Positions 1 through 64,000 of a stretch of DNA of 64,000 nucleotides are shown in pieces; position 1 is the stretch's first letter; every line of letters begins with the position of its first letter. Source of the stretch: Sulfurimonas sp. HSL3-7 (GTDB lineage Bacteria; Campylobacterota; Campylobacteria; Campylobacterales; Sulfurimonadaceae). Below the pieces are notes generated by a model. It had not been told where the DNA came from and searched no databases. It saw only the letters and a list, made by a program, of their open reading frames with translations. Location of the stretch: positions 372,001 through 436,000 of the forward strand of contig NZ_CP147919.1 of assembly GCF_039645985.1 (NCBI RefSeq), given 5' to 3'. The position numbers and the translations under genes are program-made.

Positions 1-3000
1 GGATCACCTTACATGTGAAAGCGGGCGAGCGATATAATTTTTCAGGTTATCTCAGAAGCCAGCCCGGTGAAAATAGAGATGCTGCATTAATTCTTCTTGA
101 TTTCGGAAATTATGAGATGGATGAAGAGACCTGTAGACTTAACGGGTTGAAAAAGTCAAAAGTCGGTATTTATAGCTATCTGCCCGTTGGGAAAACGATT
201 AGTGTATGGTCTTTTAACATACTTATTCCCGAAGAGATAGGAATCTTGAAAATAGGTTTTCGAACATGGAAGAACAGCCATGATGTCATTATTCATAAAG
301 AAATCAATATTTCAAAAGATGTTTGTTACTCAAAAATATACAATGAATTGCAGTATACAAAACAAAGAAAACGGTCGTTGAAACTAGCCTTGATTCATGA
401 AAAACAAGCGACTGAAAATGTGCGTAAAACATTGTCGTTTAAACTCGGTTACTTGCTTATACATGCTACAAAATCACGAAAGGATTTTTTTAGACTTCCG
501 AAAGACCTGTACCAGCTTTATCGAAATAAACATAAGAAAGAGTTATTGTCATATCATCAGAAAGAAGAAGATAAGAACCTTGTCTGGAAAACAATTTCTG
601 ATGCAGTTTTTCATAAAACCATCAATGTTATACCGAACAGTCAAGTTGAGCTGAACGGCAAAATAATTACGTTGTTGGGTGAAAAGGATAATGCAGCGCT
701 AATACAAGTCGATTTTTTAAATTTGAAGATTGCGAAAGAATCTGCAAAAAAGCTTGGACTTCGGTATTCCCAAAAGCTAGGATTTTATATTTACCTGCCT
801 ACTGCAAATCCAGGGGAACATGACTGGAAGGCAACATTTAAAACACCCGAACACTGTAAGAAAGTGAAGTTAACATGGCTTCCATGGTATAACAACAACA
901 TCATTCAGATCGCTTTGACAGAAATGGCTGAAAAAAACGTGCCGAAAGCCAAGGTCGCAAAAAATTATATTGAACAGATGAAGGTTGTTTGGGAAAAAGA
1001 AGGGCGTCAAAAAGCGGAGGAGTACATTGTAAATTCTCAACTGCCTGCTTACCACAGAGCAGACCTGTATGAAGCACTTGCGGACATGGAAAGTGTGTCA
1101 ATGAAGGGGCGCTACTATCTTTTGGCATACCAGGAAGACCCTGAATATGAAAGGGCCGCCAAAATGTTCCGTCGTATCGTTGATGCCGGTCTGCTCGAAA
1201 CGGCCAAAAAAATCCTCGAGGATTTCGAACGGAAAAACTACTCCGTCCAGCCGGCCGATCTGCGCAACGTCAATTATGCCAGAGGCTATGTCTCGCTGTA
1301 CAACCGTCTGCCGCAACTGTCTTCAGGTGTGGTCAAGCCCCTGGAAGAGAACACGCACAAGGTCATGATGTTCCTGCATGCGTCCCTGCCTCATCATTCC
1401 AACGGCTACGCAACCCGGTCGCATGCCGTATTGACCACGCTGCTGAAAACATCCAGCTACAGTGTTGAAGGCGTAACACGTTCGGGATACCCGCTCGATG
1501 TGGGTATCAAAACCTTCGAAGAGAAGGATGTCGTAGATGGTGTGAGCTACTCCAGGCTGAGCGCTGCCCATTACTATGACCAGCCGATGGACCAGTACAT
1601 CATGACGGCTGCCGATGAGATAGAAGAACGGCTTGTCGAAGAACAACCTTCGATTGTCCATTCCGCCTCCGCATTCTATACGGCACTTCCGGCGCTTATC
1701 GCGGCCCGGCGGTTGGGCATTCCCTTCGTCTACGAAGTGCGCGGACTCTGGGAGATCACACGGGCTTCGACACTGCCGGGATGGGGAGAAACAGAACGTT
1801 TCACTCTGGAAAGCAGTCTGGAAGCCCTTGTGGCAAAGGAAGCCGACCAGGTTGTCGCGATTACCAGCGGGCTGAAAGACGAACTCGTACGCCGCGGGGT
1901 GGATGAAGCGAAGATTACCATCATCCCCAACGCCATCAACACAGAACATTTCAAGCCTCTTGAGCCGAACGAAGCACTGAGAAAGAAGATCGGGCTGAAA
2001 GATGCCCCGACCATCGGCTACGTGGGTTCTATTGTCGATTATGAAGGTCTTGACGATCTGGTAGAAGCCCTTTCGCTCTTGAAACGTAATGGTGTGTCCT
2101 TTAACTTTTTACTGATCGGTGACGGCAATGCCTTGGCGGGGATCCGTCAAAAAGTTGCGGAACTGGAGCTTGAGGACGATGTCTTTATCCTTGGTAGAAT
2201 CCCGCATCACGAAGTGCAGGATCACTATTCGCTGATCGATATCACACCGTTCCCGAGAAAGCCCCTGCAGGTGTGCGAAATGGTCTCTCCGCTCAAACCG
2301 TTCGAGGCCATGGCCCAGCAGAAAACGGTGATCGCATCCAGTGTAGACGCGCTGCAAGAGATCGTGCAGGACGGTAAAACAGGACTCCTGTTCGAGAAAG
2401 GTAACGTCGAAGACCTTGCCGCAAAACTTTCTGCCGTACTGACGGACAAAGCTTTGCGGGAGAGATTGGCGGAAAAAGGAAAAGAGTGGGTGCTTGCCAA
2501 CCGCGACTGGTCACAGGTTGCGACGCGATTTGACGGTGTCTACGACAAAGCGTTTAGCATCAACCGGGACAGACTGATGTCGCAGATAGAAGAAGCAAAA
2601 CGGATGCGTCCGCTGTCGCTTCTGGTCTACGGCGATCTTAACCTGAACTACGTGGACGGTTCGGCCATCTGGGCATGTTCGCTTGTCGAAATGCTCTCCG
2701 GTCTGAACCATGTCTCCGTTACGTTCTTACTGAAAGCAGACCTGACACACGATACGCTGATCGAGTCCCTGAAGCCGCTGAACAACGTCACTCTGATCTC
2801 ACCTTCCGAAACATCCCAGAAGAGCAGAATGCTCAAGCCTGAACAGGCGATCGAGGTGCTCGAAGAACTGCAGCTGCAGAACAGCTTTGACGGCGTGATC
2901 CTAAGGGGGTTCGAGCTCAACAGACGTGCGGCGGAAAAAGAGGCGTTCAAGGGGCGCTTGTGGCCATATATGATCGATGTCTTCCATAAAAAGGATGAGT

Positions 3001-4742
3001 GGAACGAAACCATTCTCTCCGACGTCACAAAGATCGTAGACGCTTCCTATACCGTCTTCTGTCAGACGACCTACATCCAGGAGTTCCTCGAAGAGAAGAT
3101 ACCCGCCGCCAAAGGTAAAACCAGCCTGCTGCCTCCGATGGTCCCGGACCAGCCCGAACCGAAGAAGACCTTCGATACGGGCGTACGCGCCTTCAGAATC
3201 GTCTACGCGGGTAAATTCGATCCCCTGTGGGGCACGCGCGAGATGCTTTCGGCGTTCAGAGAGCTTCGCAAGAGGAAGAACAATGTCGAGCTCCACGTCT
3301 ACGGCGACAAGATACACAACCCGCCCGAAGACCCCTCTTTCAGAAAAGAGATCGAAGAGGCGCTCAACAACACCGAAGGGCTTGTCTGGCACAAAGCCCG
3401 TCCTCGTGCCGAGGTCATCGCGGCGATGCGTACCTACGACCTTGCCTGGGCATGGAGACGCCCCGAGCTTGAAGAGAATACAGACGAAGTCTCGACCAAG
3501 TTCCTGGAGTATTCGAGCGTCGGCCTGCCGATGCTCGTCATCGGCAACAAGATTACGACGAAACTCCTGAGCGAGGCGTACCCGCTCTTTGTCAATTCGT
3601 ATGACAGGCTGGTCCCGACCATCGAGTCGGTCATAAGCGACCCCGAAGCTATAAAGCGTGCATCATCGCTTGTGTACAAGGCCAGCAAGGCCTTTTCGTT
3701 CTCTGCTATCAGGGCAGGTTACATTGACGATCTTGTTGCGCCGCTTCGATCAAGAGAGACGCACAAGAGCGTGTTGTTTGCCGGGCATGACCTTAAGTTC
3801 GTCGAACGGTTGATGGCGCAGTTTGCGAACGGCGGCTACACCGTCCTCGTCGACAAGTGGCAGGGCCACAACAAACACGACGAGGCCAAAAGCAGGGAAC
3901 TGCTGGAGCGTGCCGACATCATCTTCTGTGAATGGTGCCTGGGGAATGCTGTGTGGTATTCACATAACAAGCTGCCTTTCCAGAAGATGTTCATCCGTTT
4001 CCACCGTCAGGAGATCGAGACGGGTTATCCGGCCCAGGTCGATTATGCAGCAGTAGACAAAATGACGTTCATCGTCCCGCACATGCAGAGAAAGACGATT
4101 GCCCAGTATGCACTGAAGCAGTACGCGGACAAATTCATCTATATCCCGAACTATGTCGATACGGCAGAACTCGACCAACCCAAGACGGAAGATGCCCGTT
4201 TCAATCTCGGTATCGTCGGCATCGTTCCCAGGATGAAGCGGTTCGACCGGGCTCTGGACATCCTCGAGGGGCTGCGCAAGAAGGACAAGCGCTACCAGCT
4301 CTTTGTCAAGGGGAAACTGGCGAAAGAGTACCCCTGGATGCTGAATCGTCCCGACGAGATGAAGTACTACGAAGAGCAGGAGAAACGCATTGAAAGTTCG
4401 CCTTATTTAAAAGGTGCGGTACACTATGATGGTTTTAGTAAAGATATGGGAAGCTGGTTCAGTAAAATAGGCTATATTTTGTCTCCAAGTGACTTTGAAG
4501 GTTCACATCTCTCCGTAGCCGAGGCAATGGCTTCGGGCAGCTCGCCAGTCATCATAAAATGGGATGGGGCGGACGAGATCTACCCGAAAGAAAACTGTTT
4601 CGACCATATTCCTGAGGCGGTTAACCATATCTTGCAGGAAACGGACGTATCGTTTTCGGATGCTATACTCGAGAGCAAGGAATTTGTACAAGAGTTTGAT
4701 CTGAGTGAAATCCATGATCAATGGGAGAAAGTTATTCTATGA
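1..4742 (+). CDS. Multidomain glycosyltransferase (three GT-B modules), 5' end outside window
   Basis: Very large cytoplasmic protein for capsule or surface glycan assembly. The frame is open from base 3, so the GTG at 15 (residue 1 here) is probably internal and the gene starts upstream. Seen in order: a beta-rich domain (about 1-100), a charged helical linker, a second copy of that domain type (about 195-300; both contain an AAL-I---DF motif), helical repeats (305-425), a GT4-like module (about 450-830, with IIPNAIN and an E-x7-E-type FEAMAQQ region near 759), a second GT-B-like module (about 865-1235) and a third (about 1250-1575, with a DFEGSHLSVAEAMASG donor-site motif). Multiple fused GT modules usually mean a polymerising or multi-linkage enzyme. 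It overlaps the next start by ATGA. Specificity cannot be read from sequence. Confidence 0.85.
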   Translation, partial: ITLHVKAGERYNFSGYLRSQPGENRDAALILLDFGNYEMDEETCRLNGLKKSKVGIYSYLPVGKTISVWSFNILIPEEIGILKIGFRTWKNSHDVIIHKEINISKDVCYSKIYNELQYTKQRKRSLKLALIHEKQATENVRKTLSFKLGYLLIHATKSRKDFFRLPKDLYQLYRNKHKKELLSYHQKEEDKNLVWKTISDAVFHKTINVIPNSQVELNGKIITLLGEKDNAALIQVDFLNLKIAKESAKKLGLRYSQKLGFYIYLPTANPGEHDWKATFKTPEHCKKVKLTWLPWYNNNIIQIALTEMAEKNVPKAKVAKNYIEQMKVVWEKEGRQKAEEYIVNSQLPAYHRADLYEALADMESVSMKGRYYLLAYQEDPEYERAAKMFRRIVDAGLLETAKKILEDFERKNYSVQPADLRNVNYARGYVSLYNRLPQLSSGVVKPLEENTHKVMMFLHASLPHHSNGYATRSHAVLTTLLKTSSYSVEGVTRSGYPLDVGIKTFEEKDVVDGVSYSRLSAAHYYDQPMDQYIMTAADEIEERLVEEQPSIVHSASAFYTALPALIAARRLGIPFVYEVRGLWEITRASTLPGWGETERFTLESSLEALVAKEADQVVAITSGLKDELVRRGVDEAKITIIPNAINTEHFKPLEPNEALRKKIGLKDAPTIGYVGSIVDYEGLDDLVEALSLLKRNGVSFNFLLIGDGNALAGIRQKVAELELEDDVFILGRIPHHEVQDHYSLIDITPFPRKPLQVCEMVSPLKPFEAMAQQKTVIASSVDALQEIVQDGKTGLLFEKGNVEDLAAKLSAVLTDKALRERLAEKGKEWVLANRDWSQVATRFDGVYDKAFSINRDRLMSQIEEAKRMRPLSLLVYGDLNLNYVDGSAIWACSLVEMLSGLNHVSVTFLLKADLTHDTLIESLKPLNNVTLISPSETSQKSRMLKPEQAIEVLEELQLQNSFDGVILRGFELNRRAAEKEAFKGRLWPYMIDVFHKKDEWNETILSDVTKIVDASYTVFCQTTYIQEFLEEKIPAAKGKTSLLPPMVPDQPEPKKTFDTGVRAFRIVYAGKFDPLWGTREMLSAFRELRKRKNNVELHVYGDKIHNPPEDPSFRKEIEEALNNTEGLVWHKARPRAEVIAAMRTYDLAWAWRRPELEENTDEVSTKFLEYSSVGLPMLVIGNKITTKLLSEAYPLFVNSYDRLVPTIESVISDPEAIKRASSLVYKASKAFSFSAIRAGYIDDLVAPLRSRETHKSVLFAGHDLKFVERLMAQFANGGYTVLVDKWQGHNKHDEAKSRELLERADIIFCEWCLGNAVWYSHNKLPFQKMFIRFHRQEIETGYPAQVDYAAVDKMTFIVPHMQRKTIAQYALKQYADKFIYIPNYVDTAELDQPKTEDARFNLGIVGIVPRMKRFDRALDILEGLRKKDKRYQLFVKGKLAKEYPWMLNRPDEMKYYEEQEKRIESSPYLKGAVHYDGFSKDMGSWFSKIGYILSPSDFEGSHLSVAEAMASGSSPVIIKWDGADEIYPKENCFDHIPEAVNHILQETDVSFSDAILESKEFVQEFDLSEIHDQWEKVIL

Positions 4743-6067
4743 ATGTTATAACAATAGGTTCATGTCTTTCTGATATGACTGCTAATCGAGCTGTTATTAG
4801 ATTTGGGGGCAAACGATTAGGAAATGTAGTCCATCATAGAAGCGATCAATTTTACCATTATTATGTAAAAGCCGACAAAAAACAAATACCGAGAAAATGC
4901 ATTGAACAGTCACTAAATCCAATTGAAATAAATTCAGATGATCCGAATTATGTTTCTTTTGAAGCAATGTTAAATAACCAATATGAAGGAATTGGTCAGC
5001 ATAGAACAGTAGAAAAATATGATTTTTTTGATGTGCTTCAAAATGAAAAAGTTGATGTATTTATTCTGGATAATTATGTAGATATGAGTGGAAGACTATC
5101 TTATCCAAAGTTTGAAGAGTATTCAGAATCTCCTGTTTTTTTACGCAAGAATGACTTTGAAAATTATGATGATTTTTTTACATTAGGTGATAAGATTTCG
5201 TTGGAAAATTCTGCTTTTTATTTCAGAGAAATTATTACATTCCTCAAAGCGACGCAACCAACTGCTAGTATTTATTTCATACATTATCCATATAACACTT
5301 ATGAAAAAAACCCGAAAAGACAAGAAAGAGCCAAAGAGTTTGAAGCGCTTTTTAAAAGCAATGAAGCAACAATTATTCCTGCCCCATTTATCAAAAAACA
5401 ATTTCAACTGGAAAATGATCCAGCACATTTCCACGATTCTATTTATGTTGCTCTCGCTGGTTTTATTCATTTTCATTATGAAATTCACTCACATCAAGCA
5501 GAAGTCCAACAATTATTGAAACTTGGAAAAAAGTTCAATGGTCCAGAAGATTATTTCCCAATACCAGAAATAGCGTTTAATGCTGATGATTCATGGACAG
5601 CTGCAATCAAGATATATGAATTTGAAAATGACCAGTTGTTTAACTTTTTTTTCGGTCAGCGTGGCACGAGAAATAAGAGTATTGTTAGAAGAAAAAATCG
5701 GCTTGAGTTCAGAGCAGATGATGATCAGTATGTTGGCAGCGTCGAGTTTTTAACAAAAACGCTAAATGAAGTTGTTGTTGTGTACGACGAAGGAAAGTTT
5801 ATTTTTTATAACAATGGTAAGAGTTCGGATGTTATTGAGCATCCAACTTCTGCTGTTTTTGATGCTATTGGCAGTGGGTATAACGGTAAACAGCATGAAC
5901 AGCCTTGTCTTATAGAGACAGCGGCAATTTGGAAAAAAGCTTTGATACCTGAAGAGGTTGCTCATTGTTTTGACAAAAGTCTCATGGAAAAAGACAACGA
6001 TCTTGTTGGCTATTGGGAACTAGGAAAGGAAGCTGACTTTGATGAAGGGAAAAAAGATGATACTTAA
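4739..6067 (+). CDS. DUF6270-like protein with C-terminal LamG-like domain
   Basis: The N-terminus (ITIGSCLSD) and the later FIHYP and HFHDS segments resemble DUF6270/GDSL-like proteins found in polysaccharide loci; the function of that family is not firmly known. The C-terminal part (about 280-430) is a concanavalin/LamG-like fold with FNFFFGQRGTR and AIGSGYNG motifs. A very similar domain lies inside the next gene, so both proteins may handle the same glycan. The ATG at 4739 is chosen over one 18 nt upstream because it gives an ATGA overlap with the glycosyltransferase stop and has GGAGAAAG at a good distance. There is no signal peptide. The gene is AT-rich compared with the middle of the preceding gene. 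Confidence 0.7.
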   Translation: MNVITIGSCLSDMTANRAVIRFGGKRLGNVVHHRSDQFYHYYVKADKKQIPRKCIEQSLNPIEINSDDPNYVSFEAMLNNQYEGIGQHRTVEKYDFFDVLQNEKVDVFILDNYVDMSGRLSYPKFEEYSESPVFLRKNDFENYDDFFTLGDKISLENSAFYFREIITFLKATQPTASIYFIHYPYNTYEKNPKRQERAKEFEALFKSNEATIIPAPFIKKQFQLENDPAHFHDSIYVALAGFIHFHYEIHSHQAEVQQLLKLGKKFNGPEDYFPIPEIAFNADDSWTAAIKIYEFENDQLFNFFFGQRGTRNKSIVRRKNRLEFRADDDQYVGSVEFLTKTLNEVVVVYDEGKFIFYNNGKSSDVIEHPTSAVFDAIGSGYNGKQHEQPCLIETAAIWKKALIPEEVAHCFDKSLMEKDNDLVGYWELGKEADFDEGKKDDT

Positions 6068-9000
6068 GTATAGAAATTTTCCCGATATGGAGATGAGTTT
6101 ACCGTTTGACTGGTCTGTAGATCCTTATTCAAACAATAACTGGTGCCATAACTTTTATAGCTTGAGATGGCTGCCTTCCAATATTAAACAGTGGGTAAGA
6201 GATGGTAAAGTTGGCGTAAACCCTGTGCTTTTTTTCGTTGACTTTTTGACGTATCATGCAAATGAAGATAAACCTAAAAATAGATTTTATATGTCGAAAC
6301 TTGCAGACCATAGTATGTCTGAAAGGCTGGAAGTCTTTGCTCATTTTATCAAAGAGAAACAGAATGAAAATCCTGATTATGAACAGGTTGATACAAAAAT
6401 TCTCGAAGCCGAAATTAAGAAGCACATAGAAGTGTTATTGGGCGACAGGGTTTACAGGAAAAAGTCAAACCATGGTTTTATGATTGACCTAGCACTAATC
6501 GAATTTTCCTTGGTGCTTCCAAAATTTGATGAAGATAGTCATATTATCACTATTGCCGAAAAACGTATAGCTGAGCAGATGGAAGCAATGTTTGACACTT
6601 TTGGCTTTAACAAAGAACATTCCATTTCCTATCAAGAGTTTGACGCTGCATTGTGTATTCAACTATGGGATCTCTATCAGAAGTATAAGAGAGAGACTTC
6701 TTTACTGTCAAAAATTTATACGATAATCGCAACTACACACCATTTTCTGAAGTATTGTGTGAAACCTAATGGAGAAAATCATAGGATCGGGGATACGTTT
6801 GCTTATCCAAATGAGCGGTTATTACATAAAATAGAACAGGCTTATCAGAAATTACCCAGTCAAATCAAAAAAAGAAGTGAATCGTTTTTTGGTGAAAATT
6901 TAGCAAGCACATTATTGATTGCACCAGAAGCAGGGTTCTCAGTAATCCGTAATAAATATGGGGAAAGTAAAGAAAAAATATTTCATCTTTTTTTTACAGC
7001 TTCATGGCATTCATATGTGCATAAACAAAATGATGATTTGAGTTTTAGTCTCTATTCCAACGGATGCAATATTATCGAGGACCCGGGTTATAGTGATGTA
7101 ATTACCAGGGATGAAGTCCCTTACGCTTCAGAAGAGGTACACAATGTTTCGACGTGTGAAAACCATAAATGGAAAAATCGTAATGCTCCGCTGAAAGATA
7201 CCAAACTTACCAAGTATTTTCAGTCAGATAGTCTCTTGGCGATTCAAGGAGTGCAGCACCGGATGCAAAACATCTATGTGGAGAGGACATTAATCTATGT
7301 TAAACCGCAGATTTTGATCGTTGTAGACCATTATGAGAGTGCTTTAAATGAAGAGTTCTTGATTCAAACAAGATTTAATTTTGGGCTGGAGATTAATGAA
7401 TTCTCAGAGATTGCACATGGAATGAGTTTTCTAGTGAATAATCAGCCTAAAAAAATTCAACAAATTCGTGCGGATTCGTTAATTGAGCAAAAGATGGCGG
7501 AAAGTTTTATGTTGAATAGGGATGGAACGATTTCCCAGTCAAAGGCAGTACACTTTTTTAACCGTGTAAACGCTCAAAGTACAGTTTACACCCTGATCGA
7601 TTTATCGGAAAATGAAAATTTTGAAGTGGATGTTCAGCGGCAATCTTCGTCGGAAATTACTATCGATGTAACAAAGGGAAATAATACGAATAGATTTGAA
7701 CTCCACTTAGAGCATACTGGAATAGCCCCATATTGTAATAGTCGGTTCATGTCTACACCGACTGTTGAACGTCAAGTGGATTTTATTGACAGCGATAAGA
7801 AAGAAGACGAGCCTTTGCAAGAAAGCGGAGGCGTTCTATTTTTTGATTGCTACTCATATGCAAAATTCCCAACGATAAGATTCGAAAGTGCAGACAAATG
7901 GAAATTAATTATACATTTTCTGGAATATGAGAATGACGCTAATCTCAACTTCTTTTTCGGAGAGAGGGGAAGCCGTTTTCACGGTTTTGCACGGGTAAAA
8001 AACAAGATCATGTACCGACTGGCTGATGGTTCTTATATAGGTGGTCTCCCCTATAACGTTGGTAATTTTATTCGGTTGACTGTTACCTACGATGATGGTG
8101 CATGGTTGTTTACAGATGGTGAAAAGAGTGTTGAAGTACAACAGAAAACAGATGTCGTCTTCAATGCTATAGGCAGTGGATTTACAGGTTATGAACATGA
8201 AGAAAAAACAAGTATTTCATATGTAGGAATTCAAGAATATTCTGAAACTGATCATGCCTATAAAGATGTCGGAATTTGGAAGTTAAATGAAAACAGGGGT
8301 TGCATTGCTTTTGACAGTTCGGGCACTCAACGTCATGCGGTACTGACGAACACTAAATGGCATGATAGTACAATTAATGAACTTATATTAGGTTCCTATC
8401 CGTTGGCTCAGGAAGATTGGCAACAGTATACCCATTCAAAACCGAGCCGGAAATTCGAATTTTTGGATGAAGCCTACAATAAAGAGAAAGATCTTTTTTT
8501 GTGGACGGGTATTGAGGCTGGCTTGAATGATAAAAATTGGGACAAGGGTAAAAAATTATTAGAAAACATTTATAGTTTTGACCGTTTTGAACCTGTCCAC
8601 CTGTCAACCGTACTGACATGGAAAGAAAACCCGCTAAGTAACCGTAGCTGGCAATGGCAGTTCCATCAGCTCATTTTTTACATAGATCTGCTTGCAGCCC
8701 ATACTAAGACTAAAGAAGCAAAATATTTAGATAGATTAGTTGAAATTTTAACAAGCTGGTATGACTGTAATTATGCAGAAGAACACCCAAGCGAAATGTC
8801 ATGGCATGATCACACGACTGCTTTGCGATTACGCAGTCTAATCTACATATGGGAGTATTTACGCAATAGTGAGTACGCCATAACTGAAGACTTTGCCAGC
8901 ATACTTTTAAACCTTGTTGAGACACATTGTAATGTACTTTCTGTTGAGAAGTTTTACATGAAGCATAACAACCATGGGTTTGACCAAAGTTTATTTTTGT

Positions 9001-10154
9001 ATTTGGCGTCAGTGAAATTCCCTGAGTTTGAAAATGCCAAACAGTGGCATGACATTGCTTTTGATCGTTTAGTCGATGAGGTGGGTATAGCTTTCACATC
9101 AGAAGGGATACATGTAGAAAATAGCCCAAGTTATTTGGTTGGAATGATACAGCGGGTTGACCTTGCGTCAAAAATGATACAGCATTATGAACCGGGAAAT
9201 AGTATAGAGTTAAACGATATTATAAACAATGCATTAAAAGCATTGGCATACCTGGTGCATCCAAACGGGGCACTGCCTATGTTTGGTGATACAGACCCGG
9301 GTACAAGAATACCTGCCCTGAACCATTTGAAAAATAATACTAATTTTCAATTATTTCAGTATGTTCATTCGCAGGCTCAACGGGGTAAAGTAGGCGAAAA
9401 CCTTCCTGACGCAGTCTTTGAAGAGAGCGGCTATGCTGTTCTTAGAGATAAGTGGCATGAAAAAGATACCTATGATGATATGACTCACTTGGTATTCAAG
9501 TGCGGTTTCCTGAGTACATTCCACAGACACGATGATGATCTGAATTTTATTTTACATGGCTTAGGTGAAGAGTGGTTTGTTGACGGAGGCATCTACAAGT
9601 ATAACGAACAAGATCCATATAGAAAGTACCTTCGCTCGGCTAAGGCACATAATATACCGGTAGTACCAAATGCAGAAGTTTCCCGCATAATAAATAAGGA
9701 TGCAGACAAACAGTCGAAGATCACAGATTACTTTTTAAATGAAGAAACATCATGGGTAGCAGCAAAAAGTTTTATGTATACGGGTTATTGTGTTACACGA
9801 AGAATCGAGTATATTCGTCCTAATAGGTTTATCATTACAGATAAAGTTGATGCAGATACGAAAGAGGTGACACCGTATGAACTGATGTTCCATATTCCTA
9901 TGGATAAAAAGATAGAGATCAGAGACGATAACAGTGTTTATATAAGTGGTCAAAATTCTCATGAACTTCATATGCTATTTGATGGTGAGTGTACTTATAG
10001 TTTTGAATTATTATCGGGGGAAGATAATGAAGAAGTAATAGGCTGGCAATCTAAAGTATTTGGGAAAATAGATGCTATTCAAACATTACGATGCAGTATT
10101 GTACCAAAGCACAATAAAGGGTATTCTATTGTTGAGATGACTCTTAGGAAATAA
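6057..10154 (+). CDS. Double heparinase II/III-like protein with central LamG-like domain
   Basis: Two complete heparinase II/III-type units are fused. Unit 1 (about 1-570) has NHGFMIDLAL, an E-x-S-x-x-Y segment near residue 189 and HKQNDDLSFSLYSNG near 320. Unit 2 (about 790-1365) has NHGFDQSLFL, ENSPSY near 1022 and HRHDDDLNFILHG near 1155. Both keep the Tyr/His pair expected of these lyases. Between them (about 600-720) sits a LamG-like domain matching the C-terminus of the upstream protein. No signal peptide is seen, so it looks cytoplasmic, which is unusual for a polysaccharide lyase. Start ATG 6057 has GAAGGGA upstream; in-frame TTG 6039 and ATG 6042 are alternatives. It overlaps the upstream gene by 11 nt. 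The role may be glycan trimming or epimerase-like chemistry during synthesis (inference). Confidence 0.8.
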   Translation: MILKYRNFPDMEMSLPFDWSVDPYSNNNWCHNFYSLRWLPSNIKQWVRDGKVGVNPVLFFVDFLTYHANEDKPKNRFYMSKLADHSMSERLEVFAHFIKEKQNENPDYEQVDTKILEAEIKKHIEVLLGDRVYRKKSNHGFMIDLALIEFSLVLPKFDEDSHIITIAEKRIAEQMEAMFDTFGFNKEHSISYQEFDAALCIQLWDLYQKYKRETSLLSKIYTIIATTHHFLKYCVKPNGENHRIGDTFAYPNERLLHKIEQAYQKLPSQIKKRSESFFGENLASTLLIAPEAGFSVIRNKYGESKEKIFHLFFTASWHSYVHKQNDDLSFSLYSNGCNIIEDPGYSDVITRDEVPYASEEVHNVSTCENHKWKNRNAPLKDTKLTKYFQSDSLLAIQGVQHRMQNIYVERTLIYVKPQILIVVDHYESALNEEFLIQTRFNFGLEINEFSEIAHGMSFLVNNQPKKIQQIRADSLIEQKMAESFMLNRDGTISQSKAVHFFNRVNAQSTVYTLIDLSENENFEVDVQRQSSSEITIDVTKGNNTNRFELHLEHTGIAPYCNSRFMSTPTVERQVDFIDSDKKEDEPLQESGGVLFFDCYSYAKFPTIRFESADKWKLIIHFLEYENDANLNFFFGERGSRFHGFARVKNKIMYRLADGSYIGGLPYNVGNFIRLTVTYDDGAWLFTDGEKSVEVQQKTDVVFNAIGSGFTGYEHEEKTSISYVGIQEYSETDHAYKDVGIWKLNENRGCIAFDSSGTQRHAVLTNTKWHDSTINELILGSYPLAQEDWQQYTHSKPSRKFEFLDEAYNKEKDLFLWTGIEAGLNDKNWDKGKKLLENIYSFDRFEPVHLSTVLTWKENPLSNRSWQWQFHQLIFYIDLLAAHTKTKEAKYLDRLVEILTSWYDCNYAEEHPSEMSWHDHTTALRLRSLIYIWEYLRNSEYAITEDFASILLNLVETHCNVLSVEKFYMKHNNHGFDQSLFLYLASVKFPEFENAKQWHDIAFDRLVDEVGIAFTSEGIHVENSPSYLVGMIQRVDLASKMIQHYEPGNSIELNDIINNALKALAYLVHPNGALPMFGDTDPGTRIPALNHLKNNTNFQLFQYVHSQAQRGKVGENLPDAVFEESGYAVLRDKWHEKDTYDDMTHLVFKCGFLSTFHRHDDDLNFILHGLGEEWFVDGGIYKYNEQDPYRKYLRSAKAHNIPVVPNAEVSRIINKDADKQSKITDYFLNEETSWVAAKSFMYTGYCVTRRIEYIRPNRFIITDKVDADTKEVTPYELMFHIPMDKKIEIRDDNSVYISGQNSHELHMLFDGECTYSFELLSGEDNEEVIGWQSKVFGKIDAIQTLRCSIVPKHNKGYSIVEMTLRK

Positions 10155-10156
10155 GC

Positions 10157-10960
10157 ATGAAGCAAGAAGAGGAAAAATCAATAGATGAAATATTGGATGA
10201 ACTCAGGCTGATTAAAACCGAGTTACGTATGCGGTCATTGCAAGAGAAAGAGAGTGTATGTGAACAGCCACCTGCAATTATTGATATGACGGAGATCGGT
10301 AAAGTAATCAATGATGCAGAAAAAAACAACTTTTCTCAGTTAGAGTCACTCATAAATATACAAAATGTATTGAACATAAGGTTTCCCCTGCCAAAAATGC
10401 GTAATTGGGCGATTTCTCCCGATTTTGCCGAGTTGTTGTTAAGAGAGATACTTATCCGGAAGCCTGAAAATATTGTTGAATTTGGAAGCGGTGTTTCAAC
10501 ACTGATCACAGGCTACGCCTTGCAAATGAACAAACAGGGCAAACTAACCTCTTTTGACCATGATGTGTTCTACGGCAAAAAAACCGTTCAAAACCTTAAG
10601 TTGCATGGCCTGGAAGAGTTTGCCGAGGTCATAAGTGCACCGATATCAGATATTACTATTAATAATAGAGATGCAAAGTGGTATAGTGTAGATGAAACAA
10701 AAGTACCGGCAAAAATTGACATGCTGGTAGTAGACGGTCCGCCTGCCAGAACCGATAAAGCAGCACGATATCCTGCCCTTCCGTATTTGATAGATCGTTT
10801 AGCGGATGATGCTATTGTCATTATGGATGATGGAATTCGCCAAGAAGAAAGAGAGATCTGCCGACGCTGGCTGGAGGAGTATCCGGAATTTGAATCGGAG
10901 TACGTTGAAACCGAAAAGGGGGCGTTCATTTTGAGACGTCAAACATCACATCATGCATAA
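10157..10960 (+). CDS. Class I SAM-dependent methyltransferase (Methyltransf_24-like)
   Basis: A helical N-terminal part (1-85, partly coiled coil) is followed by a Rossmann methyltransferase fold: motif I IVEFGSGVSTL near residue 115, an acidic FDHD at the end of strand 2, and MLVVDGPP in the strand-4 region near 190. These are typical of class I SAM methyltransferases of the Methyltransf_24/FkbM-like kind found in glycan clusters. It starts 2 nt after the heparinase stop and overlaps the next gene by 8 nt, so it belongs to the same transcript. The acceptor is unknown; a sugar hydroxyl on the capsule is the likely target (inference). Confidence 0.75.
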   Translation: MKQEEEKSIDEILDELRLIKTELRMRSLQEKESVCEQPPAIIDMTEIGKVINDAEKNNFSQLESLINIQNVLNIRFPLPKMRNWAISPDFAELLLREILIRKPENIVEFGSGVSTLITGYALQMNKQGKLTSFDHDVFYGKKTVQNLKLHGLEEFAEVISAPISDITINNRDAKWYSVDETKVPAKIDMLVVDGPPARTDKAARYPALPYLIDRLADDAIVIMDDGIRQEEREICRRWLEEYPEFESEYVETEKGAFILRRQTSHHA

Positions 10961-12038
10961 TGACGTCTATGATGTTATCGGCTCTGGCATAGGGGGAAAA
11001 GTGTCTTTGCAAAACGGCATAGACTACATGGAAGCCAAGGATGGACGGAAGTTGACTTACAGGTTTACACCGGCTGAAGTCTCCAAGGGTGCGCCCCTTC
11101 TGGTCATTTTAAATGCTAGGGGTTCAAAAATCCCAAGTAAATTTAGAAACGGTGATTGGAATGTGTTGTCACTGGTAGATACATTCGGGCTTGAAGGCGA
11201 TACATCGGCATATCTGGGTGAAGAGGGTGATTTTTTTGTCCGCGAGATGGTACTTTCTCTGATTCAGACAGCAATCGATCAGTGCGAATGTGATCCGAAA
11301 GAAAATCTCTTTTTTTACGCCTCTTCCATCGGGGCTTATGCTGCGATCATGTACGGAATTCTGTTTGAAGCAAGGGGCGTATATGCCAATGCACCTATTA
11401 TAAAGTTGCATGATACAACTATGTACAGCGAGATCTATAAAAATAGAGTTGATTTCACGATTCCTCCTCAGAAGAAAGATGTTATAGAAAACGATCTGGT
11501 CGTATTTATGAAAGCGAACAGGCATAAAAAACTGCCGACGTTCTTTGTTTGCGACAATATTCACCAGAAGGAGCCGTGGCTGCAGAATTTCCTGCAGGAA
11601 CAGACGATGTACTTTGTCAATGCCTGCCTGGAAGAGGGTGTGGACATCCATCTGGAACTGTTACCGGGAGAAGGACATATCATCAATCATTCGATGAAAG
11701 AGGTCGTCGACCTTTTCATCAAGTACACGCCTCCAAAATTTGTACAGCTCACGACAATAGATGCGGTCTGCAATGATAGATCTTTAAAAGTGCACTGTAT
11801 ATTGGGGCAGGATTACTTGGGAACGGAGGATGTGCAATACGCTTTTTATCTCATGCACAATGGCCAAAGAGTACAGCTGAGAGGGTACGAGTCCGACCCT
11901 ACAACTGTATTTACATTCGAAGACGAGCTGCCTAGAGGCAATTTGGAAGTCATCGGTTTCATCCGGGACAAGTCAGGGACCACATTGCGCAAAGGTATTT
12001 TTGTCTTTGACGCCAACGCAGATCATAAAAACAGGTGA
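10953..12038 (+). CDS. Alpha/beta-hydrolase-fold protein of a polysaccharide locus
   Basis: The N-terminal 240 residues have an alpha/beta-hydrolase pattern: PLLVILNARGS (oxyanion-hole strand), a nucleophile-elbow-like FYASSIGAYAA near residue 128, and a late GEGHI histidine near 247. The elbow reads S-S-I-G rather than classical G-x-S-x-G, as in Asp2-like or capsule-associated XcbB/CpsF-type proteins. The last 100 residues form a separate beta-rich domain. Possible roles are O-acetyl transfer or ester removal on the glycan (inference). It overlaps the methyltransferase by 8 nt and the next gene by GTGA. Confidence 0.6.
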   Translation: MHNDVYDVIGSGIGGKVSLQNGIDYMEAKDGRKLTYRFTPAEVSKGAPLLVILNARGSKIPSKFRNGDWNVLSLVDTFGLEGDTSAYLGEEGDFFVREMVLSLIQTAIDQCECDPKENLFFYASSIGAYAAIMYGILFEARGVYANAPIIKLHDTTMYSEIYKNRVDFTIPPQKKDVIENDLVVFMKANRHKKLPTFFVCDNIHQKEPWLQNFLQEQTMYFVNACLEEGVDIHLELLPGEGHIINHSMKEVVDLFIKYTPPKFVQLTTIDAVCNDRSLKVHCILGQDYLGTEDVQYAFYLMHNGQRVQLRGYESDPTTVFTFEDELPRGNLEVIGFIRDKSGTTLRKGIFVFDANADHKNR

Positions 12039-13066
12039 CAGGTATCCACTTTTTGAAAAATCAGAAAAATCTACATTACAAAATTGCACTGATCGCAGAC
12101 GAACTGACAGAGGCTTGTCTAAAGCACGAGGCAGATGTATACTACATCACCCCGCTTAACTACCGGTTTGTCCTGCAATTTTGGAAACCCGATTTTTTGT
12201 TTGTCGAGTCGTCCTGGCATGGACGCCGGAAGGCCTGGAAGTTTAAGATAGCCGCCTACCCAGACCACCCGAAACGTAACAATAAGACGCTGCAAAAGGT
12301 AGTGGCCTACGCGAAAAAGCTTGGCATTCCGACGGTCTTCTGGAACAAGGAGGACGGCGTCCATTTCGAGCGTTTTATTGACAGTGCGAAGCTCTTCGAC
12401 CATATCTTCACTGTCGACGAGAATTACGTTCCGAAATATCGGGAAATCGTGGGCAAGGAAGTGACGGTCAATACCTTGATGTTTGCGGTCCAGCCGCAGT
12501 TGCACAACTTCACCGGGTTTCATTTCAAACATAACCGGGCAAACTTCGTCGGCAGCTACAGCCGCCACATCCACGACCGTAGAAGGGCGTGGCAGGAGAT
12601 GATGTTCCGTGCGGCGAGCAGGACAGGTCTTGGGGTGAGCGTTCATGACCGCAACTCGTCGCGAAAATCTTCCGACTATCGCTTCCCTGAACTGCCGCAT
12701 ATGGACGTAAACGCAGCGGTCAAGTATGCTGACACAGCACGGATTTACAAAGAGTACCTTGTATCTCTGAACGTCAACACCATAGAGGATTCCCCGACGA
12801 TGTTCTCACGCCGTTTGGTAGAGATCCTTGCATGCGGCGGCATTGCCGTGACAAACCCGTCTCCCGCAGTGGAAAGATACTTCAAGGACTACTGCCATGT
12901 CGTGCATGACGAAGCGGAGATGGCGGAACTGTTCGAGCGCTTGAAACACGGCCCCTCCGACGAAGATCTGGAACGGGCACGCGCGGGGGCCGAATATGTC
13001 GCCAAAGAACACACCTGGGCGCATCGTATGGAAGAAATCTGCAGCGTGATAGGGGTGAAGCGGTGA
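12035..13066 (+). CDS. CgeB-family glycosyltransferase
   Basis: GT-B-type protein of the CgeB/DUF3880 kind. The N-terminal half contains the typical PDFLFVESSWHGR and IPTVFWNKEDGVHFERF segments. The C-terminal half carries LNVNTIEDSPTMFSRRLVE and ILACGGIAVTNPSPAVERYF, the usual donor-binding region. These proteins transfer sugars in capsule, spore-coat or flagellin glycan pathways. Start is GTG 12035, overlapping the previous stop (GTGA); its own stop overlaps the start of kpsC the same way. Composition is clearly GC-richer than the preceding three genes. Sugar specificity is unknown. Confidence 0.8.
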   Translation: MTGIHFLKNQKNLHYKIALIADELTEACLKHEADVYYITPLNYRFVLQFWKPDFLFVESSWHGRRKAWKFKIAAYPDHPKRNNKTLQKVVAYAKKLGIPTVFWNKEDGVHFERFIDSAKLFDHIFTVDENYVPKYREIVGKEVTVNTLMFAVQPQLHNFTGFHFKHNRANFVGSYSRHIHDRRRAWQEMMFRAASRTGLGVSVHDRNSSRKSSDYRFPELPHMDVNAAVKYADTARIYKEYLVSLNVNTIEDSPTMFSRRLVEILACGGIAVTNPSPAVERYFKDYCHVVHDEAEMAELFERLKHGPSDEDLERARAGAEYVAKEHTWAHRMEEICSVIGVKR

Positions 13067-15081
13067 TCGGCGGCTACCGCTACTATCTGGACAACATTGC
13101 CGAGATCTTCGGCGCACGCCGTTTCAGAGGGTGGGGCAGAAAACGGACAGGTCGCTTCGCCATGTGGTGTCATGAACGTTTCGGCGGCGAACTGACCCTT
13201 CTCGAAGACGGCTTCATCCGCTCCGTCGGCCTCGGCGACTCCCCTTCGTTCAGCATCGTCGAGGACGATGTGGGGATCTATTACGATGCAACGCAGCCAA
13301 GCCGGCTCGAAAACCTCCTCAACAGCCATGACTTCGACACCGACGAGGCGCTGATGGCAAAGGCCCGCGAGGCGATGGCACTCATCAGGGAATACCGCAT
13401 CAGCAAGTACAACCACGCCCCAGACATAGCCGAGGGCTTTTTCCCCGAAGACGGCAGAAAACGGGTGCTGGTCGTCGCCCAGACGGCGGGGGACGCGTCG
13501 CTGACATACGGACTGGCCGGACGGTTCACGACCGACGAGATGATAGACGCGGCGGTAGCGGAGAACCCCGGTGCCGCGGTCTACCTCAAGATCCACCCCG
13601 ACGTCCTCAGCGGCAACAAGGCCTCCGACATCGATATCGAAGCCGCTCGGAAAAGATGCAAGATCATCGATGCCGACGTCAACCCGCTCTCGCTGCTCGA
13701 ACAGTTCGACAAGGTCTACACCAAGACCTCTCAGATGGGTTTCGAGGCGCTGCTGCTGGGCAAAGAGTGCGTCTGCTTCGGCATGCCTTTCTACGCGGGG
13801 TGGGGCGTCACCGACGACAGGGCGGGCTGCGAGCGGAGAAAACGGAAGCTTAGCGTCGAAGAGATCTTTGCCGCTGCGTACATCCTCTACAGCAGGTACT
13901 ACAACCCCTACAGCAAAAAGCCCTCGGACATCATCGACACGATCAGGACGATCGCCGCCTACAAAGAACGCGACAAAAGAGTCGATCAAAAGGCCTTTTT
14001 CTTCGGCTTCTCGCGCTGGAAACACCCCTTCATGGACCCTTATGTCGGCAACATCGCTTCGGTCCGTTTCATCAACCCGATTTTCGGCAAAGGCCATCTT
14101 GACAAAGCGCTCAGGAGAGGACTGGATGAAGAGAGCCGCATCTACATCTGGGGCAAAAAAGCCTTCGATGAGGTCGAAGCCTATGCCCGCAGGAAAAGCA
14201 TCCCCATCTGGCGCGTTGAGGACGGCTTTGTCCGCTCTGTCGGCCTCGGTTCGGACCTGACACAGCCCTACTCGCTGGTCATGGACAGCCGGGGAATCTA
14301 CTTCGACCCGACGCAGGAGAGCGACCTGGAGCATCTGCTCAATTTCCACGTCTTCACGAAAGAGGAGACCGAACGGGCAAGGCACCTCTGCAGGCATCTG
14401 GCCGAGAAGAGACTCTCCAAGTACAACAACTACAGCGACGTCGACCTCTCACTCCCCCATGATAAAAGGATCGTTCTGGTGCCCGGACAGGTCGAGGATG
14501 ACGCTTCCATACGGTACGGGGCGGCGGGAATGAGCAACCAGGAGCTGCTCAAGCGCACAAGAGAGAACGCCCCCGACGCCTACATCGTCTTCAAACCCCA
14601 CCCCGACGTACTGGCGGGCAACAGGGGAGGGGATGTGGCAGAGTCCGAGGCCTTAAAGTACTGCGACCGCGTCGTCACCGAGGTGAGCATCGACAGCGTC
14701 CTTGAACATGCCGACGAGGTGCATACGATGACCTCGCTGGTCGGTTTCGAGGCGATCATCAGGGGGATCAGAGTCTATACCTACGGACTGCCGTTTTACG
14801 CGGGATGGGGGCTGAGTAGTGATGCCTTCCGCTGCGAACGGCGCAAACGCACCTTGACGGCAGACCAGCTCGCGGCAGCGACGCTGCTGCTCTACCCCCG
14901 CTATATCGATCCGAAGACGAAAGAACTCTGCGAGGTGGAGGTGACACTTGAGGGGATCGAGGCGGAGCGCAGACGCATTGAACGTTCTGGCGGATCCAGA
15001 AGAGTGCAGCATATGCGCCGTTTCATTGCAAGAAAATCACAGCTGATTTGGCGTCTATTAAGCTCGCTATCTATAAAATAA
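13063..15081 (+). CDS. kpsC: Capsule beta-Kdo transferase KpsC
   Basis: KpsC extends the poly-Kdo linker that joins capsule to its lysophosphatidylglycerol anchor; the family has two transferase domains (GT99 and GT107). Here the halves are visible as an internal duplication: LLEDGFIRSVGLG near residue 48 and VEDGFVRSVGLG near 386, PFYAGWGV near 245 and PFYAGWGL near 580, and KIHPDVL and KPHPDVL. Length of 672 residues fits the family. Start is GTG 13063 by overlap with the upstream stop; it abuts kpsS by a 1-nt TAATG overlap. GC-rich. No export genes (kpsM, T, D, E) are in the window; they may lie to the left. Confidence 0.93.
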   Translation: MIGGYRYYLDNIAEIFGARRFRGWGRKRTGRFAMWCHERFGGELTLLEDGFIRSVGLGDSPSFSIVEDDVGIYYDATQPSRLENLLNSHDFDTDEALMAKAREAMALIREYRISKYNHAPDIAEGFFPEDGRKRVLVVAQTAGDASLTYGLAGRFTTDEMIDAAVAENPGAAVYLKIHPDVLSGNKASDIDIEAARKRCKIIDADVNPLSLLEQFDKVYTKTSQMGFEALLLGKECVCFGMPFYAGWGVTDDRAGCERRKRKLSVEEIFAAAYILYSRYYNPYSKKPSDIIDTIRTIAAYKERDKRVDQKAFFFGFSRWKHPFMDPYVGNIASVRFINPIFGKGHLDKALRRGLDEESRIYIWGKKAFDEVEAYARRKSIPIWRVEDGFVRSVGLGSDLTQPYSLVMDSRGIYFDPTQESDLEHLLNFHVFTKEETERARHLCRHLAEKRLSKYNNYSDVDLSLPHDKRIVLVPGQVEDDASIRYGAAGMSNQELLKRTRENAPDAYIVFKPHPDVLAGNRGGDVAESEALKYCDRVVTEVSIDSVLEHADEVHTMTSLVGFEAIIRGIRVYTYGLPFYAGWGLSSDAFRCERRKRTLTADQLAAATLLLYPRYIDPKTKELCEVEVTLEGIEAERRRIERSGGSRRVQHMRRFIARKSQLIWRLLSSLSIK

Positions 15082-16394
15082 TGTTCATGAAAAATAACTA
15101 TATCGGTGATATTAAACACAAGAACATCCTTTTTCTGCAGGGACCGATGGGCAGTTTCTTCAAACGTCTCGACGCCCTGTTCCGCGACAAAGGGGCAAAG
15201 ACCTACAAGATCGGCTTCAACGCGGGCGACTGCCTCTTTTCACACCGGGACAACTACATCCCCTACCGCGGAAAACGTGAGGCGTGGTACGACTTTGTCA
15301 AAAGGTTCCTGCGGGAGCAGTGGATCGACCAGATCTACCTCTTCGGCGACTGCCGTTTTTACCAGCGCATCGCCATCAAAGCCGCGAGCGAGCTGGGCAT
15401 CGAGGTCTTCGTCTTTGAAGAGGGGTATGCCCGTCCGGACTATATCACCATGGAAAAGTACGGTGTGAACGACTTCAGCAGGATCAGCCGCTCACGGGCG
15501 TTCTATGACACTCTTGATCTAAAGACACTGCCAGAACCCTCGCCGGAACCGGCCGGTTTCAGCCAGCTGCGAATGGTCGTCAGTGCCGTTGTCTACTACG
15601 GTGTGTCGAACCTGCTCTTCTTTATGTACCCGCACTACCGCCATCATCGGGACTTCTCCGCGATCAAAGAGGCCTTTTTCGGCGCCAGGAGCCTGCTGCG
15701 CAAATGGTACTACCGATGGAACGAACGCGGTTATCTTGAACGCATAAAGGGTACGTGTTCAGGCCGCTACTTCTTCGTACCGCTGCAGACCCATAACGAC
15801 TTCCAGATCCTCGAGCACTCGGGGTACGGATCTATCGAGAAGTTCATCTTCGAAGTGCTTGAATCGTTTGCCTGCCATGCGCCGCAAGAGTGCTGGCTGG
15901 TATTCAAGCACCATCCGGTCGACCGAGGACGAAAAGAGTACAGTACTTTCATTACAGATCAGGCCCGTCAGCTCGGTATTGCTGAACGCATCTGTGTCAT
16001 GCATGACGTCCACCTGCCGACCTGCCTCAAACATGCCATCGGCACCGTGACGATCAACAGCACAGTCGGCCTTTCGTCACTCTACCACCGGACGCCGACG
16101 ATCACGCTCGGCAACGCGATCTATGACATCGAGGGGCTTACCTGCAAAGGGATGGCGATGGACGATTTCTGGTGCGGACAGCGCGCCCCCGATGCGCAAC
16201 TGCTTGAAAAGTACCGCCGCTATCTCATCTTTACAACGCAGCTCAACGGGAGTTTTTACGGCAGGATGCCCGACTTTGACCACTGTCTGGCAGTCGAGAA
16301 CGCATCGGCGGATGTAAAGAGCGGACAGGTAGAGGTTTGCAGCAATACCCCACTGCCATGCGCATCAGTGCTTCCGACCTGCGTACAAGCCTAG
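15081..16394 (+). CDS. kpsS: Capsule beta-Kdo transferase KpsS, copy 1
   Basis: KpsS adds the first Kdo to the phosphatidylglycerol-type anchor before KpsC extends it. The protein opens with KNILFLQGPMGSFF and contains FEEGYARPDYITMEKYGVND, FKHHPVDRG and TVTINSTVGLSSLYHRTPT, all family hallmarks. ATG 15081 overlaps the last base of kpsC; ATG 15087 is an alternative. The C-terminal 30 residues are poorly conserved relative to the second copy at 18194. Cytoplasmic, membrane-associated. Confidence 0.9.
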   Translation: MFMKNNYIGDIKHKNILFLQGPMGSFFKRLDALFRDKGAKTYKIGFNAGDCLFSHRDNYIPYRGKREAWYDFVKRFLREQWIDQIYLFGDCRFYQRIAIKAASELGIEVFVFEEGYARPDYITMEKYGVNDFSRISRSRAFYDTLDLKTLPEPSPEPAGFSQLRMVVSAVVYYGVSNLLFFMYPHYRHHRDFSAIKEAFFGARSLLRKWYYRWNERGYLERIKGTCSGRYFFVPLQTHNDFQILEHSGYGSIEKFIFEVLESFACHAPQECWLVFKHHPVDRGRKEYSTFITDQARQLGIAERICVMHDVHLPTCLKHAIGTVTINSTVGLSSLYHRTPTITLGNAIYDIEGLTCKGMAMDDFWCGQRAPDAQLLEKYRRYLIFTTQLNGSFYGRMPDFDHCLAVENASADVKSGQVEVCSNTPLPCASVLPTCVQA

Positions 16395-16505
16395 ACTTTA
16401 GGGAAAAACAAGAGAACTACTTTTTGCATCGCGAATATATCTTTTGGGCTGATCAGGCTGGGAGAGAGGCCTGAGAGACCGGCTCTGAACAGAATGTGAT
16501 GCGCG

Positions 16506-17048
16506 TCAGAACTCCCAGCCTGCGTACATGTAGAGAAAACCGATCGTCTCATAGCGTCCGAAGTCGATGCCGGGTACATAGGTGATGTTGAGGGTAAAAT
16601 CAGCCAGGTATACCGAGGCAACGGGTGCCAGCCCGACAATCGGCGAATAGTGGTAGTCTCCGTTGCTATAGCGCATATTCTTTAATCCGAAAAACCCACC
16701 GATGCCGAGGGATGTGTCGATCCTGTGGTGGTGGAAACGGACGGACTTGCTGCCCGCAAGATAGATATAGGGGTTGCTACGGGAGTCATTGAGCAGCATG
16801 ACATGGTAGGTGTAGTAGAGCTTTTTGTACTCTTTGAAGTAGTCGCGTTCGTAACCGAGCCCAAGATTGTAGCGGTTGAGTTTTGTACCGTTGTCCAGTG
16901 CCTCTTTTTCGTGCCAGGTAATGCCGCTGAGGAGAATGCGTCGTGGAGCATCATCGGCACGGACGGTGCAGAAGCTGAACAGAAATGCTGTCAGGAGAAA
17001 AGGTTGTATGATTTTCATTGCAGATAACATATAAAATGACTTGTTCAT
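16506..17048 (-). CDS. PagP-like outer-membrane lipid acyltransferase (divergent)
   Basis: Small secreted beta-barrel of about 180 residues, the length of PagP, which moves palmitate from phospholipid to lipid A in the outer membrane. The match is motif-level: ITWH in the first strand (catalytic His of PagP), an RYN shortly after, N-D-S in the MLLNDSRSN segment (PagP has KDS with catalytic Asp and Ser), P-x-ASV then ITYVPG (PagP TYIPG), and a terminal W-x-F. The stretch between signal cleavage (after VRA) and ITWH is about 14 residues, so the amphipathic helix of E. coli PagP is mostly absent. Starts possible at TTG 17054, ATG 17048 or ATG 17018; all keep the signal peptide. It lies between two kpsS copies in reverse orientation. 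Confidence 0.6.
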   Translation of the reverse strand: MNKSFYMLSAMKIIQPFLLTAFLFSFCTVRADDAPRRILLSGITWHEKEALDNGTKLNRYNLGLGYERDYFKEYKKLYYTYHVMLLNDSRSNPYIYLAGSKSVRFHHHRIDTSLGIGGFFGLKNMRYSNGDYHYSPIVGLAPVASVYLADFTLNITYVPGIDFGRYETIGFLYMYAGWEF

Positions 17049-17079
17049 GTACAATTTCCATCATCTCTTGATAGTCAAT

Positions 17080-17085
17080 ATTATA
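17080..17085 (-). promoter_or_regulatory. -10 box for the PagP-like gene
   Basis: A TATAAT hexamer on the minus strand about 30 nt upstream of the ATG at 17048, in a very AT-rich stretch. No clear -35 is visible, as is usual in Campylobacterota. Confidence 0.5.
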
Positions 17086-17273
17086 ACAGAATCATAAGAT
17101 CTATACGCATCTAGGGCTCAATTTTTGGTAAGTCAGATGATGATTTGCAAGTTCCTCATCTCATGTTGAGACGCCCGGGAAGGGACGGCTGTAATAGCAA
17201 GCCATATACTTCAATAAACGACAATCTAGCATGTTTCAAAATCGCGGGGTTCAACATTTCAGATGTTTCAGGC

Positions 17274-18125
17274 TTATGGCCGGCTCCATAGGTCTGTTTC
17301 GACATAGGTGTGCCCGGGTTGGTAAAATTCAAATATGTTTTGTAGAACATTGATCTCACTGCGTCTTGCAAGATCGGCCAAAGAGATTCCGATGCCCACG
17401 TAAAGATGCTGGCTCTCTTCAACCGTATCATAGGAGCGGTAGCCCCTTGAGTAGTAGCCGACCTGCAGTTCCAGCAGGCTCAGCGGCGTCTGCTTCAGTG
17501 CATCGAAGCCCATCGCCTTGAATGCCACAAGGTGGCGCATATTGGAGTAGTCCGTCGTCAAGTCGCTCCTGCCGGATGAATCGTTGAGGGGCAGGTATTC
17601 AAACCGTATATCGATATACTCGTCAATTTTGGGATGGGTTCGGATGAGATAGGCCACAAGGGCGCTGACGGAGTCTGCGATAAAGTCCTCTTTCGAGAAA
17701 CCGTAGGGGCTGGTCCCGTCGCCTATCTCCATAAAGGTCATTGCCGTAAGCGCGGAGAGCGAACCGTAGAGTGAAGATTCTTCGAGGCTGAGTCCGCGGT
17801 CCTGCATGCGCGATGCCATGACACGCGATAGAAGGTAGGTCATATAAAAGTGGCCGGTTTTATCGGACCCGCCCGTTTTGCTGGAGCGATCAAACCACCC
17901 TTCGCTGTGAAAATGGAATGTTTTACTCCCCCAGTCCCATTGGGTGGCTCCCCAGGCTGTTATGCCTGCCATCACCAGACCGGTATCTACAAGGAAGCCG
18001 GTGGCGGGATCTTCACTTAAAAGCAGTGTATCGTTGAGACGTTTTGAGGTGCTGTTGAGCGTGCTTGTGAAGGTGTCGGCTTGCAGACAGAGGCTTATGA
18101 GAAAAAGTGCTATTGGTTTTTTCAT
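17274..18125 (-). CDS. DUF2279-like secreted protein
   Basis: An N-terminal signal peptide (KKPIALFLISLCLQA) is followed by a region with DWGSKTFHFHSEGWF, then GGSDKTGHFYMTYLLSR and a long hydrophobic segment. The W-F ... DK-GH-F pattern fits DUF2279 proteins, periplasmic or envelope proteins of unknown function. The last 90 residues look beta-rich (ELQVGYYSRGYRSYD), so a short membrane-barrel-like C-terminus is possible. It is divergent from kpsS copy 2 (68 nt between starts) and upstream of the PagP-like gene on the same strand, 225 nt apart. A role in envelope lipid or capsule biology is only suggested by position. Confidence 0.65.
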   Translation of the reverse strand: MKKPIALFLISLCLQADTFTSTLNSTSKRLNDTLLLSEDPATGFLVDTGLVMAGITAWGATQWDWGSKTFHFHSEGWFDRSSKTGGSDKTGHFYMTYLLSRVMASRMQDRGLSLEESSLYGSLSALTAMTFMEIGDGTSPYGFSKEDFIADSVSALVAYLIRTHPKIDEYIDIRFEYLPLNDSSGRSDLTTDYSNMRHLVAFKAMGFDALKQTPLSLLELQVGYYSRGYRSYDTVEESQHLYVGIGISLADLARRSEINVLQNIFEFYQPGHTYVETDLWSRP

Positions 18126-18178
18126 AACTGCCTGATACTTTGGAGTCGGCCGGTGTTGTTTTTATAGTAGAGACCAAG

Positions 18179-18184
18179 TATAAT
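18179..18184 (+). promoter_or_regulatory. -10 box very close to the kpsS copy 2 start
   Basis: TATAAT ends 9 nt before the ATG at 18194. A start site 6-8 nt downstream would fall 1-3 nt before or at the ATG, implying a leaderless or nearly leaderless mRNA. No Shine-Dalgarno is visible. Confidence 0.5.
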
Positions 18185-18193
18185 TCTATCACT

Positions 18194-19387
18194 ATGAACT
18201 TAAATAAAATCGGCAGTGTCAGCGGCAAAAAGATACTTTTTCTGCAGGGTCCGATGGGCTCTTTTTTTGCCAAACTGGAAAAACTTTTTTCAGAGGCAGG
18301 CGCTTCAACATACCGTATCGGATTCAACGCTGCTGACTATTTTTTCGCCTACAAGCATGCCTATACCCCCTTTCGCGGCAAGATTGAAGCGTGGCCCGAT
18401 TTTATACACGATTATCTGAGAGAACACCAGATCGAGATGATCTTTCTGTTTGGTGACTGCCGGTTTTACCAGTCAATAGCGATTGATGCCGCAGAAAGAC
18501 TCAACATCGACGTCTTCGTTTTTGAAGAGGGGTATATAAGGCCTGATTACATCACACTGGAACGTTACGGTGTGAACGATTACAGCCGGATACCGCATGA
18601 TCCGGCATTTTACAGAGGGCTCGAGTTGACCGAGCTGCCTCCGCCGAAGCCGGCCCATACATCGGGTTTCAGATTAGCCTACAGTGCCGTTGCCTATTAT
18701 GCCGTGGCAAACCTCTTCTCATGGCGTTACCCGCATTACCGGCATCATCGCGACTTCTCTGCTTTAAAAGAGTTCTATCTGGCCCTTCGCAATATTGTCC
18801 GAAAGTTCATCTACGCCTATACGGAACGGGGCATACTGCAGGAGGTGACAGGACGCTGGTCCAAACGCTATTTTTTTGTACCGCTGCAGACCCATAATGA
18901 TTTCCAGATACTGCAGCATTCAAGGTATCGATCGGTCGAGAAGTTTATCATCGACGTGCTGACGTCGTTTAGCGAAAATGCCGATAAAGAGCATCTGCTG
19001 ATCTTTAAACATCACCCTGTAGACAGGGGGCGTAAAAACTACGCCGGTTTTATTTTTGAACATGCGCAGAAGCTGGGCGTTGCACCGCGAGTCAGGGTTT
19101 TGCACGACGTCTATCTGCCGGCGCTGTTGAAGCATGCTATCGGTACGGTCACCATCAACAGCACGGTCGGCCTCTCTTCGCTGCATCATAAGACACCGAC
19201 CGTCACTATGGGAAATGCTATCTACGGCATCGAAGGGCTAAGCGTACCGGCGAGCGGCTTGGACAGGTTCTGGACCGAGCCAAGACCTGTCGATTATGAA
19301 CTGTACAAACGCTTCAGACAGTACCTGATCAAACATACGCAGCTCAACGGCAGCTTTTACGGAAAACTGTTTATAAAGGTGCTCTGA
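18194..19387 (+). CDS. kpsS: KpsS-like Kdo transferase, copy 2
   Basis: Clear paralogue of the protein at 15081: KKILFLQGPMGSFF, FEEGYIRPDYITLERYGVND, YFFVPLQTHNDFQIL, FKHHPVDRG and TVTINSTVGLSSLHHKTPT all match in order. The family adds the first Kdo to the capsule lipid anchor. The ATG at 18194 gives an N-terminus (MNLNKIGS) that aligns with copy 1; the longer frame from 18140 has no supporting site. Transcribed alone, divergently from the DUF2279 gene. Two copies could serve two capsules or be redundant; both look intact. Confidence 0.85.
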   Translation: MNLNKIGSVSGKKILFLQGPMGSFFAKLEKLFSEAGASTYRIGFNAADYFFAYKHAYTPFRGKIEAWPDFIHDYLREHQIEMIFLFGDCRFYQSIAIDAAERLNIDVFVFEEGYIRPDYITLERYGVNDYSRIPHDPAFYRGLELTELPPPKPAHTSGFRLAYSAVAYYAVANLFSWRYPHYRHHRDFSALKEFYLALRNIVRKFIYAYTERGILQEVTGRWSKRYFFVPLQTHNDFQILQHSRYRSVEKFIIDVLTSFSENADKEHLLIFKHHPVDRGRKNYAGFIFEHAQKLGVAPRVRVLHDVYLPALLKHAIGTVTINSTVGLSSLHHKTPTVTMGNAIYGIEGLSVPASGLDRFWTEPRPVDYELYKRFRQYLIKHTQLNGSFYGKLFIKVL

Positions 19388-19471
19388 ATGAGTATAGCTT
19401 GAGCGTGTTTTGAGAAAGGAGTCGAAAAGCAGGGTCTGTCCAACCGGGGAGAGCCCCGATTGCGTTAGAGA

Positions 19472-21082
19472 TTAGAAACGGTAACGAAGGTAGGCGCGGA
19501 TATCTTGCGCTGTGTCAACCATATTCGGACTTGGGAATTCAGAGATCTTATTAGTAGCACCTGTCATCGTACCGAAGAAACCGTTGCTGCCGGCAAAGTT
19601 ATAATCGATATAGGTATAACGAAGTTGGAAACTAAAGATATCATCGATCAACGGCTCAGTGAAGTAGGCTTCATAAGCATCACCACGCGCCGCGATCTTT
19701 GAACCGATGTTTGTATCTTCGGCATACGTGATCGCACGCCAGAATTTTGAGCCGTGGTTATACTCAACTCCCCAACGGCCATCTTCAGAGATAAGAGAAG
19801 GGTACTGAAGTCCAACCCAAACAGAGTATCCTGTTTTTTTGTCATATTGCGGTCTAAAGCTTCCGTCTGTATTAAATTCGCCAAACATACCTTGAAGAGA
19901 ATCTTCATTCGGATCCGTGACACTCACCGCACCACTTACAAAAAATGTCGAATCATCAAGGAAGTCACTCCACTCATCACCTATACCATTGACAGTCAGG
20001 TTCGCAGTAAAGGAATGCAGATTACCGACATCCTCAAAACCGGAAGCATTTGCTGTCTCTGGAGCAGCGGAGTAAAGACGCGGATCAACATCGATCAGAT
20101 GGGCAGCGTAGTAATACTGCATTCCGATGCTGTATTGACCGTCATCATATGGAACAAAGATTAAACCGCCAAGATCGATATTTGGATTGTCATCAACGCT
20201 TGCATATGGTGCAGCATTAAATCTTGGTGCAGCATTGGTCATACCGCGTCCCGCACAGATCTTGGCATACATACCGATATCTTCCATCAGTGTGAACTTG
20301 GAACTTAGCCCGTCAAACTCGACATTGATCGTGTGTCCCATCGGCGAAGCGGCCCGGTCATCATCCCGCATGTTGATGAGGTGGCCGTTGGTAGAGGGGC
20401 GGCGACCGATACTGAAGGTCCACGGGATGTCTGTACCCAGGAAGGTGTCGTTTCTATAGAAGAAGTACGCTGAACGAACACGCAAAGAATCATCGAATGC
20501 ATTTTCACTTGTGATCCAGTCAAATGGTTCATATGCAGCACCCGGATTTCCGGTTTGTGGATTTGCCTGACCTATCGAACGGGCACCAAATGCTTTGTTA
20601 TAAGCCAGCTGCCCGGTAAAACTCATGTTTTCACTGGCTGCCCAGTTCATATTGACCCACAGGCGGTTTGTGAAGAGGGCGCTGTTCTCCTCTTTTGAGC
20701 CGTCTGCCATTTTGTACTGGAGATTATCAACGGCTGTACGGAAGTCGACACCGAATTTCAGGGCATTACCGCTCGTATTTTTGTTGAGGCGGGTGATCGC
20801 CTCGTCGAAATACGCCAATGCCTCCTCGGTTTCGTCCTCTTCGTCTTCCTCTTCACCCTCATCCTCTTCATCTTCTTCAGGCTCGTCTTTCATCGCGGTT
20901 TCCTCTTCTTCCGCTTCTTCTTCAACCACCGGTTTCGCGGCTTTGACCTTTTCGAGTTCGGCTTTAAGTGCCTGCATCTCTGTTTCCATCTCGGACATGC
21001 GGTCGTACATCGATGCTGCCTGCGCGTTGCCTGTTAACAGGGCTGCCGCCGCGAGTGATACGAGTAGGGGCTTTTTGATCAT
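19472..21082 (-). CDS. DUF3373-type outer-membrane porin-like protein
   Basis: A signal peptide (LLVSLAAAALLTGNAQA) is followed by a coiled coil (MYDRMSEMETEMQALKAELEKVK written in pieces across residues 25-48), then a strongly acidic Glu/Asp stretch (about 52-90), then a long beta-barrel-like region ending in YLRYRF, the terminal aromatic signature of outer-membrane proteins. This layout fits the DUF3373 porin-like family common in Campylobacterota. GGAGA sits just upstream of the ATG at 21082. The acidic stretch may lie in the periplasm between coiled coil and barrel, possibly binding cations (inference). Substrate unknown. Confidence 0.8.
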   Translation of the reverse strand: MIKKPLLVSLAAAALLTGNAQAASMYDRMSEMETEMQALKAELEKVKAAKPVVEEEAEEEETAMKDEPEEDEEDEGEEEDEEDETEEALAYFDEAITRLNKNTSGNALKFGVDFRTAVDNLQYKMADGSKEENSALFTNRLWVNMNWAASENMSFTGQLAYNKAFGARSIGQANPQTGNPGAAYEPFDWITSENAFDDSLRVRSAYFFYRNDTFLGTDIPWTFSIGRRPSTNGHLINMRDDDRAASPMGHTINVEFDGLSSKFTLMEDIGMYAKICAGRGMTNAAPRFNAAPYASVDDNPNIDLGGLIFVPYDDGQYSIGMQYYYAAHLIDVDPRLYSAAPETANASGFEDVGNLHSFTANLTVNGIGDEWSDFLDDSTFFVSGAVSVTDPNEDSLQGMFGEFNTDGSFRPQYDKKTGYSVWVGLQYPSLISEDGRWGVEYNHGSKFWRAITYAEDTNIGSKIAARGDAYEAYFTEPLIDDIFSFQLRYTYIDYNFAGSNGFFGTMTGATNKISEFPSPNMVDTAQDIRAYLRYRF

Positions 21083-21344
21083 GTGGAATTCTCCATAATG
21101 TTGTTAGATTGGCAGTAGCATGCCGTAAATGTTCGCACAGATTAACAAAACTAATATAAAAGTTATTTGAATTATTCTCCAAACGGATGCTTACGGTTCA
21201 TTTATCTTTAAATAGAGGTGAGCAGGGAACTTGGGTTACACCTGAATGCAGATGATTGTGGCGTTTGGTAAAGAAGTGTGATGCTGAATCGGAAGGAGCC
21301 GCGGTCTCATAATTAGTTACAGCATGAATTTAAATAATTTTAGG

Positions 21345-21350
21345 TATAAT
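21345..21350 (+). promoter_or_regulatory. -10 box of the rpsB-tsf operon
   Basis: TATAAT in a strongly AT-rich context. A start near 21357 would give an untranslated leader of roughly 145 nt before rpsB. Confidence 0.65.
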
Positions 21351-21469
21351 TCCGCGATTTCTCTCATAACTGGGACAATATCTCAAGTATCACGCCTGAA
21401 AATCGGTGCAGAAAAGTCTGAAAAAATAGACCTGGATGCTGGCGATACTGAAGCAAACCGATCAAAATC

Positions 21470-21485
21470 TAGCACAGAAGTGCTA
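21470..21485 (+). promoter_or_regulatory. Leader hairpin just before the rpsB ribosome-binding site
   Basis: TAGCAC-AGAA-GTGCTA forms a 6-bp stem with a 4-nt loop, ending 5 nt before AAGGA. Its position suits translational control by S2 (inference). S2 leader autoregulation is known in other bacteria, but I cannot match this structure to a described class. Confidence 0.4.
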
Positions 21486-21501
21486 TCAATAAGGACCTCT
21501 T

Positions 21502-22269
21502 ATGGTAACTATGAAAGACCTATTAGAATGCGGTGTACACTTCGGACACCAGACACGTCGCTGGAACCCGAAAATGAAAAAATACATCTTCGGTGTTCGT
21601 AAAAACATCTATATCATCGACCTTCAAAAAACATTGCGTTACTTCCGTAACACATACCAGATCGTTGTTGATGCTGCCGCAGAAGGACAAACTGTTCTTT
21701 TCGTCGGTACAAAAAAACAGGCACGTTCGTCTGTAAAAGAAGCGGCGATCAAGTGTGGTATGCCATACGTTGACAACCGTTGGTTGGGTGGTATGCTGAC
21801 AAACTTCCCGACGATCCAAAAATCGATCCGCAAACTTGAGATCATCGAGCAGATGAAAGAGAACGGGCAGATCGATCTTCTTACCAAAAAAGAAGCGTTG
21901 ATGATGTCTCGCCAGGCAGAGAAGCTTGAGCAGTACCTCGGCGGTATCCGCAACATGAAAAAACTTCCGGACATGCTGTTCGTTGTCGATGCAGTCAAAG
22001 AGCACATCGCGGTTAACGAAGCACGTTGTCTCGGTATCCCGGTTGTTGCACCACTGGATACAAACTGTGATCCTGACCTAATCACTTACCCGATCCCGGG
22101 TAATGATGATGCGATCCGTTCGATCCAGCTTTTCTGTCGTGAAATGGCGGAAGCGATCAACGAAGGTAAAGCGCTTAACGCTGATAACGCGACAAGCGAA
22201 GAAGAGATGCCGTCAGAAGAAGCAGCAGCTGAAGAGACAGCATCTACTGAAACTACAGAGGAAGCATAA
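21502..22269 (+). CDS. rpsB: 30S ribosomal protein S2
   Basis: Ribosomal protein uS2 of the small subunit, needed for S1 binding. [21 protein letters not shown] written as [16 protein letters not shown] at residues 11-26, RNNIYIIDL-like [23 protein letters not shown] and [25 protein letters not shown] (split across 190-214) are diagnostic. The last 30 residues are an acidic Glu/Ala/Thr tail. The ATG at 21502 has AAGGA 7 nt upstream; an internal ATG three codons later is less likely. Two nt separate it from tsf. Confidence 0.98.
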
Positions 22270-22271
22270 TC

Positions 22272-23336
22272 ATGGCAGTTACAGCAGCAATGGTAAAAGA
22301 GTTGCGTCAAGCAACTGATGCACCAATGATGGATTGTAAAAAAGCGTTGACTGAATGTGATGGTGACTTTGATAAAGCATCAGAGTGGCTACGTGAACGC
22401 GGTGTTGCAAAGTCTGCTAAAAAAGCGGACCGCGTAGCAGCTGAAGGTTCTATCGGTCTTAAGATCTCTCCGGACTTCAAACGTGCGACACTGGTTGAAG
22501 TCAACTCTGAGACTGACTTCGTTGCACAGAACGACGGTTTCAAAGATCTTGTATCAAAAACTGTTGCGCAAGCGTTTGAAACAGATGCAGAGACAACAGA
22601 AGCACTTCGCGAGACAGAGCTTGAAGGTAAAGCGTTCAGCGCTTACTTCGATGAGACTGTTGCCAAGATCGGTGAGAAGATCGAAGTACGTCGTATCGCG
22701 GCACTAAGCGGTAACGAAAACGTTGCTGTTAACGGTTATGTTCACTCTAACACACGTATCGGTGTTATCGTTGCTATCGAGTGTGACTCTGCAAAAACTG
22801 CTGAAGCAATGGTGCCGGTAGCGAAGCAAGTCGCAATGCACGCATCTGCGATGAAGCCGACAACGCTTTCTTACAAAGACTTTGATCCTGATTTCGTAGC
22901 GGCAGAGACAGCCGGTCGTATCGAAGCGATCAAAACTGAGAATGAAGAGCGTGCACGTATGAAGAAACCACTTCTTAACGTACCTTCATATATCTCTATG
23001 TGTCAATTGACCGATGACGTTTTGGCGCAGGCTGAAGCCGATATCAAAGCGGCATTGAAAGAGCAGGGTAAACCTGAACAGATCTGGGACAAGATCGTTC
23101 CTGGGCAACTGGCACGTTTTATCGATGATAACACGACTCTTGACAAAGAGCAGGCCCTTCTTGATCAGAAATATGTTCTTGATGACAAGCTGAGCGTTGC
23201 TGAAGCTGTCGCTGCTGCTGGCAAGGCTGCCGGCGGTACTGCTGAGATCTCTGCATTCATTCGCCTTGAAGTAGGTGAAGGTCTCGAGAAAAAAGTCGAT
23301 GACTTTGCTGCCGAAGTTGCAGCACAAATGGCATAA
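22272..23336 (+). CDS. tsf: Elongation factor Ts
   Basis: Guanine nucleotide exchange factor for EF-Tu. The N-terminal UBA-like domain ([19 protein letters not shown]) and the core motif [15 protein letters not shown] are present. At 354 residues it is longer than the E. coli protein (283) and matches the long form typical of Campylobacterota. It is co-transcribed with rpsB, the widely conserved arrangement. Confidence 0.98.
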
Positions 23337-23384
23337 ATCTTTTGAAGTGGACTTCGGGTTGATCCCGGGGTTCATTTCGCTCTT

Positions 23385-23407
23385 CCAGGCGGAATCCCTC
23401 CGTCTGG
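23385..23407 (+). terminator. Inverted repeat after tsf
   Basis: CCAGGCGGA and TCCGTCTGG pair over 9 bp (one G-U) around a 5-nt loop, 48 nt past the tsf stop. A weak T-rich stretch follows about 12 nt later rather than directly, so terminator function is only possible. Confidence 0.4.
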
Positions 23408-23505
23408 AGCTTAGGCAGTTCTGTTTTAAGCATCCCGTCTACACCCTTTTACCCATACCTACTAAAAACAAGCCGTTACTAACCCAAAACTAACCCAATT
23501 GCTCT

Positions 23506-23511
23506 TATAAT
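23506..23511 (+). promoter_or_regulatory. -10 box at the lolD-like gene, leaderless candidate
   Basis: TATAAT ends 7 nt before the ATG at 23519 and no Shine-Dalgarno is present, so transcription would begin at or next to the start codon. Confidence 0.5.
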
Positions 23512-23518
23512 ATCTCTT

Positions 23519-24163
23519 ATGAAAATACTTGATGCCCATGCACTTGCCCATCGTTTTGACTACCCTCTGTTTGACAATGTCGATTTGAGCCTTGAAGAGG
23601 GTGAGACGATGGCAATAGTCGGTGCCAGCGGAAGCGGAAAATCGACACTGCTGCACATTTTATCGAGTCTGCTTGAACCGAACGAAGGGGAAGTGCGGCT
23701 TTTCGGAAAAGAGATATACAGCCTCAAAAACAGGGCTCTGGTCGCTCTGCGCCGGGATGATCTCGGGTTGGTTTTTCAATCCCATTACCTGTTTAAAGGA
23801 TTCAGCGCCTACGAAAATCTTGAAGTCTCATCCATCCTTTCCGGCGAAGCTATTGATCAGGGCCTGTTGACGCGTCTTGGTCTGCAAGAGGTCATACAGC
23901 AGAAGGTGACCGAACTTTCCGGGGGACAGCAGCAGCGTGTCTCCATCGCGAGAGTGCTGACGAAAAAGCCGCGTATCATCTTTGCTGATGAACCGACGGG
24001 GAACCTTGACAATGCCACCTCTTTGGAGGTGATGGAGCTTTTTGAAGAGTATGTTTCGGCAAACAGAGCCGCCCTGGTTCTCGTGACCCATAACGAAGCA
24101 TTTGCAAACCGCTGTGACAAGGTCTACCGCCTTCACAACAGAGTGCTTGAAAAGATCAAATAG
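23519..24163 (+). CDS. LolD-like ABC transporter ATP-binding protein
   Basis: ATPase of the LolD/MacB/FtsE class, which drives lipoprotein release from the inner membrane or related exports. Walker A GASGSGKST near residue 38, Q-loop VFQSHYLFKGF, signature LSGGQQQR and Walker B RIIFADEPTGNLD are all present, and YLFKGFSAYENLEVSSIL is typical of LolD. No permease gene is adjacent; in Campylobacterota the LolCE-like permease is often elsewhere. It is convergent with the next gene. Confidence 0.85.
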   Translation: MKILDAHALAHRFDYPLFDNVDLSLEEGETMAIVGASGSGKSTLLHILSSLLEPNEGEVRLFGKEIYSLKNRALVALRRDDLGLVFQSHYLFKGFSAYENLEVSSILSGEAIDQGLLTRLGLQEVIQQKVTELSGGQQQRVSIARVLTKKPRIIFADEPTGNLDNATSLEVMELFEEYVSANRAALVLVTHNEAFANRCDKVYRLHNRVLEKIK

Positions 24164-24169
24164 CGTTAA

Positions 24170-24209
24170 GGGCATCTCCAAAATCCTGGATAGCGTCAGA
24201 GAGATGCCC
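24170..24209. terminator. Inverted repeat between convergent genes
   Basis: GGGCATCTC (24170-24178) and GAGATGCCC (24201-24209) pair perfectly over 9 bp around a 22-nt loop, exactly between two convergent stop codons. No strong T-run follows on either side, so it may only protect 3' ends. Confidence 0.4.
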
Positions 24210-24210
24210 T

Positions 24211-24717
24211 CTATTGTTCGTACGCCTCAAAACGTTCTACGAAACTCTTTTCAACCCTTTCTCCAAAAGCAATATCCTCCTCATCCGTTGTACAGATCAC
24301 ACTGCCGATGTGACGTTTTAAAAGCGCTTCACTGAACGCGAGCGTGGAGAAACAGATATCACTTCTGTCAATGATCAGCATATTGAGCGAAAACGCCTCG
24401 TTTATGCCTTCGGAACGAGGCACCTTGACAAGGGTGTTTTTGTATTTGGCATAGTAGGCGGCACTTTCAAGACTTGTCGTAATGAGATGAAACTCAGAAC
24501 CTTTCAGAAGGGCTTTCTCGATGCTTTGGGCAAGGGGTTGGCTCTCCAGTTCACTGCAGATAAACGTAATGGTTCGGGCCCGAGCTATCTTCTGTTTGAG
24601 CGTATGCAAAAGGTCGCTTTTGTGCTCAGGCAGAAGATAGTATTCATTGGCATTCAGGGTGATTGTGAGAAACATCAGACTGTATATCAGTGCAAATAGC
24701 GGCGGCATTTTCATCAT
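24211..24717 (-). CDS. Secreted protein with degenerate phospholipase D-like domain
   Basis: A signal peptide (LFALIYSLMFLTITLNA) is followed by one PLD-like half: an RARTITFICSELES strand, AIEKALLKGSEFHLIT-type segment, then a NMLIIDRSDICFSTLAFSEA core and a C-terminal VEKSFVERFEAY helix. Active PLD units carry H-x-K in the position where this protein has FSLN, so the catalytic pair is missing. It is therefore probably not a nuclease or lipase; a binding role in the periplasm is possible. It is divergent from the receiver-like gene 57 nt away. Starts at 24717, 24714 or 24708. Confidence 0.55.
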   Translation of the reverse strand: MMKMPPLFALIYSLMFLTITLNANEYYLLPEHKSDLLHTLKQKIARARTITFICSELESQPLAQSIEKALLKGSEFHLITTSLESAAYYAKYKNTLVKVPRSEGINEAFSLNMLIIDRSDICFSTLAFSEALLKRHIGSVICTTDEEDIAFGERVEKSFVERFEAYEQ

Positions 24718-24774
24718 CTTTTGAAGTTATCTTTTGTTACAATGATACCATTAAACGTAAAGGTCTTTTTCTCG

Positions 24775-25692
24775 ATGAATATTCTTCTTGTCAATAATGA
24801 TGCTATTGTCACAAAACTGGTGAAGCTCAGTACCCAAAAGACAGGAGACCGACTCGACACGGCAACATCAATAGACGAGATCAGAGAGGGGAGTTACGAT
24901 CTGCTCATCCTGGACGGGAACCTGTTCAGCCGAGACTTTCTTGAACGTCTGAACGACAAAATCATTTACGCGCATTCGCTCATTATCACGACACGCGAGA
25001 GCGAAGATACCGATCTTTTTGAGAAACATCTCTACAAACCGTTTTTACCGACTGAACTGCTTCTGATGCTCCATCAGATCGGCACATCCGTTGAAAAAGA
25101 GCATGAAGAGGCGTCACGCGAAATCATCTTTGATGATTTTGAAGAGCCGTTTATCAGCAAAGATGATATTTTCGGCGGTGAAGACGAAGCGGAACAGGAT
25201 GCGCTAGAACGCGTTCAGCGCTTTGAGAAGATCGACGAAGAGCCTTTTGAAGAGATCAATGCGGATGAAGCAAGCGAGGAAGAGGTCCTCGAAAACATCT
25301 TTTCAGACGAGGAGGTCTCGGCAGTCAAGGCTATTTTGGATGTCCTGGGGGAAGAACGGCCTGATGAGGAAAATATGGCCGAAGATACCTTCGATACGAG
25401 AGAAGAGGCGGGCGATATAGACCAGGAACTTGAAGCGGCACTGCGCAATCTAAGTGAAGCAGATCTTGCGCGGGGGTTGGATGATGAACTGCTGCTGCAA
25501 TTTGATGATCTTCCGGCAGACGATCTCGCCTGGGAAGAACCGAAGACAAAAAGCCCCTCGAAGCATCAAAATCAAGAGTCTATCGAAACGCTTCGAACCC
25601 TTCTTAAAGCGCTGGAAAACCCGCAGCTCTCAAAATCGCTGCGGGGCACAATAACGATCAACCTTACATTCGGAGAAGATAATGAATCATGA
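24775..25692 (+). CDS. Receiver-domain protein with long acidic C-terminus
   Basis: Residues 1-110 read as a CheY-like receiver: MNILLVNND (acidic pocket partly N-N-D), phospho-acceptor-type LLILDGN, IITT and a KPF lysine. The following 190 residues are very acidic with repeated E/D clusters and end in a small beta segment (GTITINLTFGED). No DNA-binding output domain is seen. The ATG at 24775 has no upstream homology in the longer frame from 24721 and makes a proper strand-1 start. It overlaps gmk by 11 nt, so the two are translated together. Role unknown; a phospho-switched scaffold is possible (inference). Confidence 0.6.
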   Translation: MNILLVNNDAIVTKLVKLSTQKTGDRLDTATSIDEIREGSYDLLILDGNLFSRDFLERLNDKIIYAHSLIITTRESEDTDLFEKHLYKPFLPTELLLMLHQIGTSVEKEHEEASREIIFDDFEEPFISKDDIFGGEDEAEQDALERVQRFEKIDEEPFEEINADEASEEEVLENIFSDEEVSAVKAILDVLGEERPDEENMAEDTFDTREEAGDIDQELEAALRNLSEADLARGLDDELLLQFDDLPADDLAWEEPKTKSPSKHQNQESIETLRTLLKALENPQLSKSLRGTITINLTFGEDNES

Positions 25693-26305
25693 TGCAGGCG
25701 CAATCCTTGTCTTGTCGGGCCCAAGCGGCGCCGGCAAAAGTTCGCTGATCAAAAAAATCGAAGATGAGATCGGCGCCTTTTACTTCTCTATATCGACGAC
25801 AACGCGTCCCATGCGCGAAGGCGAGATCGACGGCGTGCATTATCATTTTGTGAGCAAAGAGCAGTTCGAAAGCGATATTGAAAAAGAGAACTTTCTGGAG
25901 TATGCTGTCGTACACGGCAACTATTACGGCACGTCGATCAAACCTGTAAAAAAAGCGCTCAAAGAGGGCAAACTGGTCCTCTTCGATATCGATGTCCAAG
26001 GACATGACGCCGTGCAGAAACGTCTGGCGGATATCACCACTTCGGTCTTCGTAACCACGCCGACACTCAGGGAACTTGAACACCGCCTGACCGCCCGGGG
26101 TACGGATGCCCAGGAGATCATAGACAAACGTATCGAAATGGCGAAACGCGAGGTACAGCGCATTTGTGAGTACGACTACCTGGTGATCAATGACGATCTG
26201 GATGAAGCGGCAAAGGTGCTGGTCAATATTGCCAAAGCTGCCCGGATGAAGATCCCGAGTATCGCTATCAATGAATTTATTCTGGAGTGGGAAAACGAGG
26301 CCTGA
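25682..26305 (+). CDS. gmk: Guanylate kinase
   Basis: Converts GMP to GDP using ATP. P-loop LSGPSGAGKSSL near residue 12, STTTRPMREGEIDGVHYHF (GMP site) and VVHGNYYGTS are diagnostic. Length of 207 residues is standard. Start ATG 25682 overlaps the acidic receiver gene; AGAAGAT lies just upstream. Confidence 0.97.
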   Translation: MNHDAGAILVLSGPSGAGKSSLIKKIEDEIGAFYFSISTTTRPMREGEIDGVHYHFVSKEQFESDIEKENFLEYAVVHGNYYGTSIKPVKKALKEGKLVLFDIDVQGHDAVQKRLADITTSVFVTTPTLRELEHRLTARGTDAQEIIDKRIEMAKREVQRICEYDYLVINDDLDEAAKVLVNIAKAARMKIPSIAINEFILEWENEA

Positions 26306-26365
26306 GCGCCGCACATTGCACTAAAACGAGTGAAACGCTCAGCTTGCTGACGTTCCAGTGAGAAG

Positions 26366-26463
26366 AAGGGTACCGTTCGCGAAGCGATGTTTCTTCGGAA
26401 TCCAAGACTTTACAAGTCAAGCTGGATCTGCCTCTTTGGGTATCACCATCTTTTATAATCCTT
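26366..26463 (+). repeat. Dispersed intergenic repeat, copy A
   Basis: It shares with 52126-52373 the blocks AAGGGTACCG, GCGATGTTTC, ACTTTACAAGT, AGCTGG-TCTGCC-CTT-GGGTATC and CCATCTTTT-ATAATCC, in partly different order. The ends were not defined. Confidence 0.5.
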
Positions 26464-26620
26464 TCTTCTTTTCTCAATCATCTTTTTTGAATATTTTTCA
26501 ATAGCTAGTATGTTACATTTCTTTCTTGCTAGCTCAAGAAAGAAACCTAACGAAAAGAAAGAAGAGCTATACCCTCCGGCCAGAAGTCATTGCTGGAACT
26601 TTGACCTTTCATCCGGTGGC

Positions 26621-26642
26621 ATTCCGGCACTTCTGCCGGAAT
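26621..26642. repeat. REP-like palindrome
   Basis: ATTCCGGC, a 6-nt loop, then GCCGGAAT: a perfect 8-bp stem of the kind seen in many proteobacterial repetitive extragenic palindromes. Only one copy is in the window. Confidence 0.45.
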
Positions 26643-26849
26643 CAGTGTCATGACGCATAAAATATAAACTTCCAAGAGATCATGGATAGTATGGAAAGTT
26701 CAATGTTACCTAAAATGAGGCGAAGCCGATGGGCTCTTTCCCTTCACTTTGCCGAAGGCAACCCCCTTACTATTTCCCTTCACCCTTCACTCTTCACCTT
26801 GCCGAAGGCAAACTTTTTACCCTTTACAAAATATTAACATCCGCTTCGC

Positions 26850-26855
26850 TATAAT
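26850..26855 (+). promoter_or_regulatory. -10 box of alaS
   Basis: TATAAT 46 nt upstream of the alaS ATG. Confidence 0.55.
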
Positions 26856-26901
26856 CGCGTATTAAACTAAGGGTCCTGAGCGGCTTAGAAAAGACAGAAC
26901 A

Positions 26902-29451
26902 ATGGATGTTAGAAAAGCATTTTTAGAATATTTTGAATCAAAAGGGCATAGCCGTGCAGCGAGTGCTCCATTAGTCCCTGATGACGCGACGCTGTTATTT
27001 AATAATGCAGGTATGGTGCCTTTTAAATCGATCTTCACCGGTGAGATCCCCGCTCCGGAAAACCCTCGTGTCACGTCCTGCCAGACATGTCTGCGTGCCG
27101 GCGGTAAGCATAACGACCTTGAGAATGTCGGCCATACGGCACGTCACCACACCTTTTTCGAGATGTTGGGTAACTTCTCATTCGGTGATTATTTCAAAGA
27201 AGAGGCGATCGCCTATGCCTGGGAGTTTATCACGGAGGTCCTTGAACTGCCGGTTGAGAAGCTTTGGGTAACGGTGCATGAGAGCGATGATGAAGCCGAA
27301 GAGATCTGGAAAAAGTATGTCGCAGCCGATCGCATCATGCGTCTGGGTGACAAAGACAACTTCTGGCAGATGGGGGATACCGGTCCGTGCGGTCCGTGTT
27401 CCGAGATCTTCTTTGATCAGGGTGCAGAGAACTTCAGCGGCCCTGAGGACTATATGGGCGGCGAAGGTGACCGTTTCCTGGAGATCTGGAACCTCGTCTT
27501 TATGCAGTACGAGCGCGCAAAAGACGGTACATTGACACCGCTTCCGAAACCGTCAATCGACACCGGTATGGGTCTTGAACGTGTGGTTGCTGTCAAAGAG
27601 GGCGCACTAAGCAACTATGATACTTCTCTCTTTATGCCGATCATCAACAAAGTCGCTGAACTTACCGGCAAAGAGTATGTCTACAAGAGCGGTGCTTCGT
27701 TTCGTGTTATCGCCGATCACATCAGAACGGCGGTCTTCCTGCTTTCGCAGGATGTCAACTTCTCGAATGAGGGGCGCGGTTATGTCCTTCGCCGTATCCT
27801 CCGCCGTGCTGTTCGACACGGGTATCTGCTCGGTTTGAATGAAGCCTTTATGTACAAGCTGGTCGACACCCTTGTTGAACAGATGAAAGAGATATACCCT
27901 TACCTTGAGACAAAAGCCGAGGCTGTCAAGACACAGATTGAGCTTGAAGAAGAGCGTTTTTTCAAGACGATCGCTTCGGGGATCGAGCTGTTTAATGCGG
28001 AACTGGCCCATACCAAAGATGTCTTCAGCGGCGAGGTCGCCTTCAAGCTCTACGACACCTTCGGTTTCCCGCTTGACCTGACGGAAGATATGCTCAAAGA
28101 GAAAGGACTGAAGCTTGACAGCGAGACCTTTGAACGTCTGATGAGCGAACAGCGCTCACGTGCCAAAGCGGCATGGAAAGGGAGCGGGGACGCGGCCATC
28201 GAAGGCGACTTTAAAACGTTGCTCGAGAAGTTCGGCAAGAACAGCTTCTCCGGTTATGAAAAGCGTGAAGGTACGTCAAAAGTACTTGCCCTTTTGAGTG
28301 AAGATTTCAAGATCGTCGATGAGCTGCACTCGCGTCATAAAGGGTGGGTCCTTCTGGATAACACGCCTTTTTATGCCGAAAGCGGCGGGCAGATCGGTGA
28401 CAGGGGCGAATTGGCAGGATTTGCCAAGGTTGTCGATACCCGAAAGTTTTTTGACCTGAACCTCTCCGAAGTCGAGACAACGGCCCTTCTCAAAACAGGT
28501 GAAGCGGTGACCGGAATTGTCGATATCTCGCGTCTGGAAGTCGAAAAGCACCACTCGGCGACGCACCTCCTTCATGCCGCGCTGTATGATGTCCTGGGTG
28601 ATCACATCTCGCAGGCGGGTTCGAGCAATGATGCAGCGCGCCTGCGTTTTGACTTCTCACACCCCAAGGCGATGAGTACGGAAGAGATCGCGGCGGTTGA
28701 AGAGCAGGTCAACCACCAGATCCTGCGCGGTATCGAGCGTGTGACAAAAGAGATGGATATCGAAGAGGCGAAGAACTCGGGTGCCAAAGCACAGTTCGGC
28801 GAAAAGTACGGTGACAAAGTGCGTGTCGTCAGTTTCGGCGATGCCTCGGTCGAGCTTTGCGGCGGGACCCATGTTACGAATACGTCGTCGATCGGTACTT
28901 TCATCATCACCAAAGAGAGCGGTGTGAGCGCCGGTGTGCGCCGTATCGAGGCGGTGTGCGGCAATGCGGCGTATAACCTTTTCAAAGAGCAGCGTCATAC
29001 GTTGAATACGGTGGCCGAAGAGGTGAAAAACCGTGACGTTGTGACCGGAGTGACGAAACTCAAAGAACAGGTCAAAACGCTAAGAGAGGAAGTTCAGGAC
29101 GCGCTGAACGCCTCGAAAGAGGAGCTCAAAGCCGAAGAGATCAACGGTGTTGCCGTCTATATCGAAGAGCTCAAAAGCGGCGATGTGAAGACGCGTATCG
29201 ATGAACTTAAAAACAAGCACGACAGTGTTGCCGCCATGCTGTTTCAGGTCAAAGGCGACAAGGTCATCATCGCGGCGGGTGTCAAAGAGGCAAATGCCAA
29301 AGCCGGCGACTGGATCAAGAAGATCGCACCGATCCTCGGCGGCGGCGGCGGCGGGCGTCCCGACTTCGCACAGGCGGGCGGCAAGGACGCGTCCAAACTG
29401 CCGGAAGCGAAAGCGGCAGCACTTGACTTTGTCAAAGAGGCCCTCTCCTAA
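26902..29451 (+). CDS. alaS: Alanyl-tRNA synthetase
   Basis: Charges tRNA-Ala. Class II core: [15 protein letters not shown] at the start, [30 protein letters not shown] and [11 protein letters not shown]-like [12 protein letters not shown]. The editing domain shows [11 protein letters not shown] and the zinc-site CGGTH near residue 655; the C-Ala domain ends with a glycine run followed by RPDFAQAGG. Full length (849). The start ATG is the first in frame and the N-terminal motif begins within four residues. Confidence 0.98.
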
Positions 29452-29510
29452 TCAGAGTTATTAATGATGTGAGCCCACTGCTGACAAGCATTAACAATGC
29501 AGTGCATGTG

Positions 29511-29526
29511 CGGCACTTAAGTGCCG
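29511..29526. repeat. Perfect 16-bp palindrome between alaS and the CopD-like gene
   Basis: CGGCACTTAAGTGCCG is self-complementary, located 115 nt before the next ATG. It could be an operator or a structural element; there is no T-run. Confidence 0.4.
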
Positions 29527-29640
29527 ACAGCACAATACAGAGAGTCACTAAATGACGAATCGTAAAATGCCGCATCGTAAGTGGACCTAGTGTCAACGCA
29601 GGTCATGGAATTACGTTCATGTCCGTAACAAGGATTTTTT

Positions 29641-30177
29641 ATGAAAGATATAATGGTCGAGTTTTTCTGGAATAATATAGAGATCACCGTATTTTTGCAT
29701 GTGATCAGTGCTGTCATCTGGGTAGGCGGTATGATCGCGATGCGTTTTGCGGCACACTATTCGTTCCAGGAACTAGAGCCTGTACAGCGGCTTCCGCGCA
29801 CAGCTCAGGCGCTGGGCAATCTTTTTGCGATCGTCGCACCGTTTATTGCGATACTTATCGCGACCGCTGTCTTGATGGCAGTCGGCTGGGGTTTCAGAGC
29901 AGCAGCTGTCGATGCGAACAGCAATATCATCGATGAAGTGGCCTACGGCGTATATCAGCTGGTCCATGTCAAAGAGGCGATCTGGATGGTGATGGCGATG
30001 AACTACGGCTACATGGTGTGGCGACTTGTAAAAGCCAAAAAATTCCTTGCTTTGGGTGATATGCCTGCTGCAAAAGAGATGCTGGGAATGATAGGCAAAT
30101 ACCTTGTTCCTTTGAACATTCTTCTCGGCCTTGTCGCTATCTATATGGGCGTGGTACTCAGGTATTCGCATACATAA
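29641..30177 (+). CDS. CopD-like four-helix membrane protein
   Basis: Integral inner-membrane protein with four hydrophobic segments (about 15-35, 60-85, 110-130 and 152-172). It has a conserved-looking FLHVISAVIWVGGMIAMRF first helix with a histidine, LVHVKEAIWMVMAMNYG in the third and a basic cytoplasmic loop. This pattern resembles CopD/DUF2269-type haem- or copper-linked membrane proteins. AAGGA precedes the ATG at 29641. It lies between alaS and maf. Function not established. Confidence 0.65.
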   Translation: MKDIMVEFFWNNIEITVFLHVISAVIWVGGMIAMRFAAHYSFQELEPVQRLPRTAQALGNLFAIVAPFIAILIATAVLMAVGWGFRAAAVDANSNIIDEVAYGVYQLVHVKEAIWMVMAMNYGYMVWRLVKAKKFLALGDMPAAKEMLGMIGKYLVPLNILLGLVAIYMGVVLRYSHT

Positions 30178-30186
30178 AAAACTTAT

Positions 30187-30206
30187 TTCTGAAAGCCGTT
30201 TCAGAA
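30187..30206 (+). terminator. Hairpin between the CopD-like gene and the maf region
   Basis: TTCTGAAA-GCCG-TTTCAGAA, a perfect 8-bp stem. It is followed by CCTTTG rather than a T-run, so it could also be an attenuator before the maf leader. Confidence 0.45.
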
Positions 30207-30225
30207 CCTTTGTAAAAGGGAGACT

Positions 30226-30369
30226 ATGAACTCTTCTAAACTCCGTCTCTGTTCCCAATCTGAAAGCCGTGCCAAGATCCTGCGTGATGCAGGCATAAGT
30301 TTTGTGCAGTCTCCTGTCGATTTTGATGATATGCCGCGTCAAGAAATCCTCCTAAATGGAGGATTTTAG
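30226..30369 (+). pseudogene. maf: Native 5' end of maf, interrupted (47-residue mini-ORF)
   Basis: An ATG with AAAGGGAGA upstream opens a frame whose first 34 residues (KLRLCSQSESRAKILRDAG and so on) are a normal Maf N-terminus. After VDFDD it runs into the first 161-bp unit, reads 12 foreign residues and stops at TAG 30367-30369, sharing one base with the GTG of the next frame. Its codon use matches neighbouring genes, unlike the copies that follow. Removing exactly 322 bp (two units) would restore an in-frame 188-residue Maf, which argues that this was the original start. Confidence 0.75.
30344..30366 (+). promoter_or_regulatory. Hairpin hiding the Shine-Dalgarno, unit 1
   Basis: A perfect 9-bp stem AAATCCTCC/GGAGGATTT with a 5-nt loop. 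The 3' arm contains GGAGG, 6 nt before the GTG at 30369. Ribosomes finishing the upstream frame would open it. Confidence 0.65.
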
Positions 30370-30530
30370 TGGATAAAGTAGCAAAAATGGACTCTCTTCA
30401 AATTCGACTCTGTTCACAATCGGAAAGCAGAGCCAGTATATTACGTAATGCAGGTATAAGTTTTGTGCAGTCTCCCGTCGATTTTGATGATATGCCGCGT
30501 CAAGAAATCCTCCTAAATGGAGGATTTTAG
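30369..30530 (+). pseudogene. Second maf 5' fragment (53-residue mini-ORF)
   Basis: GTG start with GGAGG 6 nt upstream and a 1-nt overlap (TAGTG) with the previous stop. It encodes DKVAKMDSLQIRLCSQSESR and the rest of a Maf N-terminus, then meets unit 2 and ends at TAG 30528-30530. Compared with the native copy it has many synonymous changes (AGA for CGT, TTA for CTG, ATA for ATC), showing that the protein sequence was conserved while the DNA diverged. Confidence 0.7.
30505..30527 (+). promoter_or_regulatory. Hairpin hiding the Shine-Dalgarno of full-length maf, unit 2
   Basis: Identical to the unit 1 hairpin; GGAGG lies 6 nt before the GTG at 30530 that begins the complete maf frame. Confidence 0.65.
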
Positions 30531-31114
30531 TGGATAAAGTAGCAAAAATGGACTCTCTTCAAATTCGACTCTGTTCACAATCGGAAAGCAGAGCCAGTAT
30601 ATTACGTAATGCAGGTATAAGTTTTGTGCAGTCTCCTGTCGATTTTGATGAGGAACAGATCATCGCAGACTCGCCCAAAAACTTTGTCTATCAGGCCACT
30701 CTGGGAAAGTTCGAAGCCGCCAAAAAAAGCTATGACTACCGTGATATGCCGCTTCTGGTCTCCGACACGGTCGTCACTTCACAGGACAGGATCCTCCGCA
30801 AAGCGAACTCTCTGGAGGAGGCAAGGGAGATCCTGCAGACACAAAGCGGCAGTGTCACTTCGATCGTCACGTGCATGATCTACAAAAGTGAAAAACTGGA
30901 GCTGCTGGACATCTCTTCGACAGACTATCTCTTCGATACCTTTGATACGGATGAACTTGAAGCGTACCTGCACTCGGGCGAGTGGAAGGGAAAAGCCGGC
31001 GGCTGCATGGTCGAGGGGTTCTGCAAGCCCTACATCAGAGAGGTCAAAGGGTATGAATCCTGCGCAATGGGGCTGAGTGTCGAGGTGTTGAAGACCTTTA
31101 TCACTTTACGCTGA
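30530..31114 (+). CDS. maf: Maf family nucleoside triphosphate pyrophosphatase
   Basis: Housecleaning pyrophosphatase acting on dTTP/UTP or modified nucleotides. RLCSQSESRASILRNAGI near the N-terminus is the substrate loop, LVSDTVVT holds the catalytic Asp, and GKAGGCMVEGFC is the late family motif. The first 40 residues are encoded by the replacement 5' end of unit 2, the rest by native sequence. Start GTG 30530 has an ideal GGAGG and TAGTG coupling; ATG 30548 inside the frame is an alternative. The frame is intact, so the gene is probably active, but translation now appears to depend on the two mini-ORFs upstream (inference). Confidence 0.9.
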   Translation: MDKVAKMDSLQIRLCSQSESRASILRNAGISFVQSPVDFDEEQIIADSPKNFVYQATLGKFEAAKKSYDYRDMPLLVSDTVVTSQDRILRKANSLEEAREILQTQSGSVTSIVTCMIYKSEKLELLDISSTDYLFDTFDTDELEAYLHSGEWKGKAGGCMVEGFCKPYIREVKGYESCAMGLSVEVLKTFITLR

Positions 31115-31135
31115 GACAGAGAGTACAATACTAAG

Positions 31136-32248
31136 ATGAACTTTTATGAAAAAGAGCTCTCAGCATTGAAACGTGCGGGTCGCTACCGTGAACGCCGTAT
31201 CTTTGATGAGAACGTTATCGATATGGCCTCCAATGATTATCTCGGACTGGCCCATAACAGAGAGATACTGCAGGCCGCCGTGGATGAACTGCAGTCCCTG
31301 GAATCGCACGCCTCGAAAGCATCGATGCTGGTGAACGGCTACAGCAGGGTGCATCAGGATTTTGAACGTGCTTTATGCGAGGCAAACGGTTTCGAAGAGG
31401 GGGTCATACTCGGTTCGGGATTCAATGCCAATATCGCCATGATCGAGACCCTGGTGCGCAAAGGCGATGCTCTTTTTATGGATGAGAAGTATCATGCGTC
31501 AGGGGTGCTGGCATCGAAACTGATCGACGGCGAACTGCACTATTTCGCGCACAACGACGCCGCCGCTTTAGAGGCGCTGTTAAAAAAATCCAACGCCAAA
31601 CGTAAGATCATCGCTGTTGAGGGGATCTATTCGATGGACGGCGACCTGGTGCCGCGCGAGATCATCGAGCTTGCCGACAGCTACGGGGCCCTTCTGATAC
31701 TGGATGAAGCCCACAGTTCCGGTGTGATCGGTGACCATCTGATGGGGATACTCGACCACTACAAGATACCGGTCAAAGAGAACTACATCAAGATGGGAAC
31801 GCTTGGCAAGGCGTACGGCAGTTTCGGCGCCTACATCCTGGCCTCTTCGCATATCATCGATTTTCTGATCAACCGTGCGAAACCGATCATCTATGCGACC
31901 GCACCCTCGCTTTTCGACACCCTTTTGGGCCACTACGCCCTGCGCTATCTTCAGGAAAATTCCGAAGAGTTGAAAGCTGCTATAAACCGCCGTCAGGAGA
32001 TCGTCAAGGAGATCTTCGGTATTACGGTCGAAGGGTTGATCGTTCCGATCTTGGTGGGCGATAACCGCAAAGTAATGGCGATCCAAAAAGAGCTGCTGGA
32101 ACAGAATATCCTGGTCGGTGCCATCCGTCAGCCGACCGTGCCTGTAGCGATCATCCGTTTTATAGCGCGCCTCGGACTCGACGAAGAGAGCTTTCGCGAC
32201 AAGTGTGAGAGGATTAACCGGAGTTTGGATAAAATATCTGCTATTTAG
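31136..32248 (+). CDS. BioF-like PLP-dependent acyltransferase (8-amino-7-oxononanoate synthase type)
   Basis: Fold-type I alpha-oxoamine synthase. MASNDYLGLAHN, HASKASMLVNGYSRVHQDFE, DEAHSSGVIG (PLP-ring Asp and His) and KMGTLGKAYGSFGAY (Schiff-base lysine) are seen. Closest by pattern to BioF, which joins pimeloyl-thioester and alanine in biotin synthesis; 2-amino-3-ketobutyrate ligase is an alternative. No other bio genes are nearby. It starts 21 nt after maf. Confidence 0.8.
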   Translation: MNFYEKELSALKRAGRYRERRIFDENVIDMASNDYLGLAHNREILQAAVDELQSLESHASKASMLVNGYSRVHQDFERALCEANGFEEGVILGSGFNANIAMIETLVRKGDALFMDEKYHASGVLASKLIDGELHYFAHNDAAALEALLKKSNAKRKIIAVEGIYSMDGDLVPREIIELADSYGALLILDEAHSSGVIGDHLMGILDHYKIPVKENYIKMGTLGKAYGSFGAYILASSHIIDFLINRAKPIIYATAPSLFDTLLGHYALRYLQENSEELKAAINRRQEIVKEIFGITVEGLIVPILVGDNRKVMAIQKELLEQNILVGAIRQPTVPVAIIRFIARLGLDEESFRDKCERINRSLDKISAI

Positions 32249-32267
32249 GGCAGCGGCGAAGGGTGTC

Positions 32268-32957
32268 ATGAAGATCAAAAAACTCCGGGTCTCTCTGAAC
32301 GAGAGCGACTTAGTTGATATCGGATTTACGGTTAAGCATTCACTTGCGCTTGTGGGCCAAAGCGGCAGCGGCAAAAGTCTGACGCTTAAAGCACTGCTTG
32401 GGATGTTGCCTTCACAGATGGCCCTGTATTTGGATTTTGAGGCCGATTTCGCACTTGAACGCGGAAAAACAATTGCTTTTGTCCCGCAAAACCCGTTCAC
32501 GGCACTTTCGCCGCTGACAAAGATCAAAGATCAGTTCTTTGTCGATGAGCGTAAGATGAAAGCGTTGTGCAAGAGTGTCGATCTGGATCTTGCACTGCTT
32601 GAGCGTTTTCCCCCTGAACTCTCCGGCGGGCAGCTGCAGAGGGTGATTATCGCCATTGCGTTGAGTGCAGAGCCAAGACTTTTGATGTTGGACGAACCGA
32701 CAACAGCGCTTGACCCTAAGACGAGAGAGGTGATCATCGAACTGCTCAAGCATTTGCAGGAACGCCAGGGGTTCAAGATTCTTTTTGTCACGCACGACAT
32801 GCACTCCGCCTCCGCACTGTGCGATGAGATCTGTGTCATAAAAGAGGGTCGAGTACAAGAGAGCGGGTTGATGGAGAGTGTGCTCCAAGACCCTTCAAAC
32901 CCCTATACAAAAACATTAATTGAAGCAAGTTTTGCAAACAGGAAATTTAGAGAATGA
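32268..32957 (+). CDS. Orphan DppD/NikD-like ABC transporter ATP-binding protein
   Basis: ATPase of the peptide/nickel importer class: Walker A GQSGSGKSLT, Q-loop FVPQNPFTALSPL, signature ELSGGQLQRV, Walker B LLMLDEPTTALD and the late DPSNPYTKTLIEA motif characteristic of Dpp/Opp ATPases. At 229 residues it lacks the C-terminal oligopeptide extension of full DppD. No permease or binding protein gene adjoins it. The ATG at 32268 is preferred because the longer frame from 32205 lies within bioF. It overlaps the PBP start by ATGA. Confidence 0.8.
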   Translation: MKIKKLRVSLNESDLVDIGFTVKHSLALVGQSGSGKSLTLKALLGMLPSQMALYLDFEADFALERGKTIAFVPQNPFTALSPLTKIKDQFFVDERKMKALCKSVDLDLALLERFPPELSGGQLQRVIIAIALSAEPRLLMLDEPTTALDPKTREVIIELLKHLQERQGFKILFVTHDMHSASALCDEICVIKEGRVQESGLMESVLQDPSNPYTKTLIEASFANRKFRE

Positions 32958-35011
32958 ATATCGAAGAAATATTAGAAAAAAAACGAAAAAAAGAGAGCGG
33001 CATTCAGGACGAGACACCTGTGAAAAAGTCGGGTCTTAAAAAAATCATCATTGCGGCGTCGCTACTGCTCGTGATCTTCGGACCGATCGTTTTTGTCGGC
33101 TCTATCGCGCTCAACCTGACGTATGACACCAGCAAACTTGTCAATTATCAACCGAAGATCTCATCATGTATCTATGATGTCAACGGCGATAAGATCGCGA
33201 ATGTATTTGAAGGAAAACACCGTTTTTTCGCCCCTTTCGACGAGATCCCGCCGCGAATGGTCGAGGCACTTTTAGCGATAGAAGATACCTCGTTTTTTGA
33301 GCACGGCGGCATTAACTATGATGCGATATTCCGTGCGATCATCAAAGATATCAAAGCGATGGCGATGGTTGAGGGGGCCAGCACGCTGACACAGCAGCTG
33401 GTGAAAAACACGTTACTGACACGCGAAAAGAAGATCTCCAGAAAGCTAAAAGAGCTCATCCTCTCCTATAAGATCGAGTCCGAACTGAGCAAGGTCGAGA
33501 TACTCGAACGCTATTTCAATGAGATCTATCTTGGGCATAACTATTACGGGATCAAAACGGCAGCTGACGGTTATTTTCACAAAGAGCTCAAAGATCTGAC
33601 ACTGAAAGAGATGGCTATTCTCGTCGGACTGCCAAAGGCACCAAGCTATTATGCACCGACCAAAAACTACGACATCTCTTTAGGGCGTGCCAACCGTGTG
33701 ATCGAACGTCTGCATGATCTGGCATGGATCGATGATGAAAGTTATGAAAAAGCGCTCAAAGAGAAGCCTGTCGTTTACGATGAGACCTTGACCCAGAACA
33801 AAGCGCCTTATGTCGTAGACGAGGTGGTACGCCGTTTGAAAGAGCAGTTCCCTGATTTTAAAACAGGCGGTTACGAGGTCTATACGACGATCGACCTGAA
33901 GATGCAGAAAGCGGCGCAGGAGGCGATCGTTTACGGCTACGAGCAGGCGAAGATCCGTGTCGAGAAATACGGCGAGGATTACGAAGACCAGAATCTTACA
34001 AAGTTTAACGGTGCCATCATCTCTGTTGATCCGAAGCTCGGTGAGATCCGTGCTTTGGTCGGCGGCGTTGATTATCAAAAGAGCCCTTTCAACCGGGCGA
34101 CAATGGCCTACCGTCAGCCGGGTTCCGCATTCAAACCGTTTCTCTACCAGGTGGCGCTCGACTTTGGGTATTCGGGCGCAACGAAGCTGATCGATATCTC
34201 CCGGACTTATGACTATGAGACGCAGAGCGAAGATGAGAGCAATGAGACGAAAAAGTGGAAGCCTAAGAACTATGAGAACAACTTCAAAGGGTTGATCACA
34301 CTGCGCGAAGCTTTGGTGCATTCGCGCAATCTTGCGACGATTAACCTGGTGACCGATATCGGTATCAATACGATAAAGAGCAAGTTGAGACAGCAGTACG
34401 GCATCCAGGACCTTCCGAGCGACCTCTCCCTGTCCCTTGGAAGTATCACCCTGACACCGGAGACGTTCGCAAAATATTACACCTCCTTTGCCAACGGCGG
34501 CCAATTGAGTGATCTGCGTCTGATCCAGAGTGTTGAGAGACAGCACGAAGTGCTCTGGGAACATCCGGCTCAGGTCGTTAAACGTGTGACCGAAGAGAGA
34601 CAGGCCTTTTTAATGACGACAATTTTACGCGAAGTCGTTCAGAGCGGTACCGGGTATCGGGCCCGTGCAGCAGGCATAGAACTTGCCGGCAAAACCGGAA
34701 CGACCAATGATTCGATCGATACCTGGTTTGTGGGGTATTCGCCTTCGATCGAAACCATCGTCTGGTTCGGCAATGATGACAACTCGCCGTTGTGGAAAAG
34801 AGAACAGGGGGGCTGGACGGCGGCCCCTTCATTCAGCTATTTTTACAAAGAGCTGGTAAAGATCTACCCGCAGATGCCGCGAAAGTTTGAAAAGCCTGAT
34901 GATGTGATCGAGGTGACGGTAGAGGGCAAAAAGAAGGAGTACTTTACCGATATCTCCAAGCCGCCTCGTACCGAGGTCAAAGCTGAAGCAGACGAAGAGC
35001 TGCTTTTTTAG
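32954..35011 (+). CDS. Class A penicillin-binding protein (PBP1A type)
   Basis: Bifunctional peptidoglycan glycosyltransferase/transpeptidase. A cytoplasmic basic tail is followed by one membrane segment (about 30-52). The GT51 domain has EDTSFFEHGGINYDAI near residue 110 and GASTLTQQLVKN. The transpeptidase domain has PGSAFKPF (S-x-x-K) near 390, HSRNLATIN (S-x-N) and GKTGTTND near 578. Length of 685 is normal. It overlaps the ABC ATPase gene and is followed 6 nt later by a small envelope protein. Confidence 0.95.
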   Translation: MNIEEILEKKRKKESGIQDETPVKKSGLKKIIIAASLLLVIFGPIVFVGSIALNLTYDTSKLVNYQPKISSCIYDVNGDKIANVFEGKHRFFAPFDEIPPRMVEALLAIEDTSFFEHGGINYDAIFRAIIKDIKAMAMVEGASTLTQQLVKNTLLTREKKISRKLKELILSYKIESELSKVEILERYFNEIYLGHNYYGIKTAADGYFHKELKDLTLKEMAILVGLPKAPSYYAPTKNYDISLGRANRVIERLHDLAWIDDESYEKALKEKPVVYDETLTQNKAPYVVDEVVRRLKEQFPDFKTGGYEVYTTIDLKMQKAAQEAIVYGYEQAKIRVEKYGEDYEDQNLTKFNGAIISVDPKLGEIRALVGGVDYQKSPFNRATMAYRQPGSAFKPFLYQVALDFGYSGATKLIDISRTYDYETQSEDESNETKKWKPKNYENNFKGLITLREALVHSRNLATINLVTDIGINTIKSKLRQQYGIQDLPSDLSLSLGSITLTPETFAKYYTSFANGGQLSDLRLIQSVERQHEVLWEHPAQVVKRVTEERQAFLMTTILREVVQSGTGYRARAAGIELAGKTGTTNDSIDTWFVGYSPSIETIVWFGNDDNSPLWKREQGGWTAAPSFSYFYKELVKIYPQMPRKFEKPDDVIEVTVEGKKKEYFTDISKPPRTEVKAEADEELLF

Positions 35012-35017
35012 GACTCT

Positions 35018-35530
35018 ATGATGAAGAAGGTAGTCTGTACATTCGCACTTATGAGTTCACTCGTCTTTGCCGATTCCTTTGTTGCCGGTAGCCGAAGCAT
35101 CGGTGTTACGGTAGGCTCCGGCAGCGTAAGTTACAGCGGCGGCACCCTGAGCGGCACGGCGGTGGAAAACTATATTATTGCGGGTGTGAGCGGTGACTAT
35201 TTTGTTGCAGACGGCCTCTCTGTTGGGCTGGGATACAGAGGATGGTTCGGCGGTACGCCTGTGATCCATCAGGCCACGCTCCCCGTGACCTATTATATGC
35301 CAACAGAAAGCACCCTCCGTCCTTATCTGGGAGGGTTCTGCCGTTATACCCATATCGCTGACAAAGCATATGACGACTACAGCAGTGCAGGGGGACGTTT
35401 CGGCTTGGCCATTCTCTTTGAAAACGGGTATGGTGGTTTTGGTTGGGTACAGGAGGTCTATTTCGGCCGTGATAATGTGAGTGACAAGACCTCGGGCTAC
35501 CCCGAAGCCGTAATAGGGTTTAGTTTTTAG
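35018..35530 (+). CDS. Small outer-membrane beta-barrel-like protein
   Basis: A signal peptide (KKVVCTFALMSSLVFA) is followed by alternating strands rich in Gly, Tyr and Ser (YFVADGLSVGLGYRGWFGG, STLRPYLGGFCRYTHIAD) ending in VIGFSF, the aromatic C-terminal signature of outer-membrane barrels. About 150 mature residues suggest an 8-stranded barrel. It is 6 nt behind the PBP gene and its stop overlaps the leuA stop by 3 nt on the other strand. No closer family recognised. Confidence 0.65.
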   Translation: MMKKVVCTFALMSSLVFADSFVAGSRSIGVTVGSGSVSYSGGTLSGTAVENYIIAGVSGDYFVADGLSVGLGYRGWFGGTPVIHQATLPVTYYMPTESTLRPYLGGFCRYTHIADKAYDDYSSAGGRFGLAILFENGYGGFGWVQEVYFGRDNVSDKTSGYPEAVIGFSF

Positions 35531-37188
35531 GCGTTAAAAGCGCGGTTAAGTGCACTGAAGAGCGCTTTGATCGTAGCCAATGTAATATCATTGTCTTTTC
35601 CGACACCGAAAAACGATTGCCCCTCTTTTGTTTCGATCTCGATATAGGCGACAGCCAATGCCGATGACTCTGCGCCCAATGAGTGCTCCGAGTAGGAGCG
35701 GATGATAAACTCATTAGGATAGTCTTTTAACAGCGCTTTACGGCAGGCATCAATAGGACCGTTGCCTTCGCTCTCCGCCTCGATCTCCTTGCCGTTATAG
35801 ACGTAGTTGAGCCTGCACCAGACGGATTCCTCTTTTGTCGATGCCGAACGTGACACAAATTTCAGGTGTGACGGCGGTCCGAAATAGGTACGTTCGAAGA
35901 TAGCTAAGATCTCGTCATTGCCGAGCTCTCTTGCCTCTCTGTCCGTCACCTCTTGTACGATCTTTCCTATTTCAGGATGCATCTTCTTCGGCAGCTGGTA
36001 ACCGAAACTGTCCTCCAGAATATAAGCGACCCCGCCTTTGCCCGACTGGGAGTTGATACGTATGATACTTTCGTAGCTGCGGCCCACATCTTCCGGATCG
36101 ATCGGAAGGTACGGCACTTCCCAGAAGGCGTCCTCTTTGATACGCTGGTAGGCCAGCCCTTTATTGATGGCATCCTGGTGCGAACCCGAGAAGGCGGTAT
36201 AGACCAACTCACCGACATAAGGGTGGCGCACATGGGTCTCGATAGCGGTACAGCGTTCAACGACGTCGATCACGGTATTGATATCGCTGAAATCCAGCCC
36301 CGTCTCGATCCCCTGTGTGTACATGTTCAATGCAAGGGTGATGATGTCGACGTTACCGGTACGCTCGCCGTTGGAGAGCAGTGTCCCCTCGACACGGTCC
36401 GCCCCGGCCAAAAGCGCCAGTTCGGTTGCCGCCACCGACGTTCCGCGGTCATTGTGGGTGTGCGTCGAGATCAGGACATGTTCACGGTTGTCCAAATGAC
36501 GGCTCATCCACTCTATCTGGTCCGCATAGACATTCGGTGTCGCCATCTCCACCGTTGCCGGCAGGTTGATGATGACTTTGCGCTCAGCGCCTATACCCCA
36601 GCGCGCGGTAACGGCATTACAGATCTCGGCTGCAAATTCCAGCTCGGTGCCGGTAAAGGATTCCGGTGAATACTCCAGCGCGATCTTGCCCGTATGATTC
36701 GCCTCGTACTTTTTAACCATGTCGACACCGGCCAGAGCCAGTTCGATGATCTCCTGTTGCTCTTTTTGAAAAACGATCTTGCGCTGTGCAATAGATGTTG
36801 AATTGTAGAGGTGCACAATCGCTGATTTGACACCCTCGAGCGCTTCAAACGTTCTGGCAATAAGATGCTCCCGCGCCTGAACAAGTACCTGGATGGTGAC
36901 ATCATCAGGGATAAGGTTGTCTTCGACCAGCTTGCGCAGAAAGTCAAATTCGACCTGAGAAGCGGACGGGAAACCGACTTCGATATGCTTAAATCCGAGT
37001 TTCAGCAGGAGGTTAAAGAGTTCAAGTTTTTGATCAAGGTTCATAGGTGTGACAAGAGCCTGGTTCCCGTCACGAAGGTCTACACTACACCAGATCGGTG
37101 CTTTGGTAATGGTGTTAGAGGGCCATTGTCTGTCTGGCAAATCTACCTGTGGGTACGGACGATATTTTCCGTTTGTATTCATAGTCAT
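35527..37188 (-). CDS. leuA: 2-isopropylmalate synthase, long form
   Basis: First committed step of leucine synthesis: acetyl-CoA plus 2-oxoisovalerate. The catalytic domain has VDLRDGNQALVTPM near residue 36, EVGFPSASQVEFDF, ISTHTHNDRGTSVAATELA (metal His pair) and SNGERTGNVD. The C-terminal 120 residues form the leucine-binding regulatory domain (VWCRLNYVYNGKEIEAES). Length of 553 fits the long LeuA subfamily. AGGA sits just upstream of ATG 37188; a second ATG two codons later is possible. A -10 box lies at 37249-37254. Confidence 0.95.
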   Translation of the reverse strand: MTMNTNGKYRPYPQVDLPDRQWPSNTITKAPIWCSVDLRDGNQALVTPMNLDQKLELFNLLLKLGFKHIEVGFPSASQVEFDFLRKLVEDNLIPDDVTIQVLVQAREHLIARTFEALEGVKSAIVHLYNSTSIAQRKIVFQKEQQEIIELALAGVDMVKKYEANHTGKIALEYSPESFTGTELEFAAEICNAVTARWGIGAERKVIINLPATVEMATPNVYADQIEWMSRHLDNREHVLISTHTHNDRGTSVAATELALLAGADRVEGTLLSNGERTGNVDIITLALNMYTQGIETGLDFSDINTVIDVVERCTAIETHVRHPYVGELVYTAFSGSHQDAINKGLAYQRIKEDAFWEVPYLPIDPEDVGRSYESIIRINSQSGKGGVAYILEDSFGYQLPKKMHPEIGKIVQEVTDREARELGNDEILAIFERTYFGPPSHLKFVSRSASTKEESVWCRLNYVYNGKEIEAESEGNGPIDACRKALLKDYPNEFIIRSYSEHSLGAESSALAVAYIEIETKEGQSFFGVGKDNDITLATIKALFSALNRAFNA

Positions 37189-37248
37189 AATGAATCCTGT
37201 TTACTTGAATTCCAACTACCATCCTGCTAAGAGGTAATCAGTGGCGCA

Positions 37249-37254
37249 ATTATA
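37249..37254 (-). promoter_or_regulatory. -10 box of leuA
   Basis: TATAAT on the minus strand, giving a leader of roughly 55 nt. No Leu-rich leader peptide was seen. Confidence 0.5.
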
Positions 37255-37428
37255 GCAAATAGAGGTATAAACGAACAAAAAGAGTGACAACGAAGAAAAA
37301 AATGAAGACCTTTTTAAGAGAAAATATCTTTTTTTACGTTTCATTATCATCACTGCCTCTCCTGCCGGTTTCATCTCTTTATCATGGATTAAATAGATAA
37401 CATAAGTGTCGACTAACGATAGCCCTCC

Positions 37429-37434
37429 TATAAT
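37429..37434 (+). promoter_or_regulatory. -10 box of the nitroreductase-pirin pair
   Basis: TATAAT 25 nt upstream of the ATG at 37460. Confidence 0.5.
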
Positions 37435-37459
37435 AGTGCTATTTGCGACAGGAAAAAAT

Positions 37460-37978
37460 ATGCGAACAAGCCAGTTTACCATCGATGAACAATTCTTAAA
37501 GCGTTTTTCTCCTAAAAAGTTCAAACAAAAAGCGATCGAAGATTATGATCTAAAAGCACTTATCGAGGCTGCTTCGAGCGCACCTTCATGTTTTAACGAA
37601 CAGCCCTGGGTATTTGTGCTGGGAACAAAAGAAGAGATGCTCTCTGTTCTGTCTGAAGCCAATGCTTCGTGGGCCAAAAATGCAGCAGAGATTATTCTTA
37701 TCTGTTCGCGTCCGCAATTTTCACGCAATCAAAAACCCAATCGTTGGCATGCCTATGATTGCGGTACGGCGATGGGGTATCTGATTCTCGAAGCGTTACG
37801 ACGAGATATCTATGCTCATCCTATGGGCGGGTTTAAGGCAGAAAAAGCGGTCGAGCTTTTTGAACTCAAAGAACTTCAGCCCCATGCGGCTGTCGCTCTG
37901 GGCTATCGTGATGAAGCCCATACGATGACGCCGCGTAAAGCGCTGGATGATATTATTATAGACAGGAGATCCGTATGA
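37460..37978 (+). CDS. Nitroreductase family protein
   Basis: FMN-dependent NAD(P)H oxidoreductase of the nitroreductase fold. Seen: RFSPKKFKQKAI, EAASSAPSCFNEQPWVFVL (FMN phosphate region), DCGTAMGYLILEAL and HPMGGFKAEKAVELF. At 172 residues it is a short member. The ATG at 37460 has AGGA upstream and is preferred over GTG 37406, which lies upstream of the -10 box. It overlaps the pirin gene by ATGA, so the pair is probably co-expressed, a common pairing in redox or stress responses. Confidence 0.85.
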   Translation: MRTSQFTIDEQFLKRFSPKKFKQKAIEDYDLKALIEAASSAPSCFNEQPWVFVLGTKEEMLSVLSEANASWAKNAAEIILICSRPQFSRNQKPNRWHAYDCGTAMGYLILEALRRDIYAHPMGGFKAEKAVELFELKELQPHAAVALGYRDEAHTMTPRKALDDIIIDRRSV

Positions 37979-38673
37979 TAAGGCATATTCCGTTTGCGTC
38001 GCTCTATTTTGCAGACCATGGATGGCTGAAAAGCCGTTTCCACTTTTCGTTTGCCGAATACCGCAATCCCGATAATATACACTATGGGCCGTTGCGTGTT
38101 ATGAACGATGATATTATCGAGGCCGGCAAGGGTTTTGGTACCCATCCGCACGAAAATATGGAGATCATCAGCTATGTGCTACGCGGTGCGTTGACCCATA
38201 AAGACAGTATGGGCAACAAAGAGAGCCTGGGCCGCGGCGGGGTTCAGTATATGAGTGCCGGCACCGGGGTGATGCATTCGGAGACGAATGAGGGCGGTGA
38301 GGCGGTGCATCTGATCCAGACATGGATAATCCCTGCCGAAAAAGGGCTGGAACCGCAATACGGCTCCAAAGTATTTGATAAAAATGCGCGTCACAACAGG
38401 TGGCTGCATCTGGCCGGACCGGAAGAGAGCGAAGCAGCAATCCACATCTATCAGGATGCCAATATGTATGTCAGCGAGATCGATGCGGGTCAAAGGCTCC
38501 CCTTTGCGTTGCAAAAGGGACGCCGGCTTTATCTGAAAGTGATGGAAGGCAGCGGCACTATAAACGGCACTGTGTTCGCGCCGGGTGATGCGGCGGAGGT
38601 GGAAGGCGAATCGGTTGTGGTTGAAGCGATCACGGATCTGCATCTGCTTCTCGTGGAGATGCGCACGGAGTAA
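37975..38673 (+). CDS. Pirin-like bicupin protein
   Basis: Pirin/YhaK family. The N-terminal cupin holds the metal-binding set: GFGTHPHENMEIISYVLRG (two His) and MSAGTGVMHSETNE (His, Glu). The C-terminal cupin begins near residue 150. Some members have quercetinase activity or act as redox-sensitive regulators. Length of 232 is typical. Confidence 0.9.
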   Translation: MIRHIPFASLYFADHGWLKSRFHFSFAEYRNPDNIHYGPLRVMNDDIIEAGKGFGTHPHENMEIISYVLRGALTHKDSMGNKESLGRGGVQYMSAGTGVMHSETNEGGEAVHLIQTWIIPAEKGLEPQYGSKVFDKNARHNRWLHLAGPEESEAAIHIYQDANMYVSEIDAGQRLPFALQKGRRLYLKVMEGSGTINGTVFAPGDAAEVEGESVVVEAITDLHLLLVEMRTE

Positions 38674-38682
38674 ACAGGTTTT

Positions 38683-39633
38683 TTAGTTAGGAAAAGGCTG
38701 TACTTCCAGGGTGAACTCCGCCCCGCGCTCGGTGTTGGCAACATAGAGCTGCCCGCTCATCTTCTGTGCGATCTGGGCGCTCATGTAGAGGCCGATGCCT
38801 GTACCTTCTTCTTTTGAGGTAAAGTTTGGTTTGAAGATGTCTTTGATGATCTCTTCGGGGATACCGCCGGCATTGTCTTCGATTTTCAAGATGACATTAC
38901 CGTTTTGCTGATGAAAGCGGATAAAGATAGCACGCTGCTTCCGCTCGCGCTCGACAAAGGCATCGCGTGCGTTTGTGATGATGTTTAAGATAAGGTGTTT
39001 GAACTCGTTTTCGATGCCGGTGATAATGATCTCTTTTTCGCTTTCGATATGGACTTCGATCAGATTGCGCATAAGTTCGTCTTTCATCAGGAGCATGACC
39101 GTCTGGATACAGCGTTTAAGGCCGAAGGGCTCCGGTTCTTTGTCGGGACGGAAGAAGGTGCGGAACTCCGTTAATGTCGAGATCATATGTTCGATCTGCT
39201 CGTCGACATCATGGGCAAGCGTATGGATATAGGCACTGTCAACGAGGCCGTCGTCAAAATCACTCTCTAACAGCTGTGTGTACATGCTCAAGGCGTTCAG
39301 CGGCTGTTTCCACTGGTGGGCGACGGCATCCATCATCTCACCCATCGCTGCCATCTTGGCCTGCTGCTGGAGTATCTTTTCGTTTCTCAGGTGGGCTTCT
39401 GTCTCCTGTTTGACGAGGTTGGTCAGTTCATATTTATAGCGTGTGAGCTCTTTTTCCTGACGCTGGAGTTTTTCATTGTAACGAGTGTTCTGGTCGACCA
39501 GCATCGTACGAAAACGGAGATCCTGCATATACTGTTTGGAGAGAAGCAGGACTTTTTGATGAATATCGGGATGGGCGTTTCTGCTAAGTTCAATAACAGT
39601 ATTAAGCAGTTCTCTGGTCTTCTCTTTTGTCAC
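38683..39633 (-). CDS. Soluble sensor histidine kinase
   Basis: No membrane segment. A helical N-terminal region with a long coiled coil (about 50-90) leads to the H-box AHQWKQPLNALSMY near residue 105, then the N-box LNIITNARDAF, G1 DNAGGIPEEI and G2 GTGIGLYMSAQ of the HATPase domain. The H-box type is common in Campylobacterota kinases with cytoplasmic sensing. No response regulator is adjacent, so its partner is elsewhere. Convergent with the pirin gene (9 nt between stops). Confidence 0.85.
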   Translation of the reverse strand: MTKEKTRELLNTVIELSRNAHPDIHQKVLLLSKQYMQDLRFRTMLVDQNTRYNEKLQRQEKELTRYKYELTNLVKQETEAHLRNEKILQQQAKMAAMGEMMDAVAHQWKQPLNALSMYTQLLESDFDDGLVDSAYIHTLAHDVDEQIEHMISTLTEFRTFFRPDKEPEPFGLKRCIQTVMLLMKDELMRNLIEVHIESEKEIIITGIENEFKHLILNIITNARDAFVERERKQRAIFIRFHQQNGNVILKIEDNAGGIPEEIIKDIFKPNFTSKEEGTGIGLYMSAQIAQKMSGQLYVANTERGAEFTLEVQPFPN

Positions 39634-39829
39634 CGTGCATCATCCCTAAAATCTGGTTCTAAGCGTCAATTTATTAGCCAATGTTATATCATGCTTTTTA
39701 TAAAACACCCCTGATAATGGGCATATTTTAAAGATATTGTGTGCGACGTTTACCTATTGACAAAAAAATTAAAAGGCTGCAGAAAGTAGGGAAGATATGG
39801 TTATGTGAAAAGGAAAAGGTCAGTGTTGC

Positions 39830-39851
39830 CAAAGAAGCAACAGCTTCTTTG
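39830..39851 (-). terminator. Stem-loop downstream of glnA
   Basis: CAAAGAAGC, a 4-nt loop, then GCTTCTTTG: a perfect 9-bp stem, 25 nt past the glnA stop on the minus strand. No following T-run. Confidence 0.5.
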
Positions 39852-39875
39852 ACCGGTATGGGAATTAAAGTGCTT

Positions 39876-41306
39876 CTAGCACTGATAGGTTGTTTTAAAC
39901 TCGTAAGCAGTCGGACGGCCTTCATCTGGCCATACATCACGCTCAAATCGGTAGTGCTGATACTCTTCGATGAAGTGATCTGTAAAGACCGGCTTAAGGA
40001 AGTCGTTGTCACGGATCAGAGACTCAAGTGAACCGCGTAGGGTGTGCGGCATTTGAGGAATACCTTTTTCACGGATCTCATCAAGAGAAAGTTCGAAAAG
40101 GTCTTCATCCATCGGACCGACCGGGATGTCTCTGTTTTTGATACCGTCAAGACCTGCCATCATCATTGCGGCAAATGCAAGGTATGGACAAGAAGAGCTG
40201 TCTGGGAAACGCATCTCGACGCGTGTCGCTTTTTCGCCGGCACCGTAAGGAATACGGCATGAAGCTGAACGGTTTTGAGACGAGTAAGTCAGGATGCTCG
40301 GCGCTTCAAAACCTGGAAGCAGACGTTTGTAAGAGTTTGTTGTCGGGTTTGTAAACGCCGCAACCGCTCTTGCATGTTTGAAGATACCGCCGATGTAGTT
40401 GATCGCCATCTCGCTTAGGTTGCCGTAGTTGCCTTCAGAATAGAAAAGGTTTTTGCCGTCTTTCCAAAGTGACTGGTGTACGTGCATACCGTTACCGTTA
40501 TCACCGTAAAGAGGTTTAGGCATGAAGGTCGCTGTTTTACCGTTCAGGTGCGCGATCATTTTGACGACATATTTGTATTTTTGAACATTGTCGGCTGCAC
40601 CGATGATGTCAGAGAAGACAACACCGATCTCGCCTTGACCCTGTGCCACTTCGTGGTGACCAAGTACGACTTCAAGACCGACCTGCTCAAGAATCAGCAT
40701 CATCTCGGCACGAAGATCGACCATGGAGTCAGTAGGCTGGACCGGGAAGTAACCGCCTTTTGTACCAGGACGGTGCCCTGTGTTGTACATATCTTTATAG
40801 TCGGTAGAAGAGTTCCATGCACCCTCTTCGGTATCGATTTTGTAGCCTGCTTCATTGATGTTATCAACAAATTTGACATCATCGAAGATAAAGAATTCAT
40901 TTTCCGGACCGAAATAGGCGGCATCAGCAATACCGATGCTGTCAGCATGGGCAAGTGCTTTTTTAGCAATAGAACGAGGGCATTTCTCATACAGCTCGCC
41001 TTTATAGATATCGTAAACATCACAGATGAGGATAATGGTCGGATCTGCAGTAAATGGATCAAGGAACGCTGTCGGGACATCCGCTTTTAAAAGCATGTCT
41101 GATTTGTTGATCGGCTGCCATGCATCGACTGATGAACCGTCAAACGGAAAACCGTTTTCAAGTATCTCTGTGGTAACTGCACTCATGCGGTAAGTAAGGT
41201 GGTGCCATGCCCCTTTGATATCTGTAAAACGAAGGTCTACAAATTGAACATCATTTTCTTCACAATAAGAAAAAAACTCTTCTACGTTATTTACGAATTT
41301 TCCCAT
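39876..41306 (-). CDS. glnA: Glutamine synthetase, type I
   Basis: Makes glutamine from glutamate and ammonia; dodecameric cytosolic enzyme. Seen: [33 protein letters not shown], and the [24 protein letters not shown] segment (read across residues 335-358). The position of the adenylylation tyrosine of the E. coli enzyme (KNLYDLPPEE) here reads [11 protein letters not shown], so Tyr is Phe and control by adenylylation is unlikely. The same loss is known in Helicobacter. AGGAGA precedes the ATG; a TATACT -10 lies at 41336-41341. Confidence 0.97.
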
Positions 41307-41335
41307 TTCTGTCTCCTGAGGTAAATATTGCTAGA

Positions 41336-41341
41336 AGTATA
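41336..41341 (-). promoter_or_regulatory. -10 box of glnA
   Basis: TATACT on the minus strand, 30 nt upstream of the start codon. No sigma-54 -24/-12 element was seen. Confidence 0.4.
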
Positions 41342-41452
41342 ACCCAATTAATTTGACACTTTACTGTAGGCGTTGCTTAAAAAATAACCAGTTGCAGTGG
41401 TGTTTCGATATGTAATCCGACCCCGTAAACGAAGAGAGATGTTCTCAGAGCA

Positions 41453-42232
41453 TCAAAATGGGTACATGGTCCGTTCACGGTCTCTGAAAACAGCACACTC
41501 TTTGTAGCCTATCGAACGGGCCAGGGCTTCCACCTCCTGACGGTAAAGCCCTACCTGCTCCGGGTTGTGGGCATCCGAACCGAAGGTGATCTTGATGCCA
41601 AGGTCGAAGGCCGCCTGCAATATCGACGGGGAAGGGTAGGGCTCGGCGCAGGGTTTACGGTAGCCTGCGACATTGAGCTCGAGGACCATGTCCGCCGCTT
41701 TGATCGCTTTTAAAGCGGGCATTGCCATCTCTAAAATATCTTTTTTCGGCATAAACTTAAAGACCTTGATAAGATCGATATGGCCGGCGATATCGAAAAG
41801 CCCGGTCTTTGCCATCTCTTCGACAAGGTCGAAATATTTCTGCCAGATCTGATCGATGTCTTCATTCTCATAACGGCCGATAAACTCGGGGTTGTCGAAT
41901 CCCCACTCGTTGATGAAGTGCACCGATCCGATCAGGAAGTCGACATCCGCCTTTAAGACGCGTTCATCCATGTGGCCCGGCAGGTAGTCCACCTCATAGC
42001 CGAAGAGGACCTCGATCTTGTCGGCATACTTCTGCTTTGCATCGATGACCCACTTCTTATAGAGTGCCATCTCTTCGAAGCTCATACGGTAGCCGGGATC
42101 GAAATCCATCGGTGCATGGTCGGAGAAACCTATGATATCGATACCGTATTCGATCGCTTTTTCAACATACTCATCAACGCTGCCTTCGGCGTGATTGCAA
42201 AGTGTGGTGTGGCTGTGCAGATCGATTTTCAT
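41453..42232 (-). CDS. PHP-family histidinol-phosphatase
   Basis: HisJ/HisK-type phosphatase for the penultimate histidine step. MKIDLHSHTTLCNHAEGS supplies the H-x-H metal site, GFSDHAP a second ligand group, GSVHF a third, DIAGHIDLIKVF a fourth and TFGSDAHNPEQVG the last D-x-H. Length of 259 fits. It is transcribed alone from a TATAAT box (42258-42263). PHP nuclease or phosphoesterase activity on other substrates cannot be excluded. Confidence 0.85.
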   Translation of the reverse strand: MKIDLHSHTTLCNHAEGSVDEYVEKAIEYGIDIIGFSDHAPMDFDPGYRMSFEEMALYKKWVIDAKQKYADKIEVLFGYEVDYLPGHMDERVLKADVDFLIGSVHFINEWGFDNPEFIGRYENEDIDQIWQKYFDLVEEMAKTGLFDIAGHIDLIKVFKFMPKKDILEMAMPALKAIKAADMVLELNVAGYRKPCAEPYPSPSILQAAFDLGIKITFGSDAHNPEQVGLYRQEVEALARSIGYKECAVFRDRERTMYPF

Positions 42233-42257
42233 GTCTTCTCCATAAACTAATGCCGTA

Positions 42258-42263
42258 ATTATA
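42258..42263 (-). promoter_or_regulatory. -10 box of the histidinol-phosphatase gene
   Basis: TATAAT on the minus strand, 26 nt upstream of the ATG at 42232; divergent from the U32 gene. Confidence 0.5.
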
Positions 42264-42352
42264 ATATAGATTAACTCTTTAAATCATCTTTGTTCAGCAT
42301 TGCGCTAAAATTACAATATTAATTTAATAAAAAGCACTTCTAAAGATGGAAA

Positions 42353-43654
42353 ATGTCTAAAACTAAAAAAGTCGAACTTCTCTCACCTGCAGGGAACCTG
42401 GAAAAACTTAAAATCGCTCTTGATTACGGGGCTGACGCCGTTTACGGCGGGGTGAGTCACTTCTCTCTGCGAATTCGTTCGGGTAAAGAATTTACCATGG
42501 ATGATTTTAAGGAGGGGATCGATTATGCCCATGAACGCGGCAAGAAGGTCTATGCAACCATTAACGGTTTCCCTTTCAATTCGCAGCTGAACCTGCTCAA
42601 AAAACATATAGAGAAGATGGCGGAGCTCGAACCCGATGCAATCATCGTAGCAACGCCGGGTGTCTTGAAGCTCTCCCAGGAGATCGCACCGCATATCCCC
42701 AAACACCTCTCGACGCAGGCGAACGTGATGAACGTGCTTGATGCCCAGATCTATCACGACATGGGGGCCAAGCGGATCATTGCGGCCAGGGAGATCTCGC
42801 TCCGCGATCTGACCGAGATCAAAAAAGAGCTGCCGGATCTTGAACTGGAGGTCTTTGTCCACGGTTCGATGTGTTTTGCCTACAGCGGCCGCTGTCTGAT
42901 CTCGACACTCCAAAGCGGGCGTGTGCCTAACCGCGGCTCCTGTGCCAACGACTGCCGCTTTCCGTATGAGATGTATGCCGCAAATCCTGAAACGGGAACA
43001 CTCTTCCGCCTTGAAGAGGACCCGGGGGTCGGCACCTACATCATGAACTCCAAAGACCTGAACCTGGCCTCACATATGAAAGAGATCCTCGATTCGGGCG
43101 CGGTGGACTCGGTCAAGATTGAAGGGCGTACAAAGACCGCCTATTATGCGGCAACGACAGCGAAGGCCTACCGTATGGCGATTGATGACTATTATGCCGA
43201 CGATTACCATCCGGAGCGTTATCAGCATGAGCTCAACTCCATGCAGAACCGCGGTTTTACCGATGCCTATCTCATTAACCGTCCTTTTGAAAAGCATGAC
43301 ACGCAGAGTTTGGACTTTACCATGCAGATGGGAACCCACCAGGTCAGCGGTATGGTGACGGAAGAGGGGAACCATTTCCTCTGCAAATACAAGACCTATC
43401 CGGGGGACAAGGTGGAGATCATGGCGCCGTTCGATGCCAAGATCGAAGAGGTCGACAATGAGATCGGAAATGTGACCAAAGAGGGTGATACTTACTACAT
43501 AACTTTTAAAAAGCTGATTGCGGAAAACGGCAAAGAGTGGGAGTCGGTCCACAGCGGCAACGTCAATCCGATCAGACTGCCGATCCAGCTGCCGCCGTAT
43601 TCTTTCCTGCGTATTCCGGCGACGGAAGAGATGACGCAGATCCCGAAAGTCTAA
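42353..43654 (+). CDS. U32 family protein, TrhP-like tRNA hydroxylation factor
   Basis: Contains the U32 signature EVFVHGSMCFAYSGRCLIS near residue 165, followed by GRVPNRGSCANDCRFPY whose cysteines likely bind an iron-sulfur cluster. The start VELLSPAGNLEKLKIALDYG is typical. Family members of this size (YegQ/TrhP) are now linked to prephenate-dependent 5-hydroxyuridine formation at tRNA position 34, despite the old peptidase name. The C-terminal barrel-like domain (about 340-425) is present. Confidence 0.85.
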   Translation: MSKTKKVELLSPAGNLEKLKIALDYGADAVYGGVSHFSLRIRSGKEFTMDDFKEGIDYAHERGKKVYATINGFPFNSQLNLLKKHIEKMAELEPDAIIVATPGVLKLSQEIAPHIPKHLSTQANVMNVLDAQIYHDMGAKRIIAAREISLRDLTEIKKELPDLELEVFVHGSMCFAYSGRCLISTLQSGRVPNRGSCANDCRFPYEMYAANPETGTLFRLEEDPGVGTYIMNSKDLNLASHMKEILDSGAVDSVKIEGRTKTAYYAATTAKAYRMAIDDYYADDYHPERYQHELNSMQNRGFTDAYLINRPFEKHDTQSLDFTMQMGTHQVSGMVTEEGNHFLCKYKTYPGDKVEIMAPFDAKIEEVDNEIGNVTKEGDTYYITFKKLIAENGKEWESVHSGNVNPIRLPIQLPPYSFLRIPATEEMTQIPKV

Positions 43655-43695
43655 AAAAGAGACAGGGTTAAAAGAAGCTGAAAAAGAAGTTAGAG

Positions 43696-43701
43696 TATAA
43701 T
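43696..43701 (+). promoter_or_regulatory. -10 box of purE
   Basis: TATAAT 48 nt upstream of the purE ATG. Confidence 0.5.
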
Positions 43702-43749
43702 CTCGGCATAAAAAACAGCGGCAGGTCAAGTTTGCCCATAAGGACAACA

Positions 43750-44247
43750 ATGAAATTCGTTTCAATCATCATCGGAAGTAAAAGTGATTATGAGATCATG
43801 AAGTCGTGTGCAGACACATTGGAAGCGTTTGGTGTTCACCACGAACTTATCATCTCTTCGGCACACCGTTCTCCGGAACGTACGAAAGAGTATGTCGCAG
43901 CAGCTGAGAAAAAAGGGGCGCAGGTCTTTATCGCGGCAGCCGGTATGGCGGCGCATCTGGCAGGCGTACTTGCGTCCAAAACGGTCAAACCGATCATCGG
44001 TGTACCGATGAGCGCTTCGGCACTGAGCGGCATCGATGCCCTTCTTTCGACAGTACAGATGCCTGCAGGCATGCCGGTTGCGACGGTCGCGATCGGCAAA
44101 GCGGGCGCGATCAACTCGGCCTACCTTGCGATGCAGATCCTGGCACTCAACGATGAGGATCTTTCGGTGAAGCTGAAAGAGGACCGTATCGCCAAAGCGA
44201 AAAAAGTCGAGATGGACTCTATGGAGATCGAGACGATCATCAAGTAA
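43750..44247 (+). CDS. purE: N5-carboxyaminoimidazole ribonucleotide mutase
   Basis: Purine synthesis, class I PurE: converts N5-CAIR to CAIR. IIIGSKSDYEIMKSCADTL, ISSAHRSPERT and IAAAGMAAHLAGVLASKT are diagnostic; VPMSASALSGIDALLSTVQMP spans residues 92-112. The ATG at 43750 has AAGGA upstream. 165 residues, normal. No purK adjacent. Confidence 0.95.
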   Translation: MKFVSIIIGSKSDYEIMKSCADTLEAFGVHHELIISSAHRSPERTKEYVAAAEKKGAQVFIAAAGMAAHLAGVLASKTVKPIIGVPMSASALSGIDALLSTVQMPAGMPVATVAIGKAGAINSAYLAMQILALNDEDLSVKLKEDRIAKAKKVEMDSMEIETIIK

Positions 44248-44318
44248 AACCCCCTTCTGCCAGCGGCTCAGTCTGCAGGCAGACCTCTCCCCCACTCAAA
44301 TAATCCCGGAGCCAGACC

Positions 44319-45176
44319 ATGAAGATCGAAAATGCCTGTGTTGAATGCATCCTTAATCAGAGCCGCCGTGTCACTGAAGCGATTAGAGCCGATGATGCCT
44401 TGAGCAGACGCATGCTTGCCCGCGTCGAAGCGTTGGGCAAGCACTTCGATTTTACGCAGTCGCCCCCGGAAGTTGCTTCCGATGTCTATGAACAGATGGC
44501 CCAAATGGCCGGTATGGAGGACCTCTACGGCGAACTGAAAGCGCACGCGACTGAAAAAGCCAGGACCTTTCTGCCTCAGCTTCATCAGGTGATCGAGGCA
44601 TCATCGGACAAGCTTTTGACGGCGATCAAGATCGCGGTGGCGGGCAATGTGATCGATCTGGCCGCTGAGGTGACCTTCGACCTGCACGAAGAGATGGAAA
44701 AGATCTTCGAGACCAACTTCGCCCACGACGACGTCGATCAGCTCGCCAAGGCGTTTGAAAAGGCTTCGACGCTCCTCTATATCGGCGACAATGTCGGCGA
44801 ACATATCTTTGACTACCTCTGCATCGAGACCCTGCAGCAGCTCTACCCGAAACTCGAGGTCTACTACATGGTACGAGGCAACCCGATCATCAATGACGTG
44901 ACGATGGCAGAGGCAAAAGAGGCGGGCTTTGACACGCTTTGCCATCTGGTCGACAGCGGGGTCAATACCCCCGGTTTTGCTTACGAGAGGGCCAATGGAG
45001 CAAGCCAAAAACTTTTTGACGAGGCCGACCTGGTGATCACTAAAGGGATGGGCAATTACGAGTGCCTTTCGCCTTCGCCGCGTCCGAACCTCTGTTATCT
45101 TCTAAAGGTGAAGTGCAATGTCGTTGCTGCTTCACTTGGCCAAAATGTGGGTGACATCATCTGTAAGATGAACTGA
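44319..45176 (+). CDS. DUF89 (ARMT1-like) damage-control phosphatase family protein
   Basis: N-terminal CVECILNQSRR (Cys pair), central LLYIGDNVGEHIFD with the metal-binding D-N, VRGNPIINDVTMAEA and DLVITKGMGNYECL are the DUF89 hallmarks. Members dephosphorylate damaged or side-product sugar phosphates with Mn or Ni. About 285 residues, the usual bacterial size. It starts 71 nt after purE. Confidence 0.85.
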   Translation: MKIENACVECILNQSRRVTEAIRADDALSRRMLARVEALGKHFDFTQSPPEVASDVYEQMAQMAGMEDLYGELKAHATEKARTFLPQLHQVIEASSDKLLTAIKIAVAGNVIDLAAEVTFDLHEEMEKIFETNFAHDDVDQLAKAFEKASTLLYIGDNVGEHIFDYLCIETLQQLYPKLEVYYMVRGNPIINDVTMAEAKEAGFDTLCHLVDSGVNTPGFAYERANGASQKLFDEADLVITKGMGNYECLSPSPRPNLCYLLKVKCNVVAASLGQNVGDIICKMN

Positions 45177-45331
45177 TGTATTCACGCGGGTTGGTTTTCG
45201 CCCGGTTCTCGCTCATCGGTTTGATGGTTGTCTACTCACAAAGTATCTTCTCTTCATGGAGCGCGATGGCAGCGAAGCGTATACGGTTTAGTATGAAAGA
45301 GACAAAAAGGTTTATCCCTTTTATCTATTAA
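45176..45331 (+). CDS. Possible small membrane protein, 51 residues
   Basis: An ATG overlapping the DUF89 stop (TGATG) opens a 51-codon frame reading MYSRGLVFARFSLIGLMVVY, then a polar-basic tail ending RFIPFIY. It has one hydrophobic segment (about 6-26) with a basic N-terminus. No ribosome site better than the coupling itself is seen. No recognised family. It overlaps the convergent propeptide-like gene by 4 nt. Could be a real small protein or chance. Confidence 0.35.
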   Translation: MYSRGLVFARFSLIGLMVVYSQSIFSSWSAMAAKRIRFSMKETKRFIPFIY

Positions 45332-45708
45332 TGATGCGGGTGATCGTGGCGGCTCTTCATCTTTGAAAGATGTTCGTCACGTCTCTTCTTATGCAGTTCT
45401 GAGATTTCTTCTTTGGTGAGTTTCCGCGGTGTTGCCGACGGGGCTTTCGAGGTTTCCGATTTTGAGTAAGCAATCCCGGAAGGCTGGAGTGTACCGTTTT
45501 TGATCTCTGCAAACTCCATGCGCTTGTTCTTCTTGCTGTAGAGCAGGATGTCGCCGTTTTCCGTCTCGTTCCAGTGCAGGTGTTCGTCGCCTTGCGCACG
45601 GTATTCGACCACCGTTCCGTCAGGCTGCGTGAAGGTGCGCTTGCCGTGAAAGGCAGGGGCGGCGATTAAAAGCGAAGTGATGAATGATAAAATCAATAGA
45701 TATTTCAT
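45328..45708 (-). CDS. Stand-alone M6-protease propeptide-like secreted protein
   Basis: A signal peptide (LLILSFITSLLIAA) precedes PAFHGKRTFTQPDGTVVEYR, GDEHLHWNETENGDILLY and EFAEIKNGTLQPSGIAYS. This sequence pattern is that of the N-terminal pro-region of many M6-family metalloproteases. The last 40 residues are basic and His-rich (KKRRDEHLSKMKSRHDHPHH). It lies 9 nt downstream of an M6 protease gene on the same strand, and that protease lacks such a pro-region. It may act in trans as inhibitor or folding partner (inference). Confidence 0.65.
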   Translation of the reverse strand: MKYLLILSFITSLLIAAPAFHGKRTFTQPDGTVVEYRAQGDEHLHWNETENGDILLYSKKNKRMEFAEIKNGTLQPSGIAYSKSETSKAPSATPRKLTKEEISELHKKRRDEHLSKMKSRHDHPHH

Positions 45709-45717
45709 AATCAGGCC

Positions 45718-47085
45718 TTAATTCGGGTTGATGATATCGACCGTCATTGTACTGCCGACATCAGAGATGTTATATATGCTAATACCAGTTCCAGAGGAAT
45801 AGTAGCTGTCACTGTTAGGAAATGTCGTCGGTGAAAATTCGGTTTTATTGCCGCGATAATAGAGATTTTTTGCATCCCCTGTTTTATACCAGCTAACATC
45901 CAGAACAGGATTGTTGGCCTCTTCGAGATCAACGCCTTTATGGGAAACGTTATCATTGACAGTATTGGCATCGAACTTGCTTGAAATGACATCTTCATCG
46001 ATGTGCCAGATGGTAATGCCTCCCATATATGTACCGTCTAATGGATAGGCCAGACCTCTATCATAGCCGGTTGTGCTTCGGTTTTCGAGTAAAAAGTACT
46101 CAGTACCGCTGATAGGGACTTTGATAATATTGTAGTCCGAATATCCGGTGCCGTTCAAGGCAATATTGGTGCTCGTTTCGATAGCTGGCCTGTACCATCC
46201 TGCGTAAATCTTGCTCCATGCAGAAAAGGGAACAGGGGTTTGACCCGGGTATTCCTGGGCATCTGCCTGCCCCCATGTCCCGGAAGACATTAGCCCAAAA
46301 TAGCCTATCCCGGCCGAGTTGTACGTGACATCGTAGAGATCAATAAGACCAAGGGCAGCGTGTCCAAGTTCATGCGCAATAATACCGATGGTTGCATCAT
46401 GACTGGCCGTGATTGTATCGTGGTGTCTTTCACCGAAGATGGCATATTTGCCATCTTGATCACACCCCATCACATAGACGCCGTTGACGTTCGGCGTATA
46501 GTCCGCACTGGTACAATATTGATGTGCCCACACCCCGTTAAGTGATGACCCGCCGGAATAGGCATCTTCCTCGCCGGCCATGATAAAGACGATCAAAAGC
46601 TCGTCAGATGTGATATTTCCATTTTGATCGTCGTCATAGAGGCTGAAATCAAAACCATTATTTGAGACGGTAATGACGGCCTCTTTAAGGCTTGGGTGGA
46701 GGCTGCTTTCAACACTATTGATATCCGGGTCAGGGTGTTCGGAGCTGAAATAGACCGTCACGACACCATCGTTTGCCCCGTCGTTTTCAGCAACAGGGGT
46801 ATATTGAAACTGGCCGTTTGAGACTTCACTCATATAGTGGTTCAACTGCTGGTTCTGCGTGCCGAAGATCTTTGCCGCCCAGCTGCTCTCATCGTTGACA
46901 AAATGCTGGTTTGCATAGTCCAGACGAATGACGAGCATATGGCGTTCTTCTAATGTTGTACCTGGTGTGAAAATTTCATTTGCAACTTGTGGCCCGGTAT
47001 AAGGGTTTGTATCACTTGTTCCTGTTTTTGAGTCACAGGCGATAAAAAAGAGAGGAAAAAGTAAAATAAGCTGACGTATAAACAC
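45718..47085 (-). CDS. M6-family metalloprotease lipoprotein
   Basis: A lipobox FFIAC places the lipidated Cys at residue 17, so the protein is membrane-anchored. The catalytic motif is AHELGHAALGLIDLYD (His 238, Glu 239, His 242), the M6/immune-inhibitor-A type H-E-x-x-H with GLxDLYD. An EF-hand-like DDDQNGNITSDE lies at 151-162. The N-terminal pro-region usual in the family is missing and instead encoded by the following gene. The C-terminal 150 residues are beta-rich. Substrate unknown. Confidence 0.85.
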   Translation of the reverse strand: MFIRQLILLFPLFFIACDSKTGTSDTNPYTGPQVANEIFTPGTTLEERHMLVIRLDYANQHFVNDESSWAAKIFGTQNQQLNHYMSEVSNGQFQYTPVAENDGANDGVVTVYFSSEHPDPDINSVESSLHPSLKEAVITVSNNGFDFSLYDDDQNGNITSDELLIVFIMAGEEDAYSGGSSLNGVWAHQYCTSADYTPNVNGVYVMGCDQDGKYAIFGERHHDTITASHDATIGIIAHELGHAALGLIDLYDVTYNSAGIGYFGLMSSGTWGQADAQEYPGQTPVPFSAWSKIYAGWYRPAIETSTNIALNGTGYSDYNIIKVPISGTEYFLLENRSTTGYDRGLAYPLDGTYMGGITIWHIDEDVISSKFDANTVNDNVSHKGVDLEEANNPVLDVSWYKTGDAKNLYYRGNKTEFSPTTFPNSDSYYSSGTGISIYNISDVGSTMTVDIINPN

Positions 47086-47202
47086 AGGACCTCTTTATAA
47101 AACGATCAAATTTTCTAACAGTTTCAATACTTTATTTTAGCAGAAGATTGTTACAGGAGTGTAAGTGCTGCCTGCATAATGAAAAGGCGGTGAGTAAAAT
47201 GC

Positions 47203-47208
47203 TATAAT
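47203..47208 (+). promoter_or_regulatory. -10 box of glyQ
   Basis: TATAAT 28 nt upstream of the glyQ ATG. Confidence 0.55.
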
Positions 47209-47236
47209 TCGCCAATTATTCACCTCAAGGGCCCAG

Positions 47237-48118
47237 ATGATTACTTTTAGCGATCTACTTTTAAAACTTCAGGAATTTTGGAAAGAGCAGGGCTGCAACA
47301 TTGTTCAGCCTTACGACATCCCTGCCGGTGCGGGTACTTTTCACCCGGCCACATTTTTACGTTCACTCGACTCCCAGCCGTGGTCGGTCGCCTATGTGGC
47401 GCCGTCGCGCCGCCCTACAGACGGCCGTTACGGCGAGAACCCGAACCGTCTCGGGAGCTACTACCAGTTCCAGGCACTGATCAAGCCGAGCCCGGACAAT
47501 ATCCAGGAGCTCTACCTCAAAAGCCTGGAGTACCTCGGACTCAACCTCAAAGAGCACGACATCCGTTTCGTCGAAGACAACTGGGAGTCGCCGACATTGG
47601 GCGCCTGGGGACTCGGCTGGGAAGTGTGGCTTAACGGCATGGAGGTGACGCAGTTCACCTATTTCCAGCAGGTCGGCGGCGTCGCCTGTGACCCGGTTGC
47701 GGTTGAGATTACCTACGGTACCGAGCGTCTGGCGATGTACCTGCAGGGGGTCGACTCGGTCTTTGACATCATCTGGAACGAGAACGAACACGGCAAGACC
47801 CTCTATCGCGACATCCATAAAGAGAGCGAGATCGAGTTTTCAAAATACAACTTCGAAGTGGCCGACACCGATATGCTTTTCGCTGAGTTCGATGCCAAGT
47901 CAAAAGAGTGTAAACGTGCGCTTGAGGCGGGACTGCCGCTGCCGGCCTACGACCTCTGTATGGCGGCATCAAACACCTTCAACACCCTTGATGCCCGCAA
48001 GGCAGTCTCGCAGACAGAGCGTGCCAACTACATCCTGCAGATCCGCGAACTCTCCAAAGGATGCGCAGAGCTCTACAAGAGCCAAGAAGCTGAACGCCTC
48101 GAACGCGTTAAAGCCTAA
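47237..48118 (+). CDS. glyQ: Glycyl-tRNA synthetase alpha subunit
   Basis: Catalytic subunit of the tetrameric bacterial Gly[42 protein letters not shown] (20 residues) and [20 protein letters not shown] are diagnostic; length of 293 is standard. The beta subunit gene glyS is not in the window. Confidence 0.98.
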
Positions 48119-48166
48119 CCCACGCAAGCGGCATAGCCCCGCCTGCAACCTTCTAAAGCGGACGTG

Positions 48167-50413
48167 ATGAAAACACTCATAGGCCAGATCGACAAGATTA
48201 TCTTTGAACAGGAAGGTTTTTTCATCGGCGTCCTCAAGTCCGGCGAAAAGGTCCAGGGCGAGTACCACGAAAGCGAGGTCAAGAACCTAGTCGACGCCGC
48301 CGTGACGCTCAAGGGCGACTACCAGGAGCATCAGAAACACGGCAAATCCTTTCTCTTCGAGACCATCATCGTCAACCAGAACGAACTCTTCTTCTTCCTC
48401 AACCGCGTGGTCAAAGGCTTCCCGAAAAAGGTGACGGCCGACCTCATTGAGAAGTTCGGCGAAGAGGGGCTGGTCGACATACTTGAAAACGACATCGAGC
48501 GCCTTCTGGAGTTCAAGGGAATCAAGAAAAAACGGCTGGCCAAGATGCAGGAGCGCTGGAAACAGTTTCGTTCCCTTCGCGAGCTGGGCGGTTTCCTCTC
48601 CCCCTTCGGCGTGACGCCCGGTATCCTCTCCATCATTGCTGGTGCGATGAAGGAGGTGCAGAACCCTGCCGAAAAGATCAAAAACAACCCCTACATTCTC
48701 ACCTCTATCCGGGGTATCGGTTTCAAACGGGCCGACGAGATCGCACTCAACATGGGGGTGGACCCGCTTTCCGAAAAGCGCATCAGCTCGGCGATGGACT
48801 TCGCCCTCAACGACTACTGCGACCAGCAGGGGAACTCCTGTGTCGAGAAGTACCTTCTTTTCGAACAGCTCGACAACCTGCTCGGCTTCAGCGGTCAAAA
48901 CAACCTTTACGAAACGGTGCTTCTGGAGCGGGTGAACGACGGCACCATCTACCCGCTTGCCAATCACCGTTATGCCCCTGACAGACTCTATGAAGCCGAG
49001 AAGTTTCTGTTTGACGAGTTCAAACGCCGGGCCAAGGTTGACAACGGCGTGATCGTCAAGGACCTTGAGAGCTTTGTCGCCAAAGGCGGTCTGCAGCTGG
49101 GTGAGCAGCAGCGCGAAGCGGTCGAGGTGATCAACAGCGGAAAAGGGATACTCTGCCTGGTCGGTTACGCCGGAACGGGGAAAAGTACAACGGCCCGCAC
49201 CATTCTGGATGTACTGGCCGAGCGTTACAAGCCCGAGGCGGTCATCACCTGTGCCTTGAGCGGGATCGCCTCGCAGCGTATCGCCGAGACAACGGGTTAT
49301 GCCAGCGCGACGATCCAGAGCCTGCTGGTCAAATATGAAGACCGCGACACCCTCCCTTACGATGTCGTACTGATCGATGAAGCCTCGATGATCAACTCCC
49401 TGCTTTTCGCCCGTCTGCTTTCAAAAGTGGCGCGAGACGCGGTCGTGATCATCGTCGGTGATGATGCGCAGCTGCCGCCGATCGGTGCAGGCGACGTATT
49501 GAGCGACCTGCTCAGGCTTGAGCTGACACCGATCGTCAAACTGACCAGGATCTACCGCCAGAGCGAAGAACAGGCGATCGCACTGATCGCCAATGATATC
49601 CGCCAGGGTGTGATCCCGAACTACAATCAGGCGTATGACGATTTCTCGTTTGTTCACGTTGACATAGAGAACTACTATGCCAGACGGGCCAGCGCTTCGC
49701 AGAGCGAACTGGCAGAACTCCGGCAGGAGAATGCCGATGCGATCGTCCGCGAGATCATGTACAAAGCGGTCTCCTACATTCCCAAAGCGCGGCGATATCT
49801 GGCCCAAAAAGAGATCAAAGAGTATCTCAACTATTTTCAGGTGATCACGCCGATGAAGGGCGGGACACTCGGTGTGGACAACCTCAATACCGTGCTGCAG
49901 TCCTACTTCAATCCCAAGCCGAAACAGCTGGTCAAAAAAGGGGAGAGAGAGTACCGCCTGTTGGACAAGGTGGTGCACACCAAAAACGAGAACATGCATT
50001 CCTGGAGCATGGAGGGGTTCAAAAACGGCGAAGAGAGCAGTGAGAAGCGGATCTTCAACGGCATGGGCGGCCTTCTTTTCAAGATCGACGAGGAGGAAGA
50101 GCTGGTCTATGTGGTCTACCCCAATGAAGATACGGTGGTGCAGTACAGTTACGACCAGCTCAAAACCCACCTGATGCTCTCCTATGCGCTGACCATTCAC
50201 AAAGTGCAGGGGATGGAGTACGACGTGGTGGTGATGCCGATGAGTTTTTCGCACTTCATCATGCACAACACCAAGCTCTTATATACCGCCATAACGCGGG
50301 CGAAGCACAAATGCTATATTGTCGGTGAAAGCGGTGCCTTCGAGTCGGCGTGCCGTCGCCTGGACGTGACCAAACGCGATACCGTCATGGCGGAACTCGG
50401 CGGAGCAAGCTAG
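48167..50413 (+). CDS. RecD2-like ATP-dependent DNA helicase
   Basis: SF1B helicase. The N-terminal 320 residues have an OB-like start and helix-hairpin-helix segments (ILENDIERLLEFKGIKKKR, LTSIRGIGFKRADEIALNMG). The motor core has Walker A VGYAGTGKST, motif II VLIDEASMIN, motif III VGDDAQLPPIG, LTRIYRQSE, and late LMLSYALTIHKVQGMEYD and TAITRAKH. Length of 748 fits RecD2 (RecBC-independent). ATG 48167 follows a GTG in frame at 48164. It starts 48 nt after glyQ. Confidence 0.9.
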   Translation: MKTLIGQIDKIIFEQEGFFIGVLKSGEKVQGEYHESEVKNLVDAAVTLKGDYQEHQKHGKSFLFETIIVNQNELFFFLNRVVKGFPKKVTADLIEKFGEEGLVDILENDIERLLEFKGIKKKRLAKMQERWKQFRSLRELGGFLSPFGVTPGILSIIAGAMKEVQNPAEKIKNNPYILTSIRGIGFKRADEIALNMGVDPLSEKRISSAMDFALNDYCDQQGNSCVEKYLLFEQLDNLLGFSGQNNLYETVLLERVNDGTIYPLANHRYAPDRLYEAEKFLFDEFKRRAKVDNGVIVKDLESFVAKGGLQLGEQQREAVEVINSGKGILCLVGYAGTGKSTTARTILDVLAERYKPEAVITCALSGIASQRIAETTGYASATIQSLLVKYEDRDTLPYDVVLIDEASMINSLLFARLLSKVARDAVVIIVGDDAQLPPIGAGDVLSDLLRLELTPIVKLTRIYRQSEEQAIALIANDIRQGVIPNYNQAYDDFSFVHVDIENYYARRASASQSELAELRQENADAIVREIMYKAVSYIPKARRYLAQKEIKEYLNYFQVITPMKGGTLGVDNLNTVLQSYFNPKPKQLVKKGEREYRLLDKVVHTKNENMHSWSMEGFKNGEESSEKRIFNGMGGLLFKIDEEEELVYVVYPNEDTVVQYSYDQLKTHLMLSYALTIHKVQGMEYDVVVMPMSFSHFIMHNTKLLYTAITRAKHKCYIVGESGAFESACRRLDVTKRDTVMAELGGAS

Positions 50414-50585
50414 ACACACATCGCCATTTTCGGCTGCGGTTGGCTGGGGAGAGTCCTGGCAAAAAAAACTGCAGGCGGTACATAGCCTCTTATCGAGTGA
50501 AAAGAGCATGACGCTTTTTAAATATCTATACCGTTTTGATGATCCTATGACGTTTTGGTCTGACAGTCGGGACAAACTCCGTTAA
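50414..50585 (+). pseudogene. Remnant of an NAD-binding SDR-like gene, 3' truncated and frameshifted
   Basis: Directly after the helicase stop the same frame reads HIAIFGCGWLGRVLAKK, the Rossmann start of YeeZ-like NAD-dependent epimerases. It stops at 50483. In a second frame, after an 8-A run at 50461-50468, SSEKSMTL and PMTFWSDSRDKL continue the expected family pattern until a stop at 50583. The rest of the gene is missing, replaced by perR. Confidence 0.6.
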
Positions 50586-50955
50586 GCACAACGGTTGAAT
50601 GCTCCAGCCTGTACCCGCTTTTGGCCTCGGCCGAATCGATCAGCTGGTCCAGGCACTGGTGCATGTCTATGATACTGCCGCAGATGTCGCAGGCAAGATG
50701 GACATGCGGCTCTTTGGCTATCTCATAGCAGAGTTTTTGCTTCGGTACATTGATCACTTCGAGAATACCTTTTTCGTACATCTGGTTGATGTTTTTGTAG
50801 ACCGTGGCAAGCGAGATGTTGGCATAAGCGGCATGGATGACGTCGTACAGACGATCGATATCAATATGGCCGGCCTTCTCTATTGCGTAAAGTATCGCCA
50901 TTCTCTGCGGCGTCACTTTTAAAGTGTTTTCTCTTAACAATTCGCTAAATTGCAT
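50545..50955 (-). CDS. perR: Fur-family peroxide-type regulator (PerR-like)
   Basis: Metal-dependent repressor. Winged helix with TPQRMAILYAIEKAGHIDIDRL, recognition helix region ISLATVYKNINQM, then the regulatory-metal HVHLACDICGSIIDM and the structural-zinc pair CDIC and CPDC. 136 residues. Its position next to a cytochrome c peroxidase with a perfect palindrome between them supports PerR over Fur. The TATAAT box at 50988-50993 serves it. Metal specificity cannot be proven from sequence. Confidence 0.85.
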   Translation of the reverse strand: MQFSELLRENTLKVTPQRMAILYAIEKAGHIDIDRLYDVIHAAYANISLATVYKNINQMYEKGILEVINVPKQKLCYEIAKEPHVHLACDICGSIIDMHQCLDQLIDSAEAKSGYRLEHSTVVLNGVCPDCQTKTS

Positions 50956-50987
50956 TTTTTTCCAATTCTGTTCTATAATGGAGTGTC

Positions 50988-50993
50988 ATTATA
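50988..50993 (-). promoter_or_regulatory. -10 box of perR
   Basis: TATAAT on the minus strand, 33 nt upstream of the perR start. Confidence 0.5.
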
Positions 50994-51023
50994 CCAGAGT
51001 CGGCCATAAAGGATAAAGATAAC

Positions 51024-51046
51024 TAAATAATAAAAATTATTATTTA
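51024..51046. promoter_or_regulatory. Candidate PerR operator
   Basis: TAAATAATAA-AAA-TTATTATTTA, a perfect 10-bp inverted repeat with a 3-nt centre. It covers the -35 position of the ccpA promoter (-10 TATAAT at 51060-51065). AT-rich palindromes of this type are typical of Fur/PerR sites. Confidence 0.6.
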
Positions 51047-51059
51047 AGCTTCTGAACCA

Positions 51060-51065
51060 TATAAT
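51060..51065 (+). promoter_or_regulatory. -10 box of the cytochrome c peroxidase gene
   Basis: TATAAT 36 nt upstream of the ATG, 13 nt downstream of the palindrome. Confidence 0.5.
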
Positions 51066-51101
51066 AACGCCAAGAAAACAACGTGTATAAAAGGATTGAA
51101 A

Positions 51102-52115
51102 ATGAAACATCTGCTACTTACTTTTGCCGTCGGTGCGACCGTTATGGCGTCACCGCTGCTCAAAGAGGCCAAAGATAACGGTCTTGTCGCGATACCGGCC
51201 GACAAAGCAGCACTGAACAAGCTGACTGAGAACCCGAAGAACAAGATGACGCCGGCCAAGGTCGAGCTGGGCAAGAAACTTTATTTTGACCCGCGTCTTT
51301 CAAAAAGCGGTCTGATCAGCTGTAATACCTGTCACAACCTCAGTGAGGGGGGTGATGACGGTGTCGGTGCCGCGATCGGTCATAACTGGACAGCCAACCC
51401 GCACCACCTGAACTCACCGAGCGTCTACAATGCGGTATTTGCGGAGAAGCAGTTCTGGGACGGGCGCAGTCCAGACCTTGAAGACCAGGCAAAAGGGCCG
51501 ATGCTTGCAGCACCGGAGATGGCAGCATCGACAGAGCACATTGAAGCAGTGGTCAAATCCATGCCGGAGTATGTAGCGGCTTTCAAAAACGCGTATGGTA
51601 AAGATGTGAAGATCGATTTCAATGCAATCGCGGAGACGATCGGTCTGTTCGAGCGTACGCTTGTAACACCGTCACGTTTCGACGACTTCCTTAACGGCGA
51701 TGAAAAAGCGTTGACCAAAGCCGAAAAAGAGGGTCTCAAAACTTTTATTGCGACAGGATGTACTTCATGTCATACCGGTATTGCTATTGGCGGCGGTATG
51801 CAGGGCTTTGCGATCACAGGTGACTTTAAACACGCCAAAGTCGGTGACTTTAAAGGGGATGCCAACGGCCTTGTTAAAACCCCGACATTGCGCAACGTCA
51901 CACAGACAGCGCCGTATTTCCACAACGGTACGGTCTGGAGCCTTAAAGAGGCGATCCAGGAGATGGGACGTATTCAGCTGGGCGTCAAGATCAGTGATAA
52001 AGATGCTGCCTCTATCGAGACCTTCCTGAAAGCACTGGACGGAAGAAAACCTGAAATCGTATTGCCGATATTGCCGGCCAGCACTGAAGCGACACCGAAA
52101 CCGGACGTCAACTAA
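51102..52115 (+). CDS. ccpA: Di-haem cytochrome c peroxidase
   Basis: Periplasmic enzyme reducing hydrogen peroxide with electrons from cytochrome c. Signal peptide (KHLLLTFAVGATVMASP), first haem site SCNTCHNLSEGGDDG, LNSPSVYNAVF and FWDGRSPDLEDQAKGP, second haem site GCTSCHTG, and KTPTLRNVTQTAPYFHNG. Length of 337 is typical of CcpA/MauG-type peroxidases. AAGGA 6 nt upstream supports ATG 51102 over the in-frame TTG 51096. Likely repressed by the neighbouring PerR (inference). Confidence 0.93.
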   Translation: MKHLLLTFAVGATVMASPLLKEAKDNGLVAIPADKAALNKLTENPKNKMTPAKVELGKKLYFDPRLSKSGLISCNTCHNLSEGGDDGVGAAIGHNWTANPHHLNSPSVYNAVFAEKQFWDGRSPDLEDQAKGPMLAAPEMAASTEHIEAVVKSMPEYVAAFKNAYGKDVKIDFNAIAETIGLFERTLVTPSRFDDFLNGDEKALTKAEKEGLKTFIATGCTSCHTGIAIGGGMQGFAITGDFKHAKVGDFKGDANGLVKTPTLRNVTQTAPYFHNGTVWSLKEAIQEMGRIQLGVKISDKDAASIETFLKALDGRKPEIVLPILPASTEATPKPDVN

Positions 52116-52125
52116 CAAAAGTTCC

Positions 52126-52373
52126 AGCTGGGTCTGCCCCTTCGGGTATCGGCGCAATTTGCACCGGAGTTCACCTCTCAACGCACAGCAGCACGACTCA
52201 CGATTTAGTCGTTCGCTGTAGTGAACTGTTGGTTCTTCTGCGTCTTCGGGTTCACATCCGGCACAACTTACACCAAAACAAGGGTACCGCACGCATGGCG
52301 ATGTTTCCTCGAAATCTGAAACTTTACAAGTTCAGTTTGCGTTAAGATGAGCTTTGCCATCTTTTTATAATCC
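52126..52373 (+). repeat. Dispersed intergenic repeat, copy B
   Basis: Shares with the 26.4-kb copy the blocks AGCTGGGTCTGCCCCTTC (52126 on), AAGGGTACCG (52280), GCGATGTTTC, ACTTTACAAGT (52321) and CCATCTTTTTATAATCC (52357). Confidence 0.5.
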
Positions 52374-52527
52374 ATTCACCATTCACCATTCACCATTCAC
52401 CATTCACCATTCACCATTCACCATTCACCATTCACCATTCACCATTCACCATTCACCATTCACCATTCACCATTCACCATTCACCATTCACCATTCACCA
52501 TTCACCATTCACCATTCACCATTCACC
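52374..52527. repeat. 22 perfect tandem copies of ATTCACC
   Basis: The 7-bp unit runs without error for 154 bp, followed by a partial ATTCA. It lies directly downstream of copy B and abuts the TGA of the L,D-transpeptidase gene. Its length makes slippage likely. Read as protein it gives an HSPFTIH repeat, which is not a gene. Confidence 0.9.
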
Positions 52528-52529
52528 AT

Positions 52530-53243
52530 TCATTTCACCGGACAGTGGATGCCGCGATAAAGACTTTCGGCCTGTGAACAATAGCTTCGGGGTATCTGGA
52601 CGACTATCGGTTTTTTGGCAGGATCAAGCCAGGTCATGATGGTGTTGAGATCCTCTTCTCTCATGGCAGTGCATCCCGCTGTCGGGGCGTCCTCGGATTT
52701 TTGTATATGAAAAAAGATGCACGAACCTGCACCCTTCTTCCCCACGCTGTTATGCTCGATGACCAAGCCTATTTTGTAGAGATCGTCTTCTCTTTTCATC
52801 CACTCAAAACTTTTCGGACTGTCACTTTCGTTTCTGTCGAGGATCGTATTGTAATCATCCGATTGGCTGTCGTCGACACAGATAAGCGCTGCATCTGCCT
52901 GGATATAGGGCATTTTTGTTTTGAACTGCGCTGCATAACCGAAGGCTCTGGATATTGTAAATATTCCTGCAGGGGAGCGTCCGTCCCCCTCCTGTTTGAG
53001 AGGTTCACCTGCTTTGCCCTTAAAACCGCTTTCGCCAAGCCCCCAGGCCAGACCGTTTCGGCCAAGGTTGACGGGGATCTGTTCGCCTACCTGTACGTAG
53101 CTGTCCGCGCGGCTTTCATAACGTGTTAACACGGCATGTGTTGTATTGAAATCATTGCTCTCTATCAAGAGCAACTGTTCAGATGCGCAGGCAAAATCAA
53201 AGGTTAAAAAAAGAGGTAAAAAAAGCTTTGTAAAATATTTCAT
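52530..53243 (-). CDS. L,D-transpeptidase (YkuD) family protein
   Basis: Secreted: signal peptide (YFTKLFLPLFLTFDFACA). The YkuD catalytic region is SCIFFHIQKSEDAPTAGCTAM, read as FFHIQ then APTAGCTAM with the nucleophilic Cys near residue 193. GDGRSPAGIFTISRAFGYA is the substrate-side motif typical of the family. These enzymes cross-link or trim peptidoglycan. The stop TGA lies next to the heptamer array. Divergent from the GNAT gene. Confidence 0.8.
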   Translation of the reverse strand: MKYFTKLFLPLFLTFDFACASEQLLLIESNDFNTTHAVLTRYESRADSYVQVGEQIPVNLGRNGLAWGLGESGFKGKAGEPLKQEGDGRSPAGIFTISRAFGYAAQFKTKMPYIQADAALICVDDSQSDDYNTILDRNESDSPKSFEWMKREDDLYKIGLVIEHNSVGKKGAGSCIFFHIQKSEDAPTAGCTAMREEDLNTIMTWLDPAKKPIVVQIPRSYCSQAESLYRGIHCPVK

Positions 53244-53322
53244 CTATGGTACACTTATTGAGAATGATTTAAACACACTATTATATCGCTAACTTGGCTT
53301 AGGCTTTAGTAAGGGAGAGTTT

Positions 53323-53946
53323 ATGAATATTAAGATCCGCAAAGCAACGGAAGGTGATGCACCTCTTTTGGCAGAGTCGATGCTTGAAAGTTCACGTTCC
53401 GGTAAGAAAAAAGGGATCTTTGATGTCATCTTTGAAACCTCGGATAAAAAAGAGCTGCTCGCTCTTTTGGAAAAGCTTTCCGTGACAGAGACAAAAAGTT
53501 ATTGCCATTTTTCCAACTTTTTGGTGGCAAGTGTCAACGGTGAAGATGCCGGTTTTCTCTGCGGGTATGAGCCGCGTATTGCTACGCATGAGATCTTTGC
53601 AAAAGCGATGCAGGAGCTTGGATTCGATGGAACGTACCAGGATCGTCTCTCTTCATATCTTTTGGTCGAGCCCGAGTTTGATAAAAAGACTTTTTTACTT
53701 GATTTTATGGCTGTAAAAGATGAGTATCATGAATTTTCAGTTTTAAAAGAGCTGGTGCAGAAAAGCCTGCTTACCGCCCGACTCAAAGGGTACCGTATTG
53801 TTCAAACCATGGTGGAGATCGGCTCTGTCGAGATGATGATGGTCTACAAAAAACTCGGCTTTAGTGTCATAGACGAACGCCGTGACAAACACTATGAAGC
53901 CGAATACGGCCGAGCAGGTATCGTACGTCTGCAAATACAACTATAA
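53323..53946 (+). CDS. GNAT-family acetyltransferase
   Basis: MNIKIRKATEGDAPLLAESM is the usual GNAT start, followed by an insertion, FLLDFMAVKDEY (strand 4), RLKGYRIVQTMVEIGSVEMMMVYKKLGFSVID (split across 150-181) with the C-terminal acetyl-CoA pattern VYKKLGF. Substrate unknown. GGGAGAG precedes the ATG. The stop is 9 nt before the probable start of the antiporter gene. Confidence 0.75.
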   Translation: MNIKIRKATEGDAPLLAESMLESSRSGKKKGIFDVIFETSDKKELLALLEKLSVTETKSYCHFSNFLVASVNGEDAGFLCGYEPRIATHEIFAKAMQELGFDGTYQDRLSSYLLVEPEFDKKTFLLDFMAVKDEYHEFSVLKELVQKSLLTARLKGYRIVQTMVEIGSVEMMMVYKKLGFSVIDERRDKHYEAEYGRAGIVRLQIQL

Positions 53947-53955
53947 GGCCTTCCC

Positions 53956-55323
53956 ATAGAGTACGGTATTCTATCTCTCGCAGCCCCGATTACTGCCATC
54001 ATTATGGCCCTGTTCACCAAACGCGTGCTGCTCTCTCTCTTTGCAGGTATCTTGGTCGGTGAGTTCATCATTAATACTTTTTCAGTTGTTGATACCTTGC
54101 AAGCTTTAGTTGATTTGGCGGTGCAGTTATTGACGACCCCGTGGATCCTTAAGACATTCGGGTTTATCTTTTTAATGGGTGCGGTGATGCACCTGATGGA
54201 ACGCTCCGGCGGGGTGAACGGTTTTGTCTACATGCTTACGCATAAGTTGGCCGTGATCAAGTCCGACAGGGCAGCACTGTTGCTTGTCTATGCCATCGGC
54301 ATCGTCATCTTTATCGAGAGTACGATTACCGTCTTGGTCGCAGGCAGTATCGGACGGCCGCTGTGTGATGCGCGTGGCATCTCCCGTGCCAAACTGGCCT
54401 ATGTGGCCGATTCGACATCGGCACCCGTCAGTTCGGTGTTGATGTTCAACGGCTGGGGCGCACTGATGCTGGGGCTTATCACGACGCAGATAGGGCAAGG
54501 CGTTATGGGCGGTGAGAGTGTGGCGTGGCTGATGGAAGCGGTGATATTGAACTTTTATGCGCTTGCTGCGCTGACCGTGACCTTTTTGGTGATCTGGTTT
54601 AAGATCGATCTGGGTGCCATGAAAACAGCAGTTGTCAAAAACGAGGTCGGTGAGATCCAGGAAAACGGCCATCCTATGTATATGATCGTGCCGATCGTAA
54701 TGATGGTCGGCGGCGTCTTTCTCTTTTTGTTTATCACAGGCGGGGGCGACATCTTAAAGGGAAGCGGTTCAAGTTCCATCTTCTATACGATGCTGGTGAC
54801 TTTAGCGGTGATGGGGCTCTTTTTTGTGCTAAAAGGTATCATGCCGTTGAAAACGGTCATCAAAGAGAGCGTTGGCGGTATACGCGGGATGCAGGCTATG
54901 GTACTGATTCTCCTGTTCGCCTTTGCCATCGGGCAGGTGACCAGCGATATGCATACGGGAATGTACCTGGCCTCTTACGTCAATGCTGTTTTGAGCCCCA
55001 TGTGGTTGGCCGCAGCGGTCTTTCTGCTGGCTGCGGTAATGTCCTTTTCCACCGGTACAAGCTGGGGGACGTTCAGTATCATGGTGCCGATCGCGATTCC
55101 GCTGGCTGCGGCGATGGATGCCGACATGGCCCTGGTACTGGGCGCGGTGATCTCAGGCGGGGTCTTCGGCGATCACTGTTCGCCCATCTCTGACACCACT
55201 ATCATCTCTTCAATGGCATCGGGATGCGATCATGTCGAACATGTTAAAACGCAGCTGCCTTATGCGCTGATCTCCGGTACGATCGCGTTCCTGCTTTTTG
55301 CCCTCTTTGGAATGATGAGATAA
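53956..55323 (+). CDS. NhaC-type Na+/H+ antiporter family membrane protein
   Basis: Polytopic inner-membrane protein with about 10 to 12 hydrophobic segments. LAYVADSTSAPVSSVLMFNGWGA, SFSTGTSWGTFSIMVP and GGVFGDHCSPISDTTIISS are the family signatures (read in parts). The first ATG is 54004, but the frame upstream reads IEYGILSLAAPITAIIM, the usual N-terminal helix, with ATA at 53956 in the expected Met position and AAGG 8 nt before. Either a rare ATA start, a sequencing error, or a short form from 54004. A substrate other than sodium is possible. Confidence 0.8.
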   Translation: MEYGILSLAAPITAIIMALFTKRVLLSLFAGILVGEFIINTFSVVDTLQALVDLAVQLLTTPWILKTFGFIFLMGAVMHLMERSGGVNGFVYMLTHKLAVIKSDRAALLLVYAIGIVIFIESTITVLVAGSIGRPLCDARGISRAKLAYVADSTSAPVSSVLMFNGWGALMLGLITTQIGQGVMGGESVAWLMEAVILNFYALAALTVTFLVIWFKIDLGAMKTAVVKNEVGEIQENGHPMYMIVPIVMMVGGVFLFLFITGGGDILKGSGSSSIFYTMLVTLAVMGLFFVLKGIMPLKTVIKESVGGIRGMQAMVLILLFAFAIGQVTSDMHTGMYLASYVNAVLSPMWLAAAVFLLAAVMSFSTGTSWGTFSIMVPIAIPLAAAMDADMALVLGAVISGGVFGDHCSPISDTTIISSMASGCDHVEHVKTQLPYALISGTIAFLLFALFGMMR

Positions 55324-55353
55324 GCATAAAACCCACTAAAAAGGACTTCCTTC

Positions 55354-55370
55354 TGTCGTAAAATGACAGA
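55354..55370 (+). terminator. Weak stem-loop after the antiporter gene
   Basis: CTGTC, a 7-nt loop, GACAG. A 5-bp stem only, no T-run; listed as the sole structure in this short intergenic region. Confidence 0.25.
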
Positions 55371-55499
55371 TACAAAAAGGTCATTCTGACTAGGCGTTCC
55401 TTTAGCATTATCAACCATCTAATACGCACATAACTATTTTAGAACTGCTGTGATGTCTCGAGCCAAGCCGGCAAGGCTTTGACAAAAAGTGAAGATGGA

Positions 55500-56507
55500 T
55501 TAACTATGCCAAATTTCATTTTCCCAGGAATTTTTACAACTGTGATAAAGATCTGTTAGCTGAGTAATGTCCTGATGTCCATTGTATGCTTGAATTTGAG
55601 ATGAAATTTCGGCATCACAAATACCGCAATTTCCGGCCATTCTATCCTTTGATAAATTTTCATCGCTGAGTCCAACAAATAACTTTCCTCTTGACTTATC
55701 TCTTCCTACATTTTCGACTGTTTGTTTCAGTACTTCAATAATGCTCCACAGTTTAGGAGGTTGGTATTCTCCTTTATTCCATAGTTCTTCAACTAATGTT
55801 CCTTCCGTTACAAATACCGGTTCAAAAGCAATTCTGGCATTCACTGAATATTTGTCTGCTTTTTTTAAAACATGTGTTGCCGTATTAACGGCATCTTCAA
55901 TCCCTTCCGCTTCATTGAGTCTGGGAGGTTTTATCAAGACATATGCCACAAAATCAACTCCTGATTCTTTACATATTCGCAGTGAATCATCTAAATGTTT
56001 TTCTGGAACGCCTTTATTTAAAATCTCATTTCTGATTTTAGGATTACTTGATTCATAACCTAGCCCATATTCTAAAATTTGGTCTTCTCTCAAATAGCTT
56101 TTTGCTTTTCGGAGTTTATCGACCGTTATATATCCTCTTCGTGCTTCAACTAATACTCTTTTAAGATTTTCAATGGGAGCCAATAATGTTAATAATTCTT
56201 TTCTCAAGTCAGCAGCAATCTCCTGGTCATTAAAGAAATTCCCTAATGTTAAAAGATCAAAGTGAGAATAATCACCATTTTGCAACATATTTAAAGAGGT
56301 CTCATGTTGAGTTAAAATATTTTTTCCCTTCGCGTTAGGATTCGCATATGCTGCAAAATCACACATAGTACATCCGTGTTTATTTTTATCATACGCACAT
56401 CCTACCGTTCTATAGACACTCATTAGTCTTTGTGCTTCTATACCATTGATATTAATTTTACTTGTTGTTTTAAAGGCTAAAGCATCTGGATTGTTTTCTC
56501 TCATCAT
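55500..56507 (-). CDS. Elp3/TIGR01210-like radical SAM protein
   Basis: Radical SAM enzyme with Cys 37, Cys 46 and Cys 49 in GCAYDKNKHGCTMCDF, a C-x8-C-x2-C arrangement rather than C-x3-C-x2-C, like the archaeosine (RaSEA) and related Elp3-type families. YGLGYESSNPKIRNEIL and VLIKPPRLNEAEGIEDA fit the later barrel strands. A second Cys pair (GNCGICDAE) lies near residue 298. Clearly more AT-rich than most of the window. It overlaps a small gene upstream by 38 nt. Substrate unknown; tRNA modification is one option. Confidence 0.75.
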   Translation of the reverse strand: MMRENNPDALAFKTTSKININGIEAQRLMSVYRTVGCAYDKNKHGCTMCDFAAYANPNAKGKNILTQHETSLNMLQNGDYSHFDLLTLGNFFNDQEIAADLRKELLTLLAPIENLKRVLVEARRGYITVDKLRKAKSYLREDQILEYGLGYESSNPKIRNEILNKGVPEKHLDDSLRICKESGVDFVAYVLIKPPRLNEAEGIEDAVNTATHVLKKADKYSVNARIAFEPVFVTEGTLVEELWNKGEYQPPKLWSIIEVLKQTVENVGRDKSRGKLFVGLSDENLSKDRMAGNCGICDAEISSQIQAYNGHQDITQLTDLYHSCKNSWENEIWHS

Positions 56508-56715
56508 CGCCCTCTTTTTGAAGATATATCAAATCTAACATAGTTAAACTTAAAGTGCCTTTTGCATAAAATAGCCCTTCTAACAAAGTCAGTTGGACAT
56601 CGTCTGGTGACAATTTTTTTGTTGCGGGTGAAGCTTTGTTCTTGATGTATGATGCCGAAAAAGTGACTAAATAAGGGCATTCGACTTTATCGTGACAGGA
56701 CGTTTTTTCTATCAC
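56470..56715 (-). CDS. Small AT-rich gene preceding the radical SAM gene
   Basis: 81 codons with two Cys in CHDKVECPYLVTFSAS and a helical C-terminal half (DVQLTLLEGLFYAKGTLSL). It overlaps the radical SAM start by 38 nt, suggesting coupling. No family recognised; it may supply a partner protein or be a chance frame. Confidence 0.4.
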   Translation of the reverse strand: MIEKTSCHDKVECPYLVTFSASYIKNKASPATKKLSPDDVQLTLLEGLFYAKGTLSLTMLDLIYLQKEGDDERKQSRCFSL

Positions 56716-56782
56716 ACCATGAGGAAAATCAAGTATACTACAATAAATTAATACGTTTTAAAAATAAAGAAGCGAGGTATCG

Positions 56783-57991
56783 ATGCAAAAACGAATTTTA
56801 TTTTTGGGTGCGTCAGATGACCAGGTCCCGGCAATAGAGTATGCCAAAGAGCAGGGTCATTATGTCATTACATGTGATTATTTGCCTGAAAATCCCGGCC
56901 ATATCTTGGCCGATGAATCCTACTATGTCAGTACTGTCGATAAAGAAGCGGTACTGGAGCTTGCCAAAACATTGGCCATAGATGCTGTCTTGGCCTTTGG
57001 ATCAGATTCCGGTGCTCCTACTCAGGCCTATGTCGGTAACAAACTGGGTCTGCCTTCCAACCCCTATGAATCAGTAGTGACATTGACAAGAAAAGACCTG
57101 TTACGTACTTTTATGAAAGAACATGGTTTTTATACGCCTGTTTCCAAAAGCTTTACTGACTATGATACGGCTTATAGGGATATGGCTCTGTTTAAACTGC
57201 CTGTTCTCGTTAAACCCGTTGACAGTTCAGGAAGTAACGGTATCACGAAGCTCGAAACAGTGGATGCACTTAAGAACGCATTTGACGCTGCCTTGTCATT
57301 TTCAAGGGCTAAAAAAGTGCTTATTGAAGAGTTCTTTGATTATGAGGGACATATCGTCGATGGCGACGGATTTATCGTTGACGGCAAAGTTGTATTTCAT
57401 TGCTGCGGTGATTCTCAAAGAAGTGAGTTAGTCAATCCTTTGGTATTCGTTGGCATCAATATTCCTTCGGTTATGCCGAAAACAAGAATCCACCATGCCA
57501 CATCAGAAATTCAAAGACTCCTTACTCTGCTCAATATAAAACACGGGCCGTTTAACGCGGAGTTTGCTTTCGATAAAGAGGGTAATTTTCTACTGCTCGA
57601 TTTCGGTCCCCGCAACGGTGGGGGTTCGGTGCCCAAAGTCATCCGTAATGCAACGGGTGTCTATCTCACCAAATATACCGTTGATGCTGCATTGGGGTCG
57701 GACTGTTCGGATTTGAAAATGAAAGAAACAGAAGGGTTTTACGCTGACTACCTCGTGCATACACTTGAGGATGGCGTATTTGATCATATCTGGTACAGTG
57801 AGGAGATAAAGAAAAACATTATAGCCCAATCGATTACCGCCAAACCGGGTGAGAAGGTAATCAGGATGAACCGTACAGGCGATAGAATCGGGATAATACT
57901 TCTAAAGTTTTCCTCCCTGGACGAAATGCAGGAAAAAACGTACAACATGGAAAAATATTTGAGAGTCCATGTCAAAAAAGAAGCCAATTGA
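56783..57991 (+). CDS. ATP-grasp domain protein
   Basis: ATP-grasp carboxylate-amine ligase-like protein: N-terminal PreATP-grasp (RILFLGASDDQVPAIEYAKE, the PurT/CarB-type start), central FKLPVLVKPVDSSGSNGI, and C-terminal LLLDFGPRNGGGSVPKVI metal/ATP region. Members in surface-glycan clusters attach amino acids or similar groups to sugars. GAGG precedes the ATG. First gene of a three-gene glycan cluster with the GT2 and aminotransferase genes. Confidence 0.8.
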   Translation: MQKRILFLGASDDQVPAIEYAKEQGHYVITCDYLPENPGHILADESYYVSTVDKEAVLELAKTLAIDAVLAFGSDSGAPTQAYVGNKLGLPSNPYESVVTLTRKDLLRTFMKEHGFYTPVSKSFTDYDTAYRDMALFKLPVLVKPVDSSGSNGITKLETVDALKNAFDAALSFSRAKKVLIEEFFDYEGHIVDGDGFIVDGKVVFHCCGDSQRSELVNPLVFVGINIPSVMPKTRIHHATSEIQRLLTLLNIKHGPFNAEFAFDKEGNFLLLDFGPRNGGGSVPKVIRNATGVYLTKYTVDAALGSDCSDLKMKETEGFYADYLVHTLEDGVFDHIWYSEEIKKNIIAQSITAKPGEKVIRMNRTGDRIGIILLKFSSLDEMQEKTYNMEKYLRVHVKKEAN

Positions 57992-58000
57992 AAGCAGAGC

Positions 58001-59005
58001 ATGACTATGCCAATTAGACAAGATAAAGAGATCCTCCTTTCAGTCAATATGCTTACCTACAATCATGAAAAGTATATTGCACAGGCACTTGACTCCGTCT
58101 TGATGCAAAAGGTGGATTTCAAATACGAGATCGTCGTTGGAGAGGACTGCTCGACTGACAGAACGAGAACGATCCTACTGGAGTATAAAGAAAAATATCC
58201 CCATATATTCAAGCTGATACTGCATGAAAAAAATGTTGGGGCCGCAAAAAATATCCAGGCCGTTGACCGGGCGTGCCGGGGTGAGTATATCGCCGTACTT
58301 GAGGGGGACGACTACTGGACAGACCCCCATAAGCTTCAAATTCAGGTCGACGAGATGCGTAAATACCCCGACTGTCACATGAGTTTTCACCCGGCGCTTG
58401 AAGTGTGGGAGGATAAACGCAGGAAAAACCAAATCACCGGCAGACAGGCAGAAGGGAACAGAGTCTTTACGACCCGTGAAATCATAAAGGGTGGCGGCAG
58501 TTTTTGCCCGACCGCATCCCTAATTTTCAAGAGAGACGTTTTTGACAATCTCCCGCAATGGTTTTACGAAGCACCTATTGGCGATTATTTCGCGCAGATT
58601 TTCGGATCTTTACACGGGGGTGCGCTCTATATCGCCAGACCAATGTCGGTTTACAGGAGAAATGCTCCTGGCTCCTGGTCCGTGACCAATACCCATATGG
58701 CCCGACAAGAACAGTACCTTAAGGATTTGCTTGTGTCATTTGACAATCTGGAGTGCTATCTTGACAATGAATTCCATGACGACATCAACCTGAAAAGGTC
58801 AAAAGTGTATCTCAAACTGGCCGTCTTATACTTACAGCAAAATAAATTTAAAGCGTGCCATGAAGCTATCACTCAAAGCCACCGTTTAGCAAATAATAAA
58901 TCACTGAAGCTACGTACCTGCTATTATTTGAGAAAATTTCCCAGATTTTTGCAGGGGATATGGAAACTTAACTTTTTCATTAAGAAACATACCCGTATCA
59001 TTTAG
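58001..59005 (+). CDS. GT2-family glycosyltransferase
   Basis: GT-A fold: ILLSVNMLTYNHEKYIAQALDS at the start (split; first strand and loop), EIVVGEDCSTDRT, EYIAVLEGDDYWTDPHKL with the DxD-like EGDDYW near residue 103, and GGSFCPTASLIFKRDV. Two in-frame ATGs (58001, 58007). The C-terminal 100 residues are helical. It follows the ATP-grasp gene by 9 nt. Transfers a sugar to lipid or glycan acceptor; specificity unknown. Confidence 0.85.
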   Translation: MTMPIRQDKEILLSVNMLTYNHEKYIAQALDSVLMQKVDFKYEIVVGEDCSTDRTRTILLEYKEKYPHIFKLILHEKNVGAAKNIQAVDRACRGEYIAVLEGDDYWTDPHKLQIQVDEMRKYPDCHMSFHPALEVWEDKRRKNQITGRQAEGNRVFTTREIIKGGGSFCPTASLIFKRDVFDNLPQWFYEAPIGDYFAQIFGSLHGGALYIARPMSVYRRNAPGSWSVTNTHMARQEQYLKDLLVSFDNLECYLDNEFHDDINLKRSKVYLKLAVLYLQQNKFKACHEAITQSHRLANNKSLKLRTCYYLRKFPRFLQGIWKLNFFIKKHTRII

Positions 59006-59286
59006 AATCTGTAACTTTGTCAAGGCCTTTTTTTGGACCTTGTTCGATCACGTCGTTGCTAGACTATATACGGAAGAAAACCGAAACTATTGCAAACGAC
59101 ATTGCAACAAAGATCTCTTCGATAGAGGTGGCGTGCAAAAATCAGACCTCAGACTATCGGCGATCAGAAATTTTACGTTAAACTGTTATTTTCGCTATGA
59201 TGGGGTCAGACTCTGTGTAAACGGATATGAACCGTTTGTTATCTGTTTGTCCCGGGCCTCTTTATTGTCATAGCTGAAGACGAAGC

Positions 59287-60315
59287 ATGGACTTCATATC
59301 AAAAGTGGCTATACGCCTATCAGCAAAGGATAGAGGGATGAAAGAGATAGGTGGATTTTTTGGATTGGAGCTTCATCGAGCCACCGAATATTATGATGAT
59401 GCGATCAAGGTAAACAGTGGCAGGAATGCCATCAAATATATACTGTTGGCCCAAAAAATCAGAACCGTTTACATTCCCTATTTTATCTGTGAAACGCTCA
59501 TTGAGCCTATCAAAACACTTGGTATAACCTACCGCTTTTATTCCATCGACGCCAAACTGGAGATCGCCGATATACGTCCGGATATGCTACTCGAAGGTGA
59601 AAAGATACTCTATATTAACTATTTCGGAGTCAAAAACACGTATGTCGACACGTTGGCGGAGCTGTTTGGCAGACAGCTGATCGTTGACAATACACAGGCC
59701 TTTTATAAAAGGCCCCTCAAACATACTGACACTTATTATTCGCCGAGAAAATTTTTTGGCGTACCTGACGGCGGCTATCTTTATACCGAGCCACTGCTCG
59801 ATGAAGCGCTTGAAGAAGATCGTTCATATGACCGCTGCCACGCTTTGCTTGGCGGGATCGATATGGACGCCTCCTCCTTTTACATGGAATATATTAAACA
59901 TAATGAGAGCCTGCGTGGTCTTCCTCTGAAAAAAATGTCAAGGTTGACCCGCGCCCTGTTGTCAGGTGTTGATTATGAAGAAGCCAAGCTGATTCGCGAA
60001 CGTAACTTCTTATACCTGCACAATGAACTTAAAACATTCAACACCCTGGAGATCGCATATTCTCAGATATCGGGCCCAATGGTCTATCCCCTTTTAATCG
60101 AAATCGAAGGACTTCGTGAATACCTGATCGCACAGAAAATCTATGTAGCCATATACTGGAAAGAGGTGTCGGATTATGTGGGTCGGCCGGATACCGTTGA
60201 AGAGAAACTGACAAAGTACGTACATGCACTGCCCATTGATCAGCGATACGGGATAGGGGAGATGCACCGTATTGCGGAAACTGTGAAAAGATACATTGAA
60301 GGGCATAGGGAATGA
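59287..60315 (+). CDS. DegT-like PLP-dependent aminotransferase-family protein
   Basis: Fold-type I PLP enzyme similar to sugar aminotransferases. YYSPRKFFGVPDGGYLYT near residue 152 matches the DegT lysine motif (S-x2-K-x4-G-x-GG type), and YINYFGVKN and IVDNTQAFY fit the PLP-binding Asp region. At 342 residues it is slightly short. Probably makes an amino sugar for the neighbouring glycosyltransferase (inference). 281 nt separate it from the GT2 gene; that gap has a hairpin with stem AAACGG/CCGTTT (59220-59238) and no gene. Confidence 0.7.
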   Translation: MDFISKVAIRLSAKDRGMKEIGGFFGLELHRATEYYDDAIKVNSGRNAIKYILLAQKIRTVYIPYFICETLIEPIKTLGITYRFYSIDAKLEIADIRPDMLLEGEKILYINYFGVKNTYVDTLAELFGRQLIVDNTQAFYKRPLKHTDTYYSPRKFFGVPDGGYLYTEPLLDEALEEDRSYDRCHALLGGIDMDASSFYMEYIKHNESLRGLPLKKMSRLTRALLSGVDYEEAKLIRERNFLYLHNELKTFNTLEIAYSQISGPMVYPLLIEIEGLREYLIAQKIYVAIYWKEVSDYVGRPDTVEEKLTKYVHALPIDQRYGIGEMHRIAETVKRYIEGHRE

Positions 60316-60379
60316 ACAGTACAACCCCCATTTCAGGTATGATTGCATTTGTTCTCTTTACCCATTTCGGGATGCTGAG

Positions 60380-61051
60380 ATGAGTAAGAAAGCCAAACTG
60401 CTTCTTTTGGAAGATGAGAGCGCTCTCAATGAGACGATCACCGAATTTTTGGAAGAAGAGGGGTATGAGGTTGTTTCTGTCTTTGACGGTGATGAGGCGG
60501 AAGAGAAACTCTATGAGACACCGTTTGACCTGCTGCTTTTGGATGTCAATGTCCCCGGGGTGGATGGTTTCAGTCTGTTGAGATCGGCACGAAAAGCAGG
60601 CACGAAGACCCCCGCGATTTTTCTTACCTCGCGCAGTGCTTTGGCCGACCTTGAAGACGGGTTTGAGAGCGGAGCTGATGACTACCTCCGCAAGCCCTTT
60701 GCTCTTAAAGAGCTTCTTCTGCGCATTGAAAATCTGCTCAAACGCACATTTCATCACGACAACAGCAACCGGATTGAGTTGGGAGAGAATCTTTATTATG
60801 ATACCGCCGCATTGGCACTTTATAAAGACGGCGAGATGGTCACCCTCGGGGACAAGGAAAACCGCCTGCTAAAACTTTTTATACAGCGAAAAGGGGAGTT
60901 GGTCGTTCATGAGGTAATCAAAGAGCAGTTGTGGGATTTTGATGAAATGCCAAGCGACGATGCGCTTCGTACCTACATCAAACATCTGCGACAGATTCTG
61001 GGAAAGGAACGCATTGTCAGCCACAAACGACTCGGGTATCAATTTCGCTGA
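60380..61051 (+). CDS. OmpR-family response regulator
   Basis: Receiver domain KAKLLLLEDESALNETI, phospho-acceptor Asp 55 in LLLLDVNVPGVDGF, and YLRKPFALKELLLRI; then a winged-helix DNA-binding domain (GDKENRLLKLFIQRKGELV) ending in RIVSHKRLGYQFR. The ATG at 60380 is chosen as receiver strand 1 follows at once; the longer frame from 60296 overlaps the previous gene. It overlaps the kinase gene by 38 nt. Confidence 0.9.
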   Translation: MSKKAKLLLLEDESALNETITEFLEEEGYEVVSVFDGDEAEEKLYETPFDLLLLDVNVPGVDGFSLLRSARKAGTKTPAIFLTSRSALADLEDGFESGADDYLRKPFALKELLLRIENLLKRTFHHDNSNRIELGENLYYDTAALALYKDGEMVTLGDKENRLLKLFIQRKGELVVHEVIKEQLWDFDEMPSDDALRTYIKHLRQILGKERIVSHKRLGYQFR

Positions 61052-62198
61052 AAACAGAACGCTCCGTGCCTTCGTCCTTTTGTACGGGGTGATGGCGCTT
61101 TTTATTTTAGTGCTGATCGGTACGATCTATCATAGCTATTCTAAAGAGCTGATGCTCTCCACCCATCGCCTGTCGATGCAGCTAGAAGCCGAAAGTTATA
61201 TCCCGAGGCTGATGGCATGGAAAGGTGAAAGGGGTAATAAAGAGGCTTTCCCGATCGATATTGCGTATCATACGGCCATCTATACAAAAAACGGTACCGC
61301 TGTAGTCTCATACTTCGATCTGCCGCTTAAGCAGTTCGTTCCGGGCATCTATAAAGAAGGTGATCAGATCCATTTTGTCATGGCAATGGGATCATATGGG
61401 ATGAAAGGGATGCTTTTGGGCTTTGAGACCAGGGATGACGGACTGTGGCTGAAAGCGATGTGGATGAACTTTCTGCTATACGGCGGTATGCTTTTTACCG
61501 TACTGCTTTTTCTCGGAATCGCCCTCTCGCGTCTTTTTATCCGTCCGATGCGCGAAGCGGTCGTCCTGCTGGATAATTTTATCAAAGACACGACCCATGA
61601 ACTTAATACGCCGGTAAGTACCATTGTGACCAATGTCGAGACGATCGACCTTGCCGCGCTCGACGAGAAAACGCGTAAAAAGATACGGCGTATCGATATC
61701 GCAGCCAAAACCATCGCTTCTATTTACGAAGATCTTACCTACCTTATTTTGCATCATAAGGTCGCGGCAGTAGATGAGCCGCTGCAGATGGAAGAGATAG
61801 TGCAGGAACGCATCACCTATTTCAGCGACCACTTTGCCCAAAAGCAGCTTGACGTCAGGCTGAGGCTCTCTGCCTGCACCCTCACTGCCGATCGGAGCAA
61901 GATCATTCGTATTATCGACAACCTGCTTTCCAATGCCGTCAAGTACAACAGAAGGGGCGGCACTATCGAGGTTTTTTTGGATGAAAGCAAACTCCAGGTC
62001 CGTGACAGCGGAAAAGGGATAGACCCGTCAAAACTGAACCAGATCTTTGAGCGTTACAGCAGGTTTGACAAGAGTGTCGGCGGTTTTGGGATAGGACTGC
62101 ATATCGTTGCGTCTATTGTAGAGGAGTATGGATTTAAGGTTGAGGTGGAGTCGGGCCCCCAAAAGGGGACCGGCATCACTGTTTTTTGGCAGCGATAA
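61014..62198 (+). CDS. Membrane-bound sensor histidine kinase
   Basis: Two membrane segments (about 17-40 and 160-182) flank a periplasmic sensor region. H-box DTTHELNTPVSTIVTNVE, N-box DNLLSNAVKYN, G1 RDSGKGIDPSKL and G2 GGFGIGLHIVAS are complete. The TTG at 61014 has GGAAAGGA 6 nt upstream and gives a plausible short cytoplasmic tail; in-frame upstream starts lie deep in the regulator gene. Pairs with the upstream response regulator. Confidence 0.88.
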   Translation: MSATNDSGINFAENRTLRAFVLLYGVMALFILVLIGTIYHSYSKELMLSTHRLSMQLEAESYIPRLMAWKGERGNKEAFPIDIAYHTAIYTKNGTAVVSYFDLPLKQFVPGIYKEGDQIHFVMAMGSYGMKGMLLGFETRDDGLWLKAMWMNFLLYGGMLFTVLLFLGIALSRLFIRPMREAVVLLDNFIKDTTHELNTPVSTIVTNVETIDLAALDEKTRKKIRRIDIAAKTIASIYEDLTYLILHHKVAAVDEPLQMEEIVQERITYFSDHFAQKQLDVRLRLSACTLTADRSKIIRIIDNLLSNAVKYNRRGGTIEVFLDESKLQVRDSGKGIDPSKLNQIFERYSRFDKSVGGFGIGLHIVASIVEEYGFKVEVESGPQKGTGITVFWQR

Positions 62199-62469
62199 AG
62201 GCTGCGACCGTATCGATCTGTTCGTCGCTGTAGGCGGCGATCTGACCTTTCATCAAGGCCTTCATCGCGCCGCCGTAGGTACCTGCTTTGTATCCTTTCA
62301 GTGCTGCAGCGATCTCTTCTTTACTCATTTCATTGATGATTCTGCTTTTATTGAGCGCATGTTTTTCACCTGCAGCCCCGTGGCAAGAGGTACATTTTTT
62401 AAACAGGGCTGCACCGTCGGCAGCACCCAAGAGTGTTGTTATGCCCATGATCAGTAGTAGTGTTCTCAT
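62176..62469 (-). CDS. Small class I c-type cytochrome
   Basis: Signal peptide (LLLIMGITTLLGAADG), single haem site KKCTSCHGAAGE and a C-terminal AAYSDEQIDTVAAFI helix. About 80 mature residues, a c553-type electron carrier. Met ligand is probably in GGAMKALMKG. It overlaps the kinase 3' end by 23 nt. Confidence 0.88.
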   Translation of the reverse strand: MRTLLLIMGITTLLGAADGAALFKKCTSCHGAAGEKHALNKSRIINEMSKEEIAAALKGYKAGTYGGAMKALMKGQIAAYSDEQIDTVAAFIAAKKQ

Positions 62470-62513
62470 TGTTTGTCCTTTGTTATTTTATTGGTCGGAT
62501 GGTTGACATCAAC

Positions 62514-62864
62514 TTATCCGCAACTCGGTACGTTGCCCGAGTCACTGCCGTATTTAACGGCAAAGTCGCGAACATGCTGCAACTTTTTCCAGCTCTTTGG
62601 ATTTTGCAGGAACTTTTCCGCTTTGGGGTACTTGAGCGAGTACTCTTGAATAAAGCCTTCGCCTCGGTTCTCAAAAAGCTCTTCCCACTCATCCTGGGTG
62701 TGCTGACCTGCAAACTGTGTCCCGTTCATACTGAATTTGTTTTTGAGACTCTTAAGGTAATACTTTTGTCCCTTTACCGCATCGGCATGAAGTACCGAGC
62801 CGAAGGCCGATGTAAGCATCAATGCGACTAAAAGTGTTTTAGCTGTCTTTTGAATTGTTTTCAT
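62514..62864 (-). CDS. Secreted cytochrome-associated protein without haem motif
   Basis: Signal peptide (LLVALMLTSAFGSVLHA), then AVKGQKYYLKSLKNKFSMNG, QHTQDEWEELFEN and HVRDFAVKYGSDSGNVPSCG. The overall pattern resembles Campylobacterota proteins annotated as cytochrome c, yet no C-x2-C-H is present and the only Cys is near the C-terminus. Probably an assembly or partner protein of the cytochrome gene 44 nt downstream on the same strand. Confidence 0.65.
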   Translation of the reverse strand: MKTIQKTAKTLLVALMLTSAFGSVLHADAVKGQKYYLKSLKNKFSMNGTQFAGQHTQDEWEELFENRGEGFIQEYSLKYPKAEKFLQNPKSWKKLQHVRDFAVKYGSDSGNVPSCG

Positions 62865-62997
62865 GATGAAACTCCTTTTTTGAACTGTCTCATTGTAAAA
62901 TGTGATCGTGGAGCGATTGTGAAGGTAAAAAACGGGTTTATTTAGCGATCATAGACTTAAGTCCGGATCTTTATTTTCAATTTATGGTTACTAAGAG

Positions 62998-63003
62998 TAT
63001 AAT
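62998..63003 (+). promoter_or_regulatory. -10 box of pckA
   Basis: TATAAT followed by a leader of about 105 nt that contains a possible GTTTG/CAAAC stem. Confidence 0.5.
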
Positions 63004-63113
63004 TGCGCATTCAAAATTCAATAGTGTCTGAAGAACGGTGTTTGTCTTAAGCGAAAGCAAACAGTGTGACGATTACACTAATGTAACTATTGTTCAAAGA
63101 AGGTACAAAAACG

Positions 63114-64000
63114 ATGAACCCCGCAGAGATTGAAAAGTTAGGCATCCAAAACAGTGGCAATATCTTTTACAACTTAAGCTATGACGAACTGATTGATCAC
63201 GAACTGAAAAACGGTGAGTGCGCATTGGCAGAAAATGGTGCGACCATGGTCGACACAGGTATCTTTACCGGACGCAGCCCTAAAGACAAGTTCTTTGTGG
63301 ATCAAGAGCCTTCAAACAAATATATTGCCTGGGGTGATGTCAATCAGCCTATTACAAAAGAGCATTTCGACGAGCTCTATCAAATTGCCACAGCTCAACT
63401 CTCTGACAAAGATCTATATGTGATGGACCTTTTTACCGGTTCCTCGCCTGCGAGTAAACGCAATGTACGTTTCATCTCCGAGATCGCATGGCAGGCGCAT
63501 TTTGTTAAAAACATGTTCATCCGTCCGACCGAGAGCGAACTTAACGGGTTCAAGCCGGACTTCACGGTACTGAATGCCTGTAAAGCGACCAATGCACGTT
63601 ACAAAGAGATGGGACTCAATTCCGATGTCTTTGTCCTTTTCAATATCGAAGAGAATGTAGCGATCATCGGCGGTACCTGGTACGGCGGCGAGATGAAAAA
63701 GGGTATCTTCTCGATGATGAACTACTGGCTGCCGCTCGAGGGGAAGATGGCGATGCACTGTTCTGCCAATGTCGGCAAAAACGGTGACACGGCTCTTTTC
63801 TTCGGTCTGAGTGGTACAGGAAAGACAACACTCTCTACCGATCCGAACCGCGCGCTTATCGGTGATGATGAGCATGGATGGGACGACGAAGGTGTGTTCA
63901 ACTTCGAGGGCGGCTGTTATGCCAAGGTGATCAACCTCGATCCTAAAAGCGAACCTGAGATTCATGCGGCTATCCGCAAAAATGCGCTATTGGAAAATGT
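63114..64000 (+). CDS. pckA: ATP-dependent phosphoenolpyruvate carboxykinase, 3' end outside window
   Basis: Converts oxaloacetate and ATP to PEP, CO2 and [34 protein letters not shown], the kinase-1a loop [11 protein letters not shown] and [17 protein letters not shown] are seen. About 295 of some 525 residues are present. The ATG at 63114 has AAGG upstream. Confidence 0.95.

Follow-up and report, generated by a model that had tools for sequence, protein, structure and literature searches.

Tandem gene-restoring units in maf of Sulfurimonas sp. HSL3-7 carry a member of a family of ~60-base hairpin elements

The maf gene of Sulfurimonas sp. HSL3-7 is split near its 5′ end by two tandem 161-bp units, each of which carries a hairpin element of ~60 bases followed by a second copy of the maf 5′ end, and the same hairpin recurs in at least ten unrelated targets, maf included. 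We denote the displaced gene end A, the hairpin element E, the second gene end A′ and the remaining gene B; in the genic cases the order is A, E-A′, B. A′ repeats the gene end lost to A, such that A′ joined to B gives the whole gene again, with A remaining as a displaced fragment. E is a family of hairpin elements not described before. Our preferred reading of the tandem maf units, to which we assign a probability of roughly 0.45, is that they belong to a lineage-specific miniature family in which the left end of E would be joined to specific sites and selection would retain the units that repair the gene.

The window, i.e. the whole 64,000-nucleotide stretch of DNA that was analysed, contains the native maf 5′ end (A, + strand, 30226–30327) directly in its native context, downstream of the gene at 29641–30177; before the insertion it comprises 102 nt, or 34 codons, from the ATG at 30226. 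The insertion site is GTCGATTTTGAT/GAGGAACAG (here and below a slash marks the junction), with the break after GTCGATTTTGAT at 30327 and GAGGAACAG resuming at 30650. Between these positions, and also on the + strand, unit 1 (30328–30488) consists of E1 (30328–30386) and A′1 (30387–30488), and unit 2 (30489–30649) of E2 (30489–30547) and A′2 (30548–30649), the latter being joined to B (30650–31114), the PF02545 remainder of maf. Each unit is thus composed of a 59-bp block and then 102 nt of maf 5′ end. The model cores of E1 (30328–30380) and E2 (30489–30541) both score 66.8 bits with covariance model R1 and 60.1 bits with R2, and E1 has GATATG as its left end and ATAAAGTAGCAAAA as its right flank. 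A′1 and A′2 begin with ATG at 30387 and 30548, with possible GTG starts at 30369 and 30530, and unit 2 supplies the start of the complete Maf protein (PF02545). An initial annotation of this DNA had described two tandem units splitting maf, and its layout is correct to the base, as is the one-base difference that it reported between them (30476 C vs 30637 T). Removal of the 322 bp (30226–30327 joined to 30650–31114) gives, as it stated, an uninterrupted Maf ORF of 567 nt, i.e. 188 codons plus stop. In the relatives G001, G003, G004 and G005 (G numbers denote genomes of the host's family, G000 being the host itself, and each species is represented by one genome), maf is uninterrupted.

A and A′ of maf are 82% identical over 104 aligned positions, with an alignment score of 132 as compared with at most 25 for shuffles. 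Their description as diverged yet protein-conserved is borne out by the codons, of which 21 are the same, 7 differ synonymously and 6 non-synonymously, and the reported convergence toward the site likewise holds, the two copies being identical over the last 33 nt bar one variable base. The frame of A runs through 13 codons of E to a TAG stop, and in each unit the preceding frame stops at TAG with a one-base overlap with the GTG start (TAGTG). At yraN (GTGA) and PFK (TGATATG), too, frames from A run into E and stop at the following start or just ahead of it. Such stop/start overlaps make translational coupling possible, and coupled translation across them at several genes is plausible from the reading frames; the GGAGG in the maf hairpin is likely to be the ribosome-binding site of the GTG start. 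As a separate observation, the displaced end of the DUF523 gene keeps its protein sequence between G000 and G003, with 6 synonymous and 1 non-synonymous codon differences (L119 7066–7125 and L150). This constancy is unexpected for dead DNA; it could be due to gene conversion or to continued translation.

The consensus of E spans ~62 bp and reads GATATG-stem-ATAAAGTA-NNATNRATA, in which GATATG and ATAAAGTA are almost invariant and the sequence of the stem is variable. The initial annotation had singled out a 60-bp block with a hairpin at maf, and this part of its claim stands: the stem is 9 bp, AAATCCTCC-TAAAT-GGAGGATTT, with z = −3.9 and none of 200 shuffles equally stable when folded as DNA. 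Across 47 distinct copies of E, both sides have changed in 13 of the 14 stem pairs, an extent that was reached by 0 of 500 shuffles, and the covariation score of 0.483 compares with 0.219 for shuffled copies and drops to at most 0.17 on sliding the partner by 1–3 columns. Folding favours the sense strand in 36 of the 47 copies (31 of 47 with DNA parameters), and more G-T than A-C pairs are present (51 vs 25).

A family-wide DNA search with the 161-bp unit returned 80% matches to its positions 1–64 elsewhere in other genomes. A two-part pattern, GATATGCC-N18-46-GGATAAAGTA, found 8 copies in the host genome and 6 more in G001, G002, G007 and G061, with no match to the pattern read backwards in the same search. 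R1 recognised E in 16 of the 228 family genomes; its weakest matches may be due to chance, and most copies lie in G000, G003, G002, G014 and G061. R2 finds 24 copies in the host genome; both models are home-made, such that their E-values are rough, and were trained on some of the copies that they find, and most relatives are fragmented assemblies. The initial annotation held that occurrence of the 161-bp unit here only would refute its reading; the unit as a whole is indeed confined to the host genome, but its hairpin part is not. The unit is absent from the plasmids, phages and viral contigs searched. In a scan of 84,980 species the exact hairpin gave no match, and a looser pattern gave 44 matches of which only 4 fold like E, all of them in MAGs labelled ‘Helicobacteraceae’ that belong to the host's family; these 4 records fold at −13.3 kcal/mol or lower, whereas the remaining pattern matches fold at −10.6 or higher. 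The covariance models of Rfam 15 gave no match around maf at E-values up to 5, and at gathering score only rRNA and tRNA matches at 12 E loci. E was found only in the host's Campylobacterota family. Other repeats occur in the same genomes. One of these, an intergenic repeat (ACAGAGAGTCACTAAATGACGAATCGTAAAAT plus flanks), follows alaS at 29500–29600 of the window, with an identical copy just downstream of an E at L239 (G000:C1 ~2649.2 kb) and a related one at L242. A second intergenic palindromic repeat (CCAGAGTCGATG...CCGACGTCGG) occurs with or without E in its middle (L120 6750–6960, L096, L099 and L151), and in G014 (L161–L170) E lies inside a longer dispersed repeat with a conserved left flank, GGTGGCAAGAGCCTAAC, in many places.

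The initial annotation viewed the units as an element that interrupts a gene close to one end, supplies a replacement end and is present in repeated units at one site, which agrees with what we observe; it also viewed the element as maf-restoring, and since the same hairpin is found with different gene ends in at least nine other targets, E is not maf-specific. In the host genome, the first 16 nt of UPF0102/yraN are displaced by three 86-bp units (also G002), the DUF523 gene (2-thiouracil desulfurase family) contains two 129-bp units (also G003), PFK contains one intact and one decayed unit, and an ABC-3 metal permease gene contains three 87-bp units (also G014 and G031, and G061 with a decayed A). 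Interruption near the 3′ end is seen in metH (also G002 and G003), tRNA-Asp (also G002, G003, G005 and G104) and the 5S genes of three rRNA operons (also G003). Further targets are a hexapeptide-repeat (carbonic-anhydrase-like) gene in G061 and the flanks of tRNA-Asn in G032. The identities of the host's target genes were checked. Overall, the units measure ~86–175 bp, and their coding capacity is limited to the gene-end copies.

At all ten kinds of site the junction is RAN/G or close to it, the G being the first base of both E and B, and the left end of E is base-precise. E points toward the gene if A is a 5′ end and is antisense if A is a 3′ end (5S, tRNA-Asp and metH); because the orientation flips with the gene end, the geometry of E is constant relative to the site and not to transcription. 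In 20 A/A′ pairs, not all of them independent, identity is 93% in the 12 nt beside the site and then 79, 73, 75 and 66% (the last beyond 60 nt), a decay away from the site that we liken to attL/attR cores. At 5S, there is hardly any change in the 12 nt at the site, and the flank outside the gene is strongly diverged. The 5S arrays contain units of differing length with older, decayed E on the far side, a make-up that fits serial insertion at the restored site. E also occurs without a second gene end, between genes and directly upstream of start codons. Thus, E is separable from the gene end, and the gene-end copy is not an obligatory by-product of E insertion. The proximal A/A′ identity, the 5S arrays and the E copies without A′ are the observations that favour joining at the left end of E followed by selection.

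In the mechanism that we propose, E would be a folded, single-strand-type recombination site, whose left end (/GATATG) would be joined to RAN/G sites by a recombinase acting in trans. Units of E and neighbouring DNA would be excised and then inserted, and within genes selection would leave only those units with a working gene end. New units would accrete at the restored site, or unequal crossing-over would copy existing ones, with the outcome of tandem arrays in which older units decay on the A side. Expression of maf, yraN and PFK may be kept partly by translational coupling at the stop/start overlaps.

The same junctions may instead be read as duplicative insertion, in which E alone is mobile and makes a long target duplication of variable length (~27–120 bp); exchange between A and A′, by unequal crossing-over and gene conversion, would then build the arrays and keep the site-proximal part alike. 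Such an origin, which we judge somewhat unlikely, would account for A′ starting at the right end of E and including local non-coding flanking DNA at the permease (G014 and G031), tRNA-Asp (G003) and tRNA-Asn (G032), and for the near identity of tandem units at maf, DUF523, yraN and the permease. It would also account for the species-specific synonymous bases that A and A′ of DUF523 have in common in both G000 and G003, as from conversion. It sits poorly, however, with the lack of flanking duplication at intergenic and start-proximal E copies and with the 12 nt at the 5S site that stay alike despite a strongly diverged flank. In addition, no transposition reaction is known to give target duplications that vary so much in length.

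Near the start of maf, A, A′ and the G003 gene are about equally distant from one another (77–79%), and the remaining maf of G000 and G003 is 78.5% identical; given these equal distances, the insertion may be an import or date from about the split of the species, with an old insertion and a recent import equally possible. Insertions common to species are found at DUF523 (G000 and G003) and yraN (G000 and G002), from which some insertions are probably older than the species. In view of the equal maf distances and of such common insertions, the word ‘foreign’ that the initial annotation attached to the hairpin block is only suggestive, and the mobility of E is not demonstrably current. In these assemblies, with one genome per species, neither a circle nor an empty/filled strain pair nor a recent jump was observed. 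An explanation with no present mobility would take E as an old host hairpin upstream of genes, the A-E-A′ arrangement having arisen by rare illegitimate recombination with DNA taken up from outside or by replication template switching, followed by vertical descent and unequal exchange. Agreeing with this are the E copies directly upstream of intact genes without A (G060, L039:2958–3010; G061 smpB), the insertions common to several species and, at the ABC-3 permease, to several genera, and displaced A copies that still look protein-constrained. We nevertheless consider it unlikely: a base-precise left end with G-containing junctions at ten unrelated sites is unexpected from illegitimate events, E antisense to tRNA, 5S and metH is unlike a gene leader, and the displaced A of DUF523 and yraN adjoins the upstream gene, such that an earlier upstream E would have had no space. 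For the same two genes, tandem duplication of a copy with an upstream E in place beforehand was also considered and rejected, since their displaced starts come immediately after the upstream gene.

The initial annotation had further suggested solo remnants; a reading of this kind would derive the units from larger integrative elements that carried replacement ends and then lost their cargo. A displaced fragment together with a restored target is the signature of integrase islands (PMC4383910, PMC8409611), and yet such an origin is highly improbable here. All 24 copies in the one-contig host genome are solo, the permease units have the same start-to-start length across genera (87 bp in G000, G014 and G031), and independent deletions down to one hairpin at ten targets are unlikely. 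Longer islands bounded by the unit at maf did not appear among the 228 family genomes, nor did a cargo-separated maf N-terminus beyond contig edges; the second Maf matches examined are contig edges or split assemblies.

The joining proposed above would involve a recombinase. Four tyrosine recombinases are encoded in the host genome, one of which is an integron integrase with a cassette array. No recombinase linked to E or to the maf unit was found from the co-occurrence of integron integrase and Y1 transposase across E-carrying genomes and from the flanks of both genes. The integron integrase has no match over the cut-off in the E-carrying G003, G007, G014, G031, G032, G061 and G104, the Y1 transposase is missing from the E-carrying G002, G005, G013 and G061, and no E lies beside integron integrase or Y1 genes (fetched Y1 flanks of up to 1.5 kb, in E-carrying and other genomes). 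A stronger proposal is possible but on the doubtful side: a recombinase acting in trans, or a system of single-strand transposition, that has not been described so far would use E as its folded recombination site, take E out together with an adjacent gene end and put the unit into intact alleles at the corresponding place, building arrays at important genes (5S rRNA, tRNA, PFK, metH and maf). Against site-specific joining stand the lack of a linked recombinase and, in some units (permease in G031, tRNA-Asp in G003), local non-coding DNA in A′ like that in A, which is also expected from local duplication.

Gene-restoring integration is known for large islands, which encode an integrase themselves and mostly use a single target. 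The hairpin described here, of ~60 bases and without genes, occupies the ends of at least ten genes, of which some are probably essential; in every case the gene is repaired, and tandem units are frequent. If E is mobile, its recombinase, with a structured site and loose targeting, is still to be discovered, and annotated genomes may bear its traces in the form of short duplicated gene ends. If the system acts in trans as proposed, E would represent a class of mobile DNA that persists within genes because it brings exchangeable replacement ends with it. E units also provide housekeeping genes with new start regions, possibly along with coupled leader frames, and annotation pipelines may misread these.

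Target-restoring integrative elements include the dusA-specific IMEs and SXT at prfC (PMC8409611), and islands in tRNA genes (Islander) are marked by a displaced fragment and occur in tandem arrays (PMC4383910). The E units resemble such integrase islands in the split target, the diverged replacement end, the displaced fragment at the other end and the tandem arrays (PMC8409611, PMC4383910), as well as in a short identity block at both junctions (~12 nt at 93%, 20 pairs), but differ in that they are only ~86–175 bp, have neither integrase nor cargo, and combine one hairpin family with at least ten targets and an own gene end for each. With integron attC sites, E has in common conserved ends, a variable bulged stem, a preferred folded strand beside the exchange point and array-forming units; in contrast to attC, it has no RYYYAAC/GTTRRRY boxes, which are present in the host genome's own cassette array, and no cassette gene. 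Identity with attC, prompted by an intact IntI (TIGR02249, 409 bits), was rejected on the sequence of the site and on integrase co-occurrence. The chromosomal integron itself lies at L246 1500–16768 (G000:C1 ~1030.5–1045.8 kb), where the integrase adjoins small, oppositely oriented genes with attC-like hairpins between them. Small repeats (MITEs, REP and Rickettsia palindromic elements) are, like E, short, dispersed, non-coding and palindromic, and some insert inside genes (PMC10969869, PMC3733652). Unlike IS-derived MITEs, E shows no terminal inverted repeats by inspection and has duplications of ~27–120 bp or none in place of a short fixed one; unlike REP, it has no GTAG head; and it makes no in-frame gene fusion but is followed by a second gene end. 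Identity with Y1/RAYT repeats was rejected, as Y1 is patchy among E-carrying genomes and Y1 genes are not flanked by E. By the tests made, E units are gene-restoring mini-elements that are distinct from integron cassettes, IS-derived MITEs and REPs, and the recombination system behind them has a fair chance of being new.
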